Shown here: piece after piece, positions 1 through 64,000 of the stretch
How the letters are laid out: each line of letters opens with the position of its first letter
Position numbering within the stretch: position 1 is the first letter of the stretch
The notes under the pieces: generated by a model
Database searches by the model: none
What the model was told of the DNA's origin: nothing
What the model saw: the letters and a program-made list of their open reading frames with translations, nothing else
Made by a program: the position numbers and the translations under genes
DNA from: Spirulina major PCC 6313
GTDB lineage: Bacteria; Cyanobacteriota; Cyanobacteriia; Cyanobacteriales; Spirulinaceae
Direction of reading: 5' to 3'
DNA: 64,000 nucleotides
Assembly (NCBI RefSeq): GCF_001890765.1
Contig: NZ_KV878783.1
Span: 3,438,771 to 3,502,770, forward strand

Positions 1-1
1 T

Positions 2-463
2 AACCCCAGCCAAGACTTTCAACAACTCCAGCAAAAACTCAACGCCATCAACCCCAGCTACGCCCGCCGTTTTGCCAGCATCCAAGACAATCCCGAAAGC
101 ATCGCGCTGTTAGCCTTTGATCGCAACAGTAAAGAAGCTGAGTTTTTAACCAATGTCACCGTGGCCGTTGAGCGCGTCCCGACGGAAGTCTCGATGGAAC
201 AGTATGTCCAAGCCGCCGGTCAGCAATTGTCCCAAGCCTATAAAATCGAAGCGCAAGCCTTGCTAACCGTTGGAACCTATCCAGCCGGACAGATTGTTGG
301 CACCATCGTTGCGGATAATGATGTTCCCGTGAAGCAATTGTTTTATTTAGTGCAGGCGGAAAACCAATTTTGGATTATTACCTATGCCACCACTGCGGCG
401 GAATTTGAACAACGGTTGCCCACCTTTCAGCGAAGTATCCAAAGCCTTAAACTGTCGTCCTGA
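2..463 (+). CDS. C-terminal part of a hypothetical protein, PsbP/Mog1-like fold possible
   Basis: The reading frame is open from base 2, so the gene begins outside the window; an internal ATG at 161 is unlikely to be the true start. At least 153 residues are visible. The last 100 residues have a pattern seen in PsbP/DUF1795 (Mog1-like) proteins: a short helix region, then a strand reading QFWIITYAT, then a final helix ending in RSIQSLKL. That resemblance is by eye and the function is unknown. The stop lies 28 bp before nadK on the same strand, so the two may be co-transcribed. Confidence 0.7.
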   Translation, partial: NPSQDFQQLQQKLNAINPSYARRFASIQDNPESIALLAFDRNSKEAEFLTNVTVAVERVPTEVSMEQYVQAAGQQLSQAYKIEAQALLTVGTYPAGQIVGTIVADNDVPVKQLFYLVQAENQFWIITYATTAAEFEQRLPTFQRSIQSLKLSS

Positions 464-490
464 GCCTTCTGCCTTTTTTCTTCTGTTCTG

Positions 491-1411
491 ATGCAACTGA
501 AACACGTCATCATCATCTATAAAGCGGGTCATCCCCTCAGTAAAAAATGGGCGGAAACCTGTGCGCGACAACTCGAAGCTTTGGGAGCACAGGTGCTCGT
601 TGGGCCAAGCGGCCCGAAAGACAATCCCTATCCGGTGTTTTTGTCGTCGATTAATCAGCGGATTGATCTAGGGGTGGTGTTAGGGGGAGATGGGACGACG
701 TTGGCGGCGGCGCGACATTTGGCCCCGGTGGGAACGCCGATTTTGGCGGTCAATGTGGGGGGGCATTTGGGGTTTTTAACGGAGCCGTTTGAGTTGTTTC
801 GCGAGACGGAACAGGTGTGGGCGCGGTTGATTGAAGATCGCTACGCGGTGCAGCGGCGGATGATGTTGCAGGCCTATTTGCTGGAAGGCGATCGCATCAT
901 GCCCACGGTGATCAGTGAGCAATTTCTCTGCCTCAATGAAATCTGCATTAAACCGGCCAGTGTGGATCGGATGCCCACCTCGATTTTGGAAATGGAGGTG
1001 GATGGGGAAATTGTTGATCAATACCATGGCGATGGGTTGATCGTGGCGACCCCCACCGGCTCGACCTGTTACAACGCTTCGGCCAATGGCCCGATTGTGC
1101 ATTCGGGGATGGATGCGATCGCCATTACGCCCATTTGCCCCCTCAGCCTTTCGACGCGACCGATCGTGATGCCCCCCGGCTCGGTGATTAGCGTTTGGCC
1201 CTTGGGCGATGTGGATCTCTATACCAAACTCTGGACGGATGGGGTGATCGCCTCGCAGATTTGGCCAGGGCAACGGGTGAATATCAGCATGGCGGACTGC
1301 CAAGCCAAATTTATCATCCTGCAAAGTGATCAATCCTTTTACCAAACCCTCCGGGAAAAACTCCACTGGGGCGGCACTCGGATTCACTACGACCCAGGGG
1401 CAATGAATTAA
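491..1411 (+). CDS. nadK: NAD kinase
   Basis: This cytosolic enzyme phosphorylates NAD to NADP using ATP or polyphosphate. The protein has 306 residues, normal for the family. The diagnostic GGDGTT loop is at residues 65-70, followed by NVGGHLGFLTE (residues 88-98). The second signature, with PTGSTCYN and then SANGPIVH, is in the middle of the protein. Cyanobacteria usually carry two NAD kinases; which of the two this is cannot be decided here. The ATG at 491 follows a pyrimidine-rich leader without a strong Shine-Dalgarno. It ends facing the CHASE2 gene, with a palindrome cluster between them. Confidence 0.95.
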   Translation: MQLKHVIIIYKAGHPLSKKWAETCARQLEALGAQVLVGPSGPKDNPYPVFLSSINQRIDLGVVLGGDGTTLAAARHLAPVGTPILAVNVGGHLGFLTEPFELFRETEQVWARLIEDRYAVQRRMMLQAYLLEGDRIMPTVISEQFLCLNEICIKPASVDRMPTSILEMEVDGEIVDQYHGDGLIVATPTGSTCYNASANGPIVHSGMDAIAITPICPLSLSTRPIVMPPGSVISVWPLGDVDLYTKLWTDGVIASQIWPGQRVNISMADCQAKFIILQSDQSFYQTLREKLHWGGTRIHYDPGAMN

Positions 1412-1505
1412 TCCCTACGGTTAAGGCTACTGCTGATACACAACGTTCTAAGGTTGACCTCGCCTGCGTTTAATTCCCCTCTGTCGTCAAGGCAGTGCGC
1501 TAGAA

Positions 1506-1556
1506 GCTCACACTACAGAGGATTCCAGGCAGGATAGTGTGAGCCAGAGGCTCACA
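1506..1556. repeat. Three-arm palindrome cluster between convergent genes
   Basis: GCTCACACTA (1506-1515) is perfectly complementary to TAGTGTGAGC (1535-1544). The second arm also pairs perfectly as TGTGAGC (1538-1544) with GCTCACA (1550-1556) around a 5-nt loop. The middle arm can therefore fold with either neighbour but not both. It sits between the ends of nadK and the CHASE2 gene and may act as a bidirectional transcription stop, although there is no clear U-tract. Confidence 0.6.
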
Positions 1557-1604
1557 CATGCCCCCTCCAGATTCGTAACTTGGGTTATGGATCAGCAGTA
1601 GCGG

Positions 1605-4127
1605 TTAAGGGGAGGCGGCTGGAGGCTTGGGCTGTTGAGAGAGCAGATCCGTAGCAGCAGCGGCGGGGAGGGGTTTTGACCAGAGGTAGCCTTGGCCGAA
1701 GTCGCAGTGGAGCGATCGCAACCGTTCCGCATCCTCTGGGGTTTCAATCCCCTCGGCAATGATATCCATGCCCAAGGTATGCCCCAGGTCAATAATCATC
1801 CGCACGATCGCATCATCTTCGGCACTGTCGGCCATGTGACGCACAAAGGATTGATCCACCTTGAGGGTATCGAGGGGAAACCGCCGCAATTGGCTCAGGG
1901 ACGAGTAGCCCGTGCCGAAATCATCCAAACTGAGCCGACAGCCCAAGGCCTTGAACCGCAACATTAAATCAATTGCCACGTCCACATTGCCCATCACCAT
2001 ACTTTCGGTAATTTCCAGCTTGAGGCAATGGCCCGGCAGTTCAGCCGCTATGATCCATTGGGCGAGACGTTCCACCACATCCCCCTGATCAAATTGGCGA
2101 CTGGAGAGGTTAATGCTCATGATTAACCCGGCGTGGGGAAAGGTGCGCGTCCATTCTTGAATCTGGGCGATCGCGGTCTGACCGATCCAATCCCCCAGGG
2201 GCACGATCAACCCCGTTTCCTCCGCCAGGGGAATAAATGCCCCCGGTGCAATAAAACCCCGCTGGGGATGAATCCAGCGCACCAAGGCTTCAAACCCGGC
2301 AATCCGGTCGGTGGCGAGATCCACAATCGGCTGATAGTAGAGGGTGAATTCTTCAGCGGCGATCGCCCGCCGCAAATCCGCTTCGAGGTTAAACCGCTGC
2401 ACCGTTTCCGCCTGCATCCCGGCACTAAATACGGCATAGCTGTTGCTGCCTTTCGCTTGGGCGCGATACATGGCGGTGTGGGCATCGCGGAGGAGATCCG
2501 CAGGGCGGTGGGTCTGTTGTGCGTTGGGAACGGTGATGCCGATGCTGGCGGCTAGGGAGGGGGGAAGGTGGGTTTGGAGGGTTTCAGCGGTGGCGGTGAG
2601 GGCGGCGGGATCGGCCAGGGGCAGGGCGATCGCAAACTCTCCTTCGCTGATCCGGGCGATCTGCGCCGTTCGTGGCAGATGGGTGCGGAGGGTGCATTCA
2701 ATGCGTTGCAGGAGGCGATCGCTATGGTGGGGATCAAGACTACGACTGATCAACATCCAATGATCCAACGCCATCCATAACACCCCCACCGGAGCCGCAC
2801 GGCGTAAGCGGGCCTCAAGCTGCCGTAGGAATGCGGCTTCATTGAGCAGTCCGGTCACGGGTTCATGGTTGGTGGTGTAAAACAGGCGGTGAGCCATGGC
2901 GACTAGCAGCGCCGTCCAGAACCCGGCGATCGGTTCCGCCACGGGAATCCAGACCCCTTGTCCCCAACAGACCCAACCCACCCCGATGAGCAGCACCGTT
3001 CCCAAGGCCCCCACCCCCACCAACACCGCCGGATGGCGCAGATACCAGGCGATCGCCCCCCCAAACACCACCCAAGCCCACAACCCGATCCACTCCCCCA
3101 GCGGCGAACTCCCCCGCCACGGACTGACCCGCCCCGCCAAGAGATCCAACAACTGCCGCACCATCTGCCCATGAATCATCACCCCCGACATCTGCACCTT
3201 CCCGGAACCTGACCGGTAGGGCGTAAAGCGCGCATCTTTTAAACTCGGAGCCACCGAACCGATCAGGATAATCCGGTCGCGAATCAGGTGGGGATCAACG
3301 TCTGTGGTGAGGAGGGTGGTGAGGGTGATCGTCGGGGCAACGGGTTGACGGCCAGCATAGTCGAGGAGGATTTGATAGCCGCGATGGTCAATCTGTTGAT
3401 AGCCGCCGCTGGTGGCACTGAGGCGCGGCAAGTACACCTCGTTAATTTGCAACGCCTCAGGGGTGACTTGGATCGCAGGAGGAGCTATCGCCCCTAAACC
3501 CACCCGCAGCGCAAAGGAATAATAGTCGCGATCGCTCCCCGCCACAAACAACAAATTCCGACGCACCACCCCATCGGGATCTAACACCAGATCATTAAAC
3601 CCCACCCGCTCCGGGGGAACCACCGCCGGAGCCGGAATCCCGTTGCTATTGTCCGTAATCGCGATCAGGTTCGGAGCCTGTAACTGCGCTGTCAAGGCAG
3701 CCGTACCGGGCGGGTGGAACAAGTCACGATACAGATCTAAACCGATCACCGTGGGGTCATGGCGTTGGAGACGGCGCAGGGCTTCGGCTAGCTGTTGATC
3801 CTTGAGGGGCCATCCATAGCGTTGCAAATCCGTCTCAGTGATCGTGACGATCAACAGACGCGCATCTAGGGGCGCATCGGGTTCGGCTTGGACGAATCGA
3901 TCAAAAATCGCCAATTCCAACGGTTCCAGCAGACTCCAACGCTGCACCCCCTGATAGCCCACCGTGATCACCACACTGGCTATCAACACCGAACGACTCG
4001 CCACCCCCACCATTCGAGGCCACACCGGCAGCCTCGCCCCGCCCCAATGAATCAGAACATCCGGGCGGCTCAGGTGCTGTCGCAGTTGGTCGATCAACTT
4101 CGCCCCAAACTTGAAAAAAGGTGACAT
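1605..4127 (-). CDS. CHASE2 sensor with degenerate GGDEF and intact EAL (c-di-GMP phosphodiesterase)
   Basis: This 840-residue membrane protein is predicted to sense an extracytoplasmic signal and break down cyclic di-GMP. An N-terminal membrane segment lies near residues 45-60. A CHASE2 domain follows to about residue 330 and includes DPDGVVRR. Two or three transmembrane helices span 345-415. The GGDEF domain (about 420-570) has SEGEF at 494-498 in place of GGDEF, so cyclase activity is unlikely. The EAL domain (about 580-830) keeps EALVRW (613-618), a conserved Glu in EITES, DDFGTGYSS (735-743) and EGIET, as in active phosphodiesterases. The ATG at 4127 gives the full N-terminal helix. It is a single gene on the minus strand. 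Confidence 0.9.
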   Translation of the reverse strand: MSPFFKFGAKLIDQLRQHLSRPDVLIHWGGARLPVWPRMVGVASRSVLIASVVITVGYQGVQRWSLLEPLELAIFDRFVQAEPDAPLDARLLIVTITETDLQRYGWPLKDQQLAEALRRLQRHDPTVIGLDLYRDLFHPPGTAALTAQLQAPNLIAITDNSNGIPAPAVVPPERVGFNDLVLDPDGVVRRNLLFVAGSDRDYYSFALRVGLGAIAPPAIQVTPEALQINEVYLPRLSATSGGYQQIDHRGYQILLDYAGRQPVAPTITLTTLLTTDVDPHLIRDRIILIGSVAPSLKDARFTPYRSGSGKVQMSGVMIHGQMVRQLLDLLAGRVSPWRGSSPLGEWIGLWAWVVFGGAIAWYLRHPAVLVGVGALGTVLLIGVGWVCWGQGVWIPVAEPIAGFWTALLVAMAHRLFYTTNHEPVTGLLNEAAFLRQLEARLRRAAPVGVLWMALDHWMLISRSLDPHHSDRLLQRIECTLRTHLPRTAQIARISEGEFAIALPLADPAALTATAETLQTHLPPSLAASIGITVPNAQQTHRPADLLRDAHTAMYRAQAKGSNSYAVFSAGMQAETVQRFNLEADLRRAIAAEEFTLYYQPIVDLATDRIAGFEALVRWIHPQRGFIAPGAFIPLAEETGLIVPLGDWIGQTAIAQIQEWTRTFPHAGLIMSINLSSRQFDQGDVVERLAQWIIAAELPGHCLKLEITESMVMGNVDVAIDLMLRFKALGCRLSLDDFGTGYSSLSQLRRFPLDTLKVDQSFVRHMADSAEDDAIVRMIIDLGHTLGMDIIAEGIETPEDAERLRSLHCDFGQGYLWSKPLPAAAATDLLSQQPKPPAASP

Positions 4128-4217
4128 GGGATGAACAAAAAAAAGCAGGGACGATGCACTATGTTGTCTTAACGCATCTGAAATTTATAGAACCTACTGG
4201 CGTGACCCATATTAATC

Positions 4218-4283
4218 GGTGGGTTACGGCGGATTGCTGGGTTGCCGTGATAGTAGGATTTTAATCCGCCTAACCCACCCTAC
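4218..4283 (-). repeat. 66-bp dispersed palindromic element, copy A
   Basis: This is one of four 66-bp copies in the window and runs in the opposite orientation to the other three. On the plus strand it starts with GGTGGGTTACGGCGGATT and ends with AATCCGCCTAACCCACC plus CTAC. The ends are nearly perfect inverted complements, so the whole element can fold into one long hairpin. It lies between two minus-strand genes, downstream of the DUF928 gene. Confidence 0.85.
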
Positions 4284-4346
4284 AATAACTACAATAAAGT
4301 AGCATTTTAGCTGTGCCATGATCGTAGGGTGCTGTGGTAGGAACGG

Positions 4347-5057
4347 CTAAAGCAACGCACTGAGGGCATCGAGTCCCAGATCTGTGAGGAGTTGGTTCCA
4401 CTGGGCTTGTACCTGGGGATGGTCGGGATAGGTTTGGTAGAGGGCGGCGAGAATCGCGATCGCATCACTCCAATGTGCCCCCGCTTGCGCGATCGCCGCC
4501 TGGTTTAATTGGGTTGGAATATCCTCCTCCTGGATCTCAGCCAAATCTTGCGACCCCGCCACCCGTTTAAGCCAGCCCTCCACCACCAGATCTTGAGAGG
4601 GATCAGCTTCATCACACAGCACCGCAAAATACCAATGATAGGGCTGCTCCAAGGCCAAAACCGCCGCCGGAATCTCAATCCCCACCAAGGTTGCTGCCAC
4701 CGGAACCGCTCGCCGCGTTTCATACAAAATCTGCCCCTCATCATCCAACACCAATAACTCCACTAGATGCTCTGCACCCAAACTCGGCATCACAAAATAC
4801 AACATCGGCTCTGTGGCCGCCGTCACTCCCAAATTCGTCACCGGATTCAAGGCAATCAAGGGCCGCACCCCCCGCGCACAGCCGCCCCTCGTGCCGCCCC
4901 CCACTCGTTGGCCGGGAAATTCACTGCCGCTATTGTCCTCTGCCCATGCTGCCGTGATCGGCTGGGCGATCGGGACGCGGGGCGCAAGGGTCGGCAACAC
5001 CACCCCCCCGATCACACATCCTCCAACGATGCCCCCTAAGATTGTCCGAATCATCAT
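4347..5057 (-). CDS. DUF928 domain-containing exported protein
   Basis: The protein has about 236 residues when started at the ATG at 5057, which has GGAG 8 nt upstream and leads straight into a hydrophobic signal segment; an in-frame start at 5114 would add 19 unlikely residues. The mature part contains the DUF928 pattern: ALNPVTNLGVTAATEPML followed by a beta-sandwich-like region and then helical repeats. DUF928 proteins are largely cyanobacterial, are predicted to be periplasmic and have no known function. In some cyanobacteria they lie near CHASE2 proteins, as here, with a CHASE2 gene next door on the same strand. That link is an inference. Confidence 0.8.
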   Translation of the reverse strand: MMIRTILGGIVGGCVIGGVVLPTLAPRVPIAQPITAAWAEDNSGSEFPGQRVGGGTRGGCARGVRPLIALNPVTNLGVTAATEPMLYFVMPSLGAEHLVELLVLDDEGQILYETRRAVPVAATLVGIEIPAAVLALEQPYHWYFAVLCDEADPSQDLVVEGWLKRVAGSQDLAEIQEEDIPTQLNQAAIAQAGAHWSDAIAILAALYQTYPDHPQVQAQWNQLLTDLGLDALSALL

Positions 5058-5234
5058 GTTGTGGTCTCCACTAAAGGCCATTGATGCTATTTCTATTCTG
5101 ACCGTCTTCCTCATTGATTGCCCAGCATCTCCTTGAGTTGAGGATGATCCTTCGGCTCCCGCAGCCTATCCCTAGGACTCAAATCCTTGCGTCTGAGGCA
5201 GCCGGTTGTAGGATCAAAACAGAATCATTAAACA

Positions 5235-5669
5235 ATGGGGCTTATGGAGAGTCAGCAATCCGGTATTTCCTGCCATGACGATGATGTCATCGCCTTTGGT
5301 GACAACACCTTTAAGGTGGGAAAGTTTCGTAAAGCGGTGCAAGACTGCTTTGGACATGATATTGGGTATGGCTTAATGGCGTTGCTCAAGAGTGCGGGGG
5401 TGGCGATCGAGGCGAGGGCCGTGAGTCCGACGGGAAATAAAGAAGATTTTGCGCAATGGTTCACCCAGGGGATCGCCTGTGAATTGCTGCAAACGGATAC
5501 GCCAGGCTGGAAAAATGCGCGGGTGAAAATCACGATTGATATTGAGGTGATGCCGGCGATCGCGCCCCCGTCTCGCCCCAATCCCAACCCCCAAGCCTTT
5601 GATGAGTTTGAAGACCTCGAATTTGAACGCGATGTCACCCTCCATGCAGATGTGTGGTCGGATGGCTAA
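5235..5669 (+). CDS. KGK domain-containing protein
   Basis: This 144-residue soluble protein has no signal peptide. The N-terminal region has the KGK-family pattern: DDDVIAFGDNTFKVGKFRKA, with a Lys-Gly-Lys-like core reduced to VGKF. The family is found mainly in cyanobacteria and its role is unknown. The C-terminus is acidic and proline-rich (PSRPNPNPQAFDEFEDLEFE). The ATG at 5235 or the one at 5244 could be the start. It is followed by a 169-bp gap before the kinase gene and is divergent from the DUF928 gene. Confidence 0.65.
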   Translation: MGLMESQQSGISCHDDDVIAFGDNTFKVGKFRKAVQDCFGHDIGYGLMALLKSAGVAIEARAVSPTGNKEDFAQWFTQGIACELLQTDTPGWKNARVKITIDIEVMPAIAPPSRPNPNPQAFDEFEDLEFERDVTLHADVWSDG

Positions 5670-5838
5670 GCATTTGAGGGAATCGAGGCAGTGAGGCCAA
5701 AGGTGAAGGAAAAAGCCGCATTCAGTCAACCTCACGTTATCGTTTCCCCATCGAAAAACCTTGTCCCCTAAAATGGACCGGACTGGCATTTTTACGCGAT
5801 CATGATTATTGGTGATCCTCTCTGTGTGTCGCTAACCC

Positions 5839-7986
5839 ATGGGCTATTGCCTCAATCCATATTGTCCCTCTCCTGACGATCCTCGCAACCTTGAGAACGT
5901 CACCTGCCGTCATTGTGGTTCAGATCTGATCCTGTGCGATCGCTACCGTGTTCGGGGTTTACTGAGCGATCACAGCGGTTTTGCGAAGATTTTTGAGGTG
6001 TGGGACGGTACAACGGTCAAGATCCTTAAAGTCCTCAAAGCGGAACACAACACCAGCGAGAAAATTGTCAGCCTCTTTAAACAAGAAGCCCTCGTCCTCA
6101 GCCAACTCCACCACCCCGGCATTCCCCGCATTGATGACCACGGCTATTTTGAATATTCTCCCCGCGACAGTGCCTATCCGCTCCATTGTTTTGTGATGGA
6201 AAAAATTGACGGGCCAAATCTCAGCCAGTGGATGCATCAACAGGGTAATTTGCTGATCAGTGAATCCCAGGCTCTTGATTGGCTTGAACAACTCACCACC
6301 ATCCTGCATTTAGTCCATCAAAAAAATTATTTTCATCGTGATATTAAATTGCAAAATATCATGATGCGCTCAACGGGTCAGTTGGTGTTGATTGACTTCG
6401 GGACAGCGCGGGAAATGACCTACACGTACCTCGCGAAAGCGGGTCAATCTGGCAATATTACGCGGGTCAGTTCGGCGGGCTACACCCCCCCGGAACAGCA
6501 GCAGGGCCACGCTGTCCCCCAATCGGACTTTTTTGCCTTGGGGCGTACGTTTGTGTATTTACTGACGGGGAAGACCTTAGAGGATCGCGATATTTACGAC
6601 CCGCTTGCGAATGAATTTCGCTGGCGACACCATGCCCCGGATTTATCCCCGGCGTTCATGGCGTTTATTGATCAATTAATGGCCCATCGGGCGGCGGATC
6701 GTCCCCCGGATACTCAAACCATGCTGCGGCAGATTGTGGCGTTGAAGCGATCGCTCTCCCAGCCCGACAACTTCTTAGTTTCTGCCACCCCCCCCGCAGA
6801 TCTGACCCGACTTCCGGAAACGGCGCTGCAAGTGTCCCCCGAAAGCCCCACCGTGCCCCAGGAGTCCCCGGATCGCCGGTCTTGGCCCTTGGGGTTAGGG
6901 ATTGCGATCGCGCTCCTGTTGGGAGGCTACGGCAGTTGGCAGGTCTATCAAGTTGTGCAGTTGCCGACGATTACCCAAACCCTCCCCAGGGGTTTTACCG
7001 GCCATCAAAGTTTTATCAACAGTGTGACGATTAGCCCCGATAGTCAAACGGTGATCACGGGCAGCGCCGATAAAACGATTAAGGTGTGGGACTTGGCGAC
7101 GGGGGCGATCCTGCGCACCTTGACCGGCCATGACAGTTTTGTCAATGCGATCGCCCTCAGTCCTGATGGGCAATTTTTGATCAGCGGCAGTGCCGATAAA
7201 ACGATTAAAGTGTGGCAGATCAACACCGGACAATTGATCCGCACCCTGACGGGCCACACCAATTTCGTCGATACCCTCATCCTCAGTGACGACGGCCAAA
7301 CCCTCGTCAGTACCGGCGCAGATCGCACGATCCGGATCTGGGATTGGCAACGCGACGCACCCCCCCAAACCTTAACGGGACATCAAGGGTTTATTAATGC
7401 CCTCGCCCTCAGTAGCGATGGGCGGACACTGATGAGCGGCAGTGCTGACCATCGCGTCAAGGTCTGGGATTTAATCACGGGCAAGGTGCGCCATACCTTA
7501 GAGGGTCACACGGGGTTTATTAATTGCCTGGTGGTGAGTCCCGATGGCCAGTGGGTGGCCAGTGGCAGCGCTGATAAAACCATTCGCATTTGGGATGTGA
7601 AAACGGGGCGGGTGCTGAAGGTGCTCAACGGTCATCAGGGCTTTGTGAATGATCTGGCGATCAGCCCCGATGGGCGGTGGTTGGTGAGCGGCAGTGCTGA
7701 CCACCAGGTGAAGGTTTGGGACATGACCGATGGGACATTACACCACACCCTCACAGGACATCTCAGTTTTGTGAATCGGATCAAAATTAGCCAAGATGGC
7801 CGCTGGATTGTTAGTGCCAGCGCCGATCAGACGATTCGCCTCTGGAATTTGAAGACGGGGGATGCGATCGCCACCCTCACCGGCTACCCCCACCATATCA
7901 ATGATTTTGCCATTAGCCCCGATGATCAATTTGTGGTGACCGGTAGTGGTGCGAGTCAACTGGCGATCTGGCCCGTGGAATTGTGA
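5839..7986 (+). CDS. Membrane-anchored serine/threonine kinase with zinc ribbon and WD40 propeller
   Basis: This 715-residue signalling protein has four parts. A zinc-ribbon-like Cys4 motif comes first (Cys 4, 9, 23, 26). A Hanks-type kinase domain spans about 35-305, with HRDIKLQN (166-173) and DFGTA (186-190). A single transmembrane helix lies at about 350-370. Eight WD40 repeats, the last one degenerate, fill 386-715. The glycine loop is unusual: it reads LLSDHSGFAKIFEV rather than a canonical GxGxxG, although catalytic residues are present. The kinase should be cytoplasmic and the propeller on the other side of the membrane. Substrates are unknown. The repeats are highly alike (GHxxFxN ... 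GSADxxxKVWD), which suggests recent internal duplication. A terminator follows. Confidence 0.93.
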   Translation: MGYCLNPYCPSPDDPRNLENVTCRHCGSDLILCDRYRVRGLLSDHSGFAKIFEVWDGTTVKILKVLKAEHNTSEKIVSLFKQEALVLSQLHHPGIPRIDDHGYFEYSPRDSAYPLHCFVMEKIDGPNLSQWMHQQGNLLISESQALDWLEQLTTILHLVHQKNYFHRDIKLQNIMMRSTGQLVLIDFGTAREMTYTYLAKAGQSGNITRVSSAGYTPPEQQQGHAVPQSDFFALGRTFVYLLTGKTLEDRDIYDPLANEFRWRHHAPDLSPAFMAFIDQLMAHRAADRPPDTQTMLRQIVALKRSLSQPDNFLVSATPPADLTRLPETALQVSPESPTVPQESPDRRSWPLGLGIAIALLLGGYGSWQVYQVVQLPTITQTLPRGFTGHQSFINSVTISPDSQTVITGSADKTIKVWDLATGAILRTLTGHDSFVNAIALSPDGQFLISGSADKTIKVWQINTGQLIRTLTGHTNFVDTLILSDDGQTLVSTGADRTIRIWDWQRDAPPQTLTGHQGFINALALSSDGRTLMSGSADHRVKVWDLITGKVRHTLEGHTGFINCLVVSPDGQWVASGSADKTIRIWDVKTGRVLKVLNGHQGFVNDLAISPDGRWLVSGSADHQVKVWDMTDGTLHHTLTGHLSFVNRIKISQDGRWIVSASADQTIRLWNLKTGDAIATLTGYPHHINDFAISPDDQFVVTGSGASQLAIWPVEL

Positions 7987-7996
7987 ACAACATCAA

Positions 7997-8033
7997 AAAA
8001 CAGGACGAGAGTGAAACCATCTCGCCCTGTTTT
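7997..8033. terminator. Bidirectional intrinsic terminator
   Basis: AAAACAGG-CGAGA pairs with TCTCG-CCTGTTTT across a short loop, with A-rich sequence on the left and T-rich on the right. It sits between the convergent kinase and anti-sigma genes, so it can serve both strands. Confidence 0.75.
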
Positions 8034-8065
8034 GGGGTGCTATGACGGGAACCAGACCGCGATCG

Positions 8066-8632
8066 CTAAGGCATGGGAATGTCCACCACCGGGCGATCAA
8101 TGGAAATACTCAGGTCACTACTCGGAGCGGGGAGCGTGGGAATTTCCACCACCGGTTGATTAACGGCAATCATGAGGCTTGAGGAGGATGCATCCAGATT
8201 GCCGGGGTCGTTATGGGCTAAGCGGGGTGACAAGGGTGAACCGGAAAAGAAGAGCGACAAAGCACCCACCGCCGCCGCTGCGATCGCACCACCACCCCAA
8301 GCCCAGCGCGACCAAACCCGACGATGATCTTCCGCCTCAAACACACCAGCCAAGAGATCCTCGGTGGATTGTTGAGGGGCAGGAATGGGAAGGGTTTGCA
8401 ATCCGTAGCGCAGTTTTTGGAGACGACGGTGCAGGTGTTGGGCTGTGGGGTCATCGGCAAGCCAGGTTTGAACCTCCTGACGTTCAGCAGGGGAGACCTC
8501 ACCGTCGAGGTAAGCGCTGAGCAGTTCAAAACGATCGCGTTGGTGAATATCCATGGGGGACTCGAAATCAGAGGAATCAGAGGGTAAAGAATAGCGGTAG
8601 TTGGCAGCAGGTCGATCGTTATTGGTTGTCAT
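8066..8632 (-). CDS. Anti-sigma factor of the SigG-type ECF sigma factor
   Basis: This 188-residue protein probably holds the neighbouring ECF sigma factor at the membrane. The N-terminal cytoplasmic part has the RseA-like helical signature RFELLSAYLDGEVSPAERQE. No zinc-binding cysteines are present. One transmembrane helix follows at about residues 110-131 (GGGAIAAAAVGALSLFF), and a short periplasmic tail contains two copies of a PVVEIP/PVVDIP motif. The gene lies 97 bp downstream of the sigma gene on the same strand, the usual arrangement for cyanobacterial sigG and its regulator. An internal ATG at 8554 is an alternative start. Confidence 0.8.
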   Translation of the reverse strand: MTTNNDRPAANYRYSLPSDSSDFESPMDIHQRDRFELLSAYLDGEVSPAERQEVQTWLADDPTAQHLHRRLQKLRYGLQTLPIPAPQQSTEDLLAGVFEAEDHRRVWSRWAWGGGAIAAAAVGALSLFFSGSPLSPRLAHNDPGNLDASSSSLMIAVNQPVVEIPTLPAPSSDLSISIDRPVVDIPMP

Positions 8633-8729
8633 GACAGTTCACCCCATTAATGGCTTGACAAATCCCTGATAGCTTGGTGTACATTTTATCCCGATTAACA
8701 GGCGATCGCGAGAAGAGCACCCAAAATAG

Positions 8730-9389
8730 TTAATCATCCGTGAGATACGGTGTTAATTCATCTTGTAACTTCAACCGCGCCCGCGCAATACGAGATTTCA
8801 CAGTACCGAGGGAAACCCCCGTCATTGCTGCGATTTCTTCGTAGGGTAAGCCTTGAATTTCCCGGAGCACGATGGTAGTCCGAAAGGCATCGGGCAGATC
8901 TGCGATCGCCAACTGGAGTTTTTCGTAAAACTCCCGCGTTGCCAACTGGTCATCCGGTTGGGGAGCATCACAGGCAATCTCCCAATTCATTTCCCCATCA
9001 TCAAAACGACGCGGCGCATCGAGAGACAACGGCGGAGCATTGCGTTTCCGTTTGCGTAATTCATCGTAAAACAAATTAGTCGCAATTCGACCCAGCCAGC
9101 CTTTAAACTTGCTCGGCTCTTTCAGACGACCAATATTACGATAAACCCGAATCCACACCTCTTGAACCAAATCCGCCCGGTCTTGCCAGTCCGGAGCCAG
9201 ATGATACAAAATCCGTTCCACATGGGGTTGGTAGCGGCGCAGCAACTCCGAAAAGGCTGCCCGATCCGGCTTCGATCCACGCTGACACAGCGTAATCAGA
9301 TCATAGTTAGGAAGTTTGTTAAGCGACACCGATGCTGAGGATGAATAAGCCTCAGGGGCTGACCATGTTGCAGAAATGGATTGACTCAT
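8730..9389 (-). CDS. sigG: ECF sigma factor, SigG type
   Basis: This 219-residue group 4 sigma factor directs RNA polymerase to stress promoters. Region 2 is recognisable from YHLAPDWQDRADLVQEVWIR and KFKGWLGRIATNLFYDELRK. Region 4 carries the helix-turn-helix YEEIAAMTGVSLGTVKSRI. The sequence closely resembles the SigG group of cyanobacteria, which is essential in Synechocystis, as far as I can recall it. It is preceded by ComFB and followed by the anti-sigma gene. Confidence 0.88.
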   Translation of the reverse strand: MSQSISATWSAPEAYSSSASVSLNKLPNYDLITLCQRGSKPDRAAFSELLRRYQPHVERILYHLAPDWQDRADLVQEVWIRVYRNIGRLKEPSKFKGWLGRIATNLFYDELRKRKRNAPPLSLDAPRRFDDGEMNWEIACDAPQPDDQLATREFYEKLQLAIADLPDAFRTTIVLREIQGLPYEEIAAMTGVSLGTVKSRIARARLKLQDELTPYLTDD

Positions 9390-9536
9390 GGATCTTGGGG
9401 AGAAGTAACATCTTACCCTTCCCTCCTCCTAGACCCACCGGATTCAGGAATGTTCCCCTCAACCCTGCCCAAAGTTCCGCCAAACGACTGAATCACCCCA
9501 GAGTATGGATTACGGGAAATTAACGAGACCGGCCGT

Positions 9537-10073
9537 TTAGTTCGGCGAAGTCGATTCGTATTGACGGGCGTGGGATTGCAGCAAACTCGTGACCTGCTGC
9601 AAGACATCGCCATTTTTGAAGGCTTGGCGATCGGGATTCGGATCAGGAACCTGAAGATTCTGGGAAATCGCCTCGTTAATCTGTTCCCGAATCAAACCGT
9701 GAAGCTCTTCTTTGGCTTTCCGCCGCTGATAGGTCGCCCCTTCTTCCGTGGTGGCATAGAGCGGCGGCAAACGATTGAGGGCATAGGCAGCAATATCCCC
9801 CACATCTAGGGGTGGATCAATACTCGCATCGAGTTCCGCCACCCGACTAATGGATTCACTTAAGACTAATTCTTCCATCACATTGATGAACTGTTTTCGG
9901 GGTACGGCGACGACTTCCCCGGTTAATAACGCGCCCATTAGACGATCAAGCGCCATGTACTCTTCAATGGATAACTCCGAAGCCGTATCACAAATACGGC
10001 CTACTTCTGCCTCCATGGTCGGGGTCAGATAGCCATCGGATAGGGCTTGTTCTACAATTCGTTCTATACTCAT
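9537..10073 (-). CDS. comFB: ComFB family protein (cyclic dinucleotide receptor family)
   Basis: The protein has 178 residues. It has a helical N-terminal extension (MSIERIVEQALSDGYLT) followed by the ComFB domain, recognised from DIAAYALNRLPPLYATTEEG. In cyanobacteria this family has been described as a receptor for cyclic di-GMP and cyclic di-AMP that affects competence, motility and cell size. Ligand binding here is inferred from the family. It is transcribed towards sigG with a 147-bp gap, so co-transcription is possible but not shown. The ATG at 10073 is the only sensible start. Confidence 0.85.
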   Translation of the reverse strand: MSIERIVEQALSDGYLTPTMEAEVGRICDTASELSIEEYMALDRLMGALLTGEVVAVPRKQFINVMEELVLSESISRVAELDASIDPPLDVGDIAAYALNRLPPLYATTEEGATYQRRKAKEELHGLIREQINEAISQNLQVPDPNPDRQAFKNGDVLQQVTSLLQSHARQYESTSPN

Positions 10074-10206
10074 AACGTTAATCTATGCTGCTATTGCCGG
10101 CGGATGGGGGGGCTTTTTTGGGGTTCCCAAACGTGTCACCAAAGAGGGACAACACTAGGGTTCGGGGGGTCGTGAAGACAGTCACGGAATCGTTCAACTA
10201 ATCTCT

Positions 10207-11073
10207 CTACTCTAACCCGTCATATCGCCACGGAACGGGATCAACCGCGATTCCATTGACGTAGAGTCCCCAATGGAGATGAGGGCCCGTTGAGGCTCCG
10301 GTACTTCCGACCGTGCCAATGGTTTGGCCGGCTTGGACAAAGTCCCCTTCGCGCACGCTGATGCTGTGGAGGTGAATCATAATACTGAGCACCCCTTGAC
10401 CATGATCAATGCCGACGGTGTTGCCGTGAATCCGGAAACCGTTGGCTTCGCGATCGACGAGGCGGATGTAGCCAGGGGCGGGAGCGACGACGGGCGTGCC
10501 GGTGCTGGCGGCGTAGTCTACCCCACGATGGTAGTAGTCTTGGGCGAATTCGCCATTGTAGTAGCGCCGCACGCCGAAGATGGTGGAGACGCGGCCGCTC
10601 GTGGGGCGGGTGAAGGGGATGCGGGCGTTCCAATGTTTTTCGGGGGAAACGATCGCTTTAAAGGCAGCGACGCGATCGAGTTCGTATTGGGTTGCGCCAT
10701 TACCGCCGCCGCGTAGCCACAGGCGTTGGGTGGGAAAGGAGCGGTTTTGGAGTTGGAGGGGAACGGTGCGGGTTTCGCCGTCGCCTTGGATTTGGAGGGT
10801 GCGCTGTCCGGGGCGATCGAGGGGGGAGGTGGGGAAAAAGGCGCGGTAGCGATCGCCCCCCAGGGGGAAGGCGGGTAAGGCTTGGCCCCCGATGGTGATT
10901 TGAGGCGGCTGGTCGGGGTTATCCACTGCCACAACAATCGAGACCGTTTCGCCCAGTTTGGGTTGGGTGGGGGTCACTTGTACCTCAAGGGCAAGGGCCG
11001 GGGCCACCCAGGTGAGCAAACTTGTCCAAAGGCTGGCGGTGAGGGCAGGAACAGAAAGGCGGGAATTCAGCAT
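10207..11073 (-). CDS. Exported M23 family metallopeptidase (LytM-like)
   Basis: This 288-residue protein is predicted to cut peptidoglycan cross-links in the periplasm. An N-terminal signal peptide ends near ALA. A beta-sandwich domain begins LEVQVTPTQPKLGETVSI. The LytM catalytic domain has zinc ligands in HRGVDYAA (His...Asp) and HLHWGLY, plus the MIHLHS histidines. All metal and catalytic positions are intact, so it is likely an active endopeptidase rather than an EnvC-type activator. It lies between ComFB and hfq on the same strand. Confidence 0.9.
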   Translation of the reverse strand: MLNSRLSVPALTASLWTSLLTWVAPALALEVQVTPTQPKLGETVSIVVAVDNPDQPPQITIGGQALPAFPLGGDRYRAFFPTSPLDRPGQRTLQIQGDGETRTVPLQLQNRSFPTQRLWLRGGGNGATQYELDRVAAFKAIVSPEKHWNARIPFTRPTSGRVSTIFGVRRYYNGEFAQDYYHRGVDYAASTGTPVVAPAPGYIRLVDREANGFRIHGNTVGIDHGQGVLSIMIHLHSISVREGDFVQAGQTIGTVGSTGASTGPHLHWGLYVNGIAVDPVPWRYDGLE

Positions 11074-11177
11074 GGTGGGACGCGATCAATCCGGTAACTT
11101 AATGGACTCAATGCTGCATCGTAGAATCATACAATCAGCCCAGGGTAAAGGGGCGATTGTGGCGTTAATGGCTCAGG

Positions 11178-11396
11178 TTATGATGTGGCTAAAGCCCGAT
11201 GATAGGCGATCGCCTGCCGCCAAATCACGGTCTGCTGACCACTGGATTCCGTCAGGCAGAGGCAATGCACATCCTGCCAGAGAATTGATCCGGTGATCGT
11301 ATCTCCCGTCACAACCTTGACTTCAATCGTCTGCTTGTCAGCCGTCCATTGTTGAAGTTGACGAACGCTGGGAAACCCAGTTTCAAATTCAGCCAT
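11178..11396 (-). CDS. hfq: Cyanobacterial Hfq-like Sm protein
   Basis: This 72-residue Sm-fold protein reads [10 protein letters not shown], then [19 protein letters not shown] and [12 protein letters not shown], matching cyanobacterial Hfq. These homologues keep the hexameric Sm ring but lack much of the RNA-binding surface of enteric Hfq. In Synechocystis, Hfq is needed for pilus-dependent motility and docks on PilB1. pilB lies about 33 kb away in this window. The gene is divergent from dapF, with 48 bp between the two start codons. Confidence 0.85.
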
Positions 11397-11444
11397 AATT
11401 ACAATAATCTAAGGGCTAGCCCGGAAACAGTTGGAAGGATTCCT

Positions 11445-12299
11445 ATGGCAATTGAGTTTACAAAATATCATGGTCTTGGCAATGATTTTATCTTAATCGA
11501 CCATCGCCACAGTCCGACGTTGACGATGACACCGGCGGCAGCGATCGCCTTGTGCGATCGTCATTTTGGCATTGGGGCCGATGGTGTCATTTTTGTCCTA
11601 CCCGGTCAAGATAACACCGACTACACGATGCGGATCTTAAACTCCGACGGTTCCGAGCCAGAGATGTGTGGGAACGGGATTCGTTGCCTGGCCCGGTTTA
11701 TCGCTGATCTAGAAGGACTCGAACCCGACACAACGAAAACCTACCGCATTCACACCTTGGCCGGGTTAATTTGCCCAGAGTTGCAACCCGATGGCCAAGT
11801 GACCGTAGACATGGGCGAACCGCGTCTCCTCGCGGCGGACATTCCCACCCAATTAGGCGAGGCGGAGGGAAAAGCGATCGCCCAACCCCTCACCGTCGCC
11901 GGGCAAGATTGGATCGTCACCTGCGTCAGCATGGGCAACCCCCACTGCATCACCTTCGTGGATGATGTGGCCGCCATCCCCCTCAGCGAGATCGGCCCCC
12001 AGTTTGAACATCACCCCGTCTTTCCCCAACGCACCAACACCGAATTTATCGAAGTTGTCGCCCCGGATTATGTCAAAATGCGCGTCTGGGAACGAGGCGC
12101 GGGGATTACCCTCGCCTGTGGGACGGGAGCCTGTGCCGCAGTGGTGGCAGGGGTGCTGAACCAGAAATGCGATCGCACCGCCACCGTCGAACTCCCCGGC
12201 GGCAACCTTCGCATCCAATGGCATCCAGAAACTCACCATCTCTCCATGACCGGCCCCGCCGAAAAAGTGTTTACTGGCACATGGAACCGCATAGAATAG
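11445..12299 (+). CDS. dapF: Diaminopimelate epimerase
   Basis: This enzyme interconverts LL- and meso-diaminopimelate for lysine and peptidoglycan synthesis. I chose the ATG at 11445 because GGAAGG lies just upstream and the protein then begins [15 protein letters not shown], as the family does; an open frame back to 11349 would overlap hfq. The length is 284 residues. Both catalytic cysteines are present: in [10 protein letters not shown] and in [11 protein letters not shown]. Confidence 0.95.
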
Positions 12300-12426
12300 C
12301 CCTAATGTGGCCATCACAGTCGGATACTCCCGATTTCAACCCCATTTCATCCCCAGGAATACCGTCAAATTCCTTGGATAACACGTTTTCAGACCGACAT
12401 TTTTTAGCTATTTACGGACAAACACC

Positions 12427-13581
12427 ATGAGCGGCGGGATCTATCTCATTCAAGGAGACAACCAATTGGTTGCCATGGAAGAAAAACCCTACGATTCAGA
12501 AGCCTTGCTGCAAGAACTCCTGGAGCAATACCCCAATCTCCTGGGGGTTGATCAGGCGAATCATCACTTCAGTTCGCAATGGTTATTGATTAAACGCACC
12601 GGCAATATTCCCACCGATGACATGGGGGTCGAACGGTGGTCACTCAATCATCTGTTTCTGGACTATCAGGCCATTCCGACCTTGGTGGAAGTGCAGCACG
12701 AAGGCGAACGCCGTCCCCGCCGCGAAATCATCGGGCAAATGTTAGACTATGCCGCCAATGCGGTGGCCTATTGGCCCGTTGAGTCAATCTTGGATCAGTT
12801 TGAAGGGAATTGTCGCCGCCAAAACCGCGATCCGGAGCAGGTTTTTGAAGACTTCCTGGGGGAAAATGCTGATGAAGAAAAGTTTTGGCAGCAGGTGAAA
12901 ACCAACCTTCAGGCGGGTAAAATCCGGCTGGTGTTTGTGGCGGATCACATTCCTCCGGCGATGCAGCGGGTGGTGGAGTTTCTCAACAAGCAGATGGACC
13001 CGGCTGAAGTCTTGGCGGTGGAAATCAAACAATACATCAGCCCGGAAAATGGTTTAAAAACCCTGGTATCCAAAATCATCGGACAAACCGCCGAAGCTCA
13101 ACAGAAAAAAGCAAGCACCACCCGCGAGCGTCGTCAATGGGATAAAGCCTCATTTTTGGGCGAGTATGCGGCTCGATATGGGGAGGATGAAATGGCGTTG
13201 GTGCGGGAACTCTACGATTGGATTGGCTCCCATGCGGACGATCTGTATATTCAATGGGGGACGGGGGATGCCTATGGTGGCTTTGCGGCTCGGCTGACCT
13301 TTGCCTCGCCCTTGGGGGAACTGTTTGCGGTGGGGATTAATGGCACGCTGCAAATCGCGTCGGAATTATACGCGGCTACACCTCCGTTTAATCAAGAGGC
13401 GGAATGGCATGAACTGCGCAATCGCTTGAGTGCGATCGGGCTGGCTTTACCGACGAATCCGCTGGAGCGACGGTTACCAAATTTTCAACTTTCGACGTTA
13501 CCGGATGAAGATGCCCTTGATCCGGTGTTAGATATGTTTGATTGGGTCTTGTCCAAAGTGAAGAATGCGGCCAGTCGTTAA
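12427..13581 (+). CDS. Hypothetical protein with PD-(D/E)XK nuclease-like N-terminal domain
   Basis: This 384-residue soluble protein begins with a region resembling NucS/DUF91-type nuclease domains: LNHLFLDYQAIPTLVEVQ, then RREIIGQMLDYAANA. In many relatives the strand reads VEVK; here it is VEVQ, so the usual catalytic lysine position is changed and activity is doubtful. The middle is helical and charged (residues about 215-245). The C-terminal part, with DDLYIQWGTGDAYGGFAARL, resembles the DUF4268-like regions found next to such domains, but I am not certain. It stands alone, 127 bp after dapF. Confidence 0.65.
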   Translation: MSGGIYLIQGDNQLVAMEEKPYDSEALLQELLEQYPNLLGVDQANHHFSSQWLLIKRTGNIPTDDMGVERWSLNHLFLDYQAIPTLVEVQHEGERRPRREIIGQMLDYAANAVAYWPVESILDQFEGNCRRQNRDPEQVFEDFLGENADEEKFWQQVKTNLQAGKIRLVFVADHIPPAMQRVVEFLNKQMDPAEVLAVEIKQYISPENGLKTLVSKIIGQTAEAQQKKASTTRERRQWDKASFLGEYAARYGEDEMALVRELYDWIGSHADDLYIQWGTGDAYGGFAARLTFASPLGELFAVGINGTLQIASELYAATPPFNQEAEWHELRNRLSAIGLALPTNPLERRLPNFQLSTLPDEDALDPVLDMFDWVLSKVKNAASR

Positions 13582-13659
13582 GGAACGGGGGGCGGGTGTT
13601 GCTGAAATCCCTCGCTGCGTGGATGATAATGGGGGTGAACTGATCAAGGGTTGAGGGTG

Positions 13660-15450
13660 ATGGTTTTGCGATCGCGCCGACGGCAAGGCGTTAGTGTCTT
13701 GATTGGAATTTTGATCCTTTGGGCCCTCGTGGTGACCGTCACTGTCTTACGCCTTGTTGTGCCGACCCCTGTTGCTGTGAATTCGTCTCAACTGCTCACT
13801 GACCCCTTTTTACAATTGCCCACAGCGGACTCGGTGCGGGTGGTTTGGCTGACGGAGTTTGAGGGTCAGGATCATCAGGTGTGGTATGGCGATCGCTTCC
13901 AACACCACCAAATGGCCACCACCCAACGCCTCAGCCGCCTCCGAGAAGATGCCGACTCTCCCCTGATCAACCCCCCACCGCGCCCCACCTTCCGCCCTGT
14001 GTGGCGACATGAGGCGCTGATTACTGGGTTAACCCCCGGCCCAACCGTGCCCTACTTTGTTCACAGTCAGCGCGAAGATGGTCTGGAGATCAAAAGCGAT
14101 CGCTACACCCTCGCCGCCGCTCCCAAGCCCGGCACACCCCTCAAAATTCTCCTCACCTCTGACCATCAACTCAAATCCATGACAGCGGCGAATCTTCAAC
14201 AGGTCACCGCCACCGTTGGGCCCGTGGATGCCGTTTTTCTGGCGGGTGATCTGGTCAATATTCCCGATCGCGCCTCGGAATGGTTCGACAGCAGTGCGGG
14301 TAATGCCTTTTTTGCCTGCCTCCAGGGCCGCGCCCACAGTGTGATTGAGCAAACGAACGGCAGCACCGTCACCTACACCGGCAGCGCCATCATTCAAAAC
14401 GCGCCCCTGTTCCCCGCGCTGGGCAATCATGAAGTCATGGGGCGGTTTTCCATGGAGCGATCGCTCAACGACCAATATAACGACCCTTTCCCCCGCCCCC
14501 AAGCCGCCGAATTCTTTCCCCCTCCCGACACCGAAACCACCCGCGACCCCCACCTCCAAACCGCTTGGCTCAAAGCCCACAGCTACAACAGCGACACCTA
14601 CGAAGCACTCTTTACCCTCCCCGAAACCAGTCCCGGCGGCCGCAAATACTACGCGATCAGCTTTGGGGATATTCGCCTGATCAGCCTCTATGTCACCAAT
14701 ATTTGGCGGCGACCTACCACAAAAGACGGCCCCGTCAGCCGCTACCGAGAACCCAGCGAAACCGCCCCCGACCCCGCCCAATGGAGCTACGGTCAACATA
14801 TTTTTGAACCGATCACCCCCGACAGCGAGCAATACCGCTGGCTGCAACAGGAGTTAACCTCCCCCGCCACCCAGCAGGCAAAATACAAAATCGTGATGCT
14901 CCACCATCCACCCCACAGCCTCGGCGATAATATCATGCCCGCCTTCACTGACCCGCAGCCGGTGATTGAGCGCGACGGGAATGGTGCGATCGCTTCAGTG
15001 CGTTACGAATATCCCCTCGACCAAGACCACATCTATCAACACCTCGAACCCCTCTGGAACGCAGCCGGCATCGACCTCGTGTTTTACGGCCATTCCCATC
15101 TGTGGAATCGGTTCCAAAATCAGGCAGGCGTTAACTTTCTCGAATCCTCCAACGTCGGCAACACCTACGGAGCCTATCTCCCCGGCGGCAAGAAACGCCC
15201 CACCCCCGCCAATTACACCGAAACCTACATCGCCCAAGGCGACCCCAACGGCCTCCAGCCCATTTTCCCCACCCTCGCCCCCCTCCTCGACCCCGAAACC
15301 CAGCAGCCCCTCCCCTACATCGCCAGCAACACAATCACCGTCTTCAGCATCCTCGATACATCCAATGGCGCGATCAGCAGCTACCGATTCGACACCACCG
15401 ATGCAGCGAGTCCCGTGGTGAAATTCGACGAGTTTGCATTAACGCCATGA
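13660..15450 (+). CDS. Membrane-anchored metallophosphoesterase, purple-acid-phosphatase-like
   Basis: The protein has 596 residues. I start it at the ATG at 13660, which has AAGGG 9 nt upstream, rather than the in-frame TTG at 13651. A single transmembrane or signal helix (residues about 12-35) is followed by a fibronectin-like domain, PFLQLPTADSVRVVWLTEFE, typical of purple acid phosphatases. The calcineurin-like core follows with LLTSDHQ, FLAGDLVN, ALGNHEV, MLHHPPH and YGHSHLWNR, so all five metal-binding blocks are present. It probably acts outside the cytoplasmic membrane on phosphate esters. The substrate is unknown. Confidence 0.88.
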   Translation: MVLRSRRRQGVSVLIGILILWALVVTVTVLRLVVPTPVAVNSSQLLTDPFLQLPTADSVRVVWLTEFEGQDHQVWYGDRFQHHQMATTQRLSRLREDADSPLINPPPRPTFRPVWRHEALITGLTPGPTVPYFVHSQREDGLEIKSDRYTLAAAPKPGTPLKILLTSDHQLKSMTAANLQQVTATVGPVDAVFLAGDLVNIPDRASEWFDSSAGNAFFACLQGRAHSVIEQTNGSTVTYTGSAIIQNAPLFPALGNHEVMGRFSMERSLNDQYNDPFPRPQAAEFFPPPDTETTRDPHLQTAWLKAHSYNSDTYEALFTLPETSPGGRKYYAISFGDIRLISLYVTNIWRRPTTKDGPVSRYREPSETAPDPAQWSYGQHIFEPITPDSEQYRWLQQELTSPATQQAKYKIVMLHHPPHSLGDNIMPAFTDPQPVIERDGNGAIASVRYEYPLDQDHIYQHLEPLWNAAGIDLVFYGHSHLWNRFQNQAGVNFLESSNVGNTYGAYLPGGKKRPTPANYTETYIAQGDPNGLQPIFPTLAPLLDPETQQPLPYIASNTITVFSILDTSNGAISSYRFDTTDAASPVVKFDEFALTP

Positions 15451-15487
15451 CCCTACTGCCGTAACACAGCTAAAATAAGGCTTTATT

Positions 15488-15553
15488 GTAGGGTGGGTCG
15501 GGCGGCTTAAACTCCCACTATCACTGCAACCCAGTAATCCGCCGTAACCCACC
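15488..15553 (+). repeat. 66-bp dispersed palindromic element, copy B
   Basis: It begins GTAGGGTGGGTCGGGCGG and ends AATCCGCCGTAACCCACC, exactly 66 bp like the other three copies. It lies 37 bp after the metallophosphoesterase stop codon. Confidence 0.85.
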
Positions 15554-15597
15554 AATTAACTTGTGCCACGGCATGACGAGAATTGTGCATCTCGTAG

Positions 15598-15616
15598 GGG
15601 CATGGTCACCATGCCC
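15598..15616. repeat. Perfect 9-bp-arm palindrome
   Basis: GGGCATGGT and ACCATGCCC are exact inverted complements around a single base. It is one of several compact intergenic palindromes in the window. It sits between copy B of the 66-bp element and the broken nuclease gene. Confidence 0.7.
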
Positions 15617-15645
15617 TCTGACTTGGACGGCTGAATCATTCAAAC

Positions 15646-16271
15646 TCAAAGTTTGCCGGAATTGGCTTGACCGATGAACTGTTCTAACGGGCAGATCGTG
15701 ACCCATGATTCATAATTGAGATACTGATTTAACTCGCCACTGAGATACCAATCCCTGAGTTTCCAACCAGAACCGCCAAGGACGAGATAGGCTTTCTGGA
15801 AGTCAGGATGTTGCCGCATCGCTGCCATTAAACAAATGTAAGGATTCAGGTACTTGAAACGCAGTCACAGCAAGGCTTTCAAAATCGAGGTGAGTTCTAA
15901 ACTAACAGTTCATTCTCAATAATTACGCAAGACTAGGGGTTACAGCCTTGTTTATTGAGAATAATAAAATAGCTCAAAATAGCTGAAACCCATACTGAGC
16001 AGTGCTTACAGCCAAATCCTCATGACCTGAATGCTTACAAACAAATCACCTCAAAGGGAACTTTTTGCTCGGCTGTGCCGCTGACCTGTTGCCACTTTAA
16101 GGAAATCAAAATCATCGCCTCATCCTTGGCCGCCACCACATCAACGTAATGTTTCCCGCCCCCCGGACGATGACCAATATTCACCTGAGTTTCGTAACGA
16201 TAGCCCCCTAAATCCAGGGAGGGCAGTACCATGAATTCGAGGACTTGGCCGGTTTTAGTGTTGCGAGTCAT
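15646..16271 (-). pseudogene. PD-(D/E)XK restriction-type nuclease gene split by a MITE
   Basis: The gene starts at the ATG at 16271, only 6 bp after the methyltransferase stop. Its first half reads VNIGHRPGGGKHYVDVV, then ILISLKWQQVSGTAEQK, ending PFEVICL and an immediate stop made by inserted DNA. The second half resumes at 15837 and reads MRQHPDFQKAYLVLGG and GWKLRDWYLSGELN down to the stop at 15646. Removing the 201-bp insert and one 8-bp target copy restores one frame of 138 residues, the usual length of this nuclease family. The lesion therefore appears to be the insertion alone, which suggests a recent event. The likely original role was the restriction half of a pair with the adjacent Dam-type enzyme. 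Confidence 0.85.
15838..16038. mobile_element. 201-bp MITE with 14-bp terminal inverted repeats and 8-bp target duplication
   Basis: The left end reads GTAAGGATTCAGGT; the right end, on the other strand, reads GTAAGCATTCAGGT (13 of 14 identical). Directly outside, AAACAAAT occurs at both 15830-15837 and 16039-16046, an 8-bp target duplication. There is no coding capacity. Inside is a perfect 11-bp inverted repeat, ATTCTCAATAA (15912-15922) with TTATTGAGAAT (15952-15962). Ends starting GTAAG with 8-bp duplications are the known signature of the IS66 family, so a non-autonomous IS66-type derivative is the best guess. Confidence 0.87.
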
Positions 16272-16277
16272 GATGAT

Positions 16278-17102
16278 TTAGCGGCTCAGGGGTTGGATAT
16301 TTTTAAAGGCGAGCATTTCCTGGGCTGGGGTGCGATCGCCCGTGCAATTAATCCGCCGGGGAGCGGCTAGGGTTTGATAGGTAAAGCCCAAGGATTGATA
16401 GAGTTCGAGGATGCGATCGGTGGCTTGATTTGAGACAATCACCGGGCCGGGATGTTGGGCTAACCAAGTGGCAAGCCGCCCTTGATCGTCCCAGGTAAAG
16501 CCCCCTTGTGAATATTGACGAAAGGGAACATCATAGGGGGGATCGGCATAAATAAAATCATCCGGTGCGATCGCAATTTCAGAAAAATCTGTGTTGGTGA
16601 ATGTCCACGGGGCTAACTTGGGTTTGTAGGGTTGAAAATCTTGGGTGTAATTAATCGTTTTGTAGCGTCCAAAGGGGACATTAAACCCGCCTTTTTGGTT
16701 GAAGCGACAGAGACCGTTATAGCCGGTACGATTTAAGTAATAAAATAATTCTGCGGCCCGTTTGGTGTGGGCTTTTTGAGCCTGAATGAGTTGATTAAAT
16801 TCAATGCGCCGCTGGTAATAAAAATCGGAGCCATTTTGCATCGGGTTGTCAATGACGAATCCTCGTTGTAAGTGGCGGTAAAAGTTAATCGCGTGGGGGT
16901 TGATGTCGTTGAGGATTGCTTGTTGAGGATGGAGACCGAGGGCGATCGCTAAACCGCCGCAAAAGGGTTCAACGAGGCGATGCTCAGGGTGGAGTTGCCA
17001 ATAGGGGAGCAGGTGAGGGATCAACCAACGTTTGCCCCCAGCCCATTTGAGGGGGGGTTTGAGGGGAGAGGGAGCGGGGGGGGAAGGTTGCGATCGCGTC
17101 AC
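16278..17102 (-). CDS. Dam-family adenine DNA methyltransferase (D12 class)
   Basis: This 274-residue enzyme transfers a methyl group from S-adenosylmethionine to N6 of adenine. The order is that of D12-class enzymes: KWAGGKRWL and EPFCGG (AdoMet binding), a target-recognition region with NRTGYNGLCRFN and GGFNVPFGRY, then the catalytic DPPYDV. These features match the GATC-specific Dam/DpnII group, so GATC is the predicted site but is not proven. GATC is also the core of the HIP1 palindrome common in this genome. The downstream partner nuclease gene is broken, so this is now effectively a solitary methylase. Confidence 0.9.
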   Translation of the reverse strand: MTRSQPSPPAPSPLKPPLKWAGGKRWLIPHLLPYWQLHPEHRLVEPFCGGLAIALGLHPQQAILNDINPHAINFYRHLQRGFVIDNPMQNGSDFYYQRRIEFNQLIQAQKAHTKRAAELFYYLNRTGYNGLCRFNQKGGFNVPFGRYKTINYTQDFQPYKPKLAPWTFTNTDFSEIAIAPDDFIYADPPYDVPFRQYSQGGFTWDDQGRLATWLAQHPGPVIVSNQATDRILELYQSLGFTYQTLAAPRRINCTGDRTPAQEMLAFKNIQPLSR

Positions 17103-17182
17103 GAGACTCTATAGATGAATACAGGCAGACAATATTAGTACAGAACGCCTATTGTAATGGGAACAGGAGAGCAACTTCAAAC

Positions 17183-18439
17183 TCAAGCAATCCATAGTGA
17201 TTGGGCGAAGCGAATTGAATAGAGCAGGAGAATGAGGCCGGAAAAGCTCACGACGACGCGGGCGAGTTTGGGGTGATAGTGGAGCCAGATGCCAACGGCG
17301 ATCGCAACGGTGACAATGCCGTAGGTGTGGCGTTCGAGGGAAATGGTGCGGCCATGGCTGAGGATGCCGAGGAAACTAAAGAAGCCGTACAGCAGGGCCG
17401 TGGCAGGAATTTCGGCTCGGTAGCGCCACAGTAGAGCCAAGCTACCGAGCACCATGCAGAGATTCAACAGGGGATCGCCGGCAACGAGCCAAGCGAGGAC
17501 GAATAACGCGCCGCCTGCATAGACTCGCCCCTGAACGTGCGATCGCGCCACAGCCATCCCCAACCCGATCAACACTAACACCACCAGAGGATAGACCGGA
17601 TCAGTGAATCCTGCGTCTCCGATATTGCCAGGGCCGAGGAAGACTTCGCCGAACATAATCAGCCAGCCCTGTCCATAGAACTGATCCGGTACAGCCCAGG
17701 CTTGCTGCACGTTGAGAAACGCCAGGGGATCGCCAAACTGAAGCCAACAAAAGAGGCTATACAAACCGGCCCCCAGTCCGGTACAGAGGGCAGCGAGATA
17801 GGCCCACCCCGTCCGCCGTTGACACCAGGCGGTGATCAGCAGGGCAGGGACGAGGGCGAGACCGGGAAGGCGGGCGGCGGTGGCGCAAGCTCCCCAGAGG
17901 GCAGTTTGGAGAGGATCGCGGCGATCGCAGGCGGCGAGGGTGGCGATACTGAAGGCCAGAAATACCGATTCGGTATAGACCACCGTGCCGAAGAGGGAAA
18001 AGGGACACCAAACGAGGACAATCACCGCCCAGCGAGCGATCGCCTCTCCTTTCCGCCCTTGGAGCCAACGATAAAGCAGGATCACACTGATTAAAAATGC
18101 CCCGTTTGTGACCAGCACACCGGCCACCTCAAAGGGGAATCCCAGCACCATAACGCCCCGAATCAACAGGGGCAACATCGGAAAAAATGCCACATTATGA
18201 CCCTGGCCGTCGGCGATGTAGCTGTAGCCGGTGGTGGCGATGCTTTCGTAAAAGGTGCTATCCCAGGCGGTGAAGGCTGACCAGTGAAAGAGGGCCTGTT
18301 CGCCGCCGGGCGGGGCTTGGAGGAGGGGCGCAACCCCTAATAAGCCCAGCAAAATCCAGAGGCGACTGAGGCCCCACATGGCGACGGGGAAGGTGAGGGG
18401 ATGGGTTTGCCGGGGGGGTACGGGGAGATCGCGGTTCAT
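17183..18439 (-). CDS. PIG-V-like mannosyltransferase, GT-C membrane glycosyltransferase
   Basis: This 418-residue polytopic membrane protein has about ten hydrophobic helices. The first loop contains WSAFTAWDSTFYESIA, where the WD pair is the acidic motif of GPI mannosyltransferase-like GT-C enzymes, followed by GHNVAFFPMLPLLIRG. It should use a lipid-linked sugar donor at the membrane. The acceptor is unknown. The chosen ATG at 18439 overlaps the pgeF stop by 4 bp (ATGA), implying translational coupling; a longer open frame to 18535 lies inside pgeF. Confidence 0.8.
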   Translation of the reverse strand: MNRDLPVPPRQTHPLTFPVAMWGLSRLWILLGLLGVAPLLQAPPGGEQALFHWSAFTAWDSTFYESIATTGYSYIADGQGHNVAFFPMLPLLIRGVMVLGFPFEVAGVLVTNGAFLISVILLYRWLQGRKGEAIARWAVIVLVWCPFSLFGTVVYTESVFLAFSIATLAACDRRDPLQTALWGACATAARLPGLALVPALLITAWCQRRTGWAYLAALCTGLGAGLYSLFCWLQFGDPLAFLNVQQAWAVPDQFYGQGWLIMFGEVFLGPGNIGDAGFTDPVYPLVVLVLIGLGMAVARSHVQGRVYAGGALFVLAWLVAGDPLLNLCMVLGSLALLWRYRAEIPATALLYGFFSFLGILSHGRTISLERHTYGIVTVAIAVGIWLHYHPKLARVVVSFSGLILLLYSIRFAQSLWIA

Positions 18440-19245
18440 GGCGTGGGGGGGATGCTGACGATACCCGACCATTGCACCTGTTTTTCGTGGGTGCGACGAT
18501 AGGAAAAAAAGAGGTGGGGCTGTTGATAGGTGCAACAGGGGGCGATCGCATAATGCGCTGCCGGAATGCCGAGGTCGGTTAATTGTCGTCGGATGATTTG
18601 GCGCACATCGAGGCGGACGCGGCCCGGTTGGGAGTCGGGGAGGAGGGCGGGTTCTGGTTCTGCGAGCAGGAGGGCGATCGCCTCGTCTGGGGCTAATCCG
18701 TCACACCGGTTTAAACTCGCGGCCACCTCTGCCCCCACATGGGTTGTGACTTGATACACTTCCCCCGCAATAGCCGGCCCCAGGGCAAAGCGTAAATCTG
18801 TGGTCTGGCTTCCCATGGCTACCATCTGCGCCACCGTTGCCGGCACAATCCCCAAGGCTGTCCCCCGCCACCCGGAATGAATGGCAGCGGTGCGGCCCGT
18901 GGTGCGATCGCCAATTAACACCGGCGTACAGTCCGCACTGGCCACCCAGACCGATTGGGCCGGGGTTTCCGTCACGGCGGCATCTCCGTCGGGGCGGTGT
19001 TCCGGGTGGGCAGCGATCGCGGTGGGGGTTAATACGGCTTTCCCATGAACCTGTTTGAGGCGATAGGCCGGGGCCGTGGGGTGTAGCATCGTCACTAACT
19101 CGCTCGGCGGTTGGGGCGCAAACGCCGTCGTAAAAAAACCATGGGGCCAAGCGGACAGAACCTCAGCGGTAAGGTAAGGCTGTCCGGTGGCTATAGTCTG
19201 CCACTGCCAACCAGGGGCATCATGGGCGGGGTCAGAAAAAGGCAT
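18436..19245 (-). CDS. pgeF: Peptidoglycan editing factor PgeF (YfiH/laccase-domain family)
   Basis: This 269-residue protein belongs to the multicopper-oxidase-like DUF152 family, which removes wrongly incorporated L-Ser from peptidoglycan precursors and also acts on purine nucleosides. Zinc ligands are visible in LKQVHGKAV, in VASADCTPVLIGD and in AIHSGWRGTALGIV. The C-terminal CTYQQPHLFFSYRR is also typical. It is the first gene of a coupled pair with the mannosyltransferase. Confidence 0.9.
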   Translation of the reverse strand: MPFSDPAHDAPGWQWQTIATGQPYLTAEVLSAWPHGFFTTAFAPQPPSELVTMLHPTAPAYRLKQVHGKAVLTPTAIAAHPEHRPDGDAAVTETPAQSVWVASADCTPVLIGDRTTGRTAAIHSGWRGTALGIVPATVAQMVAMGSQTTDLRFALGPAIAGEVYQVTTHVGAEVAASLNRCDGLAPDEAIALLLAEPEPALLPDSQPGRVRLDVRQIIRRQLTDLGIPAAHYAIAPCCTYQQPHLFFSYRRTHEKQVQWSGIVSIPPTP

Positions 19246-19311
19246 GGCAGCATCATTCCGTAATCAACACGCCCTTGATTCTACCGCTTCGGTTTCGGAA
19301 TCTTGCGAACG

Positions 19312-20202
19312 CTAGAGATATTCTGAGGCAACGATCATCGAGCCAATGCCGGAATTGGTGAGGATTTCCAAGAGCAGCGCATGGGGAACACGCCCATCGA
19401 CGATATGAGCGGCTTTCACCCCTTGGGCGAGCGATCGCACACAACACTGCACCTTCGGAATCATCCCCCCCGCCACAATCCCATCCTCAATCAACTGCCG
19501 CGCCTGTTGAATATCGAGCTTTTCGTAAAGGGTTGACGGATCTTGATAGTCATGGAGAATCCCGGCGGTATCGGTGAGCAAAATCAATTTTTCCGCTTCG
19601 AGAGCCGCCGCAATCTCCCCCGCCACCGTATCGGCATTGATATTATGGGCCTGGCCATCATCATCCGCCGCCACACTGGAAATCACCGGCACATAGCCCG
19701 CATCCACCAACGTCTTAATCAGGTTTGTGTTCACCGTGCTTACTTCCCCCACAAACCCCACATCCGCCGCGCCCACATGACGCGCCCGAATCAAGTCCCC
19801 ATCTTTACCACAGAGGCCCACTGCCTTGCCCCCGGACTGATTCACTAAGGACACAATTTCTTTATTTACCCGACCAACCAGCACCATTTCCACCACATCC
19901 ATGGTGTCTGCATCGGTGACGCGCAACCCATCTTTGAATTGGGGTTCAATGCCCAACTTTTCAAGCCAACTATTGATCTCAGGGCCACCACCATGGACGA
20001 CAATCGGACGAACCCCGACACAGGAAAGAAACACAATGTCTCGCACCACTTTATCTTTGAGGCTGCCATCTTTCATCGCTGCGCCACCATATTTAACAAC
20101 AATGGTGCGCCCCGCAAAGGCTTGAATATAGGGCAGGGCTTCACTCAAGACCCGAACACGGGTGGCTTCTTCTTGTTTGAGATACTCGCTGTCGTTGCTC
20201 AT
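19312..20202 (-). CDS. argB: N-acetylglutamate kinase
   Basis: This enzyme carries out the second step of arginine synthesis. The start at 20202 gives 296 residues beginning [19 protein letters not shown]; a frame extending to 20247 is probably untranslated. The family signature KYGGAAM and the N-terminal helix typical of arginine-inhibited kinases are present, as is the nucleotide-binding block LTDTAGIL. In cyanobacteria this enzyme is controlled by PII under nitrogen-rich conditions. That PII control applies here is inferred from the family. Confidence 0.95.
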
Positions 20203-20635
20203 GAAATTATGTTGCACAGGGGTTAGATAAAACAGGGCTAGGCCCAAATGTAGCGTTTACCGTGGAATGGGTCAGCAATGCAGCTACATTAACTACAGAA
20301 TGGCGGCAGCATCGCGTCAAATCCTGATCGAGCCAGGAATTATGCACCATGTCAACGCTGAGCATTCGTTCAAAGACACATACTTGTTCTATCGGTTTTT
20401 TGCTGATGAAGTCTAGTGTCTTGTCTAGCTTAAAAAGGTGAGTTGTTATCCAGAGGGGTGAGCGGAGCCGAACCCCGGAGCACCAAACTTCGACTTCGCT
20501 CAGTCTTCCAGTTACTTGCCATCTGAGGCTAGACAGTCCACTAGTGCAGAGTCAAGAGTTAAGCTTCGGATCGTCTTGAATGTCCAGCGCTCAAGGTGAC
20601 GGTGCATTACGCTTCGCCAACAGAATCTTACTGCC
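20203..20635. other. Gene-free stretch before the tandem arrays
   Basis: I see no credible gene here. An open frame on the minus strand (20512-20730) overlaps the 25-bp repeats and has no family features. The stretch holds the argB leader and scattered repeat-like words such as TTCGACTTCGCTCAG. Confidence 0.5.
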
Positions 20636-20750
20636 GGGCACGATGGGAATAACGACCAACGGGCACAATGGGGATAACACGCAGCGGGCACGATGGGGAT
20701 AACGACCAACGGGCACAATGGGGATAACACGCAGCGGGCACGATGCCCGC
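20636..20750. repeat. 25-bp tandem array ending in a perfect 7-3-7 hairpin
   Basis: Units start at 20636, 20661, 20686 and 20711, with a partial unit at 20736. Odd and even units differ slightly (GGGCACGATGGG and GGGCACAATGGG), giving a 50-bp higher-order period. The array ends in the hairpin GCGGGCA-CGA-TGCCCGC at 20734-20750, so the units look like serial copies of the left arm and its flank. Confidence 0.85.
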
Positions 20751-20780
20751 ACTCCTTAAATCCTTGGATATGACTGGAGT

Positions 20781-21008
20781 GGGAGCGTCTCGCTCCCTAG
20801 TGGTTCAATCGCGTCTCGCTCCCTAGTGGTTCAATCGCGTCTCGCTCCCTAGTGGTTCAATCGCGTCTCGCTCCCTAGCGATTCAATCGCGTCTCGCTCC
20901 CTAGTGGTTCAATCGCGTCTCGCTCCCTAGTGGTTCAATCGCGTCTCGCTCCCTAGTGGCTCAATCGCGTCTCGCTCCCTAGTGGTTCAATCGCGTCTCG
21001 CTCCCTAG
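20781..21008. repeat. 26-bp tandem array starting in a perfect 7-3-7 hairpin
   Basis: Eight full 26-bp units run from 20785 to 20992, followed by a 16-bp partial unit. Each starts GCGTCTCGCTCCCTAG. Unit 4 has CGATT and unit 7 has TGGCT in place of TGGTT. The array begins at hairpin GGGAGCG-TCT-CGCTCCC (20781-20797), and the units repeat its loop and right arm plus 10 bp. No unique spacers separate the units. Confidence 0.9.
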
Positions 21009-21011
21009 CCA

Positions 21012-21077
21012 GTAGGGTGGGTTGGGCGGCTTAAAATCCTGCCATCACTGCAATCTAGCAATCCGCCGTAACCCACC
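21012..21077 (+). repeat. 66-bp dispersed palindromic element, copy C
   Basis: It begins GTAGGGTGGGTTGGGCGG and ends AATCCGCCGTAACCCACC. It starts 3 bp after the 26-bp tandem array and ends 20 bp before the gdhA stop codon, in its 3-prime flank. Confidence 0.85.
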
Positions 21078-21097
21078 TGTTCAGATGTGTTTTGCCA

Positions 21098-22417
21098 CTA
21101 CGGGGTTTGGTTGTAGTAGTCTTGGGTTCCTTTTGCGTCGAGGGCTTGGCCGAGGCGGTTGAGGGCGTGGACGTAGGCGGCGGTGCGCATGGAGATTTTG
21201 TGATCTTGCGCGATCGCCCAAGTGGCTTTGGCTTCGGCGACGATGCGGGTGGCGAGGCGATCGCGCACTTCCTCCGCCGTCCAATACAAGCCATTGCGAT
21301 TTTGCACCCATTCAAAATAACTCACCGTCACCCCGCCCGCATTGACGAGAATATCCGGAAACACCAAAACCCCGTGGGCATCGAGAATCTGATCCGCTGC
21401 GGAGGTTGTCGGCCCATTCGCCACCTCAAAAATGTAGCGGGCGCGGATATCCGCAGCATTGGCGGCGGTGATTTGGTTTTCCAGGGCAGCGGGGATCAGC
21501 ACATCCACATCGAGCTTCAGCAGGTCTTCGTTGCTGATGATCTCCTGCTCGCCCATGTCGCAAACCGTGTCATGGCAGTAAAGAGACTGGATGCTTTGGC
21601 GATCGCGCTTATAGGAACGAATTTTCGGAATATCGAGGCCCTGGGGCGCATAGATCCCCCCTTGGGAATCGCTCACCGCCACAATGCGATAGCCCGCCCC
21701 ATCGAGCAAAGAGGCCAACGCTGCCCCCGCCTTCCCAAAGCCTTGGATCGCCACGGTGGTATTACTGGGATATTGCTCGAACAGGGGCAACAGCGTTTTA
21801 ATCACATTAAACGCACCCATGGCCGTCGCGGTGTCGCGCCCTTCACTGCCACCGAGGGCGAGGGGTTTCCCCGTCACCACGCCGGGACTGGCTTTGCGTT
21901 TGATAATCGAATATTGATCCATCATCCAGCCCATCACCATGGCGTTGGTGTAGACATCAGGGGCGAGGATGTCAATATCCGGGCCGATGAAGTCAGCGAT
22001 CGCATCCACATACCCCCGGCTCAACCGCTCCAACTCCTGGCGTGACAATTCCTTCGGGTTGACCGTAATCCCCCCCTTCGCCCCCCCAAAGGGCAAATTT
22101 AACAACGCACATTTAAACGTCATCCAAAACGCCAAGGACTGCACCTCATCCAACGACACATTAGGGTGATAGCGCACACCACCCTTCCCCGGCCCCCGCG
22201 TATCGTCGTAGCGCACCCGATACCCCTGGAACACCCGCAGCGAACCATCATCCATCCGCACCGGAATCGAAACCGTCAAACCCGCCTTGGGATACTTGAG
22301 GCGATCGAGGGCATCTTTCGATAACGTCACATACTGTAATGCCTTTTCTAAACGGCTACTGGCATCACTCAATAACGATAAAGGAGTGGGGTGGGAAACC
22401 GGAGTGGGAATCGTCAT
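21098..22417 (-). CDS. gdhA: Glutamate dehydrogenase (Glu/Leu/Phe/Val family)
   Basis: This 439-residue enzyme reversibly aminates 2-oxoglutarate to glutamate. The substrate-binding and catalytic segment includes KGGVRYHPNV and LNLPFGGAKGGI with the catalytic lysines. The dinucleotide fold has VAIQGFGKAGAA. The length and the lack of an N-terminal extension fit the cyanobacterial hexameric enzyme; NADP use is likely but not provable from these motifs. The ATG at 22417 lies 51 bp from an NtcA-like palindrome, suggesting nitrogen control. Confidence 0.92.
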   Translation of the reverse strand: MTIPTPVSHPTPLSLLSDASSRLEKALQYVTLSKDALDRLKYPKAGLTVSIPVRMDDGSLRVFQGYRVRYDDTRGPGKGGVRYHPNVSLDEVQSLAFWMTFKCALLNLPFGGAKGGITVNPKELSRQELERLSRGYVDAIADFIGPDIDILAPDVYTNAMVMGWMMDQYSIIKRKASPGVVTGKPLALGGSEGRDTATAMGAFNVIKTLLPLFEQYPSNTTVAIQGFGKAGAALASLLDGAGYRIVAVSDSQGGIYAPQGLDIPKIRSYKRDRQSIQSLYCHDTVCDMGEQEIISNEDLLKLDVDVLIPAALENQITAANAADIRARYIFEVANGPTTSAADQILDAHGVLVFPDILVNAGGVTVSYFEWVQNRNGLYWTAEEVRDRLATRIVAEAKATWAIAQDHKISMRTAAYVHALNRLGQALDAKGTQDYYNQTP

Positions 22418-22437
22418 AGCTGTCCGGAAGTGAAAGG

Positions 22438-22481
22438 ACTATAGTTCTATTAGACACGAGAAAAACAGTATAAAAATATAC
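22438..22481 (-). promoter_or_regulatory. Putative NtcA-activated promoter of gdhA
   Basis: GTA-N8-TAC occurs at 22468-22481 (GTATAAAAATATAC on the plus strand), matching the NtcA consensus. In the gdhA direction, TATAGT (22438-22443) follows 24 nt later and fits the TAN3T minus-10 box of class II NtcA promoters, where about 22-23 nt is usual. The predicted transcript start would lie roughly 15 nt before the ATG. Confidence 0.55.
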
Positions 22482-22746
22482 AAAAAATAAAACGTAATGT
22501 CTTTTTTAGATTTGCAATTTTCCCGCATACCTGACAGTTTTTGAGGAACGCGCAACAATGGTTAGCACAGGTGTTGACGAAACAGGGTAATCTCGATGGC
22601 TCACACGTCTAGCCCCGACAGGTGAGGGGATCTAATCTGAACCCCTGTTCCGGTTTCTAGCCTTAGGATCATGAAAAGACGATCAGGTGTGTTTGGGTGG
22701 TTTGAATCACAGCGTTTTCTGGGTTGGGTTAAACGAGTGAAGCCCT
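22482..22746. other. Divergent intergenic region, nothing further seen
   Basis: This is AT-rich near gdhA and becomes ordinary in composition towards the DUF4126 gene. A plus-strand open frame from 22671 is out of frame with, and runs into, the DUF4126 gene; I do not consider it real. Confidence 0.4.
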
Positions 22747-23337
22747 ATGATGATTTTGATTGGAGTGTTGGCGGCCCTTTCGGCATCCGCTGCGGCTGGG
22801 ATGCGCATTGCGTTGCCGCTCTTGCTCATTGGTTTGTTGCGTGGAGATTTGTGGGATAACGTCCCGATCTTGGCGTTAGTGCATCCCCAGGTGGTGGTGG
22901 GGGTGCTGACGAGTTGGTCTTTGTTTGAACTGTTGGGGTCGAAAAAACTGCTCGGCCAGCGGGTGAATCAATTGGTGCAGTTGTGGTTTAGTCCGGTGGT
23001 GGGGGCCGTGATGGCGATCGCCGCCCTCCAACTGACCCCGATCGAGATTCAACCCCTTTGGCCGATTGCGATCGTTGGGGGTCTATTGGCGTTTGTGCTG
23101 AAGTTGGTGCAGGTGGGTTGGTTTTTCCGGCTGCGGGGTTTGCCGCTGTGGGCCATTTTGCTCGAAGATGCGCTCTGTGTGTTTCTGGTCTTTTTTGCCT
23201 TTAACGCCCCACAACAGGGGGGACTAATCGCGATGCTCTTACTCTGGCTCTCCGTGCGCAGTTCGAGTGAATGGTATCGCTGGTATAAGAACAAAGGCAA
23301 TGATCAGGACAAGGCGCGATCGCGCCCCATCCCATAA
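22747..23337 (+). CDS. DUF4126 domain-containing membrane protein
   Basis: The protein has 196 residues and four or five hydrophobic helices. The N-terminal pattern ALSASAAAGMRIALPLLLIG and the following helices match the DUF4126 family of integral membrane proteins, which has no established function. The glycine- and alanine-rich first helix is typical. Two adjacent ATG codons (22747 and 22750) could each serve as start. It is divergent from gdhA. Confidence 0.75.
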   Translation: MMILIGVLAALSASAAAGMRIALPLLLIGLLRGDLWDNVPILALVHPQVVVGVLTSWSLFELLGSKKLLGQRVNQLVQLWFSPVVGAVMAIAALQLTPIEIQPLWPIAIVGGLLAFVLKLVQVGWFFRLRGLPLWAILLEDALCVFLVFFAFNAPQQGGLIAMLLLWLSVRSSSEWYRWYKNKGNDQDKARSRPIP

Positions 23338-23414
23338 ATTCCCCTAGCCTGCTCAAGATTGGGAGCATGACTCCCTGCAACCCATCTGAACCTCACCCAA
23401 ATGATTAGAACTTT

Positions 23415-24389
23415 CTATAGTCCAATCGACAGACCAACCGTCCATTCCTTTGCATTTAATTCTTCAAATGAGTAATTTAATTCACCCCGCCGCCCCACTT
23501 CAATCGCATAGAAGTCAGATTTAGGAATATCAGGAATTTCAAAACTAAACACACACTGAACTAAGGATTCCTTTTGTCCAGACCCAGTATTACCAGTGGC
23601 TAAAATATTACCTTGTCCATCTCGGATTGTCACAGACATATTCGCTTCAATATCACTATATCCTCCACCACCGTAGCAATACTCATCACTCCCCTCAATA
23701 TCAGAATCCACGAGCGTGAGAGAACCTTTAATCGTGTATTTTGGATTGACCAAAGGAATAGAAGGGAGAGAAACACCTTGTCCTGATGTTGCAACTTGGC
23801 TTGAGCCTTGATTTGAATTAGGGCTAACAACATTCCAAAAAAAGGATGTTGCTAAAAATGTTGCCAAAACAATGATGATTCGTTCCCCGTTTTGAGTTTG
23901 GAGGAAATCGACAACAGCTTCTAGAACTTCAGCAATTGTAAAATCAGCAACTTTTTTGGTTTGAGTCTTGCGTTGTGTGGTTGAACGGGTATAGGTTGGG
24001 CGTGTTTTTGTTGTTTTCTTGCTTGTGTTGGGGTTTGGATGAAGGTCGACCGTTGGTTCAATGCTAGATGGTGTTGGGGGTGATTGTAGAGTTTCAATCA
24101 GGTTAAATGAATCTTGCCAAAGATTTATTGTTTGGTTTGATAATCGACCACGGATAATCACTTTAGTGATGTTTTTAGGCTTGACTTTGAGTAATCCTTT
24201 TTTGACAAAATCAACGATTAATGATTGAGTCGGCGCATGTTTAGATTCCGCCACTAAGATTAAACATTCAGTGCTGAGAGACGCTTTAACAGAAATCCCC
24301 TTAGGCTCTAGAGTTTTATTGATAAGGGTTTCAATGGCTTGAATATTGCCTGCTTTTGCCTGTGTGAGCAATGAGTTTGACTCATTCAT
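23415..24389 (-). CDS. Hypothetical protein with single transmembrane helix
   Basis: The protein has 324 residues. The N-terminal 95 residues (LLTQAKAGNIQAIETLINKT, with SLIVDFVKKG) resemble a small domain repeated in many uncharacterised cyanobacterial proteins. A low-complexity Thr/Lys-rich linker follows (about 105-145). A helix at about 173-190 (IIIVLATFLATSFFW) then anchors an external domain with SLTLVDSDIEG and cysteines in YCYGGGGY and LVQCVF. The DNA is visibly more AT-rich than its neighbours, which may mark acquired DNA. No function can be assigned. Confidence 0.7.
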   Translation of the reverse strand: MNESNSLLTQAKAGNIQAIETLINKTLEPKGISVKASLSTECLILVAESKHAPTQSLIVDFVKKGLLKVKPKNITKVIIRGRLSNQTINLWQDSFNLIETLQSPPTPSSIEPTVDLHPNPNTSKKTTKTRPTYTRSTTQRKTQTKKVADFTIAEVLEAVVDFLQTQNGERIIIVLATFLATSFFWNVVSPNSNQGSSQVATSGQGVSLPSIPLVNPKYTIKGSLTLVDSDIEGSDEYCYGGGGYSDIEANMSVTIRDGQGNILATGNTGSGQKESLVQCVFSFEIPDIPKSDFYAIEVGRRGELNYSFEELNAKEWTVGLSIGL

Positions 24390-24501
24390 TGTTTTACGGT
24401 GTTGAAAAAAAATGGGGTTACACTGATAGCCTATTGGGTGATGCGATCGCTAATCCAATTTATAAAATGATCAGGGTTTTTACGATTGCTTTTGATTAGG
24501 G

Positions 24502-24828
24502 TTAGAGTTCGGTTTTGAGGAAGCGTTTGAGATCGGCGGAAATGGGGAGGCGATCGATTTCGTTGAGGAGGTGGGCGCGGGGTTCGGATTGGGCGCGATC
24601 GCGATAGACCGCCAGTAAAAGCTGCTCAATGCCTCCTTTTGTCAAGGCCTCGGTAATTAACCCCGTCACCCCCAGCAGCGCAATACCGCCCAACATTCCC
24701 CCTGGGCCCAGAAATGCCAACGCCGCCGTAATCGCTGCTGCGCCGCCCACCCCCGTCGTTGCCATCGTAATTACCAAAATAATCCCCGGTAATCCCAACG
24801 CGGCTACTTTTCTAACTACCTCATCCAT
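24502..24828 (-). CDS. Small glycine-rich membrane protein
   Basis: The protein has 108 residues. Two hydrophobic, Gly/Ala-rich segments (GLPGIILVITMATTGVGGAA and GPGGMLGGIALLGVTGLI) precede a charged C-terminal helix containing RAHLLNEIDRLPISADLKR. It resembles small proteins common in cyanobacterial genomes whose role is unknown. It is on the same strand as the flanking genes, 112 bp upstream of the preceding hypothetical gene. Confidence 0.6.
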   Translation of the reverse strand: MDEVVRKVAALGLPGIILVITMATTGVGGAAAITAALAFLGPGGMLGGIALLGVTGLITEALTKGGIEQLLLAVYRDRAQSEPRAHLLNEIDRLPISADLKRFLKTEL

Positions 24829-24927
24829 CGTCTATTTATCCCATGCATTGCGGTGACGAGTCGGCACGGCGGAGAAGATTAGCCCGATCGCGCCGCCCCA
24901 TAGAGTTATCGGGGGGGATTGATGGTT

Positions 24928-26346
24928 TTATGCAATTTGTTCGGGGACAGGGCGCGAGGCTTGGTAACGCGCACAGGCTTGAATGAACTGCTGGGGAAGG
25001 TGGGGAGTCGTGCCCCAATGCATATGGAGGTAGGAGGCGTGGACATTGGCTAAACTCCAGCCTTCGGGTTGGGGGGTGGCGTGGGGTGATAAGCCGGTGG
25101 AGTGGAAGAGGTTCGGCAGTTGTGACGAGGCAAGTTTGGAGTGGTGAAACTCATGCCCCCGAACGATCGCACCGGCTGGCATCAACGGGCTAGAAACTTG
25201 GGCGATGCCTTGACGGTAGCCGAGGGTGAGGGCGGAACTCATTAAGGTCGTGGCGGGGAGAATGCCGAGCATGGGCCAGGATTGTCCTTTGAGATCGACG
25301 AGGGCATCGCAGAGATACATTAAGCCGCCACATTCGGCATAGGTGGGAAGACCGGCTGCAATCAGCTTGTGGAGAGAGTGGCGGGCGGTGTGGTTTTGCG
25401 AGAGGGATTGGGCGAACAGTTCCGGGAAGCCGCCGCCGAGATAGAGACCGTCCACGTCATGGGGAAAGGGTTCTACCAGGGGACTCCAGGGGATGAGGGT
25501 CGCGCCGAATTGTTCGAGGAGTTCAAGGTTGTCGGCGTAGTAGAAGTTGAAGGCGCGATCGCGGGCGATCGCCACCTTAACCGGGGTAGAGGACAATGCT
25601 ATCGGTGGGGCGGAACTGGGCGACGAGGGTGAACATTGCAAGAGGGGTAAGAGTTGATCCCAGCGGAAGGATTCGGTGGCGAGTTGGGCGAGGCGATCGA
25701 AGGTGCGGGGCAGATCGGGCAGTTCATCGGTGGGGACGAGGCCTAAGTGTCGATCCGGGAGGGTGATTTCTGCATGGCGACGCAGAACCCCCAAAATAGG
25801 GATATTCAGCGGCGCGATCGCTGTTTTGAGCAGTTCAAGATGGCGATCGCTCCCCACTCGATTCAAAATCAACCCAGCAATTTTCAAAGTCGGATCAAAA
25901 GAACAATACCCATGCACAATCGCCGCCACCGACCCCGACAGCCGACTACAATCAATCACCAACACAATCGGCACATTCAACAACCGCGCCCCATGAGCCG
26001 TGCTGGCGTAATCATTGGGGAGCAGCGACGCATCACCTTCCCCCTGCCAATCGCTGCGCAGTTGTACCCCGTCAAAGAGTCCCATCACCCCTTCAATGAC
26101 GGCATAGTCAGCGGTGGCGGCATGGCGATCAAAACAGGTTTTGACGTAGGCGGGGGAGGTGAGAATTGGGTCTAAATTCCGGCAGGGGCGATCGGTGATT
26201 TTGGCGTGAAACATCGGGTCAATATAATCGGGCCCGACTTTGAAGGATTGAACTATTTTTTGCTGTTGGCGTAAATAACTGAGGATCGCCAAGGTGATCG
26301 TTGTCTTGCCGGAGTTGCTGCGATCGCCTGCAATAATTAATGCCAT
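24928..26346 (-). CDS. cobB: Cobyrinate a,c-diamide synthase
   Basis: This cobalamin-pathway enzyme uses ATP and glutamine to amidate the a and c side chains of cobyrinate. It has 472 residues. The N-terminal P-loop is GDRSNSGKTT (residues 6-15). The middle has DYAVIEGVMGLFDG. The C-terminal glutamine amidotransferase domain has the nucleophilic cysteine in YAECGGLMYL and the partner histidine in GHEFHHSK. No cobalamin riboswitch was recognised upstream. Confidence 0.93.
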   Translation of the reverse strand: MALIIAGDRSNSGKTTITLAILSYLRQQQKIVQSFKVGPDYIDPMFHAKITDRPCRNLDPILTSPAYVKTCFDRHAATADYAVIEGVMGLFDGVQLRSDWQGEGDASLLPNDYASTAHGARLLNVPIVLVIDCSRLSGSVAAIVHGYCSFDPTLKIAGLILNRVGSDRHLELLKTAIAPLNIPILGVLRRHAEITLPDRHLGLVPTDELPDLPRTFDRLAQLATESFRWDQLLPLLQCSPSSPSSAPPIALSSTPVKVAIARDRAFNFYYADNLELLEQFGATLIPWSPLVEPFPHDVDGLYLGGGFPELFAQSLSQNHTARHSLHKLIAAGLPTYAECGGLMYLCDALVDLKGQSWPMLGILPATTLMSSALTLGYRQGIAQVSSPLMPAGAIVRGHEFHHSKLASSQLPNLFHSTGLSPHATPQPEGWSLANVHASYLHMHWGTTPHLPQQFIQACARYQASRPVPEQIA

Positions 26347-26490
26347 AACTCTGAATGACCCATCACGCTAGAAATGTCTTGAAATCCAGATAAATTTTGT
26401 TGTTTCGACATCGTTTCAGTTTGATTTTAATGCACGCTTAGAAGTCTCAAACCCGGTGCTTTACAGTCAGAAAATATTGATCATAGTTGA

Positions 26491-26808
26491 TCACATTTTG
26501 TGAGGTTGCCATTGATAACGGCTGAGACTAATTTTCCCGGCGGGGGTAAATTCAATCCCTTCTTGTTCGAGTAAATGACGCTGCAAATAATCCGTACCGT
26601 GGCGCAAAACAGAATGAGACACTTCTCCTTTGGCATTAATCACCCGATGCCAGGGGATATTCTGCTCTGGCGTAATTCGATAGAGGGCATAGCCTACGAG
26701 CCGCGCTTGGCGGGGATAGTCCGCCAGTTCTGCGATTTGGCCGTAGGTGGCGACGTGCCCATAGGGAATTTGGCGAGTGATGGCGTAGATGCGATCGTAG
26801 GCGGTCAT
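26491..26808 (-). CDS. Alkyltransferase-like (ATL) DNA repair protein
   Basis: The protein has 105 residues beginning MTAYDRIYAITRQIPYGHVA. I place the start at 26808 because the longer open frame to 26898 would run through the 66-bp repeat. The fold is the DNA-binding domain of O6-methylguanine methyltransferases, with TYGQIAELA and ARLVGYAL. The active-site PCHR is replaced by PWHR, so it cannot accept an alkyl group. ATL proteins bind O6-alkylguanine and recruit nucleotide excision repair. Confidence 0.85.
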   Translation of the reverse strand: MTAYDRIYAITRQIPYGHVATYGQIAELADYPRQARLVGYALYRITPEQNIPWHRVINAKGEVSHSVLRHGTDYLQRHLLEQEGIEFTPAGKISLSRYQWQPHKM

Positions 26809-26824
26809 AGTTAAGGTCGTTAAA

Positions 26825-26890
26825 GTAGGGTGGGTTAGGCGGCTAAAATCCAGGCGATGACTGTAACCTAGCAATCCGCCGTAACCCACC
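26825..26890 (+). repeat. 66-bp dispersed palindromic element, copy D
   Basis: It begins GTAGGGTGGGTTAGGCGG and ends AATCCGCCGTAACCCACC. It fills the gap between the ileS stop and the ATL start and would lie in the ATL leader if the two were co-transcribed. Confidence 0.85.
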
Positions 26891-26907
26891 AACGCCAATG
26901 TGCCAAC

Positions 26908-29784
26908 CTAAAATTGACCGCTCAACGCATTGACGCAGCGATCGCAAATTGTCGGATCATCCGCTGCATCGCCGACGGTGGTGGAATAGTTCCAGCAGCG
27001 ATCGCACTTTTGGCCCGCCGCCGTCGTGATCCCCACCGTGACGAGATCCGTGGCACTGTGATAGTCCAGCGCCGTAATCGCGTCGGCACTGTCTACGAGT
27101 TCCACTTGGGACGCGAGGAAGAGATAACGCAGGGCATCCACCCGGATCGCGCCGAGGGTATCACTGGGATTCAAGGCGCTCAACTGTTGGCGAAGATCTG
27201 CATCGGGCACAAATAGCAAGACTTTCGCTTCGAGGGATGCGCCGATCACCTTCGCGCTGCGGGCCTGTTCCATCACCTTGTTTACCTCATCGCGCAAGGC
27301 TCGGAATCGTTCCCATTTCGTCGCCAATTCCGGCTGTTGCCAAGCTGGATCGGTCTTCACCCAACCCGCTGCAAACACCGATTTTTCGGGAGCTGCGTAG
27401 GGGAGCGATTGCCAAATATCTTCCGCCATGTGGGAGAGGACAGGCGCGATCGCTTTGGCCAAATTCTCTAACGCCACAGCCAGCACCGTTTGACAACTGC
27501 GCCGACGCGGTGAATCGAGGGCGGAAATATAGAGGCGATCCTTGGCGATATCGAGGTAGAAATTCGACAAATCCACCACACAAAAGTTTTGCACTGTTTG
27601 GAAGAACTTAAAAAACTGATAGCTTTCAAAGGCAGCGGTCACATCAGAAAAGACGCGATCGATACAGTGCAACATATAGCGATCCAGTTCGGGTAAATCT
27701 TCATACTGAACTGCATCGGTTTGAGGGTTGAAATCGTGTAGATTTCCCAGTAAAAATCGGGCTGTATTGCGAATTTTGCGGTACACATCGGAAAGTTGTT
27801 TTAAGATTGTTTTCCCGATGGGAACATCAGAGGAATAATCCACCGACGACACCCACAACCGCAACACATCAGCACCATAGGGCGGCTCTTGTTTTTGATT
27901 TTTACCGCCATTAATCACCAGCATTGGGTCAACCACATTGCCGAGGGATTTACTCATTTTCCGCCCCTTTTCATCGAGGGCGAAGCCGTGGGTTAACACC
28001 GTTTTATAGGGGGCAATACCGTTGGTGGCGACACTGGTTAAGAGGCTGGATTGGAACCAACCGCGATGTTGATCGGAACCTTCAAGGTAAAGATCGACGG
28101 GATAGGTTAATTCCTCGCGGCGATCGGCTACTGCCGCCCAAGAGGAACCGGAATCAAACCAGACATCCATCGTGTCCGTGCCTTTGCGGTAGGTTTTGCC
28201 GTTGTTGCGATAGCTGGGGGGGAGGAGTTCCTCGACGGAGAGTTCCCACCAGGCATCGGAACCGCGCTCGGCGATGATTCCCTGCACATGGGCGATCGTG
28301 TCGGCGGTGAGCAGGGGTTCGTTGGTGGCTTCGTCGTAAAAAACGGGAATCGGAACGCCCCAACTGCGCTGCCGGGAAATGCACCAATCGGCGCGATCGC
28401 TCACCATCGGTGTGATCCGGTTTTGTCCCTGGGCGGGAATCCATTGCACCGATGCGATCGCTTTTAACGCCTGATCTCGGAACCCTTCCACCGACGCAAA
28501 CCATTGTTCCGTCGCTCGGAAAATCGTCGGTTTTTTCGTCCGCCAATCGTAGGGATATTTATGCACATAGTCCTCGGCGAGGATCAGGGATTTTGCCGCT
28601 GTTAAGGCTTCAATGATTGCGCCATTGGCATCCTTGAGCACATTCAACCCTTCAAAGGGCCCAGCTTCGGCGGTCAAGATGCCGTTAGCATCCACTGGCG
28701 ACAAAATCGGCAACCCGTATTTTTGCCCGGTGATGAAATCCTCTTGACCATGGCCGGGCGCGGTATGCACCAACCCCGTCCCGGATTCGGTGGTGATATA
28801 GTCGCCGCCGATGACGATGGGACTAGTGCGATCGTAGAGAGGATGGCGATAGGTGCAATGCTCTAGGGCTGCGCCTGCGATCGTGGTTTTGACCGTTAAG
28901 GGGGTGGCAAATTTCGCCGCCAAGGTTTCCACCAAGTCCGCCGCGACGAGCCAATAACGATGGCCCGATAGCGGTTGCTCTATTTCTACCACCGCATAGG
29001 TGAGGGCACTATTCACCGCCACGGCCAAATTTCCCGGAATTGTCCAGGGGGTCGTCGTCCAGATTGCTACGCCGAGATCCGGGAGAAACTCCCTCAGGGA
29101 TTCAGCGGTGGGGGCGAGGTGGGTGATCGTAAAGGCGGCGTAAATGCTGCGGGAGGTGTGGCCTTCGGGGTATTCGAGTTCGGCTTCAGCGAGGGCAGTT
29201 TTAGAGCTAGGACTCCAATGCACCGCTTTTAAACCCCGGTAGATGTAGCCATTGAGGGCCATTTTGCCGAATACGCCAATCTGGGCGGCTTCGTATTCGG
29301 GTTTGAGGGTGAGATAGGGGTTTTCCCAATCGCCCCAAACGCCGAAGCGTTTGAACCCATCGCGCTGGGCTGCCATGGTGGCGATCGCAAAGTCCCGCGC
29401 CTTATAGCGCAGGGCTAGGGGGGTCATGGTTTTGCGTTCTTCGCGGTCAATGGTTTGAATAACTTTCAACTCAATGGGCAAGCCGTGACAGTCCCAACCC
29501 GGCACATAGCGGACTTTGTAGCCCTGGAGCAACTTATATTTATTAATAATGTCTTTTAAAATTTTATTTAAGGCGTGGCCCATGTGGAGCGCTCCGTTGG
29601 CGTAGGGCGGGCCGTCGTGGAGAATGAAGCGATCGCGGGGATTTTCCACCGCCAAGGTTTCGTAAATGCGTTCATCGTGCCAAAACTGTTGCAATTCGGG
29701 TTCCCGCTGCACCGCGTTAGCCCGCATATTGAAGTCTGTTTTCGGCAGGTTGATCGTGTCTTTGTAGCTCTTCGGTTCGGTCAT
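26908..29784 (-). CDS. ileS: Isoleucyl-tRNA synthetase
   Basis: This class I synthetase attaches isoleucine to its tRNA and edits valine. It has 958 residues, normal for the bacterial form. The HIGH variant is in GALHMGHALNK and the KMSKS loop is in GRKMSKSLGN. The editing domain has TTTPWTIPGNLAV. A C-terminal zinc finger with CDRCWNY and CDRC is intact. It is on the minus strand. Confidence 0.97.
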   Translation of the reverse strand: MTEPKSYKDTINLPKTDFNMRANAVQREPELQQFWHDERIYETLAVENPRDRFILHDGPPYANGALHMGHALNKILKDIINKYKLLQGYKVRYVPGWDCHGLPIELKVIQTIDREERKTMTPLALRYKARDFAIATMAAQRDGFKRFGVWGDWENPYLTLKPEYEAAQIGVFGKMALNGYIYRGLKAVHWSPSSKTALAEAELEYPEGHTSRSIYAAFTITHLAPTAESLREFLPDLGVAIWTTTPWTIPGNLAVAVNSALTYAVVEIEQPLSGHRYWLVAADLVETLAAKFATPLTVKTTIAGAALEHCTYRHPLYDRTSPIVIGGDYITTESGTGLVHTAPGHGQEDFITGQKYGLPILSPVDANGILTAEAGPFEGLNVLKDANGAIIEALTAAKSLILAEDYVHKYPYDWRTKKPTIFRATEQWFASVEGFRDQALKAIASVQWIPAQGQNRITPMVSDRADWCISRQRSWGVPIPVFYDEATNEPLLTADTIAHVQGIIAERGSDAWWELSVEELLPPSYRNNGKTYRKGTDTMDVWFDSGSSWAAVADRREELTYPVDLYLEGSDQHRGWFQSSLLTSVATNGIAPYKTVLTHGFALDEKGRKMSKSLGNVVDPMLVINGGKNQKQEPPYGADVLRLWVSSVDYSSDVPIGKTILKQLSDVYRKIRNTARFLLGNLHDFNPQTDAVQYEDLPELDRYMLHCIDRVFSDVTAAFESYQFFKFFQTVQNFCVVDLSNFYLDIAKDRLYISALDSPRRRSCQTVLAVALENLAKAIAPVLSHMAEDIWQSLPYAAPEKSVFAAGWVKTDPAWQQPELATKWERFRALRDEVNKVMEQARSAKVIGASLEAKVLLFVPDADLRQQLSALNPSDTLGAIRVDALRYLFLASQVELVDSADAITALDYHSATDLVTVGITTAAGQKCDRCWNYSTTVGDAADDPTICDRCVNALSGQF

Positions 29785-30108
29785 GGGAGGTGAACAATAC
29801 GCCTGATGCGTTTCAGTATCCCTTTATCTTAAAGGCCCGGATGAACTCTCTGGAATTTCACGGCAATTAAAGGCACAAAAACTCTCAAACTCTCGTGTCA
29901 TGGCGGAGCCATGACATGGCATTCGGGCGGCTCTGCCGCCGATGGGGTGAGCCAATGGGAGGCAGAGCCTTCCTAACCAGCATGACCCGGCAGAGCCAGG
30001 TCACGAGAAGACAGCATGAGAAGAACGCTAGGTCACGAGAAGAACGCCTGGTTACGAGAAGGCGAGCAGGCAAGGGGCTTAGGCCCCTTGTTGCATTGCG
30101 GAGCAGGT
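29785..30108. repeat. Intergenic region with hairpins and short direct repeats
   Basis: No gene was seen. It contains a perfect hairpin GTCATGGC-GGA-GCCATGAC (29897-29915), a GGCGG/CCGCC hairpin just after, and three imperfect direct copies of a GGT(C/T)ACGAGAAG word between about 29998 and 30062. A perfect hairpin CAAGGGGC-TTAG-GCCCCTTG lies at 30071-30090, close to the end of the coiled-coil gene. The last may act as a transcription stop, though no T-run follows. Confidence 0.65.
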
Positions 30109-31203
30109 TTAACGGCCGCCTTTGGGTTGGTTTTTTGCCTGTTCGAGGGCGATCGCTTTCATATTTTCCAATTCGTTGCGATTGGCCGCCCCTTCAATCG
30201 CCTTCACCGCCAAGTCTTGCACCTGTTTCTGGGCCGCGACCAACTGAGCCGTCAGAGCTTGAATCCGCTCGGTTTGGGATTGGATCGTCGTCTCCAACGC
30301 CCCAATGCGCAGGGTGTAGTTGCGTCGCTCCCCTTCGATTTCTTTTTGGCGGAGATCAGCCCGCACCTTCGCGTTATAAGTGCCAATTTTCCGGCCATTT
30401 TCCTGGCCATTTTTCTTGCTTTTCTCCAGTTCAGCGGGGAAAGCCTCGACCTTTGCCTTGGCTTCGGCGTGGGCGCGTTCTTGGTCGGCGATCGCTTTCT
30501 CCCGCTCCTCCCAGGTTTTTTGCTGGGCTTGGAGGGCTTCAGTTAACGCCAGTTCCCGCGCTTGGCAAGCCTGTTGATAGGTTTCAAGATCTAAGGTGCG
30601 TTCGAGTTGGAGGGCGTAGCGATATTCTTGCTGATCGCGATCGCGGGTTTTACGGGCTGTTTCATTACGATCTTTAAGCTGGCGTTGATGCTCTTCCTGT
30701 TCCTTTTGCCACGCCTGACAGAGAGCCACAAATTCTTGCTCAAGGGTTTCTTGGCGATCGCGAAATTCCGCCGCCAGGGTTTTTTCTTGTTCGTCGTAGG
30801 TGGTCAATAATGTCTCTAACGTGGTGTCATCCACATCAGTTAAATCGTGCAAGGTAGCCAGTTGCGATCGCCGCTCAGCAATATCATCCTGCAACATCGC
30901 CAACTGATTCGCCTCATTCAGCAATTGCTCCGATAAATGACTCACCGAGCGACTAAACCCCACCTGCACATCCTGTAAGTTTTTGATCGTTTTTTCAATG
31001 GTCGAAGGGGTATTCTGCACCTTAGAAATCTGCTCCGGTGCTTTGGCCGGACTCGCCACCACGGGCGATTTGGCCTGCGCCTTCGCCGCCACCTGTTGCG
31101 ATCGCTTCAACTCCTCCGCCAGCGCCGCCTTTTCCTGTTGCAATTCTTTAAACGCCGCCAAAATCTCAGCTTTCGTATTTTTCCCATTCACAGCACGAGC
31201 CAT
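30109..31203 (-). CDS. Coiled-coil protein, paralogue of its upstream neighbour
   Basis: This 364-residue, highly charged, almost entirely helical protein starts at the ATG at 31203, which has GGAGAG 7 nt upstream. The N-terminus (KNTKAEILAAFKELQQEKA) is followed by an Ala/Pro linker and then long heptad-rich stretches from about residue 75 to the end. There is no membrane segment and no recognised enzymatic domain. The final part, LRIGALETTIQSQTERIQAL, matches LQLTSLETTIARQNEQIADL of the upstream gene, so the two arose by duplication. Cytoskeletal or scaffold roles are plausible but unproven. Confidence 0.75.
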   Translation of the reverse strand: MARAVNGKNTKAEILAAFKELQQEKAALAEELKRSQQVAAKAQAKSPVVASPAKAPEQISKVQNTPSTIEKTIKNLQDVQVGFSRSVSHLSEQLLNEANQLAMLQDDIAERRSQLATLHDLTDVDDTTLETLLTTYDEQEKTLAAEFRDRQETLEQEFVALCQAWQKEQEEHQRQLKDRNETARKTRDRDQQEYRYALQLERTLDLETYQQACQARELALTEALQAQQKTWEEREKAIADQERAHAEAKAKVEAFPAELEKSKKNGQENGRKIGTYNAKVRADLRQKEIEGERRNYTLRIGALETTIQSQTERIQALTAQLVAAQKQVQDLAVKAIEGAANRNELENMKAIALEQAKNQPKGGR

Positions 31204-31278
31204 AATCATTCTCTCCAAATAATGAATATCTAGGGGCAAAAAATGCCCATGAACCAATCGTCAAAAACAGGTCAATTT

Positions 31279-32244
31279 CTAACTAAATGCCTGCGTTGCC
31301 AAGGCTTGAGCTTGTTGATTAATGGTTTGTAACTGCGCCATCAAGTCGGCAATTTGTTCATTTTGGCGAGCGATCGTGGTTTCTAAGGACGTGAGTTGTA
31401 ATTCATAGCCCTGCTGTTCCGCTGTCCATTCTTTTTCGAGTAAATCGGATTGCACTTTAGCCGTGCGTTCAGCCTCTTTAATCGCTTCAACTTTAGCCTC
31501 CTGCTCGGCGGTTTTTAAGCGTTCTTCGTAGCCGGCAATTTCTGCCTGTTGGGTGGCGAAGGTGGGCGCATTGGCGGTTAAAATCGCTTCCCGTGCGGCC
31601 CAATCTTTGCCGTTCGCCGCAGTTTGATCGGCAATATCCCGCTCCTGTTGGCGTTGACGTTCGTTAAATGCATCGAGGGCCACTTGGCGATCGCGCTCCA
31701 ACTCATAGGTGTAGTCCGCTTCGGCTTGGCTCCGTTCGGCCAGAATCCGGGCCTGTTGTTCCTGCTGCTGCTGCTCAAACTCCGCCGCCTCACGCTGCCA
31801 TTCCTTGCGCGTCTGCACCTGTTCCGCCTGCACCTTGTCCTGCTGCGCTTGGATTTGGGTGGCCAGTTGGGTGAGTTGGGCTTGATGTCCCTGACGCAGG
31901 AGATACAGCGCATCGGCCACCAATCGTACATTTTGCAAGTCAGCCCGCTGCGTCGTGGCAACCGCGATCGCTGTTCGGATCGTGGCGAGTTTAGCCGCTT
32001 CCGACCCCAGGCGATCCGCCAGGGCCGTAATCGATGCGCCAAACTCCAGTTGTAAGGTTGCCGTACCGTTAACGATCGCATCCGTGGTGTAGGTTGCTGC
32101 CTGGGTTAACAGGGCTTGATTATTGGCTTTTTCGGCTTCTTCCTCTTTTGTGGCCAGGGGAGAGGGAGACTGTTTTTGTTGTTGGCGGAGCGCTTGAAAG
32201 TCTTTCAGGATCTGGGCTTTGTCGGTGGGAGGGGCGACACTCAT
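31279..32244 (-). CDS. Coiled-coil protein, first gene of a paralogous pair
   Basis: This 321-residue, Gln/Ala/Glu-rich protein is dominated by coiled coil from about residue 70 onward (QLATQIQAQQDKVQAEQ, EAAEFEQQQQEQQARILAE). The N-terminus, TDKAQILKDFQALRQQQ, parallels the start of the downstream paralogue. No membrane segment or known domain was seen. A 75-bp gap separates it from the second gene, so an operon is likely. It is divergent from the XRE regulator, with 107 bp between starts, which makes that regulator a candidate controller. Confidence 0.75.
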   Translation of the reverse strand: MSVAPPTDKAQILKDFQALRQQQKQSPSPLATKEEEAEKANNQALLTQAATYTTDAIVNGTATLQLEFGASITALADRLGSEAAKLATIRTAIAVATTQRADLQNVRLVADALYLLRQGHQAQLTQLATQIQAQQDKVQAEQVQTRKEWQREAAEFEQQQQEQQARILAERSQAEADYTYELERDRQVALDAFNERQRQQERDIADQTAANGKDWAAREAILTANAPTFATQQAEIAGYEERLKTAEQEAKVEAIKEAERTAKVQSDLLEKEWTAEQQGYELQLTSLETTIARQNEQIADLMAQLQTINQQAQALATQAFS

Positions 32245-32351
32245 AGATTGAATTTTAAATCAACTTTCCTCTAGTCTAACCGTTGGTTGAAGATTACGTC
32301 AAGAGATTTTATACTGAAGTCATAGATCACCCCTCACGACCACAACCGCCC

Positions 32352-32696
32352 ATGATAAACAAGAAATTTGGTCACCTAATTCGCCAAACCCGCAAAATCA
32401 AAGGCTACAGTCAACGGGAACTCGCCACCTTAATCAAAATCGACTTTACCTATCTCTCGAAGCTCGAAAACAACCGCGCCGAATACGCCCCCAAAGAAGA
32501 CGTGATTCGCGGCCTTGCCCAAAAACTCGACCTTGATCCTGAAGAACTGATCTTCCTCGCCGGGCGCGTTCCCCAACAACAGGAAGACCTCCTCAGCAAG
32601 CATTACAAGGATATGCCGATGCTGTTCCGCCGCATTCGCAGCAACCCCGAATTTGCCCGGCAACTGTTCCAAGAGGCTGAAGAGTTGGAGTCTTAG
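32352..32696 (+). CDS. XRE-family transcriptional regulator
   Basis: This 114-residue protein has a Cro/C1-type helix-turn-helix (FGHLIRQTRKIKGYSQRELA, then FTYLSKLEN) followed by a short C-terminal helical region rich in Arg and Glu. The start is the ATG at 32352; a TTG-started extension to 32283 is unlikely. With the next gene it forms the classical pair in which an ImmA/IrrE protease cleaves an XRE repressor. It probably controls its own operon and perhaps the divergent coiled-coil genes. Confidence 0.85.
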   Translation: MINKKFGHLIRQTRKIKGYSQRELATLIKIDFTYLSKLENNRAEYAPKEDVIRGLAQKLDLDPEELIFLAGRVPQQQEDLLSKHYKDMPMLFRRIRSNPEFARQLFQEAEELES

Positions 32697-32720
32697 AGTT
32701 GGAGTGTTAAAGACTGCGTC

Positions 32721-33338
32721 ATGATTCGTCCGTTTCGTTTTTTGTCCAAGCATGAGATTGAATGCCGGGCCCTGGATGTCTTGACGGCGATGGGGTTGAC
32801 GGTGCAGGATTTCCCCCTTGATAGCAGTGTGGTGGCGGAATTTTTGGGCTTAGATGTGGTGTGGGATGTGATTCCCGATGATGGTCGGGGGTTGATTGCG
32901 GCGCGGATTTTGCCCTTGGAGCGGTTGATTGAGATGAATGAATCGTTGCCATCGTTACAGGGGGGGCTGGGGGAATCGACCCTGGCCCATGAGATTGGCC
33001 ATTGGGTGCTGCATTTGGATCAAGGAGCGATCGCCCGCGCCGAACGCCTCGCCCAACGGGGTCTTCACCTCAAGATTTCCCCCTTTCTCTGCCGTAATGC
33101 CACCGAAGCCGAGGGCATTGAATGGCAAGCGCAATATTTCGCCACTTGTTTATTAATGCCGCGTTTTGTGATGGAGGCGCGATCGCACCCCCAAGACGTG
33201 CAGGATTGGCGATCGCTCTACCAGTTCGCCGACAATATGGGCGTGACCATCTCCAACCTGATCCACCGCTTGAAAGATCTCGGCTGGATCACCGATGTGC
33301 CAGAATCGACCCAAACCCCTATTTTGAAACAATCATGA
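32721..33338 (+). CDS. ImmA/IrrE family metallopeptidase
   Basis: This 205-residue predicted zinc protease has the active site AHEIGHWVLH (HEXXH) and, after an insertion, the second family signature EGIEWQAQYFATCLLMPR. Relatives cleave and inactivate a partner XRE repressor after DNA damage or other stress. It starts 25 bp after the XRE stop and overlaps the next gene by 4 bp, so all three are likely one operon. Confidence 0.88.
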   Translation: MIRPFRFLSKHEIECRALDVLTAMGLTVQDFPLDSSVVAEFLGLDVVWDVIPDDGRGLIAARILPLERLIEMNESLPSLQGGLGESTLAHEIGHWVLHLDQGAIARAERLAQRGLHLKISPFLCRNATEAEGIEWQAQYFATCLLMPRFVMEARSHPQDVQDWRSLYQFADNMGVTISNLIHRLKDLGWITDVPESTQTPILKQS

Positions 33339-33751
33339 CGAATCCTTGGCGTGGCTTTACCAATCAACCCTGGCTGGAACTGGCGAAGATTGCCGGTGTG
33401 ACGCTCTTGGCGGTGATTGCGATCGAGTGGTTTATGGCCGGCTTAATCAGCCTGCAAAATACCGTGATTAACAGCTTTTTTATGGCGTTATTGAACCCGC
33501 CCCTAGGGTTCCTTGTGCCCTTCCTCGCGGTGTTCGGCATCGGTGTATTGGGGGTCTATTTTAGTGAACGGTGGCGACAACCCCTCTATCTCAATTCCGG
33601 GACGCTTTGGGCGTTGGTGCTCTGTTTGGTGGTGGCGTTGGGGCTGAAAAGTCTGTTGCCCTTGCCGATCTTTCAAATCACCCAATTGTCTCAACCGGCT
33701 TTGATCATGATTTTGCTCGGTGTGTTTGTTAAAGGCCGCCCCTATTGGTAA
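33335..33751 (+). CDS. Small integral membrane protein coupled to the XRE/ImmA operon
   Basis: The protein has 138 residues starting at the ATG at 33335, which overlaps the protease stop (ATGA). Four hydrophobic helices are visible (around KIAGVTLLAVIAIEWF, LGFLVPFLAVFGIGVLGVYF, TLWALVLCLVVALGL and LIMILLGVFV). No family is recognised. Its tight coupling suggests it acts with the regulator/protease pair, for example as a sensor or effector; that is inference. Confidence 0.7.
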   Translation: MTNPWRGFTNQPWLELAKIAGVTLLAVIAIEWFMAGLISLQNTVINSFFMALLNPPLGFLVPFLAVFGIGVLGVYFSERWRQPLYLNSGTLWALVLCLVVALGLKSLLPLPIFQITQLSQPALIMILLGVFVKGRPYW

Positions 33752-33808
33752 CGGGAGAAAAATCTCCTCAAGGCGCGTCTACGGTGAAATCAATACAGGG
33801 ACAGGATC

Positions 33809-34495
33809 ATGATCAAAGCAGTCTTGGGGGGCATTGGGCTAGGACTTTTGGCGCTGGGGTGGCTCGGAACGCCGCCCGCGCTGGCGACCTCAGATTGTCA
33901 GCGGATTCGGGAAATTCGCGCGATCGCAATTCTCATCGGTCGTGATAGCCATGAATTAGCGCGTTTAGAAGCTGAAGCCTGTGGCCGGGGGCGTGTCTAT
34001 CGACGGGAACGGCGCGATCGCCTCTCCGATGAATGCGTCGAACTCAGCACCATCGCCCAACTCGCCCAAGCCGCCGAAGGCCGCAGCCCCCTCGCCAATG
34101 CCGTCAACGGAGAACGCCAAGTAGCCTGCTTTTTCCCCACCCAAACCCGGCGCAGCTTCTGGCGTTACGCCAACGGCCAACTCGTGCAGCAAGGCTCAAT
34201 CTGGTACTATCCCAACGGTCAACAGGCCAAATTCGGCCAACAGTGGTATTATCCCGACGGTCAAGCCGCCACATTTGGCTCAACCTGGAACTATCCCAAC
34301 GGCGCAAGGGCAGTGTGGAGCAATCAATGGTACAGCCCCAACCAAACCCGCACAGACTTGCGATCGCTCCTCAGTGCCGCCTGTAGCCGCGTCAGCACCG
34401 ACACCTGCGAAACGGCTTTAGAGGCGATCGCCACCCACCCCGAACCCCTCGCCCAAGTCACCGCCCTCAGCCTAATCTGGCAAACCGTCCGTTAA
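33809..34495 (+). CDS. Exported protein with 14-residue YPNGQ repeats
   Basis: The protein has 228 residues. A signal peptide ends near ALATS. A central segment has four tandem repeats of about 14 residues (WYYPNGQQAKFGQQ, WYYPDGQAATFGST, WNYPNGARAVWSNQ, WYSPNQT), similar to MORN/YwqK-type beta-hairpin repeats. Paired cysteines occur on both sides (SDCQ, EACGRG, DECVEL, AACSRV, DTCETA), suggesting disulphides outside the cytoplasm. Function is unknown. A terminator follows. Confidence 0.72.
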   Translation: MIKAVLGGIGLGLLALGWLGTPPALATSDCQRIREIRAIAILIGRDSHELARLEAEACGRGRVYRRERRDRLSDECVELSTIAQLAQAAEGRSPLANAVNGERQVACFFPTQTRRSFWRYANGQLVQQGSIWYYPNGQQAKFGQQWYYPDGQAATFGSTWNYPNGARAVWSNQWYSPNQTRTDLRSLLSAACSRVSTDTCETALEAIATHPEPLAQVTALSLIWQTVR

Positions 34496-34511
34496 TCGCG
34501 TGGCGCACAAA

Positions 34512-34535
34512 AAACCCAGCGTTGCGGCTGGGTTT
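34512..34535. terminator. Intrinsic terminator
   Basis: AAACCCAGC pairs perfectly with GCTGGGTTT across a 6-nt loop. It follows the exported repeat-protein gene by 17 bp and also lies past the end of the small minus-strand gene, so it may stop both. Confidence 0.7.
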
Positions 34536-34546
34536 GGTAGAACGTG

Positions 34547-34792
34547 AATTGTAGAGAGACAAAGGCAAGGTTTAGGCGATGCTGAGGCGACCCCGGTGAA
34601 CGGAACGGAGGATGCGGTCAATGGCGCGGCGTTCGTCGTCTTCAATGGTGTCGTCGAGGATGGCAGCAAGGAGACCGTAGCGATCGCTCTTTGTGAGGGT
34701 TTTGGTTTCAGCCGCGTCAGCGAGGATAGCGGAGATGGAGCCGGGGAGGAGTTGGAGTTGGGGCATGGGTCTTGGGGTGTCTCTCTACAATT
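34547..34792. repeat. 14-bp perfect inverted repeats framing a small gene
   Basis: AATTGTAGAGAGAC (34547-34560) and GTCTCTCTACAATT (34779-34792) are exact inverted complements. They lie 11 bp beyond the stop and 12 bp upstream of the start of the 64-residue gene. No target duplication flanks them. In RNA they could pair the leader with the trailer. Confidence 0.8.
34572..34766 (-). CDS. Conserved small cyanobacterial protein of unknown function
   Basis: The 64 residues include LPGSISAILADAAETKTLTK, then SDRYGLLAAIL and DERRAIDRILRSVHRGRL. This all-helical, acidic-then-basic pattern is familiar from small uncharacterised cyanobacterial proteins. I chose the ATG at 34766 over a longer, low-quality frame reaching 34858. 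The gene is enclosed by perfect 14-bp inverted repeats and has a CRP-like palindrome 144 bp upstream. Confidence 0.72.
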   Translation of the reverse strand: MPQLQLLPGSISAILADAAETKTLTKSDRYGLLAAILDDTIEDDERRAIDRILRSVHRGRLSIA

Positions 34793-34909
34793 ACTAGTAT
34801 CCCGGTTTTGCGAGATATCTTCGGTGATAGGGTCACACCCCTCGTTGTGAACCTGCATACCTGCGGGACTGATGACGGTAACAGGAAAAGAGCGATCGCG
34901 CCCTGATTA

Positions 34910-34931
34910 AATCGTGATCTAGATCACGATT
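34910..34931. promoter_or_regulatory. 22-bp perfect palindrome resembling a CRP (cAMP receptor protein) site
   Basis: The core CGTGATCTAGATCACG is extended by AAT/ATT on both sides, giving 22 perfectly palindromic bases. It differs from the CRP-type consensus TGTGA-N6-TCACA only by C for T at the outermost core position of each half. It lies between the GIY-YIG gene end and the small 64-residue gene, which reads away from it. A terminator role is less likely as there is no loop or T-run. Confidence 0.5.
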
Positions 34932-34956
34932 CGACCGCAGCAGAAACCCCACCGCC

Positions 34957-35487
34957 CTATTTCACATCCAATAAACCCTGTTCCTTTAACTTAGGATTGA
35001 AGCGAATTTGCATCGTCACGCCCCTCTGTTCCAACTGGCTCAGAATGTCCGCTTCTACTCGTCGCGCCACTGTTTTGAGCAGCTTGATTTGATCGCGCTC
35101 TTCTTGTTTAGAGAAACGCTCTTGCTCCTCAGGGGTCATCGCTCCCTTGGTATCGATGGGATTATGCCAGCGTTCTGACTCGTGATCATTACCGGGGGGA
35201 ATGGTGCCATTTTCCGTGATCCAGGCTTGGCGAATATCTTCTAGAATCGTGCGACTGGGACGGTTGATCATGAAGCCTTTGAGCCAGTGACATTGCTCCG
35301 GGCACCGGACAAGATGTTGACGGAGACTCAGATAAATATCGCGGGAATAGTCTACGAGTTGTAGGACATTATCGGCGTCAAAAATGGCATAGACACCAAT
35401 TTTTTGCTGCCATTCGTTGGCAATTTCGCCCCTTTCAAGGTAGGGCATGTAGTCAAGGCTGGTCAGGGTGGGAAGTTCTGAAGTCAT
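34957..35487 (-). CDS. GIY-YIG-like domain protein
   Basis: The protein has 176 residues from the ATG at 35487; the open frame upstream to 35628 overlaps the divergent glycosyltransferase start and is not used. The N-terminal region WQQKIGVYAIFDADNVLQLV followed by DYSRDIYLSLRQHL resembles the GIY-YIG nuclease fold, but the first Tyr/Ile-rich motif is altered, so nuclease activity is doubtful. The C-terminal half is helical and charged (TPEEQERFSKQEERDQIKLL). Function is unknown. Confidence 0.65.
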   Translation of the reverse strand: MTSELPTLTSLDYMPYLERGEIANEWQQKIGVYAIFDADNVLQLVDYSRDIYLSLRQHLVRCPEQCHWLKGFMINRPSRTILEDIRQAWITENGTIPPGNDHESERWHNPIDTKGAMTPEEQERFSKQEERDQIKLLKTVARRVEADILSQLEQRGVTMQIRFNPKLKEQGLLDVK

Positions 35488-35587
35488 GGGCAAGCAACGG
35501 GTAACCTGTTGATTTTGGCATAGTGCCTTGCATTCTAGGCCTGTTCGTGGGTTGATAGCATGTTGAGATCTGCTATCAAATACACTT

Positions 35588-37078
35588 GTGAACTCTTCTG
35601 CTGCGCCTCCGGATGCTCCGCCCCTCATGCCGTTGTCCCCATGGGTGTTTAATCTGGGCGTGCCGCTGGGGTTTGGCGCGATCGCGCTTCTCCTGATGCC
35701 GCTAGCGACGATGTTTCAGTTCGATTCCGATGAAGGCCAAGAGATGGTCAAAGCGTTGCTCTATAACCAAGGCTATCCCCTCAGCACGATTTGGAGTGAT
35801 CAACCGCCGTTGTTAACGGTGACGTTGGCGGCGTGGCTCCGGGTGTGGGGAGATTCGATTATGGCGGGGCGATCGCTCATTCTCGGTTTTTCGATGGTGT
35901 TGGTGTGGGCCTTTGCGCAAGTGTTGCGGCGGGCGGTGGGCGATCGCTTTGCCCTGCTGGGGACGGGGTTGTTAATCCTGACGGCGAATTTTCTGCGGTT
36001 GAGTGTGTCGGTGATGATTGGGATGCCGTCACTGGCCTGTTTGATCCTGTCGCTCTATGCGATCGTGCGCTATCACGAGTCGCAGCGTTGGTACTGGGTG
36101 GCGATCGCCGGTCTCACCGCCGCCCTATCCTTGCAATACAAAATGTTCACGATTCTGCTCTTACCCCTATGGGGGCTGTATCTCTGGGCTGGCGGGGCTG
36201 CATTATCCTGGCAAGCCTGGTGGGAGCACCACCGCTGGGGACGGCTGTTGCTGTGGGGTGGTTGTCTCGGTTTAGCATTTTTAGGATTGGAATGGCTCTG
36301 GGGAATGTCGTTAGATGATGCCTTTCTGTTTCATGTCCAAGGGGATTTAAAAGCGGCCTTTGTCCAGGAACATAGCCTGCGGGATGTGGCGCTTTTTTAT
36401 GCCCAGGAATTAGATCATGTCGGTTTAGCCTGTTTTGGCATCATGGCGCAGGTGAGGCGATCGCGCCGCCAACCGGCCCAACTCAACACCCTACCGCTCC
36501 TCTGGCTGCTGTGGGTGACGGTGTTTTTAATCAACCACAAACCGATTTGGTATCACCACGCCCTCCTGATCACTCTGCCTTTGGTGTGGCTCGCCACCCT
36601 CGGCCTCAAAATTTGCTGGACAACCCTGCACCAGCGGGCCCAGGGTTGGCAGCAGGTGTCCTGGCCCTGGGTGGCGATCGCCTTTGTCCTCGTTGCCATT
36701 CCCGTTAAACTGACGCTCTTACACCTCAACAATCACGACCTGCTCCAACGGGGCGCAGCCTATCGAGGGGCGATCGCGCAACTCCAGGCCGAACAACCCG
36801 CCCCCGATGCCTGGTTTTTCACCGACATCCCCATCTACAGCCTCTACACCCACCGCAACATCCCCCCGGAAATCGCGACCCTCTCCCGCAAACGCATCGC
36901 CGCCCAAGACTTCACCGCCGCCCAACTCCGCGACCTGATCGAAACCTACGACCTTCAACAATTCCTGATCGGCCGCTTCCCCATCGTCGAAGATTTTCTC
37001 CGCCAACTGTATCCCGATCGCCTCACAACCACTGACTATCCCACCGTTCGGTACTATCACTTGCAGCGCGACCCGTAG
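35588..37078 (+). CDS. GT-C glycosyltransferase, family 39-like
   Basis: The protein has up to 496 residues with about ten to twelve transmembrane helices. The first external loop contains FQFDSDEGQEMVKALL, carrying the acidic motif expected in polyprenyl-phosphate-sugar-dependent transferases. A soluble C-terminal part (from about 395) ends the protein. The frame opens with GTG at 35588; an ATG at 35627 (MPLSPWVFNLG) is the alternative and begins nearer the first helix. It probably adds a sugar to a lipid or envelope polymer. The acceptor is unknown. Confidence 0.8.
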   Translation: MNSSAAPPDAPPLMPLSPWVFNLGVPLGFGAIALLLMPLATMFQFDSDEGQEMVKALLYNQGYPLSTIWSDQPPLLTVTLAAWLRVWGDSIMAGRSLILGFSMVLVWAFAQVLRRAVGDRFALLGTGLLILTANFLRLSVSVMIGMPSLACLILSLYAIVRYHESQRWYWVAIAGLTAALSLQYKMFTILLLPLWGLYLWAGGAALSWQAWWEHHRWGRLLLWGGCLGLAFLGLEWLWGMSLDDAFLFHVQGDLKAAFVQEHSLRDVALFYAQELDHVGLACFGIMAQVRRSRRQPAQLNTLPLLWLLWVTVFLINHKPIWYHHALLITLPLVWLATLGLKICWTTLHQRAQGWQQVSWPWVAIAFVLVAIPVKLTLLHLNNHDLLQRGAAYRGAIAQLQAEQPAPDAWFFTDIPIYSLYTHRNIPPEIATLSRKRIAAQDFTAAQLRDLIETYDLQQFLIGRFPIVEDFLRQLYPDRLTTTDYPTVRYYHLQRDP

Positions 37079-37134
37079 GGACATGATTCCCATGCCCTCC
37101 CACTGAGGCGCGATCGCGTCGGTTGACTCGTGAA

Positions 37135-37153
37135 GGGTTTGGAGACCAAACCC
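37135..37153. repeat. Perfect 8-3-8 hairpin
   Basis: GGGTTTGG and CCAAACCC flank AGA. A less perfect CATG-based palindrome precedes it around 37076-37100. It lies between convergent genes and could end transcription, but it also fits the family of compact 3-nt-loop hairpins in this window. Confidence 0.6.
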
Positions 37154-37182
37154 CTACGCAATGCCCCGGTTTTGCATGGGAA

Positions 37183-38814
37183 TTAGGTCAGGGCCACCAA
37201 GTCTTTGCGAATCGATTTGTCGCTTTCATTCATCGGAGCCGAGAGCGCCTCTTCTAACTCGCTCCGTCCTAAACGCTGTTCCAGAATCGCCATCACCTCG
37301 CGGCCAAAATCATTAGGGTTCTGTTGCCAGGCTTGCAAACACACTTCCCCGAAAAACGAGCCGAGGGGTTCCGGGTTCCAAAGCAGTTTCCGCGCTGTCC
37401 AGGGCATCATGCTCATCGGGTCATAGTTACGTTTGATAATGCCTTGGTTGAGGGCATAGCCTTCGAGGTGGGTATGGGGTTGGAGGCCAATGAAGAAGAT
37501 CGCAGGTTCGACCTTATCCGCCCCGAAGATGGCTTCGAGTTCGCGATGGTAGGCGATCGTTTGGCGGATCGTGTCAAAGGTTTCATCGATGACGTTAAAT
37601 GAGTAGTTCACCGAAACCATATCTTGAAATCCCGCCGCTTTGAGGTCGCGGCAGTTTTGCAACACGGTGCGGAGGTTGTAGCCCATGCGCATTTTGCGCA
37701 CGAGTTCCTGAGAGCCGCTGGTGATGCCGATTTCAAAGTAGTTCATCCCGGTTTGTACCATCAGATCGCAGAGTTCCGGGGTGAGGTTATCGGCGCGGAT
37801 GTAGGCGGCCCAATGGATATCGGTCATGCCGGAAGCGACGATTTTTCGGAGCAGTTCAATGGCATCCTCGATGTAGCGGCGGGCGGGGATGAATTGGGCA
37901 TCGGTGAACCAGAAGTTACGGATGCCGCGTTGATAGAGTTGGCGCATTTCGGCCACTACTTCATCGGCGGGGTTGATCCGCACTTGTTTGCCTTCGACGA
38001 CGGTGTAGACGCAGTAGCAGCAGTTATGGGGGCAGCCGCGTTTGGTTTGGACACCGATATAGAAGTCGTCGGCTTGGAAATAATATTCAAATTCGGGCCA
38101 GATGGTGGCGATGTAGTCGTAGTGGCAGGCGGTTTTTTCGAGGGGGGTGGGGGCTTCGTGGATCATGCGATCGCGCGGTTCCGTTTCCCCGGCGATGTAG
38201 CACCGTTCCCCGGCAATGGAATCCCCCCGCAGCAGTTTTTCCAAGAGGGTTTCCCCTTCTCCCACGGAAATGATCGTACCTTTCGGTAACCGGTGCTGCA
38301 TCTGTTCGTAAAAGACACTGACCGCACCACCGCCCACGACGGTACGAATATTGGCGTTATAGCGTTGGGCCCGTGCCATTCCTCGTTTAATCAAACGGTT
38401 GTTGCGCCAGAGTTCGCCGTAATAAGCCAAGGTCACTTTCAAGCCGCCCATCGCCCCCCGCAGCCGCAGCAGCGGATTTTTTGCATAGTAAAATTCAAAA
38501 GCAGTTTGCAGGGGATTGCCGCCGCGCCCGCCCACCGGGGCGTAGATTTGGATATCCCGCCAGGAGAAGACGAGCAACGTGGGTTGAAATTCATCAATGA
38601 CGGCATCGAGGGATTGATCGAACTCCAGCGGGGGAACCGTGCCGAGGTCAAAGATGCGCTGCTCAATGTTCGGGAAACATTTATGCATGTGATCCGCCAA
38701 GTACACTACACCGATGGGAAAAATGGGGTTGCAGGGCAGGCGGACGTAGAGAATTTTTTCAGTGGGGTTGAGAGCAGCAGAGTGGGACATAGTAGGGGTG
38801 TGAGTTGAGTCCAT
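37183..38814 (-). CDS. Radical SAM protein with N-terminal B12-binding-like domain
   Basis: The protein has about 543 residues if started at 38814; ATG codons at 38826 and 38790 are also in frame and none has a clear ribosome site. The first 200 residues look like a B12-binding fold, with PIGVVYLADHMH and VVGGGAVSVFYEQM. The radical SAM core then has the iron-sulphur cluster motif RGCPHNCCYC and a TIM-barrel region including YFEIGITSGSQELVRKM. It should generate a 5-deoxyadenosyl radical. Family members methylate or rearrange unreactive carbons, but the substrate here cannot be named. Confidence 0.82.
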   Translation of the reverse strand: MDSTHTPTMSHSAALNPTEKILYVRLPCNPIFPIGVVYLADHMHKCFPNIEQRIFDLGTVPPLEFDQSLDAVIDEFQPTLLVFSWRDIQIYAPVGGRGGNPLQTAFEFYYAKNPLLRLRGAMGGLKVTLAYYGELWRNNRLIKRGMARAQRYNANIRTVVGGGAVSVFYEQMQHRLPKGTIISVGEGETLLEKLLRGDSIAGERCYIAGETEPRDRMIHEAPTPLEKTACHYDYIATIWPEFEYYFQADDFYIGVQTKRGCPHNCCYCVYTVVEGKQVRINPADEVVAEMRQLYQRGIRNFWFTDAQFIPARRYIEDAIELLRKIVASGMTDIHWAAYIRADNLTPELCDLMVQTGMNYFEIGITSGSQELVRKMRMGYNLRTVLQNCRDLKAAGFQDMVSVNYSFNVIDETFDTIRQTIAYHRELEAIFGADKVEPAIFFIGLQPHTHLEGYALNQGIIKRNYDPMSMMPWTARKLLWNPEPLGSFFGEVCLQAWQQNPNDFGREVMAILEQRLGRSELEEALSAPMNESDKSIRKDLVALT

Positions 38815-39176
38815 AGGGGAAAGCATCCTGAGGGTGAATCTGGATCTTTGCTGAATGGGAGAGGGCGATCGCTGAGAATCTTTTACATAACTTAATTTAA
38901 CGGGTTCGCCCCATCTCTTACAACCTCCCACGGAATCGCTGAATTCCGTAGTACCACGATTGACAGGGGTTCGACGCTATGGGTGAATGAACATAGGGCA
39001 TTTCTGTCCGTGAAACACTCTGTAACATACATGACTAGACTCGGTGACCAGAAGGTCGTTAGGGGTTCTGCTTGTTTTTTTATTGGTAGTCGTGTTTACA
39101 ACAACTCTTCAACTGAGAGTGTTAACGTAGAAATGTTAATGAATAGTAAATCTCTATATAGAGGGCCTGAATCGTT
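38815..39176. other. Divergent intergenic region
   Basis: No convincing gene was found; a plus-strand frame starting at 38983 overlaps the DUF1830 gene out of frame. Small dyads are visible: GACC-AGAA-GGTC near 39049, ACTCT-N7-AGAGT near 39105, and a perfect 12-bp palindrome CTCTATATAGAG (39152-39163) just before the DUF1830 start. Confidence 0.45.
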
Positions 39177-39533
39177 ATGGCTCAGATTTTTGATCCTGTA
39201 CCGAGTAGTGTTGATGATCCGACACTCTGTTGTTACGTCAACGCCACCAGCCAAATTCAAATTGCTCGGATTACCAATATTGAAAATTGGTACTTTGAGC
39301 GGGTTGTCTTTCCCGGTCAAAGGCTTGTTTTTGAAGCATTGCCTGGCGCACTTTTAGAAATACACACCGGCATGATGGCAAGTGCCATTTTGTCAGACAC
39401 GATCCCCTGCCATAAATTGCGGGTTCATGCGGAAGACGGCGTGGACGCTCCTCCAGCACCCAATCTTGAAGCGGAAGCGGCTCAAGGTTCTGACCATGCT
39501 AGCCATAGTAACGAAGAACCTCTAACGGTTTAA
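39177..39533 (+). CDS. DUF1830 domain-containing protein
   Basis: The protein has 118 residues. The conserved DUF1830 core is present: CCYVNATSQIQIARITNI, then NWYFERVVFPGQRL, then HTGMMASAILSDTIPC. The family is small and restricted to cyanobacteria, with no known function. The C-terminal 30 residues are acidic and disordered. GAGGG lies 11 nt before the ATG. Confidence 0.85.
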   Translation: MAQIFDPVPSSVDDPTLCCYVNATSQIQIARITNIENWYFERVVFPGQRLVFEALPGALLEIHTGMMASAILSDTIPCHKLRVHAEDGVDAPPAPNLEAEAAQGSDHASHSNEEPLTV

Positions 39534-39674
39534 CGTTATTGCTGGTCTCATAATTAAAACTGTTTTAAATACTGGATTGAGTCTAATTGCCTTAGTCCAG
39601 TTTTTTAATGCAGACTGACCTAAATGATAAGGTGGAGAGTAGTGCGAAACCTGTCACCGGAAAGAGGGTCAATT

Positions 39675-40118
39675 GTGGATTTACCGTCCTTTTTATGGCT
39701 ATGGAAGATTGCCGCATGGTCGATGGGGTTGTCCTTGACGGCATATTGCACGCTGGGCCTGAGCGGCCTATGGATGCGATGGGGGCGATCGCATCCAACC
39801 GCGCCCCTGTGGTTGCGTCCGCTCCATCTCACGATTGGGATCACACTGGTTCTGTTAGTGCTGCTACTGCTGTCCATCGGCATTGTGGGCACGTTGGGAC
39901 AGTATGGTTCCCTGGGTCATTCTTGGCATTTGGGGGCGGGGTTGATCGTGGTGGCGCTGGTGTTAAGTTCGGCGGCGACGGGGTTAAATGTGGGACGGCG
40001 GCCCTGGGTGCGCCCCTTGCATCTCAGTATTAACGGGGTCTTGTTCGCCGGGTTTCTCTGGGTGTCGTGGACGGGCTGGGCCGTGGTGCAGAAATATTTA
40101 CCAGGATCAACACTTTAA
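39675..40118 (+). CDS. DUF4079 domain-containing membrane protein
   Basis: The protein has 147 residues with four transmembrane helices. I start it at the GTG at 39675, which has GAGGG 6 nt upstream and opens directly before the first helix; the frame extends further back to 39624. Histidines in LRPLHLTIGI, GSLGHSWHLG and VRPLHLSING are arranged as in DUF4079 / b561-like four-helix proteins, where they may bind heme. That is an inference. Confidence 0.75.
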   Translation: MDLPSFLWLWKIAAWSMGLSLTAYCTLGLSGLWMRWGRSHPTAPLWLRPLHLTIGITLVLLVLLLLSIGIVGTLGQYGSLGHSWHLGAGLIVVALVLSSAATGLNVGRRPWVRPLHLSINGVLFAGFLWVSWTGWAVVQKYLPGSTL

Positions 40119-40209
40119 ATGCTGTACTCGACCGAATCGCGGAATCCTGGCCTAGGCTTCTCAGGCTTTGTTAAGATACCTTTACGGTTTATCGTTGTTC
40201 ACAAACATT

Positions 40210-40413
40210 ATGATGCAAGCAATGTTCGGGGTTACGGTGGTGTTGGGTGAATTGCCTCTTGCGTTTACCGCTGTTTATGTGGTGGGATTTATCGCAGCGG
40301 TGGGGATTGGTTCGATCGCTTGGTATAACTCCAAGCGTCCGGCGGGTTGGGAAGGGCGCGATCGCCCTGATTTCGTGCCGAAAGTGAACGAAGAGGACGA
40401 AACCGCAGAATAA
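40210..40413 (+). CDS. Psb35-like small photosystem II-related protein
   Basis: The protein has 67 residues with one transmembrane helix (FTAVYVVGFIAAVGIGSIAW) followed by YNSKRPAGWEGRDRPDFVPK and an acidic tail. This pattern resembles Psb35-type proteins, which associate with the CP47 assembly module and high-light-inducible proteins in Synechocystis. The family assignment is from memory of the pattern. The ATG at 40210 is preferred over an upstream frame start at 40168. Confidence 0.6.
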   Translation: MMQAMFGVTVVLGELPLAFTAVYVVGFIAAVGIGSIAWYNSKRPAGWEGRDRPDFVPKVNEEDETAE

Positions 40414-40421
40414 TCCTCCCC

Positions 40422-40913
40422 TCAACCTCGCAAAGGATAGAGATGTGCTAAATCCTCACCGTTGATCCGATAGGCGGCCCCAAATCCCATCACAAAGCGG
40501 CCGCCCTGGGGGGTGAGACACACCAGTTGAAAATCCTCTAAACTCCGTAGGGTTTTGACCATTGCGCCAAACCGCGCCTCAAATTGATCAGCGATCGCCT
40601 CCCACTCCGCCGCCTCTCGTTCAATCACTGTGACCGTACAGTCATAGGTCAAGCGGCGACGGGCAAAAATTTGTTGGCATTGGGCTTCATCCTCAAGCCA
40701 CATCACACTCGCCCGTTGAGTCGTCAGCATGTTTTGAGTATGAATCGCCAGACCACTAATCAACACATACACCTGACGAGCGGCATTGATCACAAACGGC
40801 GCATAACTGGCATGGGGGACCCCCGCCCCGCTCACCGTGCTGAGTACCAGGCTTTGGAACTGGTGGGGAAAATCAAGATACAGGCTTTGGGGGTCATCCG
40901 GGGAGGTCATCAC
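40422..40913 (-). CDS. HugZ-like pyridoxamine-phosphate-oxidase-fold protein
   Basis: The protein has 163 residues. The split-barrel fold is visible in FQSLVLSTVSGAGVPHASYA, and the C-terminal GGRFVMGFGAAYRI is typical of HugZ-type heme-utilisation proteins. Such proteins bind flavin or heme; here the exact activity is unknown. Its end lies 9 bp from the convergent Psb35-like gene end. Confidence 0.78.
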   Translation of the reverse strand: MMTSPDDPQSLYLDFPHQFQSLVLSTVSGAGVPHASYAPFVINAARQVYVLISGLAIHTQNMLTTQRASVMWLEDEAQCQQIFARRRLTYDCTVTVIEREAAEWEAIADQFEARFGAMVKTLRSLEDFQLVCLTPQGGRFVMGFGAAYRINGEDLAHLYPLRG

Positions 40914-40971
40914 GACAACAACATTAGAGCAACGGCACAGATCAACGCATCACCCGGCACAGGGCCGGGGG

Positions 40972-41565
40972 TTATTCCTCAAGTTCGAGTTCATTTTCCT
41001 GCCAGACCAACCCCGCATCATCATCTCCCTCGGCATAATCGGGTACGGTGTGGATGATGTAGGGGAGCGATGCACCAGCTAACCCCCGCTGAATCCGTTC
41101 GGGCGTACCGGAAAAGACTACAAACAGGGGGTAAACCCGCTCTGCCCCTTCACTGATCACATCTTCATAGCGGTGTGGCATCACCCATTCATAGTCTTTA
41201 TCGAGGTGTATTTGGGTATTGCGCCACCGCATTAAGAGTTCAGAAAAGTCTTCCTGGGGACGATGGATGAAGACCAAAATTTCCACCCCCATTTTGATTT
41301 TCCATTCCGGATCACACATCAAAATGGCCAGGTCACAGTCCAAGATGCGGGCGGTGTTGGGGGTGTATTGGATCGATGATTGATTGGGTTTGGGGTGGCG
41401 AATCCGAGCAATGGGCAAGGGCAGGGGAATCACACTGTCGTAGGGTCGCCGCATACTCGGAATCATTTCGAGGTACGGGCGATGCTGTTTGAGGAGTGCG
41501 ATCGCTGCATCCCGATTGCTATATTCCGCGAGCAGGGTTTCGTAATAATACGATTTCACAGGCAT
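40972..41565 (-). CDS. Hypothetical protein downstream of pilC
   Basis: The protein has 197 residues. The ATG at 41565 has GGAG 5 nt upstream and gives MPVKSYYYETLLAEYSNRDA; the TTG-opened extension to 41580 is not needed. There is no signal peptide or membrane segment. Motifs are not recognised: the core has SVIPLPLPIARIRHPKPN and ILVFIHRPQEDFSELLMRW. Because it starts 16 bp after the pilC stop on the same strand, it may be co-transcribed with the pilus genes. Confidence 0.65.
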   Translation of the reverse strand: MPVKSYYYETLLAEYSNRDAAIALLKQHRPYLEMIPSMRRPYDSVIPLPLPIARIRHPKPNQSSIQYTPNTARILDCDLAILMCDPEWKIKMGVEILVFIHRPQEDFSELLMRWRNTQIHLDKDYEWVMPHRYEDVISEGAERVYPLFVVFSGTPERIQRGLAGASLPYIIHTVPDYAEGDDDAGLVWQENELELEE

Positions 41566-41580
41566 AAAAACTCCATTCAA

Positions 41581-42810
41581 TTAGCCAAGTTCATCAAACA
41601 CAGCAAACATCGGCAGATACATCGATAAAAGAATCACCCCCACCAAAGCTGCCACCCCTACCATCATGATCGGCTCAATCACACTGGTGAGGGCTTTGAC
41701 AGACTGTTCGACTTCATCTTCATAAAAGTCAGCGACTTTCATCATCATGGAATCCAATTCCCCGGTTTCTTCACCAATACTGATCATCTGAATCGCCAAG
41801 GGGGGAAACACCGCCTCTTCTTCGAGGGCGACGCTAATCATCCCCCCCTGTTGAATTTCGGATTTGGCCCGTTCGATCGCATTGGCTACCACTTGATTGC
41901 CTGCCACATCCCGCACAATGTCCATACAGTTCAAAATGGGGACACCGGAACGGGTCAGCGTCCCGAAAATCCGGCAGAAGCGGGCGACGGCGGTTTTGGT
42001 GTTCAGGTCACCAACGAGGGGTGCTTTGAGGAAAAAGGCATCAATTTGTAAATGTCCGGCGGGGGTTTTGTAATAGATTTTGTAGGCGGTGGTGATGCCA
42101 AAAATAGAACCGAGAAAGACGGGCCAAAACCACCAGTCGTTCGCATCGGGGATGAATAAGTTACTCAAGATCAGCATGATCTGAGTGAGCAGCGGTAGGG
42201 TTGTTCCGAGGTCTTCAAAAATGCCCGCAAAAATGGGAATCAAAAAGATCGTCATGGCAAAGAAGACAATCACCGCCAAGGAACCCACCGCCATGGGATA
42301 GGTCATGGCGGATTTGATTTGGTTGGTGAGGCGCTGCATGTTTTCGAGCAAGACCGCCAGACGATCGAGAACTTGATCCAGCACCCCACCGGTTTCACCG
42401 GCATCCACCATGGCAACATAGAGTTGATCAAAGCATTCGGGATATTTCCGCATTGCTTCGCTGATGCTGACCCCGGCCTGCACGTCGGCACTGATGCCGG
42501 TGAGGGCTTTTTTGAGTTTGGGGTTGGGGCATTGGTCTTGCAGGATACTGAGCGATCGCACCATTGCCACCCCAGCATTGATCATCACTGCGAATTGCCG
42601 TGAGAAAACCGCTTTGTCTTTGACGGTGACGGAGGTTAATTTTTCCGACAGTTCATTGAGGTCAAACCCCATACCCGATCGCTCAATTTTGCCAATACTG
42701 GAATATTGGTTTTGGAGCATCATCCGAGCTTGTTCGGCTGAGGTCGCTTTGACCTTTTCTTTCAGCTTATTGCCTTTAGAATCTTGAACTTCAGCAGTGA
42801 ACTGGGGCAT
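41581..42810 (-). CDS. pilC: Type IV pilus inner-membrane platform protein PilC
   Basis: This 409-residue protein belongs to the GspF/PilC family, on which the PilB and PilT motors act. The start at 42810 gives MPQFTAEVQDSKGNKLKEKV, the usual beginning. Two homologous cytoplasmic helical domains are visible (FSRQFAVMINAGVAMVRSL and FCRIFGTLTRSGVPILNCM), with three transmembrane helices. It is third in the pilB-pilT-pilC operon. Confidence 0.95.
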   Translation of the reverse strand: MPQFTAEVQDSKGNKLKEKVKATSAEQARMMLQNQYSSIGKIERSGMGFDLNELSEKLTSVTVKDKAVFSRQFAVMINAGVAMVRSLSILQDQCPNPKLKKALTGISADVQAGVSISEAMRKYPECFDQLYVAMVDAGETGGVLDQVLDRLAVLLENMQRLTNQIKSAMTYPMAVGSLAVIVFFAMTIFLIPIFAGIFEDLGTTLPLLTQIMLILSNLFIPDANDWWFWPVFLGSIFGITTAYKIYYKTPAGHLQIDAFFLKAPLVGDLNTKTAVARFCRIFGTLTRSGVPILNCMDIVRDVAGNQVVANAIERAKSEIQQGGMISVALEEEAVFPPLAIQMISIGEETGELDSMMMKVADFYEDEVEQSVKALTSVIEPIMMVGVAALVGVILLSMYLPMFAVFDELG

Positions 42811-42877
42811 GGCAGTTAATCCAACTCGCAAGAGTGACAAGGGTAAAATCAACGAAAAAGAAGCGATCGGGTGGGGG

Positions 42878-43954
42878 TTATCTCCCTAAGAGCCGCTGTA
42901 ATTCATCAGGCTTGCTGCATTTTCCGGCCGCTTCTTCAAATGTAACCTGTTTATCTTTGACAAACTTGGCGAGGGCTTGCTCCATGGTTTGCATCCCCAT
43001 TTTCATCCCGGTTTGAATCGAGGAATAGATCATGGAGGTTTTGCCGTCACGGATCAGGTTAGCGATCGCCGGTGTCACGATCATAATTTCCTGGGCCATA
43101 CAGCGTCCATATTCCCCCGGTTTGGGGTTCGCCTTCGCCACCAAACATTGACTAAACACCGCCAGCAACGATTGCGACATCTGAGCGCGAATTTGGGGCT
43201 GCTGTTCCGGGGGGAACACATCCAACAGTCGGTCAATCGTCCCTGCTGCCGAGTTGGTGTGCAGTGTTCCCATCACCAAGTGACCGGTTTCTGCTGCCGA
43301 TACGGCGAGGGCGATCGTTTCTAAATCCCGCATTTCCCCCACCAAAATAATATCGGGATCTTGGCGGAGTGCCCCTTTCAACGCATTGGAGAAACTTTTG
43401 GTATCTTCCCCTTTTTGGCGTTGATGAAAGAGACTTTTGATGTTGGGAAACACATATTCAATCGGGTCTTCCACCGTCAGAATATGCTCAGACCGGGTGC
43501 GATTAATCAGGTCAAGCATCGCCGCCATCGTTGTGGTTTTCCCCGATCCGGTTTGGCCCGTGACCAACACCATGCCCCGCGGCCGTTCGGTCATTTCCCG
43601 GACAATATCCGGCAGCCCCAACATATCAAAGTTCGGGATTTTAGACGATAGCGCCCGCATACAAGCTGCCCAACACCCCCGCTCTTTGTAGACATTGAGG
43701 CGGAACCGGGCTAAGCCTTTCACCCCGTAGGATGAATCTAGCTCCCAGTTTTGCTCAAGCTCCTTGCGTTGCTTGTTGTTGAGCATGCTGAAGATCAGCT
43801 TTTGACATTCTTGGGGAGATAGAGGCTCATCTCCAAGGGCAGGTTGAAGGTGCCCACTGATTCGGAAATAGAGGGGAGCACCGGCTTGAATATGGACATC
43901 AGAGCCGCCCATTTCAACCAGTTGTTCAAGGACATCTTCGATCATTAATTCCAT
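42878..43954 (-). CDS. pilT: Pilus retraction ATPase PilT
   Basis: This 358-residue hexameric ATPase powers pilus retraction and twitching motility. It has Walker A GQTGSGKTTT, an Asp box in TVEDPIEYVF, Walker B LRQDPDIILVGEMRD, a His box in ETGHLVMGTLHTNSA, and the PilT C-terminal helix. A second ATG three codons in (MIEDVLEQL) could be the true start. It lies 89 bp after pilB and 67 bp before pilC, in order. Confidence 0.95.
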   Translation of the reverse strand: MELMIEDVLEQLVEMGGSDVHIQAGAPLYFRISGHLQPALGDEPLSPQECQKLIFSMLNNKQRKELEQNWELDSSYGVKGLARFRLNVYKERGCWAACMRALSSKIPNFDMLGLPDIVREMTERPRGMVLVTGQTGSGKTTTMAAMLDLINRTRSEHILTVEDPIEYVFPNIKSLFHQRQKGEDTKSFSNALKGALRQDPDIILVGEMRDLETIALAVSAAETGHLVMGTLHTNSAAGTIDRLLDVFPPEQQPQIRAQMSQSLLAVFSQCLVAKANPKPGEYGRCMAQEIMIVTPAIANLIRDGKTSMIYSSIQTGMKMGMQTMEQALAKFVKDKQVTFEEAAGKCSKPDELQRLLGR

Positions 43955-44043
43955 AGTGGATGCTCCTTAGGCAGTCATTAGATTAAGAGTGTGGGGTACT
44001 CCTCACAACGGAGTGTGCCCAGGTGGGAGGATTTTTGTATCCC

Positions 44044-46029
44044 TTAGTCCGAAAAACGCGGGGTCATGCAGTAGGGACAATCGACCCATTCGGGCTGTAG
44101 TTCAGCCGCGCAGGTTGCACAGGTTAGACCACTCTTGCGCTTGGCCTTGAGTTCGGCTTCTAACCCGGCATCGGTGAAGGTGACTCGTTCGACTTCTTCG
44201 AGGGTGGTGTGGCCTTCTCTGACCAGGTTGAGGCTGTAGGCTAGCAGGGTTTTCATCCCTTCTTCTACGGCGACTTCTTTGATGCGATCGGTGGAGGCTC
44301 CGGCGTTGATCAGGGCTTGGAGATTTTCGGTCATCTTGAGCACTTCATAGACCCCGACCCGGCCTTTATAGCCAATGCCGCCGCATTTTTCGCAACATTT
44401 GTTGGCTTTGCGGTCTTCGATCGCGATTGTATTGGCTTTGTAAATGGTGATTTCGCCATCGGCAGCGGCGGTCATTCCATAGCGGGCCAATTCTTCGCGG
44501 CTGGGTTCGTAGGGCACGCGGCATTCACTACAGACGCGCCGCATCAGCCGTTGGGCCAGCACACCCAGGAGCGCCCCGGACACCATGAACGGTTCAACGC
44601 CCATTTCATCAAGGCGAGCGATCGCCCCTGCCGCGTCGTTCGTGTGCAGCGTTGTTAAGACCAAGTGACCCGTTAGCGCCGCCTCAATCGCCGTTTTCGC
44701 CGTTTCCTTATCCCGCGTTTCCCCCACCAGGATCACGTCAGGATCTTGCCGCAGGAACGATCGCAAAATTGACGCAAAATCCATCCCCTTTTCACGGATC
44801 ACCTGCACCTGCGTAATCCCCGGCAAGGAATACTCAATCGGGTCTTCCGCCGTACTGATATTAATCCCCGGATCATTCCGTTCGGCGAGCACCGAATACA
44901 AACTGGTGGATTTCCCCGACCCCGTCGGCCCCGTTACCAAAATCAAGCCAAAGGGGCGACGGGCCATCTCCCGCACCAACTCTAGAGTCTCCTCATCACT
45001 AATTAACTTGTCTAACCCCAACTGCGTCGAAGAGTTATCCAAAATCCGCAGCACCACCTTTTCTCCGTACCGACTCGGCAGGGTACTGACCCGGAAGTCA
45101 ATTTTGCGACCTTGGTACACCTGGCGGATTTTGCCATCCTGGGGCATCCGTTTTTCGGCAATATCCAACTCCGCCATAATTTTGAAACGAGCGGCCACGG
45201 CCCCCGCCACCTTTTTCGGAAAGGGCGGGAACGATTGTTGCAACACCCCATCTTTACGGAACCGGACTCGCAGGGTTTCTTCTTGGGGTTCAACGTGAAT
45301 ATCAGACACCCCATCTTGGAGGGCTTTAATCAAAATCTTTTTCACCAAGTTGACGATGGGAGCGCCATTAATATCATCTTGGCTGAGATCCTCTTCTAGC
45401 TCATCGGGGGCTTCTCCAAGGGCATCAAGGTCGCCCACAATGTCGGACACGTCGGCAGCTTTGGCGGCTTCTTGTTCTTTTTCGCGTTTGACTTGCTCAT
45501 CGAGGTACTGATCAATGAGACGTTGATAGTCTTGTTCGGTAATCACCATCCGCTGAAGCGTAATCCCTCGCAGCACCCGCTTGAGATCATCTTGGGCTTC
45601 GAGATCATCGGGGTTGACCATCGCCACGAGGACGGAGGGGGGATCACCCTCACTTTTGCGGAGGGGGACGAGTTTGTGACGACGACAGATATCATCCGGC
45701 ACCAGGGTTTCGATCAATTCGGCCATCTGGTTATTTTCGATCGCATTCACTTCCGGATCGATCGAATCTACGCCGTACAGAATCTTAAGCTCAAACAGTT
45801 GCTGCTTCTTGTACTGGCGTTGTAACTCTGGGGTGAGTTGGCGACCGGTAATCGTTTCAAGCACGTCTGTGAGGGGTCGCCCGGAACGACGGGTTTCCGT
45901 GAGCGCCTGTTTCATCTGTTCGCTTTCGATGTAGCCCGCTTGAATTAATTTATTTCCGAAGGGAGAAAAATCATTACGAACAGTGAGGGCCCGAGAGCGC
46001 CGGGAGATTCTCGATGAGGATTGGGTCAT
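44044..46029 (-). CDS. pilB: Pilus extension ATPase PilB with extra C-terminal cysteine module
   Basis: This 661-residue assembly ATPase drives pilus extension. It has an N-terminal GspE/MshEN domain, Walker A GPTGSGKSTS, Walker B LRQDPDVILVGETRD, and the usual zinc tetracysteine CSEC ... KCCEKCGG. Beyond that, the last 30 residues add CATC (637-640) and CPYC (651-654), a second zinc-ribbon-like module seen in cyanobacterial PilB. In Synechocystis the PilB1 C-terminus is the docking site for Hfq; hfq is in this window. It is the first gene of the operon. Confidence 0.95.
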   Translation of the reverse strand: MTQSSSRISRRSRALTVRNDFSPFGNKLIQAGYIESEQMKQALTETRRSGRPLTDVLETITGRQLTPELQRQYKKQQLFELKILYGVDSIDPEVNAIENNQMAELIETLVPDDICRRHKLVPLRKSEGDPPSVLVAMVNPDDLEAQDDLKRVLRGITLQRMVITEQDYQRLIDQYLDEQVKREKEQEAAKAADVSDIVGDLDALGEAPDELEEDLSQDDINGAPIVNLVKKILIKALQDGVSDIHVEPQEETLRVRFRKDGVLQQSFPPFPKKVAGAVAARFKIMAELDIAEKRMPQDGKIRQVYQGRKIDFRVSTLPSRYGEKVVLRILDNSSTQLGLDKLISDEETLELVREMARRPFGLILVTGPTGSGKSTSLYSVLAERNDPGINISTAEDPIEYSLPGITQVQVIREKGMDFASILRSFLRQDPDVILVGETRDKETAKTAIEAALTGHLVLTTLHTNDAAGAIARLDEMGVEPFMVSGALLGVLAQRLMRRVCSECRVPYEPSREELARYGMTAAADGEITIYKANTIAIEDRKANKCCEKCGGIGYKGRVGVYEVLKMTENLQALINAGASTDRIKEVAVEEGMKTLLAYSLNLVREGHTTLEEVERVTFTDAGLEAELKAKRKSGLTCATCAAELQPEWVDCPYCMTPRFSD

Positions 46030-46420
46030 AGCCGAGTTCCGCTACTGGATGAAGAATGTCGAGGGGCGAGGTGAGTAAGGTTTGGATGTTGACGCAAGGA
46101 TAACTCACCTATCTTGTTTTCCATTAAACCGTAGATATTCCCTGATCGGTAAATTCTTTGCGTGTCAATTCAGCATTGATGCTGTGGTTTTGTCAATGCG
46201 AAATTGGCGTATTTTCCAGGCCAGGATGGTTCTGTGGCGCGGGGAAATTCCAAGAAAATCTTGGGGGTCGGTAGAATAGCACAGAGGCCAAACGGTATGA
46301 TGGTTCAGTGAGATCTGCAAACCTTGCCGCGTTGTGGCTTTGCTGCCGGCGTTCAATGCTGTTTAAACGTGGCGGACTGCCTCTTGAAGTTGATTTTTGT
46401 TTAAGTTTACGAGACCTCCT
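46030..46420. other. Divergent promoter region of pilB and grpE
   Basis: No credible gene was found; short frames on both strands overlap each other and lack family features. A 6-3-6 hairpin CCAAGA-AAA-TCTTGG lies at 46250-46264. I did not find a CIRCE element (TTAGCACTC-N9-GAGTGCTAA). Confidence 0.45.
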
Positions 46421-47179
46421 ATGACAAACGACCCCAACCAGCCTGATGTGACGCTAGACACCCCTGATGGTGCTGATCCAACGGTTGCAGCGGATCATGC
46501 CATAGACGAGTTATCAACGCCTCCGGAGGGGGCTGATGCTGTGGCTGATGAGTTAGAGTCGGTGGCCACAGAACCGAGCGATGATGCTGTGGCAACGGAG
46601 CCAACGTTGTCGAGTGATCAAGTGCAGGCTGTGGAAGCGATGCAGTTTGAACTCGAATCGTTACGCCGTCAGCTTGCCCAACAGGCTCAACAATTGGAAT
46701 CCCATAAGACGCAGGCGTTGAGAATTGCTGCGGATTTTGATAATTTCCGGAAGCGCACCCAGAAGGAAAAAGAGGATCTGGAGTATATGGCGAAGCGGAC
46801 GACCCTGGCGGAGTTGTTGCCGGTGGTGGATAATTTTGAGCGGGCGCGATCGCACATCAAAGCCGTCACCGAAGGGGAAGCCACGATCCATAAGAGCTAC
46901 CAGAGTGTCTACAAAAATCTCGTGGATATCTTGAAGCGGCTCGGTGTGGCACCGATGCGGCCTGAAGGGCAAGAGTTTGACCCGAATTTCCACGAAGCGA
47001 TGATGCGACAGCCGACGAATGAATATGCCGAAGGGGCGGTGATGGAGCAACTGGTGCGGGGCTATCTCCTCCATGACCGGGTCTTGCGCCATGCTATGGT
47101 CAAGGTTGCGGCTCCCCCGGAACCTGAAAGGGTCGAGGAAGAGGCGATCGCCAACGACAGCGACGCAGAAACCGAATAA
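46421..47179 (+). CDS. grpE: Nucleotide exchange factor GrpE
   Basis: This 252-residue co-chaperone releases ADP from DnaK. An acidic disordered N-terminus of about 65 residues precedes the coiled-coil (about 70-110) and the beta-domain. Family features are [20 protein letters not shown] and [19 protein letters not shown]. The ATG at 46421 is preferred to the in-frame start at 46397. It is first in the grpE-dnaK-dnaJ cluster. Confidence 0.95.
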
Positions 47180-47353
47180 GTCACCGCCCATCGAGTGGTT
47201 CCACGCCACTCATTCCACTGTCTAGAATCCTCTCCGTGCAAAAAACACTTGCACAGAAGCGGATTCCCATTAAAATCAACATAAAGAATCAAGCCATTGT
47301 TGCGGACTGACTTCTTGATTTAGCATCTTGCACACTTCTACTGCCCAAGTGTC

Positions 47354-49366
47354 ATGGGAAAAGTTATTGGTATTGACCTCGGCACAACGAATAGTTGTGT
47401 GGCGGTACTCGAAGGCGGTAAGCCCATCGTCATCCAGAGCACAGAGGGAGGGCGAACCACTCCCAGCATGGTCGGCTTTGACAAGTCCGGCGAGCGCTTA
47501 GTGGGGCAGTTAGCCAAGCGGCAAGCTGTAACCAACGCCGAAAATACGATTTACAGTATTAAGCGGTTTATCGGTCGGCGTTGGGATGACACGTCGGAGG
47601 AGCGATCGCGCGTTCCCTACATCTGTGTTCAAGGCCGCGACAGCACCGTAGACGTGGAAATTCGGGGCAAAAGCTACACCCCCCAAGAAATTTCCGCCAT
47701 GATTCTGCAAAAGCTCAAAGCCGATGCCGAACAATTCCTCGGTGAAACCGTCACCCAAGCCGTGATCACCGTCCCCGCCTACTTCACCGATGCCCAGCGC
47801 CAAGCCACCAAAGACTCAGGCACCATCGCCGGCCTCGACGTGATGCGGATCATCAACGAACCCACCGCCGCCGCCCTCGCCTACGGCCTCGACAAACAAG
47901 ACCAAGACCAACATATCCTCGTCTTTGACCTCGGCGGCGGTACGTTTGATGTGTCCGTCCTCCAACTCGGCGACGGTGTCTTTGAAGTCAAAGCCACCTC
48001 CGGCAACAACCACCTCGGCGGCGATGACTTCGACAACGTCATCGTGCAATGGATGGCCGATGAATTTCAAGTCAGCGAAGGCATCAACCTCCGGGGCGAC
48101 AAAATGGCCCTCCAGCGCCTCCGGGAAGCCGCCGAAAAAGCCAAAATCGAGCTATCCACCGTCGGCAACACCTCCATTAACCTCCCCTTCATCACCGCCG
48201 ACGAAACCGGCCCCAAACACCTCGAATGTGACCTCTCCCGCTCCAAATTCGAAGAACTGGCCAACGAACTGATCAAAGGCACGATCCTGCCCGTCAAACA
48301 AGCCCTCAAAGACTGCGACCTCACCACCAACCACATCGATCGCATCCTGATGGTCGGCGGCTCCACCCGGATTCCCGCCGTCGGCAACGCCATCAAACAA
48401 TACTTTGGCGGCAAAGAACCCGATCGCTCCGTCAACCCCGATGAAGCCGTTGCCCTCGGTGCGGCTATCCAAGGCGGTGTCCTCGGCGGTGAAGTCGAAG
48501 ACCTCCTCCTCCTCGATGTCACCCCGCTTTCCTTGGGGATTGAAACCCTTGGCGAAGTCTTCACCAAAATCATCGAGCGCAACACCACGATCCCCACCAG
48601 CAAATCCCAAGTCTTCTCCACCGCCATTGACGGCCAAACCTCCGTCGAAATCCACGTTCTCCAAGGGGAACGGGCCATGGCACGGGACAACAAAAGCCTG
48701 GGTAAATTTCTGCTCACCGGAATTTTGCCCGCCCCCCGTGGCGTGCCCCAAATCGAAGTCACCTTTGAAATCGACGTGAACGGCATCTTGCGCGTCTCCG
48801 CCCAAGATAAAGCCACCGGCAAAGAGCAAAGCGTGCGGATCACCAACACCGGTGGCCTCAGTTCTGCCGAAGTGGAACGCATGCGCAGCGAAGCCGAGCA
48901 ATATGCCGAGCAAGACAGACGGCGGATGGAACTCGTCGAACTCCAGAACCAGGCCGACAGCATCACCTACACCCACGAAACAACCCTCAAAGACAACAGC
49001 GACCTGATTCGCGACGACCTCAAACAGCAAGCGGAGGCCAAGCGGGAAGCCCTCGCCCTAGCGTTTAAAGATCCAAGCTCCACCGTTGAAGTGGTGAAAA
49101 CGCGCCTTGAGGAGTTTAAACAAGCGGTGTTAGCCGTGGGGACGGATCTATATAACCGGGCTAATCAAGGTGTGAGTGCTGAATTTGAAACCGTTGATGA
49201 TGTACCCGCCGAAGCCCCCACAACCATAGACCCCGCCGAGCCTAGCGAACAGCCCACGCAAATCATCGCAGAAGAAGAGATGGAAGCCAGCGACGACGAT
49301 GAATTTCGCTTCGAGTTTGATGATGATGATGCCACCTTAGCGGCAGATTATGAACCCGTGGATTAG
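47354..49366 (+). CDS. dnaK: Chaperone DnaK (Hsp70)
   Basis: This 670-residue Hsp70 begins [20 protein letters not shown] and has the phosphate-2 motif [17 protein letters not shown], the adenosine motif [13 protein letters not shown], and a substrate-binding domain starting at [15 protein letters not shown]. The C-terminus is very acidic ([15 protein letters not shown]) and does not end in the common EEVD or KK type. It sits 174 bp after grpE and 75 bp before dnaJ. Confidence 0.97.
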
Positions 49367-49441
49367 GGGGCAGTGGGGCCGCTAATTTGTTAAAGTTTTA
49401 TGTAGCGTTTTTTACTCATTCACCCGACGGATCCGTACCCT

Positions 49442-50584
49442 ATGGCAGGCGATTACTATCAGACTCTTGGGATTTCCCGTGATGCAAATCAAGATGAGAT
49501 CAAGCGAGCCTATCGTCGGCTAGCTCGAAAATATCATCCGGATGTGAATAAGGAACCCGGAGCCGAAGATAAGTTTAAAGAAGTCAACCGCGCCCATGAA
49601 GTGCTGTCCGATCCAGAAATCCGGGCTCGCTACGATCGCTTCGGAGAAGCTGGGGTCTCATCCGGCGGGGCGGGGGGCTACTCCGATTTTGGCGATATGG
49701 GGGGGTTTGCCGATATCTTTGAGACAATTTTTAGTGGTTTCGGCGGCGGTGGCAGTGCGGCAGGGGGAACCCAAGCCCGTCGTCGTAGTGGGCCGGTACG
49801 GGGTGATGATCTGCGCCTCGATCTCAAACTGCAATTCCGAGAAGCGATTTTTGGGGGTGAGAAAGAGATTCGGATTCCCCACCAAGAAAGCTGCAAAGCC
49901 TGTAATGGCACGGGTGCGAAGCCTGGCACGGGGGTGAAAACCTGCGGAACCTGTAATGGGACGGGGCAGGTGCGCCGCGCCACACGCACACCCTTCGGTA
50001 GTTTTGCGCAGGTATCGGTCTGCCCAACCTGTAACGGTGAGGGTCATGTGATTGAAGAAAAGTGCGAAAGCTGCGGCGGCGCGGGCCGGAAACAGGAGAC
50101 GAAGAAACTTAAAATTACGATTCCCCAAGGGGTGGACAATGGTACACGTCTGCGGGTGGCTCGTGAAGGGGATGCTGGGGTGCGGGGCGGTACGCCGGGC
50201 GACCTTTATGTGTATCTGTTTGTTGAGGAAGATGCTGAATTTAAGCGCGATGGGATTAATATCCTGTCGGAGTTGCAGGTGAGTTATTTGCAGGCGATTC
50301 TCGGCTGTCGGATTCCGGTACAAACTGTCGATGGGGATGTGGAATTGACGATTCCGGCGGGGACGCAGCCGAATACGGTGCTGAAGCTGGACGATCGCGG
50401 CGTGCCCCAGTTGGGCAATCCGGTGAGTCGTGGTGATCATTTGATTACGATCAAGATTGCGATTCCCACGAAGGTTTCTGTCGAAGAGCGTGAATTGTTG
50501 ATGCAGTTGGCGAAGCTGCGCGGCGATGCGACGGAAAAGGAGGGGGGACTTGAAGGGTTCCTCGGCAAGATGTTCCGGGGTTAG
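49442..50584 (+). CDS. dnaJ: Chaperone DnaJ (type I Hsp40)
   Basis: The protein has 380 residues. The J domain has the HPD triad in [12 protein letters not shown] Gly/Phe-rich region runs from about 72 to 105. The zinc domain has four CxxCxGxG repeats ([32 protein letters not shown]). Two substrate-binding beta-domains follow. It is complete, so it can stimulate DnaK from the neighbouring gene. It is followed after 12 bp by the TusA-like gene. Confidence 0.96.
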
Positions 50585-50596
50585 GGGGGCGATCGC

Positions 50597-50860
50597 ATGA
50601 CTCCGAACCCTAACCAACCCCTCGCCGCGTCTTTAGATCTGCGTGGCACGCCCTGCCCACTGAATTTCGTGCGCACGAAACTCCGTCTCGAACAGATGGC
50701 GGCGGGGGAAGTCCTGGAAGTGTGGCTCGATCCGGGGGAACCGATTGAACAGGTTCCCGACAGTTTAGTGATGTCAGGCTATACCCTCGAAACCGTCGAA
50801 GAGCGTGACGGTTTTTTCGCAGTTCGGGTGTTACGGGCGGTGGATGCGGATGACCACTGA
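50597..50860 (+). CDS. TusA-like sulfurtransferase
   Basis: This 87-residue protein has the family motif LDLRGTPCPLNFVRTKL, where the CPxP-type cysteine carries persulphide sulphur, and a two-layer alpha/beta fold. TusA-like proteins relay sulphur for tRNA thiolation or cofactor synthesis. The partner here is unknown. It overlaps rsgA by 11 bp, pointing to translational coupling. Confidence 0.85.
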   Translation: MTPNPNQPLAASLDLRGTPCPLNFVRTKLRLEQMAAGEVLEVWLDPGEPIEQVPDSLVMSGYTLETVEERDGFFAVRVLRAVDADDH

Positions 50861-51917
50861 CCCGTCGCCGCGTTGGGCGGGGATGGTCGTTGCGAAGCAG
50901 GCCAATTTTTATCAGGTGCGGCTAGAGGGGGCGACCCCAGCCACCCTCCTTTGTACGCGCCGATCGCGCCTCAAAAAATTAGGACAGCGGGTGATGGTGG
51001 GCGATCGCGTCCAGATCGAAGACCCCGACTTCACCGATGCCCAGGGGGTGATTTGTGAGATCTTGCCCCGTCGCACTTGCCTCGATCGCCCTCCGATTGC
51101 CAATGCGGATCAGATTCTTTTGGTGTTTGCGATCGCCCAACCCAGTCTCGACCCCTGGCAACTGAGCCGCTTCCTGATCCAAGCCGAAGCCACCGGCATC
51201 GCGACCCAAATTTGTCTCAACAAATGCGATTTGGTTCCCACCACCGAGCAGCAGCATTGGCAAGCTCGTCTACAAGCCTGGGGCTATGATCCCCTCGTGC
51301 TCAGTGTGGAGCATCAAATCGGGCTCGACCAACTGGCCACCCAACTGGCGGACCGGGTTACCCTCTTTGCGGGGCCATCGGGGGTGGGAAAATCGAGCCT
51401 GATTCGCACCCTAATCCCCGATGTGGAGGTGCGCGTGGCGGAGGTGTCGGGCAAACTGCAACGGGGTCGCCACACAACGCGCCATGTGGAACTGTTTGAA
51501 CTCACCACCGGGGGCCTGTTGGCCGATAGTCCCGGTTTTAACAAACCCGATTTGGTCTGTGCGGCGCAGCAATTGGCGGGCTATTTTCCCGAAATCCGCG
51601 ATCGCCTGGCCGCCAACCCCTGCCACTTTAACAACTGCATCCACCACAACGAACCGCACTGCGGTGTCCGAGGCGAGTGGGAACGGTACGAGCATTATTT
51701 AAAATTTCTCGAAGAAGCGATCGCCGCCGAAACCGTCCGCCACCAACAACCCGACAGCGAAGCCCGCGTCAAAGTCAAAATCAAAACCGACGGTCAACGC
51801 ACCTATGAACCCCGTCTCGAAAGCAAGAAATATCGCCGCACCTCTCGCCGCCACCGCCACCAAACCTTAAAAGATTGGGAAACTGAACTGAATCGGGAGG
51901 ATTTGCCACCCACCTAA
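50850..51917 (+). CDS. rsgA: Ribosome small subunit maturation GTPase RsgA
   Basis: This 355-residue circularly permuted GTPase helps late 30S assembly. It has an N-terminal OB fold, then G4 LNKCD, G1 GPSGVGKSSL, G3 DSPGF, and a C-terminal zinc knuckle (CHFNNCIHHNEPHCGV). The ATG at 50850 gives MTTDPSPRWAGMVV; an earlier in-frame start at 50805 lies inside the TusA-like gene. The tail is basic (YRRTSRRHRHQ), probably for rRNA contact. Confidence 0.94.
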   Translation: MTTDPSPRWAGMVVAKQANFYQVRLEGATPATLLCTRRSRLKKLGQRVMVGDRVQIEDPDFTDAQGVICEILPRRTCLDRPPIANADQILLVFAIAQPSLDPWQLSRFLIQAEATGIATQICLNKCDLVPTTEQQHWQARLQAWGYDPLVLSVEHQIGLDQLATQLADRVTLFAGPSGVGKSSLIRTLIPDVEVRVAEVSGKLQRGRHTTRHVELFELTTGGLLADSPGFNKPDLVCAAQQLAGYFPEIRDRLAANPCHFNNCIHHNEPHCGVRGEWERYEHYLKFLEEAIAAETVRHQQPDSEARVKVKIKTDGQRTYEPRLESKKYRRTSRRHRHQTLKDWETELNREDLPPT

Positions 51918-51939
51918 GTCCGCTCGTCTGCCTGGTTTG

Positions 51940-51953
51940 CATACTCTTGTACT
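51940..51953. promoter_or_regulatory. LexA-box-like sequence upstream of recA
   Basis: On the minus strand it reads AGTACAAGAGTATG, matching the cyanobacterial/Gram-positive-type LexA consensus RGTACNNNDGTWCB except for one position (T for C). It is 62 bp before the recA start. Whether LexA controls recA differs between cyanobacteria, so this is only a candidate. Confidence 0.4.
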
Positions 51954-52015
51954 AAAGACTACACTAGAACTCAACCCCAACTATTCCTATTGTCAAGACA
52001 TATCCTGAGGTATCG

Positions 52016-53113
52016 ATGGCCGCCATTACTAAAAATTCCGATAAAGACAAAGCCTTAACCCTAGTCCTCAATCAAATCGAACGTAACTTTGGGAAAGGCG
52101 CAATCATGCGCTTGGGAGATGCAACGCGGATGCGGGTCGAAACGATCCCCACCGGTGCTTTAACCCTCGACATCGCCCTCGGTGGCGGTTTACCCAAGGG
52201 TCGCATCATTGAAATTTACGGCCCCGAAAGCTCAGGGAAAACCACCCTTGCCCTCCACGCCCTCGCCGAAGTGCAAAAAAAAGGGGGCGTTGCTGCTTTT
52301 GTTGATGCAGAACATGCCCTTGACCCGGCCTATGCCTCTGCCCTGGGGGTGGATATTGAAAATCTCCTCGTTGCCCAGCCCGATAACGGCGAATCCGCCC
52401 TTGAAATTGTTGATCAGTTGGTGCGATCGGCGGCGGTGGATATTGTCGTGATTGATTCCGTGGCGGCCCTCGTGCCCCGCGCTGAGATTGAAGGGGAAAT
52501 GGGCGATACCCAAGTGGGGCTTCAGGCTCGGTTGATGAGTAAAGCCCTGCGGAAAATTGCCGGGAATATTGGTAAATCGGAATCAACGGTGATTTTTCTT
52601 AACCAATTGCGGCAAAAAATCGGGATTAGCTACGGGTCGCCGGAGGTGACCACCGGGGGGAATGCCCTCAAGTTCTATGCGTCGGTGCGCTTGGATATTC
52701 GGCGGATTCAAACCCTGAAAAAAGGATCAGAGGGGGAATACGGGATTCGCGCCAAGGTGAAGGTGGCAAAAAATAAGGTCGCACCGCCGTTTCGGATTGC
52801 GGAGTTTGATATTATTTTTGGTTCTGGGATTTCGCGCACGGGCTGTGTGATGGATTTGGCGGAACAAACTAGTGTGGTTGTCCGGAAAGGGGCATGGTAT
52901 AGCTACAAGGGCGAAAATATTGCCCAGGGTCGGGATAATGCGGTGAAGTATCTCGAAGAAAATGAAGCGATCGCCCAAGAGGTAGAATCCCAAGTGCGGG
53001 CGGCATTGCAAACCGGGGTGGAAGTGGCCGTCAACTCCATGAAGGGCAGTACCAGCAAGCGGGCGAAAGGCAGCAGCGATCAAGCCAGTTCCGCCCCAGG
53101 GGAAGAAGAATAA
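52016..53113 (+). CDS. recA: Recombinase RecA
   Basis: This 365-residue recombinase drives strand exchange and is central to repair and natural transformation. It has Walker [17 protein letters not shown], Walker [10 protein letters not shown] and [12 protein letters not shown], loop L1 [14 protein letters not shown], and loop L2 [20 protein letters not shown]. The C-terminus is acidic and Ser-rich. A small CCCCG-TAAT-CGGGG hairpin at 53115-53128 separates it from the convergent FHA gene. Confidence 0.97.
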
Positions 53114-53144
53114 ACCCCGTAATCGGGGCGATCGCAGCCTCGGC

Positions 53145-53975
53145 TTATCCCTCCTTCGGGTTGCGATCGCCCCCATAGCCCAGAGCGTCCCCATCGAGAT
53201 CCTCCGCTGGGACTTCATGATCGTGAACCCGTCCCACAGTTTGGGATTCAAAAAAGCGATCTAGAATTTTGGATCGCTGCTGGGGATTGAACGTCTCCGA
53301 GGCAGAGATACCCTGCATCGGTTGAGCCACATGGTTTAACGATTCCGCCAGTTGATTCAGAAAAAAATCAGTGGATTTGCTTTGGGATCGAGACTGTCCA
53401 TCGGAGGGAGGCGATCGCACCTCATCCCGTGCCACCAGCGGCGGAGAATAGGACAGCGGCAAGGTTTTCGTCAGTGCCCCGGCCAACTCTGGCTGAATCG
53501 GTGCTGCTGTAATCGCCTGATCACAGAGAAAAAACGAAAAGACAGTCGTCCCAATCCGAATCAGATCCCCTTCTTTTAAACGGAGGGGAACCTGTACCCG
53601 CTCATGGTTCAGGTAAGTTCCGTTGGTGCTTTCCAGGTCATGCAAAAAGAATCCTTGGGTTGCAATATATTGAATCGCCGCATGGTGCCGCGAGAGATGA
53701 TCATCCAGTACGCAAATGGCATTCGTCTCAGCCCGACCCAGAGTCCAGACCCACTGTGGCTGCTCCAGTTTTTGGGTCGTGGTATTGAGCACATTGGTGA
53801 GCAAATAAACCTCCTCCGTGTCAATCAACCCCATCAAATAGGGAGTGCGGGGGGCAAGACTCCCAGAGTTGAGGGAATAGTTTTCGAGGTGCAGTAACTC
53901 ATTGAGGAGATCAGGATGATGATCATAGAGGTTTTGAAAAACGTGATACAGGTTGAGGCGATTTTCGAGTTCCAT
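53145..53975 (-). CDS. FHA domain-containing protein
   Basis: This 276-residue protein has a forkhead-associated domain in the middle (about 75-150) with the phosphothreonine-binding pattern GRAETNAICVLD, SRHHAAI and ESTNGTYLN. The N-terminal 60 residues are helical (DHHPDLLNELLHLENYSLN). The C-terminal 110 are disordered and rich in Ser, Gln and Pro. It probably recognises phosphorylated partners of a serine/threonine kinase; a Hanks-type kinase gene lies 45 kb away, but no link is shown. Confidence 0.87.
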   Translation of the reverse strand: MELENRLNLYHVFQNLYDHHPDLLNELLHLENYSLNSGSLAPRTPYLMGLIDTEEVYLLTNVLNTTTQKLEQPQWVWTLGRAETNAICVLDDHLSRHHAAIQYIATQGFFLHDLESTNGTYLNHERVQVPLRLKEGDLIRIGTTVFSFFLCDQAITAAPIQPELAGALTKTLPLSYSPPLVARDEVRSPPSDGQSRSQSKSTDFFLNQLAESLNHVAQPMQGISASETFNPQQRSKILDRFFESQTVGRVHDHEVPAEDLDGDALGYGGDRNPKEG

Positions 53976-54011
53976 AACATCATTCGGGATGGAATCTAGA
54001 CAGGGACAGCA

Positions 54012-54302
54012 TTACGAACGGGGCGATTGCGACGAAGAGCGGGTTTGTTTTTGCTCCACTTTATTCTCGTAGCGCCACAGCCACACCATTAGCGCCACAA
54101 GGCCACATTGCAGGGCTAGGTTAGGGATTGCCGCCGGTTTGGCCACCCCAGCGGCTAGTTGCGTCACAAAAATAAACGCCCCAATCAAACCAGAGGCACC
54201 AAACCCAACATAGATAAATCGCCGTAACCCTCGATAGGGTGCTTTGGCTTCGGCTTGCAACTGGGCATATTTTTCAGGACTGAGCGATCGCGGCTTAGGC
54301 AT
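54012..54302 (-). CDS. DUF3493 domain-containing membrane protein
   Basis: The protein has 96 residues from the ATG at 54302 (a GTG three codons earlier is possible). The family core LSPEKYAQLQAEAKAPYRGL is followed by two transmembrane helices (YVGFGASGLIGAFIFVTQLA and LALQCGLVALMVWLW). DUF3493 occurs in cyanobacteria and plastid-bearing plants. Function is unknown. It lies 37 bp upstream of the FHA gene on the same strand. Confidence 0.82.
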   Translation of the reverse strand: MPKPRSLSPEKYAQLQAEAKAPYRGLRRFIYVGFGASGLIGAFIFVTQLAAGVAKPAAIPNLALQCGLVALMVWLWRYENKVEQKQTRSSSQSPRS

Positions 54303-54403
54303 AGGTATCACTTGAACAAACTGGGGGTATTTTGGGGCATCCGTCCTTAAATTCTAATCGTTATTTGCAATGCCTAAATTCCTGCTATACTTAAAAACGC
54401 CTT

Positions 54404-54476
54404 GCCGATGTAGCTCAGTTGGTAGAGCACTCGATTCGTAATCGAAAGGTCGTCGGTTCAAATCCGTCCATCGGCT
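54404..54476 (+). tRNA. tRNA-Thr (anticodon CGU)
   Basis: The 73 nt fold as a cloverleaf: acceptor GCCGATG with CATCGGC, D arm GCTC-AGTTGGTA-GAGC, anticodon loop TTCGTAA with CGT at 54437-54439, and T arm GTCGG-TTCAAAT-CCGTC (one T-T mismatch). The discriminator is T and CCA is not encoded. It closely resembles bacterial tRNA-Thr(CGU). A T-rich run follows directly. Confidence 0.93.
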
Positions 54477-54530
54477 TTCTTTTCACCCGTCGTCACTGGA
54501 ATCACCCCCAGAGGCAGCGGGCGTTTAGGG

Positions 54531-57500
54531 TTAGGTCATATTCATATCCCGCTGACCCACAAGCCAGTAGGTGGACATTTCCCCTTTCCCCTTGACTTGC
54601 AACGCGCCCCGAAAATCAAAGGTAAATTGATCTTGGAGGTGTTCATAGACCGCCTGAGTCACTTGAATTTTACCCGGTTCGCCCAAAGACTCCATCCGTG
54701 AGGCCACATTCACCGCATCGCCCCACAGATCATAGATGAATTTCTTAATCCCAATCACCCCCGCCACCACAGAACCGCTGTTAATCCCGATCCGAATTTG
54801 GAAAGGCTTTCCACTCGTGGCGGTGATTGTTTCGATCACCTTTTGCATGGCAAGGGCCATATTGGCGATCGCCTCCGCATGATCCGTCCGAGGTTGAGGC
54901 AAGCCCCCCACCACCATATAGGCATCCCCAATCGTCTTGATTTTTTCGAGGCCAAATTGCTCCGTTAATTGGTCAAAGGTCGAAAAAATATAATTTAGAA
55001 ACTCCACCAATTCAATCGGCTTCATCTGGGCCGATAGGGGCGTAAACCCGACGATATCCGCAAAAAGAATCGTCACATTTTCAAACTGTTCCGCCAGGGA
55101 ACCCGGTTGCTGTTTCAGTTGTTCTGCGATCGCCACTGGCAAAATATTAAGCAGGAGTTTTTCCGCCCGTTCCCGCTCAATCCGGAGGCGTTGCTCGGCT
55201 CGCTTGCGTTCTGTGATATCTCGAAAGCCCCAGACCCGCCCCACAATCTCATCCCCCACTTTTTGCGGCCGACTAAACCGCTCCAAAACACGGCCATCCC
55301 TAAATTCTAAAAGTTCAAAAGACTCCGCCGCCGGATGATTGTGGAGGTCTTGGATACGTTGAATAAATGCCCCCGGATCAACGACCTGCCGCGCTAGAGG
55401 CATTAAGCGATCGCTCTGATTCGGACTCATCAACACCTCCGGCGCAATATTCCACATCTCCAAGAAATTTTGATTATAGGCAACAATATTATCGGAATAA
55501 TCCACCGCAATCACCGCATCAGTAATCGATTCAAGCACCGCTTTTTGCAGAGCCAAAGACTTTTCCAACGCCGCTTTAGCCGCCTTCCGCTCTGTAATAT
55601 CCCGAATGATCATCAGCACCTCATTTTCCCCACTCACCACCGTGCGGATTTCTTGTTGAAACACCTTCTGATCGACAGTAAACGACACCTCATCAACCTG
55701 CATCTGCTTCGTCACAAGGGCTGAATTAATTGCCCTCAAAAATGCTTGAGTCACCTCCAGCGGTAACACTTCAGAGACATGCTTCCCAATGCGCTCCACA
55801 TTGGTGCGCAGTTGAGGCATGAAATCCGGAGCCACTAAATAATCTAAGTACACCCCGTCGCTATTAAATCGAATCATGAGATCCGGAATCGCAGCCAAAA
55901 TAGCCCGATTCTTATCTTCACTTTCTCGGAGTGCGATTTCTGCTTGTTCCCGTTCTCGGAGTGCTGCTTTTTGTGCCGTGATATTGCGGATCATAAACAA
56001 TACTTCATCATCCCCATAGGGAACCACTCGCACCTCTTCATCTTGCCGTTGCCCATCCATCAAGATCTGTTGTTCATAAATCTGAACTTGACCACTTTCT
56101 AATGCTTGCTGAATGTGGTACAAATGCCGCTCGGCCACCTCCGGCAATAAAAACGTGGTGATATGTTCACCAACGGGATCAAAATCGCTGGGCAGGAGAT
56201 TTTTGACACCGTAACTTTGCATAAAACCAAGATAAATTCCATCCTGATTAACACGAAACATCAAATCAGGAATTGCAGTCAGAATAGCGCGATTTTGAAA
56301 TTCGCTTTGGCGGAGGGAGGCTTCAGATTTTTTGTAGTCTGTGATGTCACGAGCGACCCACACCACGGTATCTAGAGAAATGCGCGAAATATTACCTAAG
56401 CACCAAATTGTTCCTTGGGGTAAATCAATTTGATATTCAAAGCTGACGGGATTACCCGTTTCTAAAACCATCCGAATTTGGTTGAGAAAATAGTCAGCTT
56501 GTTGTTTGGGAAAAAAGTCATGGAGAGTGCGCCCCAAGAGTTTGTCTTTGGTGTGGATGAGCAAGCGGAAGTTGCCCGACGGAATGCGTTTATAGCGTCC
56601 GTTGTAGTCAAAAACGAGGACAAGTTCGGTCATGGCTTCAAAGAGGCCGCGCAGTTCGGCTTCTTTGGTGGCGAGGGTGGCGGTACGTTCGGCGACTCGT
56701 TCTTCGAGATCGCGGTTGCTGCGTTCTAGAACACTGAAGGAGCTTTGGAGTTGCTTGGCCATCATGTTGAAGGTGATCGCTAACTCCCCCAGCTCGTCAT
56801 TGCGCTCAATGGGGGTGGGCTGCGTCCATTCCCCTTCGGCTAACTGCCGTGCTGATTGACTCAGGCGCAGAATGGGAGACGTGACCCAACGGGCGGTTAG
56901 AATTCCCACTCCTGTAGCGATCGCGAGGGCCACCAGACACAAGATCACCGTCATCTGGTTACTCTGCTGAATTTGCGCCATAAAGTCCTGCTCTGGCACC
57001 ACCATCACCACCAACCAATCCAAGCCATGCTCATCCCGCAGGGGCAACACATTCACAAAGTGGGGTGTATCGGCAATCTCAAAGCGCAATTGTTGGGGGC
57101 GATCGATATTGCGCCAATTGCCAAACTCCGCCGTCAACGAAGTCGCCGCCCCACGAATCTGGGAAATTTCACTCGTCGTCGCAGGACGCTGCTCCTCCGT
57201 GTTGGGGATAAACGGTGATTCCTCTGTAGAGGAGGCGATCAGTTTACCCGCCCGATCGACAATGAACACTTCGCTTTGCTCGCTCATGTCCAAGCCCCGC
57301 AAAAACTGACTCAGTTGATCCAACGACAGATCAACCCCCAGCACCCCTTTTAAATTTCCCACCTCATCGTAAATCGGTTGGCTAGCGGTAATGCCAGGGG
57401 TTTGGGTGGACACAAAGAGATAAATATCGCTCCAAGCAGCTTGGCGGGTCTCGCTGGCTTTTAAAAACCAGGGACGCTGACTCGCATCGTAGGTTTTTGT

Positions 57501-57995
57501 TTCGAGTAATTCTTGACGATTGGCGCGGCTGTCGGTGTTGTAACGATAATAGTTCCCCTGCTTAAAGTTTTCCGTGAGGCGTAAAAAGGGAAACCCCTGC
57601 TCACTCCGGCCGGCGAGGACAATGCCCCCCTCAGGATTGCCCACAAAAACGGCCGTGATATCGTCAAAGGTTTGCAGTTGTTGCCAAAATTGGTATTCCA
57701 GATCACGAGTTTCGTTGAGATCAAGCAAGCCTAAGCGAATCGATTGGGCATTGGTTTGATTGATCTGATGGGGAACACTTAGCGCGGTGATCACCTCTTG
57801 CTCAATGCGATTACTGAGTTCATCAATGACTTGATTGGCTAGATCAGCCACGGCTTTCTGACCATTCCGAAACGAAAGATACCCGACAATTCCCACTGCC
57901 GCGAAAAGCTGTAGGACAAAGGGTAAAACCAGAACAACTCGCAGGGGAAGATGCTTCAAGGGATAAGAGCCAACTCGCAATAGCATCCGCAGCAT
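54531..57995 (-). CDS. Membrane adenylate cyclase with Cache, HAMP and four PAS domains
   Basis: This 1154-residue class III nucleotide cyclase starts with a transmembrane helix (about 20-42), followed by an external double-Cache sensor, a second helix at about 350-370, and HAMP. Four PAS units begin near FEAMTELVLVFDYNGRY, AIPDLMFRVNQDGIY, AIPDLMIRFNSDGVY and SITDAVIAVDYSDNIV; the two middle ones are clear duplicates. The C-terminal cyclase has metal aspartates in FADIVGFT and KTIGDAYMVVGG. The lysine of EKIKTIGD and the aspartate of IYDLWGDAVNVASRM are the ATP-selecting pair, so cAMP is the expected product. Confidence 0.92.
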   Translation of the reverse strand: MLRMLLRVGSYPLKHLPLRVVLVLPFVLQLFAAVGIVGYLSFRNGQKAVADLANQVIDELSNRIEQEVITALSVPHQINQTNAQSIRLGLLDLNETRDLEYQFWQQLQTFDDITAVFVGNPEGGIVLAGRSEQGFPFLRLTENFKQGNYYRYNTDSRANRQELLETKTYDASQRPWFLKASETRQAAWSDIYLFVSTQTPGITASQPIYDEVGNLKGVLGVDLSLDQLSQFLRGLDMSEQSEVFIVDRAGKLIASSTEESPFIPNTEEQRPATTSEISQIRGAATSLTAEFGNWRNIDRPQQLRFEIADTPHFVNVLPLRDEHGLDWLVVMVVPEQDFMAQIQQSNQMTVILCLVALAIATGVGILTARWVTSPILRLSQSARQLAEGEWTQPTPIERNDELGELAITFNMMAKQLQSSFSVLERSNRDLEERVAERTATLATKEAELRGLFEAMTELVLVFDYNGRYKRIPSGNFRLLIHTKDKLLGRTLHDFFPKQQADYFLNQIRMVLETGNPVSFEYQIDLPQGTIWCLGNISRISLDTVVWVARDITDYKKSEASLRQSEFQNRAILTAIPDLMFRVNQDGIYLGFMQSYGVKNLLPSDFDPVGEHITTFLLPEVAERHLYHIQQALESGQVQIYEQQILMDGQRQDEEVRVVPYGDDEVLFMIRNITAQKAALREREQAEIALRESEDKNRAILAAIPDLMIRFNSDGVYLDYLVAPDFMPQLRTNVERIGKHVSEVLPLEVTQAFLRAINSALVTKQMQVDEVSFTVDQKVFQQEIRTVVSGENEVLMIIRDITERKAAKAALEKSLALQKAVLESITDAVIAVDYSDNIVAYNQNFLEMWNIAPEVLMSPNQSDRLMPLARQVVDPGAFIQRIQDLHNHPAAESFELLEFRDGRVLERFSRPQKVGDEIVGRVWGFRDITERKRAEQRLRIERERAEKLLLNILPVAIAEQLKQQPGSLAEQFENVTILFADIVGFTPLSAQMKPIELVEFLNYIFSTFDQLTEQFGLEKIKTIGDAYMVVGGLPQPRTDHAEAIANMALAMQKVIETITATSGKPFQIRIGINSGSVVAGVIGIKKFIYDLWGDAVNVASRMESLGEPGKIQVTQAVYEHLQDQFTFDFRGALQVKGKGEMSTYWLVGQRDMNMT

Positions 57996-58219
57996 TGACG
58001 TTAAAACCTGGTGACACTATCTCTATGTTTACAGGGCTTTGGGAACCTAGTCCGTAAATCTACAAGAATTCATGATCTCTCAGGTTTCCGTTCTTCAGTT
58101 CTCCAGGCCCGACTTGCCATTCTGTCGTGATTTTAACCAATTCCCATTAGAATAGAGGCCATATATCAGAATCTGACAATTCTTACGTTAATTTTTGGTT
58201 GATTTTTCAGAGTAAGCCC

Positions 58220-58540
58220 ATGAGTATCACCACGGCGAGTGCCACTATGACCACGGGGCCTCTACAAGCACCCGTTCAAGATCGGCAAGTTGTTCGGAAA
58301 CCGTACCCGAATTTCAAAGTGATTGTCCTCAATGATGACTTCAACACGTTTGAACATGTGGCCAGTTGTCTTTTGAAATATATTCCGGGGATGACGAGCG
58401 AGCAGGCGTGGCAGTTGACGGAGCAGGTGCATTTTGAGGGGCAGGCGATCGTGTGGGTTGGCCCTCAGGAACCGGCGGAACTGTACCATCAGCAATTGAG
58501 CCGGGCGGGGCTGACGATGGCTCCTCTTGAGGCGGCGTAA
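58220..58540 (+). CDS. clpS: ATP-dependent Clp protease adaptor ClpS
   Basis: This 106-residue adaptor delivers N-degron substrates to ClpAP/ClpCP. It has a flexible N-terminus of about 30 residues, then the core FKVIVLNDDFNTFEHVASCL and AWQLTEQVHFEGQAIVWVG. I use the ATG at 58220; the frame extends upstream to a TTG at 58199. The stop codon overlaps the next start (TAATG). Confidence 0.93.
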   Translation: MSITTASATMTTGPLQAPVQDRQVVRKPYPNFKVIVLNDDFNTFEHVASCLLKYIPGMTSEQAWQLTEQVHFEGQAIVWVGPQEPAELYHQQLSRAGLTMAPLEAA

Positions 58541-58833
58541 TGGTGAAACCCGATAAAGGCCGCTTGGTGTGGAATCATTCGACCCATGTGCCGGGGTTGA
58601 TTCCGGTGTTGGAGCGATTGATTACCCATGAGGGGATTCAAACGGTAACGCCGGGGGTGATTGGGCGGGTGCGGGGCCATTCACCGCAGTTGAAGTTACG
58701 AATTTCGGTGCCGATTCGGGGTGGGTTTAAGGCGATCGCCCGCTACGGCAAAACGGTGCAAGAAGTCTTTATTCTCACCACCCTCGAACAGTCTGCCCTC
58801 GAAGCGTCAATTCAAACCTGCTTACGACGTTAG
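58540..58833 (+). CDS. DUF2103 domain-containing protein
   Basis: This 97-residue basic protein has the pattern KGRLVWNHSTHVPGLIPVLE and RVRGHSPQLKLRISVP, ending QEVFILTTLEQ, typical of DUF2103, described as putative metal-binding. Its ATG shares a base with the clpS stop, so the two are translationally coupled. Function is unknown. Confidence 0.82.
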   Translation: MVKPDKGRLVWNHSTHVPGLIPVLERLITHEGIQTVTPGVIGRVRGHSPQLKLRISVPIRGGFKAIARYGKTVQEVFILTTLEQSALEASIQTCLRR

Positions 58834-58849
58834 GCAGCAGGGGCGGGGT

Positions 58850-59527
58850 TTAACGCCAAGACCGGTACCAGCGGGCGAGACGCTGGGGATTGATGCCGCA
58901 GGCGTAGCCGAGGATCATCAGTTGGTTGATGCCGGTGGTTTTGACCACGCCGAGGCGTTGCCAGCGGCGGGCGGAGGTGTGGACGGCGGCGGGGGCGATC
59001 GCAATTTTGCCCCGTTTCCCCATCTGACGCACCCACACAAAGTCTTCCATAATCGGCAGATCGGGAAATCCTCCCCATTGTTCAAAACGGGCTTTGGTGA
59101 TAAACAGGCCTTGATCGCCGTAGGGGAGGGCGAAATAGTGCGATCGCCACTGCACCAACCGCTCCACCCAGCGCAAGGCGGGCCGCTCGTCCGCAATCTG
59201 TAATTGAAACGCCCCGACGATCACCCCCGGTTTGGCTAAGGTCATCTCGACCCAATGGGGAAAGTCGGGCGGCAATTGGGTATCGGCATGGAGAAACAGG
59301 AGAATGTCCCCGCTGGCTTGGCTGGCTCCGTAGTTCAGTTGGTGGGCGCGGCCGGGTTGGGGGGCGGTGAATACCGTTGCACCGTAGGATTGGGCGAGGG
59401 CGACGGTGCGATCGCCACTGCCCCCATCCACCACAATTACCTCTAGATTGGGCATCGCCACCAGGGGCGGCACGGTGAGCGGTAGGGTCGTGGCTTCGTT
59501 AAAAACAGGAATAATAATAGAGATCAT
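58850..59527 (-). CDS. Family 2 glycosyltransferase, TIGR04283-like
   Basis: The protein has 225 residues from the ATG at 59527 (MISIIIPVFNEATTLPL); the open frame to 59611 has no glycosyltransferase sequence. It has GT-A motifs EVIVVDGGSGDRT, GRAHQLNYGA and LLFLHADTQLP. The pattern matches the TIGR04283 group, which has been linked to arsenosugar synthesis, but no arsenic genes are nearby so the substrate is open. It is convergent with the DUF2103 gene. Confidence 0.85.
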   Translation of the reverse strand: MISIIIPVFNEATTLPLTVPPLVAMPNLEVIVVDGGSGDRTVALAQSYGATVFTAPQPGRAHQLNYGASQASGDILLFLHADTQLPPDFPHWVEMTLAKPGVIVGAFQLQIADERPALRWVERLVQWRSHYFALPYGDQGLFITKARFEQWGGFPDLPIMEDFVWVRQMGKRGKIAIAPAAVHTSARRWQRLGVVKTTGINQLMILGYACGINPQRLARWYRSWR

Positions 59528-59623
59528 GGCCTGTTGCGGCTGATCGCAGGCGTTCACGCCGGATTCGTCCGAGGGGGGCGATCCCGCTGATCCACCTGCT
59601 GTACATTTCACGAATTTTAGACA

Positions 59624-60331
59624 ATGGGTATTGATTTTGACTCGGTGGGGATTGAGCCGTCAGCGGCGGTGGTGCGGTGGCGCGATCGCCTCCGGGCTGA
59701 ACGAGCGATCGCGGTGATTCGCGCCCCGGACTATCACATCGGCATCGCCATGGCCGAAGCGGTGATCGCCGGGGGGGTGGGCATGGTGGAAATTACCTGG
59801 CAGAGCGATCGCGCCGCTGAGTTAATCACCCACCTCCGCGCAGCGTTTCCCCACTGTTGCATCGGCACAGGCACGATTCTCACCCCGGAACACCTCCACA
59901 CCGCCCACCAGGCCGGGGCCGAATTCGTTTTCTCCCCCCACAGCGATCGCACCTTGATCGATCACGCCCAGACCCTCGACCTACCGATCATTCCCGGTGC
60001 GCTCACCCCGACGGAAATTCTCCAAGCCTGGCAATGGGGGGCGGCCTGCGTCAAGGTGTTTCCCGTCCAAGCCGTGGGCGGTGTGGACTATTTCCGCGCC
60101 ATTCGCACCCCCGTTTGTGAGCCGTTGCTGATTCCCACCGGGGGCGTGACCTTGGCGAATCTGACGGATTTTCTCGCGGCAGGTGCGATCGCTGTCGGTC
60201 TCGCGGGGGATTTATTTCCCAAAGTGGCCCTCAATGCCCAGGATTGGCCCGCCATTACGCAACGGGCCCAAAAGCTGCGATCGCTCCTCACACAATGGCA
60301 GCACCAAAACCCTGAAAACCCCAGTCTCTAA
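59624..60331 (+). CDS. eda: KDPG / 2-keto-4-hydroxyglutarate aldolase
   Basis: This 235-residue class I aldolase of the Entner-Doudoroff pathway cleaves KDPG into pyruvate and glyceraldehyde-3-phosphate. It has AVIRAPDYHIG, the catalytic Glu in VEITWQS, GTGTIL, and the Schiff-base Lys in CVKVFPVQAVGG, with PTGGVTLAN binding phosphate. The N-terminus is 15-20 residues longer than in enterics. Cyanobacteria do use this pathway. Confidence 0.9.
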   Translation: MGIDFDSVGIEPSAAVVRWRDRLRAERAIAVIRAPDYHIGIAMAEAVIAGGVGMVEITWQSDRAAELITHLRAAFPHCCIGTGTILTPEHLHTAHQAGAEFVFSPHSDRTLIDHAQTLDLPIIPGALTPTEILQAWQWGAACVKVFPVQAVGGVDYFRAIRTPVCEPLLIPTGGVTLANLTDFLAAGAIAVGLAGDLFPKVALNAQDWPAITQRAQKLRSLLTQWQHQNPENPSL

Positions 60332-60383
60332 GCGATCGCGCTGCCGTACCCTGGAATCATTCCGTTAAGCATTGTTGCCGATT

Positions 60384-60456
60384 GTGATAAATCACTAAAA
60401 ACCGATCGGAATACTGGGGATTTATGGCAAGATAGCAAAATCACAGATTTGTGATT
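60384..60456. promoter_or_regulatory. Two TGTGAT/ATCACA dyads before the peroxiredoxin gene
   Basis: Dyad 1 is GTGAT-AA-ATCAC (60384-60395). Dyad 2 is AATCACA-GATT-TGTGATT (60439-60456), 26 bp before the start codon. Both use the same half-site, TGTGAT, which suggests one dimeric regulator. The spacing (2 and 4 bp inside) does not match the N6 spacing of CRP. Confidence 0.45.
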
Positions 60457-60482
60457 GAAGCTGTTCAGGAGATGATGCTCTA

Positions 60483-61118
60483 ATGACCTTACAACTTGGT
60501 GATACCGTACCCGATTTTACTCAGGACTCCTCAGAAGGAGAAATTTCCTTTCATTCCTGGGCTGGCGACAGTTGGGTAGTTCTCTTCTCACACCCCGCCG
60601 ACTACACCCCCGTTTGCACCACCGAACTCGGTGAAGTCTCGCGTCGCAAAGCAGACTTTGAAGCCCGCAACGTTAAAGTCATCGCCCTCAGTGTCGATGA
60701 TGCCGAATCCCACAAAGGCTGGATCTGCGACATCAACGAAACGCAGAACACCACCGTTAACTATCCCATCTTGGCCGACGTGGACAAAAAAGTGTCCACC
60801 CTCTACGGCATGATTCACCCCAATGCCAACGCCTCTTTAACCGTGCGCTCTGTCTTTGTGATTGATCCTCAGAAAAAACTCCGCCTGACGATCACCTATC
60901 CCCCGGCCACCGGACGCAATTTTGATGAAATCATCCGCGTTATCGATGCGCTCCAACTCACCGACAACTATCAAGTTGCAACCCCGGTGAACTGGACAGA
61001 TGGCGATGATTGTGTGGTTGTACCCACCATCCCCACCGAAGAAGCGAAGCAAAAATTCCCGAAAGGAGTAACAGAAGTGAAGCCCTATCTGCGGATGACC
61101 CCTCAGCCCAACAAATAA
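60483..61118 (+). CDS. 1-Cys peroxiredoxin (Prx6 group)
   Basis: This 211-residue thiol peroxidase reduces hydrogen peroxide and organic peroxides. The peroxidatic cysteine is in HPADYTPVCTTELG. The other cysteines (WICDINE and DDCVVV) are not placed like a resolving cysteine, and the long C-terminal domain with PVNWTDGDDCVVVP is that of the 1-Cys Prx6 group. AGGAG lies 11 nt before the ATG. A strong terminator follows, so it is probably a single transcription unit. Confidence 0.94.
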   Translation: MTLQLGDTVPDFTQDSSEGEISFHSWAGDSWVVLFSHPADYTPVCTTELGEVSRRKADFEARNVKVIALSVDDAESHKGWICDINETQNTTVNYPILADVDKKVSTLYGMIHPNANASLTVRSVFVIDPQKKLRLTITYPPATGRNFDEIIRVIDALQLTDNYQVATPVNWTDGDDCVVVPTIPTEEAKQKFPKGVTEVKPYLRMTPQPNK

Positions 61119-61147
61119 TTCACGGCCTCACACCCTGAATTGATCCG

Positions 61148-61181
61148 AAAAAAGCAAGGGATTTTCAGCCCTTGCTTTTTT
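61148..61181 (+). terminator. Intrinsic terminator of the peroxiredoxin gene
   Basis: AAAAAAGCAAGGG pairs with CCCTTGCTTTTTT around a short loop, with an A-run before and a T-run after. It is a textbook rho-independent terminator and can work in both directions. Confidence 0.9.
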
Positions 61182-61259
61182 GGATTTTGGCGCAGCTTTC
61201 TAGCCTAAATTCTTCATGACGCTATATCAAAGCTCTGAAACACTCATCTCTAGGCCGTA

Positions 61260-61276
61260 GCGGGCAAGATGCCCGC
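61260..61276. repeat. Perfect 7-3-7 hairpin, single copy
   Basis: GCGGGCA-AGA-TGCCCGC, framed by GTA and ACTAC. The arms are identical to those of the hairpin that ends the 25-bp tandem array at 20734-20750. Here no expansion has occurred. Confidence 0.75.
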
Positions 61277-61323
61277 ACTACAACTCAGAAGGCAGAATAG
61301 GCCTGCTTGATGAATAATCTAGG

Positions 61324-62745
61324 CTAGGACTGCACCGATAGACTGCTACCACCGTGGACGGTTTTCACCCACTTCAAGCGTTTGCGGCGCACAGCCATGC
61401 GGGCGGTGGTGGCGGGCATCACTACGAGCCAATGGAACATGTAGGTATAACCTCGGATTAATTGGGTGATTAATAAACCAAGATTAGCGATCGCCGGCCG
61501 CCCTTGAATCCGAGTTAACCCGGTCATCCAACCAATGCCGATAAAGGTAAAGACCAGAGCCGAAAGGGGACTCAACACCGGAGCCTGGTGGCGCAAAATC
61601 ACCATCAACAAGTCCGGAATCGCAGCGGTGGGGAGGAGATATTGCAAGACCACAAAACAGAGGAGATCCCAGGTTTTCAAGGCCCCCATCCGGTTTTGAA
61701 TAATCAACCGCCAATAGTCGAGATAGCGTTGGTAACCCCCTTCGGCCCAGCGACTGCGTTGATGCCAGAGGGCTTTTGCTTGGGTCACGCCTTCTTCTGC
61801 GATCGCGGGACTGAGACAAAACCCGATATTCCAGCGATCGAGGTGGAGGCGAATCGTCAGGTCGAGATCATCGGTGATTGTTTCTTCGTTCCAATTGCCA
61901 CAGCGCACTAGGGCAGAACGGCGCACAAATTGACCATTACCCCGCAGTTCGCCAATGCCGCCGATCGCAATTCGCTGCTGTTGAAAATAGCTATCCAGGC
62001 ACATTTCTAAGTCTTGGCCCTTCGTCCAGAAATTTTCTGAAGCATTGGCGATCGCTTTGCGCACCTGCACCGCCCCCATTTGCTCATCGGCGAACATTGG
62101 CATCACATGGCGCAACAAATCCCGCCCCACCAGCGCATCGGCATCAAACACCGCAATCACATCGCGATCAATTTGGGGGATGATTTGGTTTAACGCACCG
62201 GACTTACCGCCGCCCGCATTGGGGGGACGATGCACCACCTGGAGTTGAGGAATTTCCTGGGCGAGGCGATCGAGAATTTCCGGGGTGCGATCGGTGCTGG
62301 CATCGTCGATGATCCAAACATCGTAGTGGGTTTGGGGATAGTCCACGGCACACAGTTGACGCACCAGACGTTCTACCACTGCTTCTTCATTTTTGGCCGC
62401 CACCACCAACGCCACCGACGACGCAGTGGCGAGGTGGTCATCGGTTAAAGGTTGGGGCTGGGCTTGGGGTTTTGCCAAGGTGAGGCGGAGAATATTCACC
62501 CCGATAATGCCCGTGAGTGCCACCACGAGCCAAATGCCCCAAGACACCAAATGAAGTGCGATCACACTACCCCAGATCATCATCAGGGTGACGGCGGCTT
62601 TCTTGCGTCGGCCAGCATTACCCCGGAAAAAATCGCTGCGAAAGTCTTCTTCATCGCTGTCGGGGTCTGACCAATCGGGCAAGATTGCCGCGAGGGGATC
62701 GGAATCGTCATTGGAATCAGGGGTTTGCCAAGGGTGTTCTGCCAT
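61324..62745 (-). CDS. Cellulose-synthase-like family 2 glycosyltransferase
   Basis: The 473-residue membrane protein has one or two helices at about 52-85, then a cytoplasmic GT-A domain. Key residues are the first Asp in IIDDASTDRT, the DxD-type AVFDADALVG, the catalytic ITDDLDL, and HQRSRWAEGG (the QxxRW motif of processive enzymes). Three or four C-terminal transmembrane helices follow. It probably polymerises an extracellular polysaccharide or glycosylates a lipid. The acidic N-terminal 35 residues are unusual. Confidence 0.87.
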   Translation of the reverse strand: MAEHPWQTPDSNDDSDPLAAILPDWSDPDSDEEDFRSDFFRGNAGRRKKAAVTLMMIWGSVIALHLVSWGIWLVVALTGIIGVNILRLTLAKPQAQPQPLTDDHLATASSVALVVAAKNEEAVVERLVRQLCAVDYPQTHYDVWIIDDASTDRTPEILDRLAQEIPQLQVVHRPPNAGGGKSGALNQIIPQIDRDVIAVFDADALVGRDLLRHVMPMFADEQMGAVQVRKAIANASENFWTKGQDLEMCLDSYFQQQRIAIGGIGELRGNGQFVRRSALVRCGNWNEETITDDLDLTIRLHLDRWNIGFCLSPAIAEEGVTQAKALWHQRSRWAEGGYQRYLDYWRLIIQNRMGALKTWDLLCFVVLQYLLPTAAIPDLLMVILRHQAPVLSPLSALVFTFIGIGWMTGLTRIQGRPAIANLGLLITQLIRGYTYMFHWLVVMPATTARMAVRRKRLKWVKTVHGGSSLSVQS

Positions 62746-63022
62746 TGTTTAACGCAATAAAAGGCATGATCCGGCAGGTTGATTGATTCAAACATCAAGG
62801 CGGGTAGCCGGTTTTAATGTCTTATTGTAGCGAGGGTTGTTACAATTTCTAGCGAAATCTTACGATAGGTGGCGTTTAGTCTCGATTACTCTAAGGCGAA
62901 ATTGAGGGCAAGTGTGGCGCGTGGAGTCCTGAACAATCACCGACGGGAGAGGGCGCGATCGCACCCTCTCTACCATGAATTTTTAAATACAAAACTATTT
63001 TGATGAGGATTTTAAAACAACT

Positions 63023-64000
63023 ATGATGATCCAAACTTGGGTGTGGACGGGGTGTTTAGGAGTCGGATCAATCCTGTGGGTTGAAATCATCCGCGATCTT
63101 TACCATTGGCTCGCCCATCAATGGCAACCCCTGTATAAACTCCACGGCTGGCATCATCGGGTGTTTCGTCCGGATTTATCGGTGATCAGCCCTGAGATCT
63201 ATCGCCAAGCCCATTGGTATAACGATCTACCGGAATCCTTGGTGATGTTGCTGTTCAGCCTTGCGCCTTGGTGGCTGGCGTTGCAGTGGGTGTTGCCGTA
63301 CCCTTGGCTGGCGGGAGTGGGGTCGCTCTATACGGGGGTGTTTTTGCTGGGGGCGATCGCACGGGGTGCGGGGGTTGCCTATGCCGATGAACTCACCGAT
63401 CTCACCCATCGCCCTGGCCCCTTTCCCACCCATCCCGCCCCCTGGTTCGTCAATCGCACCTACCATTGGCGGCATCACTTCGACGACCAAAATGCCTATT
63501 TTTGCGGCACACTCACCCTCATTGACAAACTCATGGGTACAGCACTCTCCCTCAAAGGCAAACGCATCGCCGTCACGGGCGCATCGGGAACCCTCGGCCG
63601 GGCGCTCTTGCTACACCTCAAAGCACGGGGCGCGAAAGTGATCGCCCTCAGTTCTGGCACAACGCCGATTACCCTACCCGGTGAGACAGAACCGTTGCCC
63701 CTGGTGACGTGGCAAGTGGGCCAAGAAGATGACCTGCAAGCGCATTTGGAGAAAGTAGATATTTTGCTGCTCAATCATGGGGTGAATGTTCACGGGGCGC
63801 GAGATCAAGGGGCGATCGCAACCTCCTACGAAGTGAATGCCTTTTCTAGTTGGCGCTTGTTGGAACTCTTTTTAACCACGGTGACAACGAATAAAGCGAT
63901 CGCCACCAAAGAAGTCTGGCTCAACACCTCCGAAGCCGAGGTCAATCCAGCTTTTAGTCCCCTCTATGAATTGAGCAAGCGCACCCTGGGCGACCTGATC
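63023..64000 (+). CDS. Sterol desaturase-like / short-chain dehydrogenase fusion (5-prime part)
   Basis: The frame opens at the ATG at 63023 (or 63026) and runs off the window with no stop, giving at least 326 residues. The N-terminal 165 residues are a fatty acid hydroxylase/sterol desaturase domain with transmembrane helices and His clusters in LYHWLAHQW, HGWHHRVF and YHWRHHFDD, a di-iron site. From about residue 172, KRIAVTGASGTLGRALLLHL begins a Rossmann short-chain dehydrogenase domain, with LLLNHGVNVHG (NAG-like) following. Such bifunctional fusions are known in cyanobacteria; the substrate is unknown. Confidence 0.88.
   Translation, partial: MMIQTWVWTGCLGVGSILWVEIIRDLYHWLAHQWQPLYKLHGWHHRVFRPDLSVISPEIYRQAHWYNDLPESLVMLLFSLAPWWLALQWVLPYPWLAGVGSLYTGVFLLGAIARGAGVAYADELTDLTHRPGPFPTHPAPWFVNRTYHWRHHFDDQNAYFCGTLTLIDKLMGTALSLKGKRIAVTGASGTLGRALLLHLKARGAKVIALSSGTTPITLPGETEPLPLVTWQVGQEDDLQAHLEKVDILLLNHGVNVHGARDQGAIATSYEVNAFSSWRLLELFLTTVTTNKAIATKEVWLNTSEAEVNPAFSPLYELSKRTLGDLI

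Follow-up and report, generated by a model that had tools for sequence, protein, structure and literature searches.

Half-hairpin tandem arrays prefer the untagged side of REP hairpins in Spirulina major and other cyanobacteria

REP elements are very short palindromes, a type of sequence for which mobility has been established. Here, we describe tandem arrays in Spirulina major PCC 6313 that repeat one half of such a hairpin together with its flank and that prefer the side of the element facing away from its tag, a preference that is well supported and that recurs across the hairpin family in several cyanobacteria. We started from a contiguous stretch of 64,000 nucleotides (henceforth termed the window) within a 5.05-Mb assembly of two contigs. 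The origin of intergenic tandem arrays in bacteria is for the most part reconstructed in retrospect. In the arrays reported here, the seed and a preferred direction of growth can both be read and recur in several genomes, and repeats of the whole hairpin are balanced between its two sides, so array birth becomes a concrete, testable reaction.

The window locus is a spacer between two minus-strand genes, gdhA (21098–22417; Glu/Leu/Phe/Val dehydrogenase domains) and argB (19312 to about 20190; amino acid kinase domain), whose product we take, from its sequence, to be acetylglutamate kinase. In this spacer, 3' of gdhA and 5' of argB, lie two adjacent tandem arrays, and a preliminary description of the DNA was correct in placing a perfect hairpin with 7-bp arms and a 3-nt loop (7-3-7) at the inner end of each. 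Hairpin A (20734–20750, minus strand) reads GCGGGCA-CGA-TGCCCGC on the plus strand and GCGGGCA-TCG-TGCCCGC on the minus strand. Hairpin B (20781–20797, plus strand) reads GGGAGCG-TCT-CGCTCCC, a sequence that has 15 exact copies in the S. major genome. Each hairpin carries a tag on the side facing the other: that of A lies at 20751–20755 (ACTCC on the plus strand, GGAGT on the minus strand) and that of B at 20776–20780 (GGAGT, plus strand). Between the two tags runs an inner spacer (20756–20775), and the gap from hairpin to hairpin amounts to 30 bp (20751–20780) instead of the 31 bp reported earlier. At the 3' foot of hairpin B stands a CT that is a candidate cleavage site (20797–20798, plus strand), matched by the CT at the 3' foot of hairpin A (20733–20734, minus strand). 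The pair is near certainly a tail-to-tail dimer of REPs of the GTAG-tagged type with inward tags (ACTCC...GGAGT). DNA folding returned hairpins A and B as drawn, at -8.3 and -7.2 kcal/mol, respectively, with 1 of 200 shuffles equally good in either case; folded as a single strand, the dimer forms three hairpins, the middle one from the paired tags.

Both arrays extend from the untagged (3') side of their hairpin. Array A (20635–20733, minus strand; whole extent 20635–20745, overlapping hairpin A) is composed of loop, 3' arm and flank. Its 25-bp units, from which it had been named a 25-bp array, are of two alternating types, and a 50-bp unit describes it better (98% matches at 50 bp versus 84% at 25 bp). 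Array B (20798–21008, plus strand; whole extent 20785–21008) repeats the 26-bp unit GCGTCTCGCTCCC + TAGTGGTTCAATC in 8.6 copies with 96% matches. The statement that one array repeats the left arm and the other the right arm holds on the plus strand; seen from their own tags, however, both repeat the 3' arm. Elsewhere in the window, a single unexpanded REP of the same family occupies 61260–61281 on the minus strand (GTAGT-GCGGGCA-TCT-TGCCCGC, with the CT foot and no array). It had been equated with hairpin A at 61260–61276, which is right as to arms and family but not as to the loop, AGA instead of CGA. Two other repeats were observed around the locus. An element of ~140 bp at 20410–20550, MITE-like by eye, has copies of 96–98% at four other places in the genome, and a ~90-bp repeat, GTAGGGTGGGTT...CCGTAACCCACC, is found at 4195–4288 (minus strand), 15483–15573, 21012–21100 and 26811–26890, one of these copies directly following array B, with more copies in the genome.

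Beyond the window, the family has a recognizable consensus: a tag G(T/G/C)(A/C)GT, a covarying 7-3-7 stem, a loop TCT (or TCG), and CT at the 3' foot. When sites were chosen by tag, 5' arm and loop only, the 3' arm was a perfect complement in 54 of 72 S. major sites, with one mismatch in 12 more, and in 239 of 265 Roseofilum sites, with one mismatch in 19. The stem covaries as CG/TA/GC at position 2, AT/GC at position 4 and AT/TA/CG/GC at position 7, and the dinucleotide at the 3' foot is CT in 61 of 66 (S. major) and 252 of 258 (Roseofilum) cases. Counts within S. major come from 864 kb, made up of the window and 40 stretches at even spacing. In this sample, hairpins with a 3-nt loop are overrepresented (145 hairpins versus 63–112 at other loop lengths from 0 to 12), and the commonest 4-mers before 7-3-7 hairpins are TAGT (39) and GAGT (15), followed by CTCA (9) and by TCGT (7, tied with others). 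The window by itself is not enriched in 7-3-7 hairpins (8, with counts of 4 to 10 at the remaining loop lengths between 0 and 20); since its loop-3 count lies within the range of other loop lengths, general hairpin enrichment was rejected as support. The 864 kb contain 71 singly tagged hairpins (loops 3–6), and a tail-to-tail partner lies within 80 bp of 35 of the 94 tagged 7-3-7 hairpins found with one mismatch allowed. Searching the genome with the window region retrieved 27 places in S. major, and 12 of the 17 loci listed show, by eye, a facing hairpin pair, CCCGCACTCC - ~20 bp - GGAGTGGGAGC or relatives thereof; in two Roseofilum species, the facing pair matched at least 118 stretches. Attempts to find empty sites for L063 and L002 aligned only one flank, or placed the flanks on different contigs. 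Whole dimers also occur in tandem: at G000:C2:416332–416937 (L005, L008; G000 being the S. major genome), seven tail-to-tail REP dimers of ~86 bp each follow one another.

To compare the two sides of tagged hairpins, we used a symmetric test that scored the untagged side when the 3' arm plus 6 nt recurred 14–60 bp off on that side without a full hairpin, and the tag side when the 5' arm did likewise. Loci found by resemblance to the window arrays (L002–L027) were left out of the rates in this test and in the first scan. Half-hairpin arrays lay on the untagged side of 11 and on the tag side of none of the 71 tagged hairpins in S. major; the corresponding counts were 10 and 0 of 257 in Roseofilum (among the matches listed, comprising 118 loci plus L326), and 0 and 0 of 21 in G008, G011 and G024 together. 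Seventeen chosen loci in seven relatives, enriched by having been picked for similarity to an array-containing query, gave 5 and 0 of 35 hairpins, all five in G037, G007 and G035. Other search designs agree in direction. A looser scan counted 11 untagged-side and 0 tag-side cases among 125 hairpins in S. major, 9 and 2 among 319 in Roseofilum (among the matches listed), and 0 and 0 among 72 in other relatives, and its two tag-side matches (L160, L216) are not REP hairpins. The first scan had yielded 9 and 0 of 67 in S. major and 9 and 1 of 204 in Roseofilum (among the matches listed), where one match per side, at L161 on the tag side, is a CCCCCTT hairpin outside the family.

Related arrays are not independent cases, and the 11 array-bearing hairpins of S. 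major reduce, when grouped by eye, to 7 array lineages, including the two of the window. Counted by lineages so grouped, the preference is 20 to 0 with the chosen loci included (p = 2e-6) and 13 to 0 without the chosen loci and the window (p = 2e-4). Cases occur on both strands, so that direction follows the element, independent of the chromosome strand. The earlier reading of a fixed direction of expansion was therefore partly right, in that growth prefers one side, with the qualification that this side is set relative to REP polarity. Among untagged hairpins, half-hairpin arrays on either side were found in 4 of 219 in S. major, 9 of 234 in Roseofilum (among the matches listed) and 1 of 100 in others. 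Tagged hairpins thus stand out in S. major (11 of 71 versus 4 of 219; Fisher p = 6e-5 by hairpin, and p = 0.004 after collapse to 7 lineages). In Roseofilum, tagged (10 of 257) and untagged hairpins (9 of 234) bear arrays at the same rate among the matches listed, the untagged ones being mostly other repeat hairpins, and there tagged hairpins stand out by direction only, not by rate.

A flank-seeded scan, in which a 12-nt seed beside the hairpin is extended towards it, does not presuppose where a repeat joins the hairpin. Considering the first copy only, it covered 358 tagged perfect 7-3-7 hairpins (61 from S. major, 268 from Roseofilum and 29 from the chosen loci). Joints inside the hairpin, with 7–16 shared bases, numbered 23 on the untagged and 3 on the tag side (Roseofilum part among the matches listed; p = 9e-5 by hairpin), divided into 8, 11 and 4 versus 0, 1 and 2 for S. 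major, Roseofilum (among the matches listed) and the chosen loci, respectively. Repeats of the whole hairpin, which run through hairpin and tag, provide a built-in control: they are balanced at 56 to 53, and hence the scan itself has no side bias. Ends in the tag region were 5 to 5, and repeats with 0–6 shared bases 23 to 11. By locus, as judged by eye and without the window and the chosen loci, joints inside the hairpin stand at 12 to 1 (p = 0.003). The three on the tag side (L206, L380, L379) were inspected by eye: one is a full hairpin that has decayed, one is almost a full hairpin, and one has its loop inverted, so that none is a clean 5'-half array.

Where the arrays join their hairpin is less uniform than the side on which they lie. 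On the untagged side, the flank-seeded scan places 23 joints in the flank or 3' arm, 7 in the loop, 11 in the apical and 5 in the basal 5' arm, 5 in the tag and 56 beyond it, and because joints are spread over flank, arm, loop and tag in this way, the apex is not a unique joint. All 20 arrays that we tabulated have their joint 0–7 nt upstream of the 3' arm, 12 in the loop and 8 in the four bases of the 5' arm nearest the loop; these 20 include two same-lineage pairs (L003 with A, L002 with B) and two arrays from L162. As our definition of a half-hairpin (3' arm kept, 5' arm with at least 3 mismatches) nearly forces this range, we have withdrawn the apex joint as independent evidence. The joint of the arrays is not at the CT foot, a point against the mechanism preferred below. 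Periods of the tabulated arrays are 18–27 bp in 16 and 37–43 bp in 4, and the unit consists of the loop, the 3' half-hairpin and a tail of ~13–17 bp. The variation of tails between loci suggests repeated origins of the arrays in place. Copied lineages also exist, namely A-like arrays in L003, L010, L014, L015 and L018 and a B-like array in L002. The dimer at L140 bears half-hairpin arrays at both outer sides, as in the window.

A wider survey placed these arrays among all tandem repeats of the S. major sample. In the 864 kb, 82 merged arrays with periods of 12–120 were found, 52 of them mostly in long frames, and 3 of those 52 have a tagged hairpin. The other 30 are intergenic-like, meaning that frames of 150 codons cover no more than half of their length; a tagged hairpin is absent from 18 of them, 5 border a single one, and 7 carry at least two. 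Among the 12 intergenic-like arrays with a TRF score of at least 200, 10 border or contain the tagged hairpin of the family; of the remaining two, the units of one include a CCCCCTT hairpin, and the other has none. A genome check for hairpin-bordered arrays, which the preliminary description had called for, turned up further cases that border a single hairpin, at L063 (12518–12776; 20 bp x 12.9), L079 (14627–14694), L081 (7349–7525) and L065 (15618–15666). At L063, the 20-bp array, whose units are 99% identical, occupies one side of a REP pair, and on the other side lies a 74-bp x 4 array (12794–13087) that itself contains half-hairpin units. The proposal that compact hairpins seed arrays therefore holds insofar as arrays bordered by single hairpins recur, but A and B belong to one REP dimer and are not independent seeds. 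Nor is compactness sufficient: half-hairpin arrays were found at 0 of 41 tagged-hairpin entries in G008, which are mostly of another REP family and in which nested stems are counted twice, and likewise at 0 of 8 in G210 and 0 of 1 in G021. The one exception among the samples of G008, G011, G024, G281, G210 and G021, which contain few hairpins of the window family, is an odd array at a HIP1-like palindrome, one in 15, in G281; no comparable arrays were seen otherwise.

Very small hairpin repeats have reportedly been described in cyanobacterial DNA before, as the small dispersed repeats (SDR) of Nostoc (Elhai et al., 2008). The closest relatives of the window family that we found are in the GTAG superfamily, which is described (PMC3733652) as comprising short palindromes with a small loop, an unpaired GTAG-type tag and complementary stem changes; stems measure 6–13 bp, loops mostly 2–4 nt, TT dimers have the tags inside, clusters are reiterated in tandem with flanking DNA, and GTAG-12, -15 and -16 are cyanobacterial. 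Hairpins A and B agree in tag, 7-bp stem, 3-nt loop, covariation, and occurrence as dispersed copies and dimers. They differ in that GGAG is outside the tag variants listed in PMC3733652 (GYAG, GYRG, GTRG, GTMG, GTGG) and in that the dimer tags can pair in our fold. Moreover, the reiterated units of the superfamily, as described there, are singletons or dimers, whereas the window arrays consist of half-hairpin units on one side. Similarly, in Pseudomonas fluorescens SBW25 inverted REP pairs (REPINs) are the replicative unit, form tandem clusters and are associated with RAYTs (PMC3116915); the ordered clusters reported for it consist either of near-identical REPINs together with their flanks or of REPs at even spacing, unlike the half-hairpin units of the window. 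In the text of the literature searched, we found no description of one-sided half-hairpin arrays at REPs.

In other bacteria, a RAYT gene bracketed by inverted REPs has been termed a REPtron (PMC8266576, PMC2817692). These papers also report a perfect 8-bp palindrome around a 3-nt loop for group 3 REPs of S. maltophilia, TnpAREP enzymes that cut at CT, with both REP sides cut in some assays (PMC8266576), and a proposal that the RAYT nick leaves a priming 3'-OH, made for whole BIME modules (PMC2817692). Such an arrangement exists in the window family. A locus of Roseofilum acuticapitatum (L326) encodes a RAYT of 149 aa (NF047646, 102 bits; cut-off 80) bracketed by GGAGT-GCGAGCA-TCT-TGCTCGC hairpins, and in the relative G037 a RAYT at L379 (94.7 bits to NF047646, 76% identical to the L326 RAYT) has GGAGT-GGGAGCG-TCT-CGCTCCC hairpins on both sides. 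In the family, a CT stands beside the hairpin as a candidate cleavage site, and half-hairpin arrays of the same build as A and B lie beside both genes. When 39 genomes were searched with these two proteins, matches above 60 bits appeared only in G037, G025, G031 and G033. In G031 (L398), a 180-aa open frame contains the cognate-lineage RAYT as two separate matches, and the stretch of the frame that divides them holds REP-like hairpins (by eye); the flanks have one strictly tagged hairpin and, on the other side, a GTGGT-tagged hairpin (by eye). The gene in G025 (L397) contains an internal stop, with no strictly tagged hairpin in the 3.4 kb covered there, and G033 has a fragment. A weak match at L338 was rejected as a RAYT by eye.

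The genome of the window differs from this picture, as no cognate-lineage RAYT was found in it at E <= 1e-6 with a two-member alignment; the Roseofilum RAYT alone gave a best E of 0.026, to a RAYT of another lineage. It would nevertheless be wrong to regard S. major as devoid of any RAYT, since two RAYT-like genes were found with proteins of relatives, both of which a Pfam search at E <= 0.001 had missed. These genes, at L319 (1096–1680) and L320 (1126–1653) (G000:C2:1531348 and 4493362), are each surrounded by GTAG hairpins of their own type, unlike the A/B family, and each frame has one own-type hairpin inside it, past the HxH motif and at a similar position in both. The window REPs are probably either orphans of a lost enzyme or served in trans.

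The explanation that we consider best, if at slightly under even chances, combines the REP dimer with a founding fold-back duplication whose direction is set by the REP, followed by ordinary lengthening. A REP strand would fold into its hairpin, and a 3' end in the tail would slip back and re-prime opposite the hairpin, giving a second copy of the tail and of part of the hairpin. Direction would come from the asymmetry of the REP, as tag and far-side CT are common to A and B; the simplest form would be a RAYT-type nick at the CT on the untagged side, leaving a 3'-OH. Once two units are present, slippage or unequal recombination could lengthen the array, up to ~13 nearly identical units. Fork direction alone is not the cause, because array A grows to the left and array B to the right at one locus. 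The published REPtron model invokes rolling-circle amplification of whole BIME modules and does not predict one-sided half-hairpin units (PMC8266576, PMC2817692). Against the duplication with REP-set direction stands S. major itself, where arrays are common, no cognate-lineage RAYT was found as searched, and the two RAYT-like genes go with different hairpins; for the same reason, present growth in S. major would be of the second-step kind. The enzymatic step is also the part we doubt more: that a putative RAYT nick on the untagged side drives one-directional tandem copying of host DNA plus half a REP appears rather unlikely, given half-hairpin arrays at non-REP hairpins, the spread of joints and the missing RAYT. 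If it were true, REPs would be polar seeds of tandem repeats besides being mobile elements, and one-sided amplification of flanking DNA might be an added outcome of REPs beside RAYT genes.

Pure replication slippage at any stable compact hairpin, where the nascent strand folds back and re-primes without a transposase, is a possible alternative to which we give appreciable but minor weight. It would accommodate the half-hairpin arrays at non-REP hairpins, e.g., those of the CCCCCTT type, the joints at many places with no single cleavage site, and the 99% identical array at L063 (12518–12776) in a genome where the searches found no cognate RAYT. Being symmetric, however, a hairpin by itself would be expected to slip both ways, which is at odds with tag-side counts of 0 of 71 and 0 of 257 (the latter among the matches listed) and with joints at 23 to 3; the tagged hairpins of S. 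major, moreover, exceed the untagged ones (11 of 71 versus 4 of 219, p = 0.004 by lineage). The asymmetry might instead reflect survival or detection, with tag-side duplications breaking the dimer or the tag so that copies are not propagated or recognized. Because the tag side is often the inside of a dimer, dimer loss could mimic a side preference: 9 of 10 Roseofilum hairpins with untagged-side arrays are in dimers (among the matches listed), the inner spacer is short, and orienting hairpins by an intact tag favors intact tag sides. We nonetheless judge this effect improbable as the explanation. Tagged S. major hairpins without a dimer partner have 6 untagged-side and 0 tag-side arrays among 59, from ~3 lineages of which L063+ continues from a dimer, whole-hairpin repeats are balanced at 56 to 53, and locus-specific tails suggest growth in place. 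Partnerless Roseofilum hairpins show 1 and 1 of 97 (among the matches listed), the tag-side one being the non-REP L160, and across samples the partnerless array-bearing hairpins form ~4 lineages (L063+, L076, L079, L194), all untagged-side.

Two further accounts concern the window locus itself, and we assign very little probability to either. Selection could have favored repeated 3' arms with a use in the gdhA-argB spacer, e.g., as alternative transcript partners of a single 5' arm; the spacer follows gdhA and precedes argB in the direction of transcription, and its sequence would allow any of the 3' arms to pair with the one 5' arm. Yet many other loci share this build with tails of their own, and in relatives (39 genomes searched) gdhA matches begin no earlier than query position 1113 (window 21112), the array region being matched only as dispersed copies elsewhere; argB, in the relatives with a gdhA match that were checked, is on a different contig or far from gdhA. 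It is just as hard to credit that array length is an assembly artefact. Array lengths are known from the assembly alone, but that assembly comprises two contigs, the arrays of 111–224 bp are shorter than ordinary long reads, and the same build is present in other genomes.

Other element types were considered for the locus. A CRISPR array was rejected, as the 25- or 26-bp units repeat in full and no unique spacers separate them. The end of an IS200/IS605 element was rejected as well, because the only Y1_Tnp match of the family search, at L098 in S. major, goes with different hairpins (CCCGTTT arms); this match is accompanied by a leftward ORF that we took, by eye, for tnpB. Partial-hairpin arrays were also observed at CCCCCTT-type hairpins of a different repeat family, at L083 (16035) and L162 (2564).
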